From positions 6,350 to 28,321 of IMG/VR virus record IMGVR_UViG_3300030333_000881: a stretch of DNA of 21,972 bases; one strand, given 5' to 3'. A program made the position numbers and the translations under genes. Source of the stretch: a virus. This document shows positions 1 through 21,972 of the stretch, piece by piece. Every line of letters begins with the position of its first letter. Positions within the stretch are counted from its first letter, which is position 1. Below the pieces are notes generated by a model that was given only the letters and a program-made list of their open reading frames with translations, searched no databases and was not told where the DNA came from.

Positions 1-49
1 CAGAGATGTAAAATTTACTACTGTAGTAATGCCCGTCTCTTGTTGGTAA
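1..49 (+). CDS. possible 3' end of an upstream gene (partial)
   Basis: The reading frame beginning at base 2 is open from the window edge and stops at TAA 47-49, encoding only about 15 residues that end in PVSCW. A second frame (from base 1) is also open, to TGA 79-81, so the choice of frame is uncertain. I favour the first because its stop leaves the promoter at 78-105 free. The product cannot be identified from so few residues. Confidence 0.25.
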   Translation, partial: RDVKFTTVVMPVSCW

Positions 50-77
50 TACAGGAATCCAACCTCCCACCCTTTTA

Positions 78-105
78 TTGATTTTCATTCGCAATAAGGT
101 ATAAT
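78..105 (+). promoter_or_regulatory. sigma70-like promoter upstream of ferredoxin
   Basis: TTGATT (78-83) and a perfect TATAAT (100-105) are separated by 16 bp, which fits a host sigma70-type promoter. Transcription would start near 112, leaving a leader of about 40 nt before the ferredoxin ATG at 152. A second TATAAT lies at 127-132 with only a poor -35 (TTTATT, 105-110) and may be an alternative start. No TATAAATA late element precedes this gene, so the ferredoxin may be expressed early or middle. That timing is an inference. Confidence 0.6.
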
Positions 106-151
106 TTATTCTCAACAATTGTGATATATAATACTGGATGCTTTAACAATT

Positions 152-442
152 ATGGCAACAGTTACACTTAAAACTACAGATGGTTCGGTTGAGACTTTTT
201 TCTGTGATGGGGATACTACCATCTTAGATGCCTTGGAAGAAGCGGGATTAGATCATCCTTCTTCATGTCGTGCAGGTGCATGTTCATCATGTGCTATGAA
301 ATTAGAAGAGGGATCTGTTCAACAAGAAGAACAATCTTTCTTAGATGATGATCAGATAGAAGCAGGATATGTATTAACCTGTGTTGCAATTCCAACATCA
401 GATGTAACATTATTAACTGAACAGGAGGAGAATCTATACTAA
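152..442 (+). CDS. petF: plant-type [2Fe-2S] ferredoxin
   Basis: This 96-aa acidic protein has the full ligand set of plant/cyanobacterial [2Fe-2S] ferredoxins: C39, C44 and C47 (CRAGACSSC, i.e. CX4CX2C) plus C77 in the LTCVA segment. Its length is the usual length of the family. Ferredoxins of this type carry electrons from photosystem I to soluble enzymes. In marine cyanophages they are known auxiliary metabolic genes, often discussed with phage bilin reductases, although no bilin reductase gene is visible in this window. The ATG at 152 has only a weak ribosome-binding site. Its stop overlaps the next start (TAATG at 440-444), so the two genes are translationally coupled. Function is highly confident; the in vivo partner is unknown. 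Confidence 0.96.
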
Positions 443-684
443 TGAGAAAACAATTAATTAATGCATTATTAGCACATGCTCAAGGTGATATTGCTAAACA
501 TAGAGCTAACGTAGAAGTTTATTTAACTAATCCTGTAGGTATTGGTGAGCATTCTAATGTAGTTGAAGCAATTGAAGAGGAGATTAACATGATTGCTAAA
601 TATCAGGATCAGATTGATGTTATAAATACCTATTTCAGGGGAAAATCGGAACAGGTATTAAATGAAGGATCTGAAGGCGGCTAA
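442..684 (+). CDS. small conserved phage protein, unknown function
   Basis: An 80-aa soluble protein, probably mostly helical, with an NPVGIGEH segment near residues 30-37 and a long acidic helix (VVEAIEEEINMIAKYQDQ) after it. It resembles small hypothetical proteins I associate with T4-like cyanophages, but I know of no function. The ATG at 442 overlaps the ferredoxin stop by one base, and an AGGAGG (423-428) inside petF can serve as its ribosome-binding site, indicating co-expression. The GGSEGG-like C-terminal tail overlaps the next gene. Confidence 0.85.
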   Translation: MRKQLINALLAHAQGDIAKHRANVEVYLTNPVGIGEHSNVVEAIEEEINMIAKYQDQIDVINTYFRGKSEQVLNEGSEGG

Positions 685-805
685 GAAGTTAATAAAATTG
701 GCTAAAAAACATCCTGGATGGTATTCCAAAAAGGATGTTTTTTATGCTAAAATGGTTAAGAAGGAACTAAAAGCAAAAAAGAAAGAGGCAGATGATTGTA
801 GTTAA
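662..805 (+). CDS. small lysine-rich protein, unknown function
   Basis: A 47-aa, strongly basic protein (KKLIKLAKKHP near residues 8-18; a Lys-rich stretch at 32-41) in a different frame from the preceding gene, which it overlaps by 23 bp. AGG followed by TATTAA precedes the ATG. The frame runs cleanly to TAA at 803-805 and overlaps the next gene's start by 14 bp, the packing expected of real phage micro-genes. The WYSKKDVFYAKMVKKEL segment looks like a conserved small cyanophage hypothetical. Its basic charge would allow nucleic-acid contact, but nothing shows that directly. Confidence 0.7.
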   Translation: MKDLKAAKKLIKLAKKHPGWYSKKDVFYAKMVKKELKAKKKEADDCS

Positions 806-896
806 CGCTGAGAATATTAGGTTATTTGCTATTTTAGTGTTGCTTATTGTCTGGATATACATTTTAAATCACCCTGGAGATAATGATGACGATTAA
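792..896 (+). CDS. 34-aa single-pass membrane peptide
   Basis: A very short gene: AGAGG at 784-788 sits three bases before ATG 792 and the frame ends at TAA 894-896. Residues 10-25 (RLFAILVLLIVWIYIL) form one hydrophobic helix long enough to cross a membrane, followed by an acidic tail ending in NDDD. It overlaps both neighbours. The role is unknown; a small inner-membrane peptide fits the composition. The real start is supported by the ribosome-binding site and compact overlaps, not by recognised homology. Confidence 0.6.
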   Translation: MIVVNAENIRLFAILVLLIVWIYILNHPGDNDDD

Positions 897-1023
897 ACAA
901 TTTAAAAAAACTGATAAAAAAGGTCGTGAAGAAACTTGGGAGTGGGATGAAACTCCTGAAGTAAGAAAGGCACTTGAAAGACTACATGATACTATTCGAG
1001 AGAACAAGAAGAATGACAAGTGA
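886..1023 (+). CDS. small charged protein, unknown function
   Basis: A 45-aa, Lys/Glu-rich soluble protein with an EETWEWDETPEVRKALERL segment. Two adjacent ATGs exist (883 and 886). The GGAGA at 876-880 is spaced better for 886, so that start is given; using 883 adds one residue. It overlaps the preceding membrane-peptide gene and the following gene by about 11 bp each, consistent with a coupled string of small genes. No function recognised. Confidence 0.65.
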   Translation: MTIKQFKKTDKKGREETWEWDETPEVRKALERLHDTIRENKKNDK

Positions 1024-1162
1024 ATTACCAGATGATTATAAAGAGATGCTTCTACAAATAGTAGAAGATATAGGTGGTGAGATATCTTTCTTATCAACAT
1101 TAAACAGTCTTGGCAGATCTAGTCAAAAGGTTGTAATTGAATATGATATAAAAACTAAATAA
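1013..1162 (+). CDS. small conserved phage protein, unknown function
   Basis: A 49-aa protein starting MTSELPDDYKEML, with a helical first half (IVEDIGGEISFL) and a short SSQKVVIEYD strand near the C-terminus. I chose ATG 1013 over an upstream in-frame TTG because AAGAAG precedes it and the overlap with the previous gene is then short. The IVEDIGGEISFL/LNSLGRSS pattern looks conserved in marine T4-like phages, from memory only. Function unknown. Confidence 0.7.
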   Translation: MTSELPDDYKEMLLQIVEDIGGEISFLSTLNSLGRSSQKVVIEYDIKTK

Positions 1163-1181
1163 TATACTGTATCTTAAGAAA

Positions 1182-1331
1182 ATGAAAAAAATTAAAGCAG
1201 GTTTTGACAAAGTAGTTGAATGGGATAAAAAACTCATCAAAAAATGTCAAGACAAATTCGGATGGACTGATTATCAAGTAGTTGTCATCTCCTTTGCAAA
1301 AGGTTTTGTCATCGGAGCAATCCTACTCTGA
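1182..1331 (+). CDS. small phage protein with hydrophobic C-terminus
   Basis: A 49-aa protein: a basic N-terminal half (MKKIKAGFDKVVEWDKKLIKK), then a hydrophobic stretch at about residues 31-49 (YQVVVISFAKGFVIGAILL) that could insert in a membrane or form a buried helix. The ATG follows AAGAA. It is the last of the small-gene run; its stop (1329-1331) lies six bases before the late promoter at 1337. Probably a conserved cyanophage hypothetical; function unknown. Confidence 0.7.
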   Translation: MKKIKAGFDKVVEWDKKLIKKCQDKFGWTDYQVVVISFAKGFVIGAILL

Positions 1332-1336
1332 CCGTG

Positions 1337-1344
1337 TATAAATA
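1337..1344 (+). promoter_or_regulatory. T4-type late promoter (TATAAATA)
   Basis: An exact TATAAATA, the consensus bound by the T4-type late sigma factor gp55, lies 27 bp before the GTG start of the fibre gene at 1372 and just after the end of the small-gene run. Its position at the head of the structural module supports it as a working late promoter. Confidence 0.75.
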
Positions 1345-1371
1345 GACTTGTAGCAAAACGTATGATTATTC

Positions 1372-2694
1372 GTGGCAACTAAGAAGATATCGCAGTTAGA
1401 AACAATATCGGACTCCAATTTATCAGGAGAAGCAATTCTTCCTGTTGTGGTATCTGATCCGTTGATTCCTAACCGAAAGGCAAAAATTAACCAATTATTT
1501 AAAGGTGTATCAGCAGGGACAAAAGCGTCTCCTGGTATGGCTTTTGACCTTGACCGAGATTCTGGAATCTACCAGAATGCTTACGATCAAATAGGTATTG
1601 CTTTTGGTGATGGTGGATTATATTGTACACGTATTGATAATGGCAATAGTAGTACATCTTTGTATATGACTGCTGTTGATGATGTTGCTAATAATGCTGA
1701 TATAGTTTTTGCTCCTAAAGGAACTGGTGCTGTTAAAGTAACAGGTCAATTTGTTATAAACGATGGATCTTTTGTTTTAGAAGACGCACAAGGTCCAAAA
1801 GCAAGATTTGAAGTTGGTGGTGTTGGTACGGGAACTGCTACACGTATCTTCTCTATGCCACAAATTACTGCTGGTAATGGTACAACCATAGTTGGTAGTG
1901 ATACACAACAAACATTAACTAATAAGACACTTCTTATTGATGAGGATAATCTTGTTATAGTAGATGGTACTGAAGAAGCAATATTCCAGATTAACTGGGC
2001 AATTACTTCAGGTACTCGTCGTTCTTATTTTTTACCTGATGGTGGTACAGTAACGACAACACAGGAACCTACTGCTACATCTTCTACTTTACTTGATACT
2101 AAAGCAGAACAAATTTCTCTTAATAAAACATTTGTTAATTTAAGACTTGCAAAGAATTCTGACTTAGCAACAGAATATGCTCAGTTTAATACTGATGCTT
2201 TAGATGCTAATAGAATTCTTACTGTTCCTAATTTAAGTGGAACACTTACTTTAACTGATGCTACTCAAGTATTACAAAATAAAAGTGTTGAAGGTCTTAT
2301 TCTTCAAGACACTACTGATAGCACGAAAAAGATTAATTTCGATGTAAGTAATGCTAATACATTATCAAACCAGACATTCCAATTCCCACCTACATCTACC
2401 CTAAATAATGCTAGTGGTAATAATCTGATTGTCACAGAAACAGCATCGCAAGAGTTAAAAAATAAAACTCTTTATTCACCGACACTTAAGTTTACAGGTA
2501 ATGCTTCGGGTTCTATTATTCTTTCAGCAGAAGGAACTACAGCACCTAGAACAATTAAATTCCCTGATGCTGATGCAACTCTATTATCTACCCAAAACGT
2601 TACATTAGATGATGTTACATTTGGTGCTGGTATTGGAGCAAACAACTTAACGGGACAGACCCGTCTTCAACAATTTTTTTACGCAGGATTCTAA
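1372..2694 (+). CDS. virion fibre / structural protein
   Basis: A 440-aa protein with the look of a phage fibre: Thr/Ser/Asn-rich, beta-prone, no membrane segment. The N-terminus (KISQLETISDSNL...ILPVV) is a segment seen at the start of many marine-phage structural proteins and may be a virion-attachment domain. Three phage-fibre-style turns with an NK(T/S) core occur at about N184, N303 and N364 (LTNKTL, LQNKSV, LKNKTL). The start must be GTG 1372, because an in-frame TGA lies at 1363-1365. No clear ribosome-binding site is visible. A late promoter lies just upstream, and the next structural gene follows after nine bases. Precise fibre identity is uncertain. Confidence 0.85.
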   Translation: MATKKISQLETISDSNLSGEAILPVVVSDPLIPNRKAKINQLFKGVSAGTKASPGMAFDLDRDSGIYQNAYDQIGIAFGDGGLYCTRIDNGNSSTSLYMTAVDDVANNADIVFAPKGTGAVKVTGQFVINDGSFVLEDAQGPKARFEVGGVGTGTATRIFSMPQITAGNGTTIVGSDTQQTLTNKTLLIDEDNLVIVDGTEEAIFQINWAITSGTRRSYFLPDGGTVTTTQEPTATSSTLLDTKAEQISLNKTFVNLRLAKNSDLATEYAQFNTDALDANRILTVPNLSGTLTLTDATQVLQNKSVEGLILQDTTDSTKKINFDVSNANTLSNQTFQFPPTSTLNNASGNNLIVTETASQELKNKTLYSPTLKFTGNASGSIILSAEGTTAPRTIKFPDADATLLSTQNVTLDDVTFGAGIGANNLTGQTRLQQFFYAGF

Positions 2695-2703
2695 TTAATA
2701 GCT

Positions 2704-4218
2704 ATGGCAGATCAAGGACTCTTAGCACAAGCGAAACCAGCAGGTACGACGAATACAGTCCTATATGCTGCACCAATTGATAGTTCCGCTAGTGCAGTAT
2801 TAACCGTTACAAATGACGGAACAGGAGCAGCATATGATGTTGCACTCAAAGATTTTGACCAGAAACTAACTGTTGATGGTTCGGCAAATGCTTATAAACT
2901 ACATACAGGTGATGTAATTTCTGGATATAGATTTAATCTAGGTACATCATTTCCATTATCTGCAGGATTAACCGCAGGAACATTACTTACATCTACAGAT
3001 AAAGAAAAGACTGCTAAGTTTGAGTCTTTTTATATACCTGCTTTTACTGAGATAGATGTAAAGGACGTGTTAATTCGTCAGGTTACATTAGAATCTGTAA
3101 CTGGTACTTTTGCTGTTGGGCAAACTGTTGTAAAAGGTACTGCACCTAATACTGCTACATGTACAATATATGCAGTAAATACTGATGGTGGTAATAATAT
3201 AATTTACGTTGGACCTACTGTACTTGCAGGAACTGGATCGGAAATTGCTGCTGGTGATGCTTTAACTGGATCTGGTGGTGCTACTGGTACAATCGCTACT
3301 GGTGGTATTGGTACTGGTGTACAAGAATTTGTATTCTCAACTGATGGGGGTACTACATTCAATCAATATTTGGGTACAGCATTTACACAATTTGCTGATA
3401 GAGCATATCGTTTTGATGTATCTGATGGATCTATGAGTGGTAGAGATTTCAAACTCTCACTTACAATTAATGGTGAGTGGGGACCTGATGGTACTGCTGG
3501 TAACTCTGATGATGGTAGTGAATATACTACTGGTAAAACTACTAATGGTACTGCTGGATCTGGTGGTGCTTATGTTCAGTATGACTTTTCAGCAAATACA
3601 GGTCTAGCAAACAGTACTAACATATATTTTTATGATGGTGGTACTGGTACTGCTGGTAATAGTGCTTATGGTGGTAATGATCGTTTTATAACAATTTCTA
3701 CTGCATATACCTATGATGGATTTTACATATATGATAAAGAAGGTACTTGGGTAAACTCTACTGATGGATTTTCATTCTCTGGAACAACTTATACAGTAAG
3801 TTCACAGACTGCTGGTCCTTATGGTTATGTTCGTAGTTATAGTGGTAATACATTATATGTTATTAAGGGTACTAACTCTGCTGATTTTGCTGGATCTGAT
3901 ACTTTCCAAGATGCACCAAAATTAGATACTGCTGACCGTTCTACAGTTACGGTAAGTTCAGTTGATGTTGCCACAACTGCTTTGGAAAATAATTATCTTG
4001 TCAAAGATGTTACTAATGGGAACAACGAAATTGATAGAATCACATCAATTGTTATTGGACCTGGTGAAAGACTAGTCGTAGAAAGTGCTACTCAGAATAA
4101 TACGTTTAGTCTGATTGGTTTTGAGGATGCTTCTACGGCATTTACCGTAAGAAACTACACTCCTGCTGCTTCTGATTCTGGTGGTGGTGGAGCTGGTGGT
4201 GGAGAAGGTGGCGGTTAA
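2704..4218 (+). CDS. virion structural protein, Gly/Thr-rich
   Basis: A 504-aa beta-rich protein. Residues ~1-75 (MADQGLLAQAKPAG... TNTVLYAAPIDSSASAVLTV) resemble a segment common in cyanophage structural proteins. The middle carries a YRFDVSD...YTTGKTT...GAYVQ pattern (about residues 237-296) like a domain seen in marine phage and bacterial surface proteins. The C-terminus ends in a Gly-rich tail (SGGGGAGGGEGGG). There is no signal peptide or transmembrane segment. It follows the previous fibre gene closely and probably shares the late promoter at 1337. Function as a tail or fibre component is inferred from composition and position. Confidence 0.8.
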   Translation: MADQGLLAQAKPAGTTNTVLYAAPIDSSASAVLTVTNDGTGAAYDVALKDFDQKLTVDGSANAYKLHTGDVISGYRFNLGTSFPLSAGLTAGTLLTSTDKEKTAKFESFYIPAFTEIDVKDVLIRQVTLESVTGTFAVGQTVVKGTAPNTATCTIYAVNTDGGNNIIYVGPTVLAGTGSEIAAGDALTGSGGATGTIATGGIGTGVQEFVFSTDGGTTFNQYLGTAFTQFADRAYRFDVSDGSMSGRDFKLSLTINGEWGPDGTAGNSDDGSEYTTGKTTNGTAGSGGAYVQYDFSANTGLANSTNIYFYDGGTGTAGNSAYGGNDRFITISTAYTYDGFYIYDKEGTWVNSTDGFSFSGTTYTVSSQTAGPYGYVRSYSGNTLYVIKGTNSADFAGSDTFQDAPKLDTADRSTVTVSSVDVATTALENNYLVKDVTNGNNEIDRITSIVIGPGERLVVESATQNNTFSLIGFEDASTAFTVRNYTPAASDSGGGGAGGGEGGG

Positions 4219-4225
4219 TACACCT

Positions 4226-4233
4226 CATAAATA
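4226..4233 (+). promoter_or_regulatory. late promoter (CATAAATA)
   Basis: CATAAATA matches the T4 late consensus TATAAATA at 7 of 8 bases. It lies in the 40-bp gap between two structural genes and ends 25 bp before ATG 4259, a spacing like that of the other late elements in this window. Confidence 0.65.
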
Positions 4234-4258
4234 ACCATATAGGAATAGCGTTTAAGTA

Positions 4259-7200
4259 ATGTCACTAACTAGGTTAAAGAATATTATTACGTCCCGTACG
4301 GGACGTATTATCTACGTCAACCCTGACGATTTCGATGCGTCAGACGCTATTGACAATAGGGGGAACTCTGCCCTGCGACCTTTTAAAAGTTTGCAACGTG
4401 CTTTTTTAGAAGTAGCAAGGTTCTCATATAGAGTTGGTTTAAGTAATGACGAATTTGATGCTTTTAGCATCATGCTATATCCTGCTGAATATCAAATAGA
4501 TAATAGACCTGGTGATGTATTATATACAAACGTTGCTCCTATTGATGCTAATTCTAACCTAGATTTAACGTCACCTAATAATGTATTATATAAGTTTAAC
4601 TCAACCGAAGGTGGTGTTATTGTACCTAGAGGTTGTTCTGTTGTTGGTACAGACCTTAGAAGAACTAAGATAATACCTAAGTATGTTCCTTATCCAACAA
4701 CATTCCCTGCTAAAGGTATAAACACAGAAGATCAAGTTCCCCCACGTACAGCAATCTTTAAAGTAACTGGTGGTACTTATTTCTGGCAATTCTCATTCTT
4801 TGATGGTGCAGAAGAAGGTGTATATTTCAAACCTGATAGTGTAGAAACATTAGCACCTAAGTTCTCACATAATAGACTTACATGTTTTGAGTTTGCTGAT
4901 GGTTTAAATCCATTATCAACTCTTATTTCTCAAGGAAACGTACCTAATGCAGATTATTCTGCTGTACCAAATATCTTAGAGAGAACAGATTTAGACATAT
5001 ATTATCAGAAGATATCTAAAGCATTTGCAACTATTCCTGATACATCTGGTGATCCAGCAACTGACCAAATACAGGCAAGAGTTGAAGAGAACAGAATTGT
5101 TGGTCCTATTAGTGATGAATATAGAATATTACAAATAACAAGAAACGGACAAACTGCAACTGCTGTTACTGTAGATGAATTTGATAACCCAAGAGATCAT
5201 GGATTCTCTGTTGGTGTAAACATCAACGTATCTGGTGTTACTGGATCAACTGGTCCTCAGTCTGATTTAGATGCTACCATTTATAACGGATCATTTACTG
5301 TAACATCTGCATCTGGTAACGTATTTACTTACCAAATGTCATCTGAACCAACTGGTAATGCTGTAGGTTCAAACATAACAGTTAAGACTGAGATTGATAC
5401 TGTTGACTCTGCATCACCATACGCATTTAACCTATCACTAAGAAGTGTGTGGGGTATGAATGGAATGCACGCTGATGGTAGTAAGTCAACTGGTTTCAAA
5501 TCTATGGTTGTTGCTCAGTTTACTGGACTATCACTACAGAAAGATGACAGAGCATTTGTAAGATATAATCAATCAACTGGTAGTTATGATGTAGCAACTG
5601 CTGGAGATGGTGCTCACCTAGATGGTTTCGCTGAATACCGTAAGGGATGGGGACACAGACATATTATGGCATCTAACGATGCGTTTATACAGGCGGTCTC
5701 GGTGTTCGCTGTTGGATTCCAAGGACACTTTACAGCACTTGAAGGTGCTGACATGTCAATTACTAACTCTAACAGTAACTTTGGTAGTATTGCACTTAGA
5801 TCTGCTGGATTTAAAGCAAAATCATTCTCAAAAGATAAAGCAGGTGCTGTAACTCATATCATTCCACCTAAAGCACTTAATGTTATTTCAACTACTGCTA
5901 CTGGTGCTAGTGGAGCATCAGCAATTACTCTGACAAATGATGGGTCAATAAATGGTGTTGTTGAAGGTATGACTGTTACTGGTACTGGTATAGCAACTGG
6001 AGCTACAGTTGGTAACGTTAATACAAATACAAGAGTTGTAACTTTATCTGCTGTTAATAGTGCTGCTGTTAACGGTAATGTTATCTTTGGTGAAGAGACA
6101 TCTGTTAACTGGGTTAACATAGATATTCCAAGAACTAAAACAATTAACGCTGCATTAGCAGGTCAGGGTGGTACTCCTGGAACAAGATTGTACCTTTATG
6201 GATATACAGTTCAGACATCACCACCAACAACTAGAGTACAGGGTTATACAATCGGTGCTAGACAAGATGGTACTGGAAATACTGCTGTAGCAGATAAAAT
6301 TAACTGTTTACTTGTTGCTCAAGGTGCATCCGAAGCAACTGTACAATCTGCATTTATATCACCATATGGACCTAGTGTATCAGGTATAGATGCTGGTGCT
6401 GCTGGATCTCCATTACAATATGATAGTGCAACTTATACAATTAATGGTGTTGCTGATACTGTAGGTGGTTGGTATCTATCTGTAAGTTCTACTAACAACG
6501 CAATATATACAACACTCTCAACTAATACTACTTACAATACAGTTAACTTTACACCAACTACATTCCTTAAGAGAATACCTGACCCAAGAGACTTGGATGA
6601 TAGAACTTATCGTGTAAGGTATGTAATTGATAAGGATAAGACTAATCCATTACCAAGAGATCCTATCTCTGGTTATGTAATGCAACCGTTGAATAGTGAT
6701 ACAACTTCTTATAAGTTAGACAAGTGTTATTACATTTATAATATTGAAGTTGTTCAACCATTTGAAAGAGGTGTTAAAGATGGAATATACTACCTTACAC
6801 TCCTTTGTGCGTCTATTGCTCCGACAACTTCAAACTTTAATGACAGAAAGTTCTCTCAAAATGTCAACGAGGTCTATCCAACGTTCGACAGAGACAACCC
6901 TGTTGCTGACCCTGTTGCTTCTGTCTCAGTTGCCGACAACCAAACTATTGGATTAGTTAATTCAACTGATGGTGCAACACCAACTCCTAATTTAGATCCT
7001 AAGAGATCTATTACTAAGGAAGCAACTGAGTTCTTATTGCAGGATACAGGTTGGACACAACCAGGTACTACACCTAACTATGATTCTGTTAACGCAAGAC
7101 TTTCTAACATACAATTAACTGCACGTGCAGGTGATGAAGAAGCAAGAAAGATCAACATCAGAGAAAATAATGATGGTACTGTCGCTCCTATTAATGTTGA

Positions 7201-8221
7201 GTTTAGACGACACTCCATCCTTAGATCAGGTAATCATACGTTTGAGTATCTAGGTTTCGGACCAGGAAACTATTCTACTGCATTCCCTCAAACACAGGTT
7301 GAAACTCTTACACAGAACCAAGTTAGATTTTCACAGAGTATTAAAGAAGAAGCAGGTGTTGCTTTCTATTCAGGATTGAACTCTAATGGTGATCTGTTTA
7401 TTGGTAATCAGGTTATTAACCCAGTTACAGGTCAGATCACTAATGAAGATATTGCACAGTTGAATGTTGTTGGTGAAGAGAATACAACTATTGAGACTTT
7501 CTCTGAGTTGGTATTAACCGATAAGTTAACTGTAATTGGTGGAGCATCTAACCAGTTAGAATCTATATTTGCTGGTCCTGTTACATTCCAAGGTTTAGTT
7601 ACTTCAACTAATAATATACAAGCGAAGAAATTATCTTATTACAACCAAGATGGAACAGTTATCAAGCAAACATTACTTGCACCAGAAGATGCAAATGGAT
7701 TACCTGACTTCTCTAACATTACTGGTTATGACACTCCTGCTGATGGAGACTTAGTTTATAATATTAGTTGGACTCCAGGTAAATCTCTTGGTTGGATATA
7801 TTATAACCAAGTATGGAAAGAGTTTGGTTTGACTGATACAGGTCAGATTGATATTGAAACCTTTACTAATAAACAACATATTGGTATTGGTGTTGCACCT
7901 AATTCTACATATCGAATTAATGTCGATGGTTCTGTAAGAATTGATGGTGACTTAGTTGTTACTGGTAGAGGTGGCGTTTCTGCTGATAAGTACATTACCA
8001 AAACATATACTGGTAATGGATCTCAGTTAACATTTGCAGTTACAACATATTCTGGTGGCATACAACATACTGACGATTCACTTTTGGTATTCTTAAATGG
8101 TGTAGCACAAATTGCAGGTACTAACTATACAGTTGACTCTAACGGTGCAAACGTAGTATTTAATTCTGGAGACGCACCATTAGCAACTGATACAGTTCAT
8201 ATTCTGGAACTGCCTATCTAA
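4259..8221 (+). CDS. large virion fibre protein, putative beta-helix
   Basis: At 1320 aa this is the largest gene here. The N-terminal ~80 residues (RIIYVNPDDFDASD... RPFKSLQRAFLEVARF) resemble the start of tailspike and pectate-lyase-like proteins, where a row of Asp/Asn residues leads into a right-handed beta-helix. Residues ~460-525 (GWGHRHIMASNDAFIQAVSVFAVGFQGHF... ADMSITNSNSNFGSIALRS) fit beta-helix coils. The last ~75 residues (YTGNGSQLTFAV... DDSLLVFLNGVAQIAGTNYTV) match a short terminal beta domain common in phage fibres. The gene has its own late element at 4226. Host attachment or a long-fibre role is inferred; no catalytic residues are claimed. Confidence 0.85.
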   Translation: MSLTRLKNIITSRTGRIIYVNPDDFDASDAIDNRGNSALRPFKSLQRAFLEVARFSYRVGLSNDEFDAFSIMLYPAEYQIDNRPGDVLYTNVAPIDANSNLDLTSPNNVLYKFNSTEGGVIVPRGCSVVGTDLRRTKIIPKYVPYPTTFPAKGINTEDQVPPRTAIFKVTGGTYFWQFSFFDGAEEGVYFKPDSVETLAPKFSHNRLTCFEFADGLNPLSTLISQGNVPNADYSAVPNILERTDLDIYYQKISKAFATIPDTSGDPATDQIQARVEENRIVGPISDEYRILQITRNGQTATAVTVDEFDNPRDHGFSVGVNINVSGVTGSTGPQSDLDATIYNGSFTVTSASGNVFTYQMSSEPTGNAVGSNITVKTEIDTVDSASPYAFNLSLRSVWGMNGMHADGSKSTGFKSMVVAQFTGLSLQKDDRAFVRYNQSTGSYDVATAGDGAHLDGFAEYRKGWGHRHIMASNDAFIQAVSVFAVGFQGHFTALEGADMSITNSNSNFGSIALRSAGFKAKSFSKDKAGAVTHIIPPKALNVISTTATGASGASAITLTNDGSINGVVEGMTVTGTGIATGATVGNVNTNTRVVTLSAVNSAAVNGNVIFGEETSVNWVNIDIPRTKTINAALAGQGGTPGTRLYLYGYTVQTSPPTTRVQGYTIGARQDGTGNTAVADKINCLLVAQGASEATVQSAFISPYGPSVSGIDAGAAGSPLQYDSATYTINGVADTVGGWYLSVSSTNNAIYTTLSTNTTYNTVNFTPTTFLKRIPDPRDLDDRTYRVRYVIDKDKTNPLPRDPISGYVMQPLNSDTTSYKLDKCYYIYNIEVVQPFERGVKDGIYYLTLLCASIAPTTSNFNDRKFSQNVNEVYPTFDRDNPVADPVASVSVADNQTIGLVNSTDGATPTPNLDPKRSITKEATEFLLQDTGWTQPGTTPNYDSVNARLSNIQLTARAGDEEARKINIRENNDGTVAPINVEFRRHSILRSGNHTFEYLGFGPGNYSTAFPQTQVETLTQNQVRFSQSIKEEAGVAFYSGLNSNGDLFIGNQVINPVTGQITNEDIAQLNVVGEENTTIETFSELVLTDKLTVIGGASNQLESIFAGPVTFQGLVTSTNNIQAKKLSYYNQDGTVIKQTLLAPEDANGLPDFSNITGYDTPADGDLVYNISWTPGKSLGWIYYNQVWKEFGLTDTGQIDIETFTNKQHIGIGVAPNSTYRINVDGSVRIDGDLVVTGRGGVSADKYITKTYTGNGSQLTFAVTTYSGGIQHTDDSLLVFLNGVAQIAGTNYTVDSNGANVVFNSGDAPLATDTVHILELPI

Positions 8222-8224
8222 ATA
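8217..8224 (+). promoter_or_regulatory. late promoter overlapping a stop codon (TCTAAATA)
   Basis: TCTAAATA matches TATAAATA at 7 of 8 positions and includes the TAA stop of the preceding gene. It ends 22 bp before ATG 8247, which also has CGGAGGA (8229-8235). It probably drives the block of four fibre genes from 8247 to 13482. Confidence 0.55.
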
Positions 8225-8246
8225 ATAACGGAGGACTTAGAGGCAC

Positions 8247-8663
8247 ATGGCAATTTCAAGGATTAGTGGAAATCAGATTTCCACATCAACAGAAGCAATT
8301 ATTACTACACTTAGTTTTTTAAATACTAATAGTGTTCTAAGGGTTCCTGCTGGTACACAAGCACAGAGACCTACAGGTATTTCTGTTGGGACTATAAGAT
8401 TTAATACTGATAGTGATTCTGCTGAAATCTACAAAGCAGATGATGGTACTGGATCAGCAGGATGGACTGCTATATCTGGTGGTGGTCCTGCTTTAGGTAC
8501 TGATAGTATTATCAGAACAAATCCTACAACTATTGCAGAAAATATTACAGTTGGACCTACTGCTGGTGATGAATTTGCCAACGGAATGAGTGCTGGTCCT
8601 ATAACAATATCAAACGGTTTTACTGTCACGGTAGAAACTGGTGGAGCATGGAGTATACGATAA
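8247..8663 (+). CDS. short tail-fibre-like protein
   Basis: A 138-aa protein with two recognisable parts. Residues ~33-74 carry a fibre module with core AQRPTGISVGTIRFNT followed by Tyr, Asp, Gly and Trp, variants of which recur in the next three fibre genes. The C-terminus (MSAGPITISNGFTVTVETGGAWSI) looks like the beta-strand plug that often ends phage fibres. It has a good ribosome-binding site (CGGAGGA, with AGAGG closer in) and its stop directly abuts the next ATG at 8664. Probably a fibre tip or adaptor, expressed with the following genes. Confidence 0.8.
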   Translation: MAISRISGNQISTSTEAIITTLSFLNTNSVLRVPAGTQAQRPTGISVGTIRFNTDSDSAEIYKADDGTGSAGWTAISGGGPALGTDSIIRTNPTTIAENITVGPTAGDEFANGMSAGPITISNGFTVTVETGGAWSIR

Positions 8664-10574
8664 ATGGCAGTCACAGAACTAAGAGTTGCGAACATCCAAG
8701 GTCTGTCTCCTGCATTTACAACAACGATTAATGGACATTCTATATTATCGTTAAAAGGTGATCTGAGAGTCAATAACCAACAGTATATGCCTATGCCAGC
8801 AGGTGATAAGGCAGCAAGGGTTACTGTACCTATTAGTGGTAGTGTTAGATGGTCTACAGATCTTAATAATTTTGAATTTTATATTGGACGAGGTACGTCA
8901 AAGTGGTCTACTTCCAACTGGATGACTGCTACAGGTGGTACAGTTACTACAACTGGTAATTTTAAGATTCATACATTTTACAGTAGTGATACATTTTCTG
9001 TTGGTAATGGTGGTGACGCTGAAGTCTGGGTAATTGGAGGCGGTGGCGGTGGAGGAGGCGGTGGTGCCAACTCTGGATCTCCTGGTGGTGGAGGTGGTGG
9101 ATTAGTTTATGCTAAAGTACCTCTTACTGGTGGAAATTATTCTGTAACTGTAGGTAGTGGTGGTCAAGGTGGTAAAGCAAGTTCAGGTAATTCATCTGCT
9201 GCGGGTGCAGGTGGTAACTCATCTGTAACAATAGGTGGACAAATATTTTTAGCAACAGGTGGACAAGGAACTGGTGCTATTAATGGAAATTATAATAGTA
9301 CGACAAATATTTCAGGTGGTACAGGAACAATAGGTGGTAGTACATCATACTCTTATGGTGGAACTAACGCAGTATTTGGAACAGGAGGATATGGAGGACA
9401 TGGTGGTAACTCCACCTCTAACGCTAATGCTGGAGCAAGTGGAACAAATTTTGCTCCTGGTGGTGGAGGAGGTGGTACTAATAATGGTAGTGCTGCTAAT
9501 GGTGGTAATGGATCTGCTGCTTACTTCACAGGTGGTGGAGGAGGTGGAGGACGTGATGGAGACGGTAATAATAGTCCTGCGGTTGGATATGGTGGATCGG
9601 GTTGGTATACTGGAGGAAATGGTGCTAACGTAAGTAGTATTCTAGCAACAAATGGAGGTGGACCTGTCGGAGGTTCACGAGGAGATTTAGGTAGTAGTAG
9701 ATGGAACGCTGGAGGAGGTGGAGCATCTTGTGGCGGTGGAGGTGGAGGAGCAGGAGACTCTTCAAACTCCCCTAATGCCTCTGGTGGTCAAGGTGGAGGT
9801 GGAGCAGTAATATTCAAATATCAATATAAAGCAGCAGCAGAAGGTGGAGCAGGAGCAATAGCAGGTTCTAGTGCTGACAATCCTGCTGATTCAGCAGCAG
9901 AAGCAGCAGCAGCAGGTTTAACTGGTAGTGTTGTTTACCTGAATGTTCATGGTCAAGTTGTACAAATGGAGTTTGATGCAGGTGATAGGTATGGTAGTGG
10001 TCATGTAGGATGGGCAAAAATGGATAATGTCACATTTGGGGCAAATAATACCATTATTCCATATACAGTTTATGGTTCACCATCTACTATAATACCTGCA
10101 TTTAATAATCAATCTGTTGACTCTACTTCCAATAGTACTATTGCTCAAGGAACTCATAGAATAGGTAGAAACCAATCTCATGGTGGTGGTAACTCATTAT
10201 CTACAATTAGAATTGGTCTTCCTAAATTAACTAGGGTACATTATACTGCTCAATATGTATCTGGTGGTAATGATAGTGCTGACTTTGGTAGTTTCACTCA
10301 AAACTTTAATGGAATTATTGGTAATAACCCTTATGAGAATAATGGATCTGGATACTGGGCAGTAATATGGTCTGGTAATAATAATAGTTGGAATAGTGAT
10401 ATGACTATTATTGATCCAGGTAACTTAACAAGTGGAAACCAGGCACACTCTCAAACTATTGGACCTGTTGGGTTTAATTCTCAAACTACTACAGATCCTT
10501 GGGTAATTTGGGGAACTACCGATGCTTATCGGGAGTATCGTTATACAAACTCTTGGACAATTTGGGTACATTAA
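8664..10574 (+). CDS. glycine-rich fibre/adhesin, paralogue A
   Basis: A 636-aa protein in three parts. The N-terminal ~110 residues hold a diverged fibre module (ARVTVPISGSVRWST). Residues ~124-385 are a long Gly-rich shaft introduced by VWVIGGGGGGGG, of the kind seen in phage fibre and adhesin glycine-rich domains. Residues 405-636 are a C-terminal domain shared with the genes at 10576 and 11572, ending in WGTTDAYREYRYTNSWTIWVH-like sequence. That domain begins NPADSAAEAAAAGLTG, reminiscent of fibrinogen-related domains. Likely a receptor-binding fibre. The gene starts immediately after the previous stop. The DNA of the shaft is highly repetitive (GGT/GGA codons). Confidence 0.85.
   Translation: MAVTELRVANIQGLSPAFTTTINGHSILSLKGDLRVNNQQYMPMPAGDKAARVTVPISGSVRWSTDLNNFEFYIGRGTSKWSTSNWMTATGGTVTTTGNFKIHTFYSSDTFSVGNGGDAEVWVIGGGGGGGGGGANSGSPGGGGGGLVYAKVPLTGGNYSVTVGSGGQGGKASSGNSSAAGAGGNSSVTIGGQIFLATGGQGTGAINGNYNSTTNISGGTGTIGGSTSYSYGGTNAVFGTGGYGGHGGNSTSNANAGASGTNFAPGGGGGGTNNGSAANGGNGSAAYFTGGGGGGGRDGDGNNSPAVGYGGSGWYTGGNGANVSSILATNGGGPVGGSRGDLGSSRWNAGGGGASCGGGGGGAGDSSNSPNASGGQGGGGAVIFKYQYKAAAEGGAGAIAGSSADNPADSAAEAAAAGLTGSVVYLNVHGQVVQMEFDAGDRYGSGHVGWAKMDNVTFGANNTIIPYTVYGSPSTIIPAFNNQSVDSTSNSTIAQGTHRIGRNQSHGGGNSLSTIRIGLPKLTRVHYTAQYVSGGNDSADFGSFTQNFNGIIGNNPYENNGSGYWAVIWSGNNNSWNSDMTIIDPGNLTSGNQAHSQTIGPVGFNSQTTTDPWVIWGTTDAYREYRYTNSWTIWVH
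10221..10289 (+). repeat. 69-bp tract identical to 13126-13194
   Basis: Within the shared C-terminal domain of paralogue A, these 69 bases are identical, base for base, to 13126-13194 in paralogue C, including third codon positions. A second identical 41-bp tract pairs 10323-10363 with 13228-13268. The flanking sequence differs, so these are local tracts of identity, best explained by recombination or a recent duplication. Confidence 0.9.
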
Positions 10575-10575
10575 T

Positions 10576-11559
10576 ATGAGTCAAATAACTACATCACATA
10601 TAACAGGAATCGCATCAACACTAGAGCAGGTTACTATATCTGCTGGTCATACATTAAAAGTGTCTGGTGCTATAGAATGTGACCATACTGGTGCATTACA
10701 ATTACCAACAGGAACAACTGCTCAACGTCCAGGAAGTCCTCAAGCAGGATATTTTAGGTTTAATACTACAGAAAGTAAGTTTGAAGCATGGGATGATACT
10801 AATAGTGAGTGGAAAGAATTTGGTAGTGCTCCAATAGGATCAGATCAAGGAAATCCTGCTAATTCAGCAAAAGAGGCAGCAGCAGCAGGTCTACCATCTG
10901 GTACAGCATGGATTAATATTGGTTCTACAGCATATGCCTTTGAATATGATGCTAGTGATAGATTTGGTACAGGAGATAGTGGTTGGATTAAGTATGATAG
11001 AGTTTTCTTTGGTGATAATAATAGTACCATAAGTCATACAGAATATGGTAGTCCGAGCACAATTATTCCTGCATGGAATGTCAGTAGTACTAGTAGTACA
11101 AGTAATTCTACTATTGCTGCTGGTAGACATAGGATTGGTAGAGAACAATCACACGCAGGTGGTAACTCTCTTTCAACTATCAGGGTTCAATTACCTCAAC
11201 TAACTAAAGTTCAATATTCTGCTAGTTATGTATCTGGTGGTGCTGATGCTGCTGACTTTGGTTCATTTAACCAAAACTTTAATGGTATTGTAAATAATAG
11301 TCCTTATGAGAATAATGGATCTGGTTATTGGATGGTAATATGGGATGGTAATACAAGTGGTAACTTTAGTAATAATATGCTTATTACTGACCCAGGTAAT
11401 TTAACAAGTGGTAATAACTCTCACTCTCAAAATACTGGTGTATTATCATTTGGTAGTCAAAGAGGATCAGTAGGTAGTCCACCATTTGCTATCTGGGGTA
11501 CTACTGATGCTTATCGTGAGTATAGATATACTAACGAGTGGACATTATGGTTACACTAA
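10576..11559 (+). CDS. tail-fibre protein without Gly shaft, paralogue B
   Basis: A 327-aa protein. An in-frame start also exists inside the previous gene (10522), but ATG 10576, one base after that gene's stop, gives MSQITTSHITGIAS, a normal fibre N-terminus, so I use it. Residues ~40-75 hold the fibre module (GTTAQRPGSPQAGYFRFNT, then Trp, Asp and Trp). Residues 92-327 are the shared C-terminal domain, here with the clearest fibrinogen-like entry (GLPSGTAWINIGSTAY). It lacks the glycine-rich shaft of its two paralogues, as if the shaft had been lost or never acquired. A receptor-binding role is inferred. Confidence 0.85.
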   Translation: MSQITTSHITGIASTLEQVTISAGHTLKVSGAIECDHTGALQLPTGTTAQRPGSPQAGYFRFNTTESKFEAWDDTNSEWKEFGSAPIGSDQGNPANSAKEAAAAGLPSGTAWINIGSTAYAFEYDASDRFGTGDSGWIKYDRVFFGDNNSTISHTEYGSPSTIIPAWNVSSTSSTSNSTIAAGRHRIGREQSHAGGNSLSTIRVQLPQLTKVQYSASYVSGGADAADFGSFNQNFNGIVNNSPYENNGSGYWMVIWDGNTSGNFSNNMLITDPGNLTSGNNSHSQNTGVLSFGSQRGSVGSPPFAIWGTTDAYREYRYTNEWTLWLH

Positions 11560-11571
11560 TTTTTAATTAAA

Positions 11572-13482
11572 ATGAGTACATTAGTCGTTAACGAATTAAA
11601 TGCAGCAAGGGAAGCGGAATATAGAATCCGTATGCCTAGTAATGCTCATTTAAATATTTCAGGAACACTATCTATAGATAATACTGCTGGATCTCAAGCA
11701 CAAATAATATTTCCTAAGGGTAATTCTGCTCAGAGACCAGGAACTCCTGTTGCTGGAATGGTAAGAATTAACACTAATTTTTATGGTGGAAAAAATGTAG
11801 AGGTGTTAGAAGGATATGATGGAACTGCATGGATAGCATTAGTAGAATCTGCTGAGATTGAAGGAGAAACCGTAGTCAATCCAAATGCACAAGGAGGTCA
11901 GACTCTTCTTGCAAATGGATATAAGTATCATATATTTAAAGATACTGGTAGTACAGATTTTACATTTATAAGTCCAGCAGAAGGTGTTAATATTGAATAT
12001 GTAATCGTCGGTGGTGGCGGTGGAGGTGGAGGAGGAGACGTTGGTGCTGGTGGAGGTGCTGGCGGTTTCCGAACTAATAAATCTGGATCACCATCTGGAG
12101 GAGGATGTAGTGCCGAACCTGCCATGATTGTTACACCAGGAACTTATCCTGTAGTAGTAGGTGCTGGTGGAAATGGTGGTAGTAGTTCTGGTGGATATGG
12201 TAGTGATGGAGGAGACTCAAGTTTTAATAATATAATTTCTGAAGGTGGAGGTGGTGCTCCTGGATGGAGTGCTAGTAATGGAAAATCAGGTGGATCTGGA
12301 TCAGGTTCAACAGGATCAGGTGGCAACAATCCAGGTTCAGGTACAAATTGTCAGGGATATGCAGGTGGAACAGGATTAGGTGGTAGTAACTATCCTCAAG
12401 GTGGAGGAGGTGGTGCAGGTGAAGCAGGAGAAAATGCACCTAACCAAAACCAAGCAGGTAAAGGTGGTGATGGTTTACCTAACCCATTCCAAGATACTAA
12501 TATTGGACAGTCAAGTGGTGGTCAAAGATACCTCGCTGGTGGAGGTGGAGGTGGTGTAGAAAGTAATGCAACAGTTGGTAATGGTGGTGTTGGTGGAGGT
12601 GGTATAGGTGGTCGTCAAAGTCCTAACCTAGATCCTGGAAATGGTCTCCCTAATACTGGAGGTGGTGGAGGTGGAGAAGATAATCAGACAGGTGGATCTG
12701 GAGGTTCAGGTCTGGTAATTCTTAGGTATGCTTTTGTGGATGATGGAACTTCAGCACCAGCAATAGCAGGTTCTACTCAAGATAATCCAGCAACTTCTGC
12801 TAGACAGGCAGCAGCAGACGGATTAACTGGAGATAAGATATGGTTGACTATTGGTAATAATGCCTATGAAATGGATTTTGATGCTAGTGATAGATATAGT
12901 AGTGGCAATAGTGGATGGGCAAAATTTGATAATGGTGTATTTGGTGCTAACAACGCAACAATAGATTACACAGTCTATGGTTCACCATCTAGTATAATAC
13001 CAGCATTTAATAATAACTCTGTTGACTCTACTTCTAACTCTACTATTAGTTCTGGTACTCATAGAATAGGTAGAAATCAAAGTCATAATGGTGGTAACTC
13101 ACTATCAACTATTAGGATCATGTTACCTAAATTAACTAGGGTACATTATACTGCTCAATATGTATCTGGTGGTAATGATAGTGCTGACTTTGGTTCATTT
13201 AACCAAAACTATAGTGGTATCATAAACAATAACCCTTATGAGAATAATGGATCTGGATACTGGGCAGTTATATGGGATGGTAATTCAAGTGGTGGTTTTG
13301 GTGATAGTATGTTAATCATAGATCCAGGTAACTTGACAAGTGGAAACCAATCACACTCTCAAACTATTCTTTCTGGTTCTTTTGGTTCTGAAACAGGAGA
13401 TGACCCTTATATAATTTGGGGAACTACTGATGCTTACAGAGAGTATAGGTACACAAACTCTTGGACTCTTTGGGTTCATTAA
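11572..13482 (+). CDS. glycine-rich fibre/adhesin, paralogue C
   Basis: A 636-aa protein, the same length and plan as paralogue A. It has an N-terminal fibre module (SAQRPGTPVAGMVRINT near residues 57-73), a Gly-rich shaft from about residue 146 (VIVGGGGGGGGG) to about 382 (VILRYAF), and the shared C-terminal domain at 404-636. Its C-terminal domain is closer to A than to B: A and C share long runs such as VHYTAQYVSGGNDSADFGSF. The N-terminal ~50 residues differ from A. Spacing to the previous gene is 12 bases. The pair A/C suggests duplication followed by exchange. Confidence 0.85.
   Translation: MSTLVVNELNAAREAEYRIRMPSNAHLNISGTLSIDNTAGSQAQIIFPKGNSAQRPGTPVAGMVRINTNFYGGKNVEVLEGYDGTAWIALVESAEIEGETVVNPNAQGGQTLLANGYKYHIFKDTGSTDFTFISPAEGVNIEYVIVGGGGGGGGGDVGAGGGAGGFRTNKSGSPSGGGCSAEPAMIVTPGTYPVVVGAGGNGGSSSGGYGSDGGDSSFNNIISEGGGGAPGWSASNGKSGGSGSGSTGSGGNNPGSGTNCQGYAGGTGLGGSNYPQGGGGGAGEAGENAPNQNQAGKGGDGLPNPFQDTNIGQSSGGQRYLAGGGGGGVESNATVGNGGVGGGGIGGRQSPNLDPGNGLPNTGGGGGGEDNQTGGSGGSGLVILRYAFVDDGTSAPAIAGSTQDNPATSARQAAADGLTGDKIWLTIGNNAYEMDFDASDRYSSGNSGWAKFDNGVFGANNATIDYTVYGSPSSIIPAFNNNSVDSTSNSTISSGTHRIGRNQSHNGGNSLSTIRIMLPKLTRVHYTAQYVSGGNDSADFGSFNQNYSGIINNNPYENNGSGYWAVIWDGNSSGGFGDSMLIIDPGNLTSGNQSHSQTILSGSFGSETGDDPYIIWGTTDAYREYRYTNSWTLWVH
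13126..13194 (+). repeat. 69-bp tract identical to 10221-10289
   Basis: This is the copy of the identical tract described at 10221-10289, inside paralogue C about 2.9 kb away. Identity at synonymous positions points to DNA-level exchange rather than protein-level selection alone. Confidence 0.9.
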
Positions 13483-13484
13483 CT

Positions 13485-13492
13485 TATAAATA
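13485..13492 (+). promoter_or_regulatory. T4-type late promoter (TATAAATA)
   Basis: An exact TATAAATA lies just after the stop of paralogue C and ends 19 bp before ATG 13512. It would start a separate late transcript covering the small fibre genes, the chaperone-like gene and the oxygenase gene. Confidence 0.75.
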
Positions 13493-13511
13493 TTTAAAAA
13501 CGTAGTAGAAA

Positions 13512-13931
13512 ATGTCAACACTTAATGTCGATACTATAAAAGATAAAGGTGGTACTACTGGACCTACTTTGGGAGGTAATACTGCATGTACGGGGAACTT
13601 TACTCTTACGGGTAGTTTACTATCCCCAGGTGGAGGGACTTATGCAGGATTAAGTGCTGACGCTTTAGTACACTCTGGTGGTAACACAGTCACGTTAGCA
13701 GCAGATAATTTATCTCCTACTGTTGGAACTATAGATTTAGGATCAACATCTAATAGATGGAATAACATCTATACAAGTGACTTAGACTTATCTAATGAAA
13801 AAATTACTGGTGGTAATGATGTGGATGGGACTTGGGGTTCCTACACCATCCAAGAGGGTGAATCGGATCTCTTCTTGATAAATAGGAGAAATGGTAAAAA
13901 GTATAAGTTTAATCTTACGGAGGTTTCCTGA
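13512..13931 (+). CDS. small tail-fibre protein, conserved C-terminal domain
   Basis: A 139-aa protein starting MSTLNVDTIKDKGG, a typical marine-phage fibre N-terminus. Residues ~70-139 carry a segment I recognise from cyanophage fibres: a GTIDLGSTSNRWNNIYTSD stretch, then NDVDGTWGSYTIQEGESDLF and finally KKYKFNLTEV. This looks like a fibre tip domain that can end larger fibres, here as a stand-alone gene. It is preceded by an exact late promoter, and its 3' end supplies the CGGAGGT ribosome-binding site (13918-13924) of the next gene. Confidence 0.85.
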   Translation: MSTLNVDTIKDKGGTTGPTLGGNTACTGNFTLTGSLLSPGGGTYAGLSADALVHSGGNTVTLAADNLSPTVGTIDLGSTSNRWNNIYTSDLDLSNEKITGGNDVDGTWGSYTIQEGESDLFLINRRNGKKYKFNLTEVS

Positions 13932-13933
13932 TA

Positions 13934-14359
13934 ATGGCACTAATTGGACCTAGAGAGAACTCCTCTCAGTTATACAATAATGATCTTGACACAAGTTCGA
14001 GTGGTAATAACACACAAACTCCTGCAAGTGTAAGTACAAGTGAACCTGGTGCATATATTATTCATGCAGGTTATTCTCCATCTGACCAAAGTGGTAACTA
14101 TCCCAATAATGACTGGGACGCTTGGGCAGTTAGATGTTATGTTGGTGGATCGCAGTTAGGTTCTCAAATGAGAGGACAAGAAGGTGGTATTCAAACATAT
14201 CGTATTGCAGGTTCTCACTGCTGGTATTGGAATAAGACCAGTACATCTTCAGAAAATATAGAGGTGAGATGCAATTCTTATTGGGGTGAAGGTGACAACG
14301 ACGGAGGAGGACAACGAGGATTCCTTAACGTTGGTATATTCCGTTTAGGTAAGCACTAA
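13934..14359 (+). CDS. hypothetical fibre-associated protein
   Basis: A 141-aa, Ser/Gly/Asn-rich protein (MALIGPRENSSQLYNND) with no recognised domain. It has four Trp and three Cys residues (about C57, C86, C102), little Lys, no signal peptide and no membrane helix. Composition and location among fibre genes suggest a beta-rich virion or tip protein. It has an excellent ribosome-binding site (CGGAGGT) and is followed ten bases later by the chaperone-like gene. Function is inferred from context only. Confidence 0.7.
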   Translation: MALIGPRENSSQLYNNDLDTSSSGNNTQTPASVSTSEPGAYIIHAGYSPSDQSGNYPNNDWDAWAVRCYVGGSQLGSQMRGQEGGIQTYRIAGSHCWYWNKTSTSSENIEVRCNSYWGEGDNDGGGQRGFLNVGIFRLGKH

Positions 14360-14369
14360 GGAGGAAATT

Positions 14370-14735
14370 ATGGCAGATAAAACAGATGGAGTAATAGTTA
14401 AACCGATTGGTGACTGTTTAATGAAGATGGGTATCAAGGACTTTGTTGTTGATATTAATGCTAATGCAGTTTTACAACCAACATTAACTGAATCTCAAAC
14501 AGCACAATTAAACGCACTAATTGATTCCGAATGGCCAAAGATGAAGATAAGAGGTAGAAGAAATAAACTTCTTGCTCAATGTGATTGGATGGCAAATTCT
14601 GATTATACTATGTCTGATGAGTGGAAAACATATAGACAAGCATTAAGAGACTTGCCAGCAAATTCACCTGATGCTAGAATAAATCAAACAACAGGTAGAT
14701 TAGAAAATGTTACCTGGCCAACGAAACCTAGTTAA
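14370..14735 (+). CDS. tail fibre assembly chaperone-like protein
   Basis: A 121-aa protein whose C-terminal half carries the hallmark of phage tail (fibre) assembly chaperones: RRNKLLAQCDW (residues 63-73) and YRQALRDLP (88-96). In other phages this segment often sits in small proteins encoded beside tail-fibre genes that help fibres fold and attach. Here it directly follows the fibre cluster. It has the strongest ribosome-binding site in the late module (AAGGAGG, 14358-14364), suggesting abundant expression. The N-terminal ~40 residues have no recognised motif. Family call is good; direct partner fibres are unknown. Confidence 0.8.
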   Translation: MADKTDGVIVKPIGDCLMKMGIKDFVVDINANAVLQPTLTESQTAQLNALIDSEWPKMKIRGRRNKLLAQCDWMANSDYTMSDEWKTYRQALRDLPANSPDARINQTTGRLENVTWPTKPS

Positions 14736-14752
14736 AATAATATTATTTTATT

Positions 14753-15265
14753 ATGAAAATTGATGTGATTGAGGATTACTTAGATCCCTCAGATTTTGAA
14801 CAATTAAAAACTACACTATTGAAAGATGAGTTCCCTTGGTTCTTAAGTACAATAGTAAATAGCGATGATACTCTTGCTCCTGATTGGAATACGCAAATAG
14901 TACATCGCTTTTATGATAATAATGTACCTACATCATCATTCTTACAGGCATTAGATCCAGTATTTGCTAGGATAATTGCATCTGGTATGACAAGTTTGCA
15001 TAAAGTTAAAGGTAATATAATTTTTAAAACAGAGAATATAATAGAGCACGGATATCATGTAGATATAACAGATCATAGACCATACTTCAGAACATCTATT
15101 CTTTATATGAATACATGTGATGGTTATACTAAGTTTGAAGATGGTACAATAGTAACGTCAGAAGCAAATAGATTCGTTACTTTTCCTACATCTATGAGAC
15201 ATACTGGTACTACTTGTACTGATGCTAGTTTTAGGATGGTATTAAATTTCAATTACGCTATTTAA
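14753..15265 (+). CDS. 2-oxoglutarate/Fe(II)-dependent oxygenase
   Basis: A 170-aa protein with the facial triad of the 2OG-Fe(II) superfamily: H102-x-D104 (in GYHVD), a distal H150 (MRHTG) and R161 (FRMVLNF), the Arg that binds the 2-oxoglutarate carboxylate. The GYTKFEDG segment between them and the length fit phage prolyl-hydroxylase-like oxygenases, which are common in T4-like cyanophages. The substrate is unknown. Its position as the last gene after fibre and chaperone genes suggests it may hydroxylate a virion protein (inference). The ATG at 14753 follows an A/T-rich gap with no clear ribosome-binding site. Confidence 0.88.
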   Translation: MKIDVIEDYLDPSDFEQLKTTLLKDEFPWFLSTIVNSDDTLAPDWNTQIVHRFYDNNVPTSSFLQALDPVFARIIASGMTSLHKVKGNIIFKTENIIEHGYHVDITDHRPYFRTSILYMNTCDGYTKFEDGTIVTSEANRFVTFPTSMRHTGTTCTDASFRMVLNFNYAI

Positions 15266-15306
15266 AAATGTACAATTACCGATTTCGGTAAAAAAAGGTC
15301 AATGTA
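15261..15306 (+). repeat. degenerate copy of part of the 15376 gene
   Basis: Starting inside the stop codon of the oxygenase gene, this stretch aligns with 15518-15564 within the next gene. A 13-bp exact match (15270-15282 with 15527-15539) and a 10-bp exact match (15297-15306 with 15555-15564) are separated by a diverged middle with one base of length difference. It reads as a non-coding remnant of a duplicated gene fragment. It also forms a small hairpin (TTACCG-ATTT-CGGTAA, 15276-15291) without a following T-run. Confidence 0.6.
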
Positions 15307-15323
15307 CTTACTGGCACATAGTA

Positions 15324-15352
15324 TAGACAACTGTCAATAAACATGCTATACT
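15324..15352 (+). promoter_or_regulatory. sigma70-type early promoter
   Basis: TAGACA (15324-15329) and TATACT (15347-15352) are separated by exactly 17 bp, a strong fit to a host sigma70 promoter. Transcription would begin near 15359, giving a leader of about 17 nt before ATG 15376. No late element is nearby. It marks the change from the late structural module to the small-gene and DNA-modification region. Confidence 0.7.
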
Positions 15353-15375
15353 CATGGATGTAATTGAGCAAGATA

Positions 15376-15636
15376 ATGCCAAGTTTTTATTTACAATCTA
15401 TTGACGAAGATGGTGTAACTACAACCAAATCGTTTGACGCAGTATATTTAGATCATGCTGTGGAGTATATTGGTGACTTCTTGCAAGGTAGTGGTTTTTG
15501 TTTTGATGAACTAACAGTTTCAAAAAGTACAATTACCGAAATCGAGGAAGAAGGGGTCAATGTAGTTAAATCTGAAGAACTTCTTAAAAGGGTAGCAAAC
15601 ACTACTGACACAATATATCGTCAGACTGACGTATAA
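15376..15636 (+). CDS. small acidic hypothetical protein
   Basis: An 86-aa acidic protein (MPSFYLQSIDEDGVTT) with beta-prone and helical segments and no recognised domain. An in-frame TTG at 15364 would add four residues (MSKI), but transcription probably starts near 15359, so ATG 15376 is preferred. It is the first gene after the early promoter. Part of its sequence (15518-15564) has a degenerate duplicate in the upstream intergenic region. Function unknown; small early proteins like this in phages often act on host machinery, but nothing here shows that. Confidence 0.7.
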   Translation: MPSFYLQSIDEDGVTTTKSFDAVYLDHAVEYIGDFLQGSGFCFDELTVSKSTITEIEEEGVNVVKSEELLKRVANTTDTIYRQTDV

Positions 15637-15680
15637 CCTATATAAAATACAGTTCATTTGTTGTACATTTTTCCAAAAAC

Positions 15681-15875
15681 ATGGGCAAGACATTTAGACG
15701 AGGTGGTGCCGAGCGAGGATATTCTTCTCCAGGCAAATCACTAAGAGATAAACGTCAACGAGGAACTAATCGTTCCGAGTTCAGAGATGATAAAAATATC
15801 AAAGATATGAAATATCATCCTAAGGAAAATATCAGAAAGTATCAAACATTTACCGAGGAGGAACTATGGGGTTAA
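15681..15875 (+). CDS. small basic hypothetical protein
   Basis: A 64-aa, Arg/Lys-rich protein (MGKTFRRGGAERGYSS... DKRQRGTNRSEFRDD) with an acidic C-terminal end (TFTEEELWG). It looks disordered and could bind nucleic acid, which is an inference from charge. Its start lies in an A/T-rich gap without a strong ribosome-binding site. Its 3' end contains the GAGGAGG that serves the next gene, which overlaps it by ten bases. Resembles small hypothetical proteins of T4-like cyanophages. Confidence 0.65.
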   Translation: MGKTFRRGGAERGYSSPGKSLRDKRQRGTNRSEFRDDKNIKDMKYHPKENIRKYQTFTEEELWG

Positions 15876-16024
15876 AAACTAAGTCTAAAATTCCTGGTCA
15901 GGATATATCACATATAACTCCAGGATTATTCCCAGAGTCTTTTTACGAAGAAGAATATGATGATGTTGAATATGATGATGGATCCTTAGATGGAGTGGAA
16001 ATTGAATACACAACACAAGCATAA
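15866..16024 (+). CDS. small acidic hypothetical protein
   Basis: A 52-aa gene that is easy to miss. ATG 15866 follows AGGAGG in the 3' end of the previous gene, and the frame runs to TAA 16022-16024, directly before the next ATG at 16025. The protein begins MGLKTKSKIPGQDISHITPG and then becomes strongly acidic and Tyr-rich (ESFYEEEYDDVEYDDG), resembling a nucleic-acid mimic or a protein-binding tail. That comparison is only a suggestion. Function unknown. Confidence 0.6.
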   Translation: MGLKTKSKIPGQDISHITPGLFPESFYEEEYDDVEYDDGSLDGVEIEYTTQA

Positions 16025-16219
16025 ATGAAAGATCAAAATACAATTCACGAAGATGAATCTCCTGATGCTAAATGGAATCGGGGATTAGATTTGTACATAG
16101 AAAGTGTACATAAAGCAGACCACCATCTTCGTGGTTGTGCTCACAATCAGAAATGCTTTAATGAACTTATGGCAGTTAGACAACATGTATTAGAATATTT
16201 ACCATCATTACGGAGATGA
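16025..16219 (+). CDS. small hypothetical protein
   Basis: A 64-aa soluble protein (MKDQNTIHEDESPDAKW) with a His/Cys-containing centre (HKADHHLRGCAHNQKCF, residues ~29-45) that could bind a metal, although no standard zinc-finger spacing is present. Its start directly follows the previous stop, and its stop overlaps the next ATG (ATGA at 16216-16219), so it is translationally coupled. No function recognised. Confidence 0.65.
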   Translation: MKDQNTIHEDESPDAKWNRGLDLYIESVHKADHHLRGCAHNQKCFNELMAVRQHVLEYLPSLRR

Positions 16220-16407
16220 ACATCCAGTTACCAGAATGTATTTTATTAGATGATAACGAAAAGCAATTATTAAAGGATGCTTTCTTATCATATATTCAAG
16301 ATCTTGAAGTTAAAGCAAAAAAAGATCAAATTTTATCTGTCGAGGCATACCATGATGTCATGGATAGATTATCAGAAATCATTAAAAAATTGCAATTAGC
16401 AACATAA
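16216..16407 (+). CDS. small helical hypothetical protein
   Basis: A 63-aa protein (MNIQLPECILLDDNEKQLLKDAF) that looks entirely helical with charged residues spaced as in a helical bundle. Its ATG overlaps the previous stop (ATGA) and a CGGAG lies just upstream inside the previous gene; its own stop overlaps the next ATG (TAATG). It has no recognised domain, and no function can be assigned. Confidence 0.65.
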   Translation: MNIQLPECILLDDNEKQLLKDAFLSYIQDLEVKAKKDQILSVEAYHDVMDRLSEIIKKLQLAT

Positions 16408-16484
16408 TGAATTTATCTTATATTATAATTTGGACAGCAGTAACTATGTTTATTTTAGTTAAATTAGGTGTCTTTAAGAAATGA
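16407..16484 (+). CDS. 25-aa single-pass membrane peptide
   Basis: A tiny gene: ATG 16407 overlaps the previous stop by one base and the frame ends at TGA 16482-16484. The peptide (MNLSYIIIWTAVTMFILVKLGVFKK) is one hydrophobic helix with a KK end, the shape of a small membrane peptide oriented by the positive-inside rule. Only its overlap position and composition support it, so confidence is moderate. Confidence 0.45.
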   Translation: MNLSYIIIWTAVTMFILVKLGVFKK

Positions 16485-16490
16485 TATGAC

Positions 16491-16509
16491 AGTAGGCAAA
16501 CAGTCCACT
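16491..16509 (+). repeat. recurrent 19-bp motif, site 1
   Basis: AGTAGGCAAACAGTCCACT lies directly after the stop of the membrane-peptide gene. It belongs to a family of imperfect inverted repeats (AGT-G-CA ... C-ACT) found again at 19510-19528 and, less exactly, at 17951-17969. It sits just before the promoter-like elements at 16511-16538. Confidence 0.5.
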
Positions 16510-16510
16510 A

Positions 16511-16538
16511 TTTACCCCATATCACAATAAAATATACT
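16511..16538 (+). promoter_or_regulatory. candidate sigma70 promoter for the gene at 16583
   Basis: TTTACC (16511-16516, 4/6 of consensus) and TATACT (16533-16538) are separated by 16 bp. Transcription would start near 16545. The leader contains a small hairpin (CCC-ATTA-GGG, 16564-16573) that partly pairs the AGGGA (16570-16574) eight bases before ATG 16583. This could limit translation of the next gene (inference). Confidence 0.45.
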
Positions 16539-16582
16539 ATATTAAGAGAGTCAAATTTCAAACCCCATTAGGGACTTTCAAC

Positions 16583-17194
16583 ATGACACTCGAAGTTATT
16601 AAACAGTCAACAGAATTGTTGACAGAACAATTTACAAATGGTGAAGGATTACGAGGAGTTCCACTCAAGAATTATTCTGGACCTAAATTAGAAGAATGGT
16701 CAGAATATACCTTAAAACTTATCATCAAAGATTTACAGAATAAGTACCCTGATGTTAATATAGAGTGGGGTAAAGGTTATCTCAAGTCAGACCATGAAGG
16801 ATTAGGTGATGAAAGATTAGATCAACATGTTAAAGTAAATGGTAAGTATGCTTATTTACAAGAAGATAGAGCATGGGTTGACAAACCATTTTATACACTT
16901 AAGAGAGCAGTAATTAGAAACATTATGATCTCTTGTAAGTCACAATTACATGATAATATTAAATTTGGTCTTGTTGGTTATTGTATAGATATCAAACAAG
17001 ATTTAGTTAATACATGTAATGTAACTCAAGGATTTAGTGATAAAGTTAGTAGATTCTCTCTTACTGGCAGAAGACGTAGTAAGAAAGTTAATGGTAAAAC
17101 TGTTAACTGGTATGAGACTGGATTTATAGAAGAAACTGTGGTACAATATATTAACTATGTGTATAAAACTCTGGAGGATGTTATAGTTGGTTGA
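16583..17194 (+). CDS. unknown protein; candidate restriction endonuclease
   Basis: A 203-aa soluble alpha/beta protein. I do not recognise the family with certainty. A conserved-looking core at residues 74-113 (LGDERLDQHV, YLQEDRAW, PFYTLKRAVIRN) contains D80 and E94-x-R96 after a hydrophobic strand, spacing that could be a variant PD-(D/E)xK nuclease site; upstream E37/E38 lie in a helix. Its gene is immediately followed, with an eight-base overlap, by a DNA methyltransferase, as in many restriction-modification pairs. This makes an endonuclease the leading hypothesis, not an established function. The usual Lys of the motif would be Arg here. The start has only AGGGA as a ribosome-binding site. 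Confidence 0.75.
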   Translation: MTLEVIKQSTELLTEQFTNGEGLRGVPLKNYSGPKLEEWSEYTLKLIIKDLQNKYPDVNIEWGKGYLKSDHEGLGDERLDQHVKVNGKYAYLQEDRAWVDKPFYTLKRAVIRNIMISCKSQLHDNIKFGLVGYCIDIKQDLVNTCNVTQGFSDKVSRFSLTGRRRSKKVNGKTVNWYETGFIEETVVQYINYVYKTLEDVIVG

Positions 17195-18014
17195 ACTATA
17201 TCATGGAGATTGTCTCGTAGAGATGAATAAAATCGCAGAGGATTCAGTTGATCTGATTCTCTGCGATCTTCCTTATGGTACTACTAAATGTAAGTGGGAT
17301 TGTGTAATTCCACTTGATAAATTGTGGTCACATTATAAGAGAATTATTAACAAGAAACATGGTGTAATTGCCTTGTTTGCAGATCAACCATTTACATCTA
17401 TGTTAGTATCATCTAATATAGATTGGTTTAAGTATGAATTTATATGGAAGAAAGATAAGACTACTGGTTACTTACTAGCAAATTATCGTCCCATGAAATG
17501 TACTGAAGATATTGTAATCTTCTCTCCAGCAGGTGCAGCAGCAGCATCAAGACATAAGGGTAATATGACATATAATCCGCAAGGATTGATCCCTAAAGTT
17601 GTTAAGAAAAAGAATAGTGAGAAGAGAATAGGTAAAATGTTAAACCAAAAACATCATTTAGGACAGAACAATAAGTTATTATCAGAGACAGAATATTCTC
17701 AACAATATACTAACTATCCTACTGAAATACTTGAGTTTAAACATGAAAATGACACTAAACATCCTACACAAAAACCTATTCCATTATGTGAATATCTTGT
17801 TAAAACATATAGTAATGAAGGGCAAATTGTGTTAGATAATTGTATGGGAAGTGGTACAACTGGTATCGCTTGTGTTAACACTAACAGACAATTTATAGGT
17901 ATAGAAAGTGATACTAACTATTTCAAACTAGCACAGGAGAGAATCCGACCAGTTGACAAAGTGTCACATGATATCACCCATAACCCTATAGAATCCCTTA
18001 TACTACAAAAGTAA
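17187..18014 (+). CDS. beta-class DNA methyltransferase (probably N6-adenine)
   Basis: A 275-aa AdoMet-dependent methyltransferase. The catalytic motif IV comes first (DLPYG, residues 27-31, a DPPY variant, followed by TTKCKWD), and the AdoMet-binding motif I comes near the end (LDNCMGSGTT, ~216-225), the order of the beta class. HPTQKP before motif I also fits the class. Phage enzymes with DLPYGTT...KWD are usually annotated as adenine methyltransferases. The start is TTG 17187, supported by GGAGG (17173-17177) and an eight-base overlap with the previous gene, so the two are coupled. It could protect phage DNA from host restriction or serve in gene regulation. The target site is unknown. Confidence 0.9.
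   Translation: MVELYHGDCLVEMNKIAEDSVDLILCDLPYGTTKCKWDCVIPLDKLWSHYKRIINKKHGVIALFADQPFTSMLVSSNIDWFKYEFIWKKDKTTGYLLANYRPMKCTEDIVIFSPAGAAAASRHKGNMTYNPQGLIPKVVKKKNSEKRIGKMLNQKHHLGQNNKLLSETEYSQQYTNYPTEILEFKHENDTKHPTQKPIPLCEYLVKTYSNEGQIVLDNCMGSGTTGIACVNTNRQFIGIESDTNYFKLAQERIRPVDKVSHDITHNPIESLILQK
17947..17965 (+). repeat. recurrent motif, site 2 (inside a coding end)
   Basis: GACCAGTTGACAAAGTGTC differs at one position from GACCAGTTGGCAAAGTGTC at 19506-19524. It lies within the last 25 codons of the methyltransferase gene, about 50 bases before its stop, so here the motif is also coding. Confidence 0.6.
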
Positions 18015-18024
18015 TTTGAAGACT

Positions 18025-18213
18025 ATGCAAAAGTTCTTTTCAGATAAGACACAAATTTCACTCATTAAGAAAGCACTTAAGAAGAGTGAATCTGATCCTT
18101 TTCTTTATAAAGATGAGGAAATTATTAAATTAAAAACTTCTCTTCGCAAATTGCGAGAGAAAGTAGAATCAACACGTCAATTTAACAACGGAGGATTTGG
18201 TTATGATGTCTAA
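18025..18213 (+). CDS. small basic helical protein
   Basis: A 62-aa, Lys-rich protein starting MQKFFSDKTQISL, with a long charged helix (DEEIIKLKTSLRKLREKVEST, residues ~33-53) that could form a coiled coil. ATG 18025 is preferred to an in-frame TTG at 18016, which would add MKT. The frame ends at TAA 18211-18213 and overlaps the next gene. The CGGAGGA (18189-18195) in its 3' end is the ribosome-binding site for the following gene. No function recognised. Confidence 0.6.
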   Translation: MQKFFSDKTQISLIKKALKKSESDPFLYKDEEIIKLKTSLRKLREKVESTRQFNNGGFGYDV

Positions 18214-18343
18214 GAAACTATTTGTTCCAAGTGTAGATTATGATGAAAAATATGATAATTGTCAGGAAAGTGAGGATGATTGGGTATCATCAGTATTAGG
18301 TACTGAAGATGATGCAATTTATGACGTATTAGATCAGTTATGA
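18203..18343 (+). CDS. small acidic hypothetical protein
   Basis: A 46-aa acidic protein beginning MMSKKLFVPSVDY and then rich in Asp/Glu (CQESEDDW, GTEDDAIYDVLDQL). CGGAGGA at 18189-18195 is well placed for ATG 18203 (or the adjacent ATG at 18206). Its stop overlaps the next start (ATGA, 18340-18343). It fits the coupled small-gene pattern of this region. Function unknown. Confidence 0.6.
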   Translation: MMSKKLFVPSVDYDEKYDNCQESEDDWVSSVLGTEDDAIYDVLDQL

Positions 18344-18684
18344 ACACTTATGAAGTCCTATTACAACGTGATAATGGTTACAATAAAACTGTAATTGTTC
18401 ACGATTGTATGTCCGAAGATGAGGCAAGATTACTTGCTGAATCACAATATGGTCTGCCAGTTAGTAGAGTTCTATGGAAACATAGGACAGATAATAATAC
18501 ATTTAGTGGTGATACTTTTAATAGTATGGCAACATTTCAATCACCTAATTTTGCAGGGTTTATGGGAGGATTAGGACTTCTATGTATAGGTGCAGGTATA
18601 TTAATATTGATAGAATTCTGGTATCTATTTGTTATCGGAGGTGTAGGATATGCAGGTTATAAGGTATATAAGAAGGGCAAATAG
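18340..18684 (+). CDS. small membrane protein with soluble N-terminal domain
   Basis: A 114-aa protein. Residues 1-60 look soluble (YEVLLQRDNGYNKTVIVHDC; EDEARLLAESQYG). Residues ~72-91 (AGFMGGLGLLCIGAGILILI) and ~93-107 (FWYLFVIGGVGYAGY) form two membrane helices ending in YKVYKKGK. It could anchor a small cytoplasmic domain at the host membrane. It is coupled to the previous gene by an ATGA overlap and is followed by a 130-bp gap containing a promoter-like sequence. The family is not recognised. Confidence 0.75.
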   Translation: MNTYEVLLQRDNGYNKTVIVHDCMSEDEARLLAESQYGLPVSRVLWKHRTDNNTFSGDTFNSMATFQSPNFAGFMGGLGLLCIGAGILILIEFWYLFVIGGVGYAGYKVYKKGK

Positions 18685-18726
18685 GCATAAATTCTTGTAA
18701 CTATGATGTTGAAATACACACACATT

Positions 18727-18737
18727 TATAATAAATA
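18727..18737 (+). promoter_or_regulatory. promoter-like element in the 130-bp gap
   Basis: The 18685-18814 gap has no gene. It holds TATAAT (18727-18732) overlapping AATAAATA (18730-18737, 7/8 to the late consensus), so it could be a -10 box, a late element or both. No convincing -35 is spaced correctly. A weak CCTC/GAGG hairpin (about 18774-18789) lies in the leader of the next gene. Confidence 0.35.
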
Positions 18738-18814
18738 GTGGTAGAATTAGAGGAAACAAGATGACCTAAACCCCCTCTATATTATGAGGTTAATTGTAGT
18801 CTACGGAGGTAAGT

Positions 18815-18988
18815 ATGTCGCACAGTTTAATGTCTTTCAATCAAATGGCATATACTAAACATCAAGATAATTCATCGAGTTTTAACTATACAGATGAATT
18901 AATGGACGATTATTTTGAGTGCCTGATCGATTGCGAAGATGACCACAATAGTTGTAGGAGGGTATGCAAAGAAATTCTAATGGTATAA
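18815..18988 (+). CDS. small twin-CX3C protein
   Basis: A 57-aa gene with an ideal ribosome-binding site (GGAGGT, 18805-18810, four bases before ATG 18815) and a clean stop at 18986-18988. The N-terminal third is Ser/Asn-rich. Residues 30-55 hold two CX3C motifs: C36-x3-C40 (ECLIDC), seven residues, then C48-x3-C52 (SCRRVC). This is the layout of helical-hairpin proteins that pair two Cys pairs by disulfides or bind metal. Similar small acidic Cys proteins seem common in marine cyanobacteria and their phages, from memory. No function is known to me. The gene ends just before a motif of the 19-bp family and an intrinsic terminator. Confidence 0.75.
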   Translation: MSHSLMSFNQMAYTKHQDNSSSFNYTDELMDDYFECLIDCEDDHNSCRRVCKEILMV

Positions 18989-18990
18989 CA

Positions 18991-19009
18991 GACAGTTACT
19001 AAAGTGGAC
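18991..19009 (+). repeat. recurrent motif, diverged site
   Basis: GACAGTTACTAAAGTGGAC, starting two bases after the stop of the twin-CX3C gene, is a diverged form of the motif (shared AGTT ... AAAGTG ... C). Like the site at 19506, it lies between a stop codon and a terminator hairpin. Confidence 0.4.
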
Positions 19010-19030
19010 TTTTTTGTTTCAATTCATTAC

Positions 19031-19056
19031 AAACCACCCTAATCGGGTGGTTTTTT
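19031..19056 (+). terminator. intrinsic terminator
   Basis: ACCACCC (19033-19039) and GGGTGGT (19045-19051) form a 7-bp G/C-rich stem with a 5-base loop (TAATC), followed by a run of T. It ends transcription of the small-gene block that finishes at 18988. Confidence 0.9.
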
Positions 19057-19095
19057 CATGTAAAATGCTTAGGTACACACGAAAAACTGAACTGC

Positions 19096-19506
19096 ATGGC
19101 AACACGTAGACGCTCCTCTGCAACTGCAACTGCTCCTAAAGCACCAGCAAAAAAGAGGGCATCACGCAACCGTAAAGTTACATCAACAACAAAAGTTGTT
19201 TCACTAAATAAGTCACAACCGCTACCTGTTATTGTGACTGAAGAAACAAAAGTTGATGAAGTTAAAGTGGACACACCCCAACTAGATCGTCCAGAGAAAC
19301 CTAATCTATCTCTTGAAGATTATGTTGCTGATGTTAAAGTAAGATGGAAAATCCATTCTTATGAGACAACAATCCTCTGGAATCAGTCAAGGAATCTTTA
19401 CACTCAAACACTCAAACCTGCATTTGATAAGAGTGTTAAATATGTACAAGATTCTTATGATAAAGCATTTAATCAGGATCAATCTTCTGAAACTGATAAC
19501 AAATAG
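19096..19506 (+). CDS. protein with basic Ala/Lys-rich N-terminal tail
   Basis: A 136-aa protein. Residues 1-40 (MATRRRSSATATAPKAPAKK, then RASRNRK) form a histone-H1-like Ala/Lys/Arg tail likely to bind DNA. Residues ~60-136 are acidic and helical (LSLEDYVADVKVRWKIHSYE... YVQDSYDKAF). A DNA- or membrane-associated role is inferred from charge. It stands alone between two intrinsic terminators (19031-19056 and 19529-19551), so it needs its own promoter or read-through. No clear promoter was found; only a TAAAAT at 19061-19066 is visible. The ATG has no strong ribosome-binding site. Confidence 0.8.
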   Translation: MATRRRSSATATAPKAPAKKRASRNRKVTSTTKVVSLNKSQPLPVIVTEETKVDEVKVDTPQLDRPEKPNLSLEDYVADVKVRWKIHSYETTILWNQSRNLYTQTLKPAFDKSVKYVQDSYDKAFNQDQSSETDNK

Positions 19507-19528
19507 ACCAGTTGGCAAAGTGTCCACT
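19506..19528 (+). repeat. recurrent motif, site 3 (best match)
   Basis: GACCAGTTGGCAAAGTGTC (19506-19524) extended to CACT at 19528. It starts in the stop codon of the preceding gene (TAG 19504-19506) and runs directly up to the terminator hairpin. The core AGTTGGCAAAGTGTCCACT is an imperfect inverted repeat. Confidence 0.65.
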
Positions 19529-19551
19529 AAACCCCCGAAAGGGGGTTTTTT
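19529..19551 (+). terminator. intrinsic terminator
   Basis: ACCCCC (19531-19536), a GAAA tetraloop and GGGGGT (19541-19546), followed by T residues to 19551, form a textbook intrinsic terminator after the basic-tailed gene. The following helicase gene must be transcribed by read-through or from a promoter within the ~35-bp gap. Confidence 0.95.
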
Positions 19552-19586
19552 CATGTATGATTATATTATTAATGAGGTGATTGCCT

Positions 19587-20828
19587 TTGAACGAAACTCT
19601 AAGACCACACCAGCAACGTGCCTATGATAACATGAATCAGCACGATTGTGGTCAAATTGTTGTACCTACTGGTGGAGGTAAAACTTACATTATGATTGAG
19701 GATTGCAAGAGGTTTTTTAACAACAACCGTAACAAGACTGTTGTTGTAGTAGCACCTAGAATCTTGCTTGCTAATCAACTATCAACAGAATTTTTAAGCG
19801 AAATAAGTGATGTTGACGTATTACATGTTCACTCTGGTGAAACACATCACGATAGCACAACTAAGTCAGAAAGTATACTTTGGTGGAATATTACCAGCAC
19901 TAGAAATAGAATTATCTTTACAACTTATCACTCTTTGTATAGAGTATTAGATGCTAATATTGGTATCAATACATTATACTTTGATGAAGCACATAATGGT
20001 ACTGGTAAAAGATTTTTCGAGAGTATATTAAAGTGTTCTCAAAGAGGATATAGACGCTATTTCTTTACTGCAACACCCCGCATTTCACGCAGTAAAAAGA
20101 ATATTAGTGCGGAAAGAGGTATGAATAATACTCAAATATGGGGTTCTATATTAGAACAAACACCAGCACAGGAGTTGTTAGATAGTGGTACAATCTTACC
20201 ACCTAAAGTAATAACATTTGATACTGATAGAGAGAGAACAAAACAGAACGCACATGAGGTAGATGGTGATAACTTAAAGGACATAATTAGGAATATTGAT
20301 ATACACTCTCCTAAGATACTTGTGTCTGCTCCAACAACAAGAATTATGTGGAATATGTTGACACAAACTGATACTCAGGACTGGATATATCGTGAAGGTT
20401 ATGATATAATGCACATAACATCTAAGCATGGTGCATATATCAATAAGAAGAAAGTAGGTAGGGAAGAGTTCTTTGAAACCCTTACAAAATGGGGTTCTGA
20501 TGATAATAAAAAGTTTGTAATCTTCCACTATTCTATACTATCAGAAGGGATAAATGTTCCAGGTTTAACTCATTCAGTTATGCTTAGAAATCTTCCTACG
20601 ATTGAAATGGCACAGACAATAGGTAGAGTAATTAGAGTACATAATGAGGACAGAAAGAGTGTAGATAGTGGTGTAATTCCAGCAGGTAAGTTTGATTTAT
20701 ACCAGAAAAGTTGTGGTAAGATTGTTGTACCTATGACTGGTAAATATGGTCAAAAGATAGAACGTAGATTACAATCTATCGTAAATTATATCTTTGTAGA
20801 AGGTATTCCACCCCTTAGTTATTGTTAA
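19587..20828 (+). CDS. SF2 DEAH-type helicase
   Basis: An SF2 helicase of 413 aa from TTG 19587 (in-frame TTG 19581 adds two residues). I prefer 19587 because GAGGTGA (19574-19580) is well spaced for it. Motifs, numbered from TTG 19581: Q-region LRPHQQRAY (7-15), Walker A PTGGGKT (29-35), Ia VVVVAPR (54-60), DEAH (135-138), motif III TATP (163-166) and motif VI QTIGRVIR (345-352). No nuclease, methylase or long N-terminal domain is fused; it is shorter than full T4 UvsW. Its TAA stop overlaps the next ATG, so it is co-translated with a DNA methyltransferase. It could be a DNA repair/recombination helicase or the motor of a restriction-like system. Confidence 0.9.
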   Translation: MNETLRPHQQRAYDNMNQHDCGQIVVPTGGGKTYIMIEDCKRFFNNNRNKTVVVVAPRILLANQLSTEFLSEISDVDVLHVHSGETHHDSTTKSESILWWNITSTRNRIIFTTYHSLYRVLDANIGINTLYFDEAHNGTGKRFFESILKCSQRGYRRYFFTATPRISRSKKNISAERGMNNTQIWGSILEQTPAQELLDSGTILPPKVITFDTDRERTKQNAHEVDGDNLKDIIRNIDIHSPKILVSAPTTRIMWNMLTQTDTQDWIYREGYDIMHITSKHGAYINKKKVGREEFFETLTKWGSDDNKKFVIFHYSILSEGINVPGLTHSVMLRNLPTIEMAQTIGRVIRVHNEDRKSVDSGVIPAGKFDLYQKSCGKIVVPMTGKYGQKIERRLQSIVNYIFVEGIPPLSYC

Positions 20829-21760
20829 TGAAAGACACAATTCTATTTGGAGATTGTAGAGAATCTCTCGCAAATATCACCACTAAATGTAATATGTGTG
20901 TGACAAGTCCACCTTATTATGGATTGAGAGATTATGGTGGAGAATCATCACAAATAGGACAGGAAGATACACCTGAAAAATATATCGAAGAAATGGTTAA
21001 AGTGTTTAGATTAGTGAGAGATTGTCTAACTGATGATGGTACTTTATGGTTGAATATTGGTGATAGTTATTATAACTATAGACCAGGTAAATCGTATCCT
21101 AAACAAACAGTTAGTAAGACTAATCAAGACCTACCAGAGTATACACCAAAGAGAGCAAATAAGTTAGATGGATATAAAGAAAAGGATCTAATTGGCATCC
21201 CTTGGATGTTAGCATTTGCATTAAGAGCAGATGGATGGTATTTACGTCAGGACATAATATGGCATAAACCTAATCCTATGCCTGAAAGTGTCAAGGATAG
21301 ATGTACTAAATCACACGAGTATTTGTTCCTCTTAAGTAAGAATAAGAAGTACTATTATGACCATGAAAGTATCAAAGAGAAGGCAGTAGGTGAGCGATGG
21401 GGTGGTAATAAACCTATCAACATGGATAACACTAAGGACACAGATAATCAGTTCTCAGGGTTAACAAGACCACGCAAAATGGTCTATGATAAGAGGAATA
21501 AACGTAGTGTATGGAAAGTAACAAATAGACCATATAAAGGTAGTCACTTTGCTGTATTTCCACCTGAATTAATTACACCTTGTATTCTTGCAGGTAGTGA
21601 GAAAAATGATATTATCCTTGACCCATTTATGGGTAGTGGTACTACTGCTATGGTTGCAAAACAGTTGGGTAGGTATTACTTAGGATGTGAATTACACGAG
21701 GATTATGGTAACTTAATACAGGATAGATTACCTAACGATTCTCTAAGTAAATTACTGTGA
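20828..21760 (+). CDS. beta-class DNA methyltransferase (TSPPY type)
   Basis: A 310-aa methyltransferase. It starts DTILFGDCRESL, has motif IV TSPPYYGLRDYG (residues 26-37), and motif I DPFMGSGTT (265-273) near the C-terminus, the beta-class order. SPPY is typical of N4-cytosine enzymes but also occurs in some N6-adenine enzymes, so the methylated base is uncertain. In between are WLNIGDSYYNY (near 78-88), IWHKPNPMPESVKDR (~152-166) and a variable loop likely to contact DNA. I use ATG 20828, overlapping the helicase stop, rather than TTG 20822. It is the second methyltransferase in four kilobases. Confidence 0.9.
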   Translation: MKDTILFGDCRESLANITTKCNMCVTSPPYYGLRDYGGESSQIGQEDTPEKYIEEMVKVFRLVRDCLTDDGTLWLNIGDSYYNYRPGKSYPKQTVSKTNQDLPEYTPKRANKLDGYKEKDLIGIPWMLAFALRADGWYLRQDIIWHKPNPMPESVKDRCTKSHEYLFLLSKNKKYYYDHESIKEKAVGERWGGNKPINMDNTKDTDNQFSGLTRPRKMVYDKRNKRSVWKVTNRPYKGSHFAVFPPELITPCILAGSEKNDIILDPFMGSGTTAMVAKQLGRYYLGCELHEDYGNLIQDRLPNDSLSKLL

Positions 21761-21779
21761 CAGTATGTCTAGTGGCACA

Positions 21780-21787
21780 CATAAATA
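21780..21787 (+). promoter_or_regulatory. late promoter-like element (CATAAATA)
   Basis: CATAAATA, identical to the element at 4226, lies 20 bp after the methyltransferase stop. A TGG-TATATT (21806-21813) further down could instead be an extended -10 box; if that is used, transcription starts near 21820, after the first ATG of the next gene. Which promoter works is undecided. Confidence 0.5.
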
Positions 21788-21815
21788 CCATACGTCCATA
21801 TCTCTGGTATATTAA

Positions 21816-21972
21816 ATGAGTACCTATCGAATGAGTTCAAACAACATGAGTACGAATGTCCTTAAACTTGTAAATCTATCTCGTCAAGAATTCACTAACA
21901 TTACTGAAGCATATGCTGAAAGAGTTGTTGATAACATGAGTACAGAAACTCTCGAACAGTTGGTATATGACC
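21816..21972 (+). CDS. small conserved phage protein (3' end off window)
   Basis: The frame from ATG 21816 stays open to the window edge. Starts at 21816, 21831 and 21846 are all possible. MSSNNMSTNVLKLVNLSRQEF from 21831 matches what I remember of small acidic cyanophage proteins, and a promoter near 21808 would favour 21831 or 21846. The visible part is helical (NITEAYAERVVDNMSTETLEQL). Function unknown. Confidence 0.7.
   Translation, partial: MSTYRMSSNNMSTNVLKLVNLSRQEFTNITEAYAERVVDNMSTETLEQLVYD

Follow-up and report, generated by a model that had tools for sequence, protein, structure and literature searches.

Putative adhesin genes with position-specific anchors and apparently replaceable tips in a marine cyanophage

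Three neighboring genes in a stretch of viral DNA end in the same C-terminal domain (CTD), which raises the question of whether they were copied in place or belong to a locus whose parts are exchanged. The window studied here (the whole stretch, 21,972 nucleotides) comes from an ocean virus infecting cyanobacteria. To our knowledge, the determinants of host choice among T4-like cyanophages are for the most part not understood. We consider it likely, with a probability of about three in four, that the region is a rack of putative virion adhesin genes, in which position-specific AQRP anchors mostly carry replaceable C-terminal tips.

Results

The three genes, termed A (8664-10574, 636 aa), B (10576-11559, 327 aa), and C (11572-13482, 636 aa), lie within the following arrangement. 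For gene B, the ORF listing also offers an upstream ATG at 10522, and homologues favor 10576.

4259..8221, + strand: large upstream fibre gene of the T4-GC346 type, 1320 aa (phrog_529 tail fiber, E=0)
8247..8663, + strand: slot 1 gene, AQRP anchor without a large tip, 138 aa (AQRP HMM 9e-19; dN/dS 0.11)
8664..8927, + strand: gene A slot 2 anchor, residues 1-88 (identity to slot-2 homologues; slot-2 group 84/81)
8934..9836, + strand: gene A glycine-rich domain, Gly_rich_2 (PF21722 2.5e-5; aligns with relatives' C-terminal glycine-rich domains)
9876..10574, + strand: gene A shared CTD, copy 1 (CTD HMM 1e-119; phrog_4831)
9879..10025, + strand: neck motif (NPAxSA...GW) opening CTD copy 1, resembling the entry of fibrinogen/COLFI domains (iterated HMM E=6e-21)
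10576..10848, + strand: gene B slot 3 anchor, residues 1-91 (identity to S-MbCM100 and S-IOM18 slot-3 anchors)
10849..11559, + strand: gene B shared CTD, copy 2, immediately 3' of the anchor (CTD HMM 5e-126; AlphaFold2 beta-sandwich)
10852..10998, + strand: neck motif opening CTD copy 2 (E=8.5e-25)
11572..11850, + strand: gene C slot 4 anchor, residues 1-93 (identity to relatives' slot-4 anchors; slot-4 group 98/95)
11887..12735, + strand: gene C glycine-rich domain, Gly_rich_2 (PF21722 1.5e-22, positions 4-225 of 226)
12781..13482, + strand: gene C shared CTD, copy 3 (CTD HMM 1e-123)
12784..12930, + strand: neck motif opening CTD copy 3 (E=9e-23)
13512..13931, + strand: downstream gene E, resembling C-terminal ends of cyanophage tail fibres (phrog_892 tail fiber 1.6e-15; dN/dS 0.01-0.06)
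14370..14735, + strand: probable chaperone for tail-fibre assembly, 3' of the rack (PF16778 Phage_tail_APC 2.6e-14; phrog_4912 tail fiber assembly)

The fibre gene at 4259 lies upstream of the rack in all relatives, and gene order is kept in contigs L008, L012, and L046-L057. The sequence-only reading had started the locus at 9876, which does mark the first shared domain, but the real unit begins at 8247, or at 4259 with the fibre gene. Promoter and terminator scans across the region gave signals at chance level. The tail-assembly chaperone gene 3' of the rack was counted in favor of the adhesin reading.

The CTD spans about 232 residues, and its copies (A 405-636, B 92-327, C 404-636) align end to end with identities of 75% (A/C), 66% (B/C), and 63% (A/B) (BLAST E 1e-73 or better). 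The segment WGTTDAYREYRYTN is present in all three, and at the DNA level the copies are direct repeats at 62-83%; the paralogy previously proposed for the C-terminal regions of the genes at 8664, 10576, and 11572 was thus borne out. The phrog_4831 profile matched the CTD of A (1e-110), B (3e-132), and C (6e-116). Both the CTD and the AQRP-CTD architecture of gene B fall within this family (443 bits), whereas composites of a glycine-rich domain and a CTD are as such absent from it, and its annotation is "unknown function."

AlphaFold2 modeled the gene B CTD as a beta-sandwich (pLDDT mostly 85-98, lowest about 77). Its best fold matches were the ephrin-receptor ligand-binding, Vip3A C-terminal, MAM, and CBM16/36/15 domains at Z 8.6-9.5, which are remote matches (3-13% identity) with Z near 9 modestly over background. 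The same fold is predicted for all three CTDs from their 63-75% identity. Comparing the CTD and its profile with the sequences of solved structures gave nothing significant, and no CTD relatives were found in bacterial and archaeal genomes.

A fibrinogen-related identity of the CTD was also considered and set aside, as Pfam gave no support in the window proteins: neither Fibrinogen_C nor COLFI matched A, B, or C above the cut-off. Fibrinogen was likewise absent among the listed fold matches. The resemblance is limited to the first ~45 residues, the neck motif, and part of the profile E-values behind it come from tiny alignments and serve as leads only. The iterated neck-motif HMM matched 0 of 1021 shuffled proteins. 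Fibrinogen/COLFI Pfam matches do occur in relatives' tips.

At the N-terminal ends, the AQRP module HMM matched the 138-aa gene, A, B, and C (1e-12 to 3e-19), in agreement with the module claimed earlier for these four genes; gene A carries the variant AARV...RWST. In a tree of 51 anchors from 13 genomes, the position label changed 3 times, the minimum possible, compared with 28.7 for shuffled labels. Slot-1 anchors formed a single group (100/100), as did slot-2 (84/81) and slot-4 (98/95) anchors, and the grouping of slot-3 anchors was weakly supported (59/66). The order 1-2-3-4 was found in 79 of 79 fetched loci having at least four anchors, a census of loci that are not independent of one another and that is conditional on having the rack because the loci were fetched with slot 1. 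The anchor of gene A was 37-42% identical to relatives' standalone slot-2 genes of 79-86 aa and to the slot-2 anchors of L063 and L064. That of gene B was 52% identical to the slot-3 anchor of S-MbCM100, which bears an F5/8-type tip, and 47% identical to slot 3 of S-IOM18, while that of gene C was 36-39% identical to the slot-4 anchors of S-MbCM100, L062, and L064, all bearing an unrelated tip. These sequence comparisons show that anchors are orthologous by position across genera and that a given slot often bears unrelated tips. On the anchor tree, A, B, and C occupy positions 2, 3, and 4 in a conserved rack and are not simple tandem copies. No description of a rack with position-specific anchors in cyanomyoviruses was found in the openly accessible literature searched.

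Plain tandem duplication, in which one fibre gene was doubled twice in place and the N-terminal parts diverged without module exchange, would fit the adjacency of the CTDs, their common strand and family, and the anchor-glycine-CTD layout shared by A and C. However, each anchor is closer to same-position anchors of other genera than to its neighbors, and the gene B CTD is nearer to those of P-HM2/ACG-2014e (69-71% identity) than to those of A and C (63-66%). Monophyly of the A, B, and C CTDs was rejected (AU p=0.009), and with L020 added it was not rejected (p=0.08). Furthermore, the glycine-rich domain of gene C shares 61% identity with the C-terminal domain of a different gene, gp41 of S-MbCM100. 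We therefore regard duplication in place as very improbable; "three tandem fibre genes" holds for their adjacency and common CTD, but not for simple tandem copying, as the anchors are slot-specific. Recent homogenization of the three CTD copies was ruled out, since orthologues group at 99-100% bootstrap. The closest contigs all inherit the three CTD tips stably and show no sign of recent exchange.

Among relatives, slot 2 is mostly tipless (including in L008, L012, and L062); it bears tip X in L063 and L064 and a glycine-rich domain plus CTD in the window phage. Slot 3 carries an F5/8-type tip in S-MbCM100 and L062, none in L063, L064, and S-SM1, and the CTD in the window phage, where the CTD occupies slots 2, 3, and 4 and is preceded by a complete glycine-rich domain on slots 2 and 4. 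The tips sort into 35 clusters, 4 of which were found on more than one of slots 2-4. Other cyanomyoviruses with the same locus and position-specific anchors, some also with the neck motif, carry other C-terminal domains (F5/8-type in S-MbCM100, COLFI/fibrinogen-like in S-ShM2 and S-TIM4, Gly_rich_2 in S-CAM8), whereas the CTD on three slots is confined to the window clade. In 42 of 42 GenBank relatives, the shared CTD occurs once per genome, on other slots or next to giant fibres or gp13. Relatives with other CTD copy numbers or swapped shafts had been named as the decisive check on modular exchange; the contrast of one copy with three, together with orthologous anchors bearing different C-terminal domains, supports that exchange. 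Independent variation of shaft and tip had been suggested; the module that is kept constant is the position-specific AQRP anchor, and the glycine-rich stretch probably does not serve as a shaft.

Tip sharing within a genome occurred in 7 of 26 loci against a shuffled mean of 2.2 (2/5000), and in the cultured phages S-TIM4, S-SSM5, and P-RSM4, slots 2-4 all bear a fibrinogen/COLFI-like tip. Comparison of the tips shows that the state of one tip on several slots arose repeatedly, with different tips. This above-chance sharing, and the fact that two unrelated tips each fill exactly slots 2, 3, and 4 (in the window clade and in S-TIM4/S-SSM5/P-RSM4), would also be expected if these slots encoded three chains of one mixed oligomer needing matched tips. 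In most relatives, though, slot 2 lacks a tip and those of slots 3 and 4 are unrelated; matching tips are therefore not required, and a heteromeric fibre is quite unlikely.

Glycine-rich stretches (28-38% Gly over ~250 residues) occur in A and C and are absent from B. Gene C scored 81.2 bits against Gly_rich_2 (PF21722, cut-off 24.3 bits) over positions 4-225 of 226, and gene A 24.9, just over the cut-off. The description of two ~240-residue glycine-rich shafts and one gene without was accurate in composition, but "shaft" is probably wrong. The glycine-rich part does sit between anchor and CTD in A and C, and since B lacks one, spacers setting tip reach could let tips stand at different heights. 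Against this, the match to Gly_rich_2 is full-length, and at least six relatives, including S-MbCM100, S-SM1, S-CAM8, and S-ShM2, have proteins that terminate in this domain. In addition, the equivalent glycine-rich lattice of cyanophage Pam3 gp24 is the distal receptor-binding tip (PMC9608196). A spacer role is thus doubtful. Because the glycine-rich part is a complete Gly_rich_2 domain that is terminal in relatives, A and C probably carry two putative binding modules in series. The AlphaFold2 model of full-length C (8 sequences) had a mean pLDDT of 34, and neither glycine-rich region nor the glycine-rich profile gave a significant match to PDB sequences.

Discussion

The products of A, B, and C could alternatively decorate the baseplate or tail or assist in folding, given that no receptor is known and that PHROGs assign these families no function. 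In contrast, dN/dS is raised, yet below 1, in A, B, and C only (0.34-0.73 in window comparisons versus 0.01-0.19 in neighboring genes), the modeled CTD fold is carbohydrate-binding-like, F5/8-type, COLFI-like, and glycine-rich tips occupy the same anchors in relatives, and a chaperone is encoded separately. A decorating or helping role consequently seems unlikely.

The closest analogue of the adhesin rack is the Ackermannviridae tailspike cluster TSP1-TSP4 of CBA120 and relatives, with up to four adjacent receptor-binding genes, conserved N-terminal regions particular to each gene, and modules swappable between TSP types (PMC8432352, PMC11414711). Adjacent putative adhesin genes with gene-specific conserved N-termini are found in the rack, and one putative receptor-binding module likewise occurs on different gene types. 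However, the tailspikes are beta-helical, whereas the CTD model is a beta-sandwich, and they are joined by XD domains, whereas the rack has short AQRP anchors; at the level of Pfam sequence profiles, these anchors gave no match that would bear on XD1-XD3 branching domains. The rack also differs in having some tipless slots and in that one tip may fill three slots per genome. The gp38 adhesins of T-even phages and S16, and Pam3 gp24, share with the locus a glycine-rich domain (30-40% Gly) in the tail-fibre region and a nearby chaperone gene, and Pam3 also infects a cyanobacterium; in those adhesins, though, the glycine-rich domain is distal and C-terminal, an arrangement from which A and C depart by having the CTD after it. 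The short-tail-fibre genes of S-PM2 that mutated in chemostats (PMC9910659) were set aside, as they adjoin a different, giant fibre gene.

In the adhesin rack, each anchor would have its own docking site on the tail or baseplate, and tips would be transferred between slots and phages by recombination where anchor and tip join. The tips may recognize receptors on the cell surface, most likely glycans, and placing one tip on several slots would give higher avidity for one receptor class at the expense of receptor breadth. It is plausible that the rack generates host-range variation. A tentative but real possibility is that many marine T4-like cyanophages have four docking slots with interchangeable tips that are copied from slot to slot within a genome, so that a phage may shift between a multi-receptor state with different tips and a single-receptor, high-avidity state with one tip, with A and C stacking two binding modules per anchor.

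The fixed-slot locus is present in the well-studied isolates S-TIM4, S-SSM5, P-RSM4, S-RIM2, S-SM1, and P-SSM3. S-TIM4, reportedly a generalist used in experimental evolution on three hosts, makes the three-slot, one-tip state open to study in culture; its slots 1-4 correspond to ORF37-40, with the tips on ORF38-40. Slot-by-slot tip typing may allow receptor classes to be predicted for phage contigs from metagenomes, and the locus supplies named genes and domain boundaries for testing, and with them a concrete route to study possible host changes.

Gene layout and neighboring genes

The window, which covers 21,972 of the 28,321 bases in the virus record, comes from a T4-like cyanomyovirus. Among annotated phages, it is closest to Synechococcus phages S-MbCM100 and ACG-2014a, with 79% DNA identity over the last part of the large fibre gene plus the slot-1 gene. 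The 138-aa gene and genes A, B, and C occupy slots 1 to 4 of a rack of adjacent genes with an N-terminal AQRP anchor, and lie on a single strand with short spacing.

4259-8221, large fibre gene (1320 aa), preceding the 138-aa gene
8247, slot-1 gene (138 aa), between the 1320-aa fibre gene and gene A
8664, gene A (636 aa)
10576, gene B (327 aa)
11572, gene C (636 aa)
14370-14735, chaperone gene (Phage_tail_APC)

The 139-aa gene at 13512-13931, which adjoins the fast-evolving rack, shows strong conservation (dN/dS 0.01-0.06), and its product is similar to the C-terminal ends of tail fibres from cyanophages. The 141-aa gene at 13934-14359 is conserved in comparison contigs L001-L004 and gave no match in Pfam or PHROG, and 14753-15265 matched phrog_274 (named DNA endonuclease V). 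A 96-aa ORF at 152-442, directly upstream of the structural block, carries the plant-type 2Fe-2S ferredoxin motif CRAGACSSC...TC and is likely a phage-borne ferredoxin gene. A UvsW-like helicase flanked by two DNA-methyltransferase-like ORFs (17187-18014, 19581-20828, and 20822-21760) showed partial synteny with the methylase and helicase genes of S-MbCM100. In several relatives (L046, L047, L049, L051, L053, L057, and L165), genes for 2OG-Fe(II) oxygenases, as well as some leprecan-like genes, adjoin the rack; virion proteins might therefore be hydroxylated.

Anchors sorted by slot

The rack locus was compared with those of twelve further annotated phages and of contigs retrieved through their anchors. 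The AQRP module that the sequence-only reading had assigned to the 138-aa gene, A, B, and C was found in all four by HMM, and their anchors matched the first four AQRP genes of relatives slot for slot. When 51 anchors (13 genomes) were placed in one tree, each of the four slots formed a group of its own, requiring three changes, the minimum possible, versus 28.7 with shuffled labels; support was strong for slots 1 and 4, moderate for slot 2, and weak for slot 3 (59/66). The order 1-2-3-4 was kept in 79/79 loci with at least four anchors, in a census of mutually related loci selected for slot 1 (80 retrieved using the slot-1 protein as query, and eight more). The anchor of gene C is of the slot-4 type; gp41 of S-MbCM100 is the seventh gene in its rack. 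The rack is not universal, being missing or reduced in P-HM1/2, ACG-2014e/i, S-SSM4, and S-PM2.

Tips exchanged on conserved anchors

Slot 2 lacked a tip, the part following the anchor, in 50/88 loci (79-93 aa), and the tips of slots 2-4 formed many clusters unrelated to one another; four clusters occurred on more than one of these slots. In the window, the slot-3 anchor bears the shared C-terminal domain (CTD); the corresponding anchor has an F5/8-type tip in both S-MbCM100 and L062 and is tipless in L063, L064, and S-SM1. The slot-4 anchor carried tip X, unrelated to the CTD, in S-MbCM100 and L062-L064 (ending ...LWWWIK in the latter three), and a Gly-rich domain plus CTD in the window. The earlier proposal of modular exchange was thus right in essence, same-slot anchors bearing unrelated tips in S-MbCM100, L062-L064, and the window.

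Several otherwise unrelated tips open with the neck motif NPAxSAxxxxxxGxxSGxYWI...YxD...GW, usually 12-24 residues past the anchor; in A and C it follows the Gly-rich domain. The motif resembles the entry part of fibrinogen/COLFI domains. An iterated HMM detected it in COLFI-like tips, tip X, and the CTD, versus 0/1021 shuffled proteins. It probably marks the exchange joint, and is comparable to TD1, a conserved motif proposed for Kuttervirus tailspikes (PMC8432352).

Distribution and fold of the CTD

A, B, and C do share one CTD (residues 405-636, 92-327, and 404-636, respectively), with 63-75% pairwise identity and E values of 1e-73 or better. By tblastn, 42 GenBank phages encode it, at one place each in 42/42. 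In the annotated regions, it lies within the same rack in a different slot (S-MbCM100/ACG-2014a), on slot 3 (S-IOM18, WH25-B, and QB2), adjacent to a giant fibre and close to gp13 (ACG-2014e/i), or 3' of the giant YapH gene (P-HM1/P-HM2). GTDB genome contigs yielded no relatives. All three copies, in unchanged order, were present in 3/4 closest IMG/VR contigs, the fourth contig ending just upstream of gene C, and CTD orthologues clustered gene by gene (bootstrap 99-100). Monophyly of the A, B, and C CTDs was rejected (AU test, p=0.009), but not with L020 included (p=0.08). L020 (6987-8696) fuses the CTD, without an AQRP anchor, after a different Gly-rich domain, ALK_LTK_GRD (PF12810, ALK/LTK receptor type), a third type of Gly-rich plus CTD composite.

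AlphaFold2 modeled the CTD of gene B confidently from 30 sequences (block pLDDT mostly 85-98), and its anchor region with low-to-moderate confidence (40-80). In fold comparison, residues ~126-327 matched ligand-binding domains of the beta-sandwich type, namely those of ephrin receptors (LBD), the Vip3A C-terminal domains, MAM, and CBM16/36/15, at Z 8.6-9.5 and 3-13% identity, so the predicted fold is compatible with glycan or protein binding.

The ~250-residue Gly-rich segments of A and C, previously read as shafts, match Pfam Gly_rich_2. That of gene C is 61% identical to the domain of S-MbCM100 gp41, where it forms the end of the protein, and the equivalent domain of Pam3 gp24 is the receptor-binding end (PMC9608196). 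The C-terminal position in relatives and the Pam3 example disfavor a shaft; by analogy, we argue that the segment would be a binding domain, in which case A and C would have two binding modules in series.

One tip on several slots

The same tip on several slots was found repeatedly, not only in the window clade. Tip X occupies slots 2 and 4 in L063/L064, and other tips are shared by these slots in L102 and L147. A fibrinogen/COLFI-like tip, unrelated to the CTD, fills slots 2, 3, and 4 within one genome in L114, L117, L121, L124, and L130-L132, including the complete genomes of isolates S-TIM4 (L117) and S-SSM5 (L131), which are a culturable-phage parallel to the window; loci of this type show colinearity with the annotated locus of P-RSM4. 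Between-slot sharing (at least 55% identity) occurred in 7/26 dereplicated loci versus a shuffled mean of 2.2, with 2/5000 shuffles as high, and in 5/15 versus 1.25 after excluding near-relatives; looser tip clusters gave a weaker excess (7 versus 3.6; 148/10000).

Constraint and significance

In comparisons of the window with L002-L004, parts of A, B, and C gave dN/dS values of 0.34-0.73, none exceeding 1, versus 0.11 (8247), 0.01-0.03 (13512), and 0.13-0.19 (13934) for the neighbors, which fits relaxed or diversifying constraint. The rack works like the Ackermannviridae tailspike cluster; it is not a member of that type, since the CTD does not belong to the beta-helix tailspikes. The position-coded rack is the larger finding, and the shared CTD of the window is one case within it. 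We infer that the anchors may dock at distinct virion sites, that the tips may bind receptors, and that the filling of slots would change host range.
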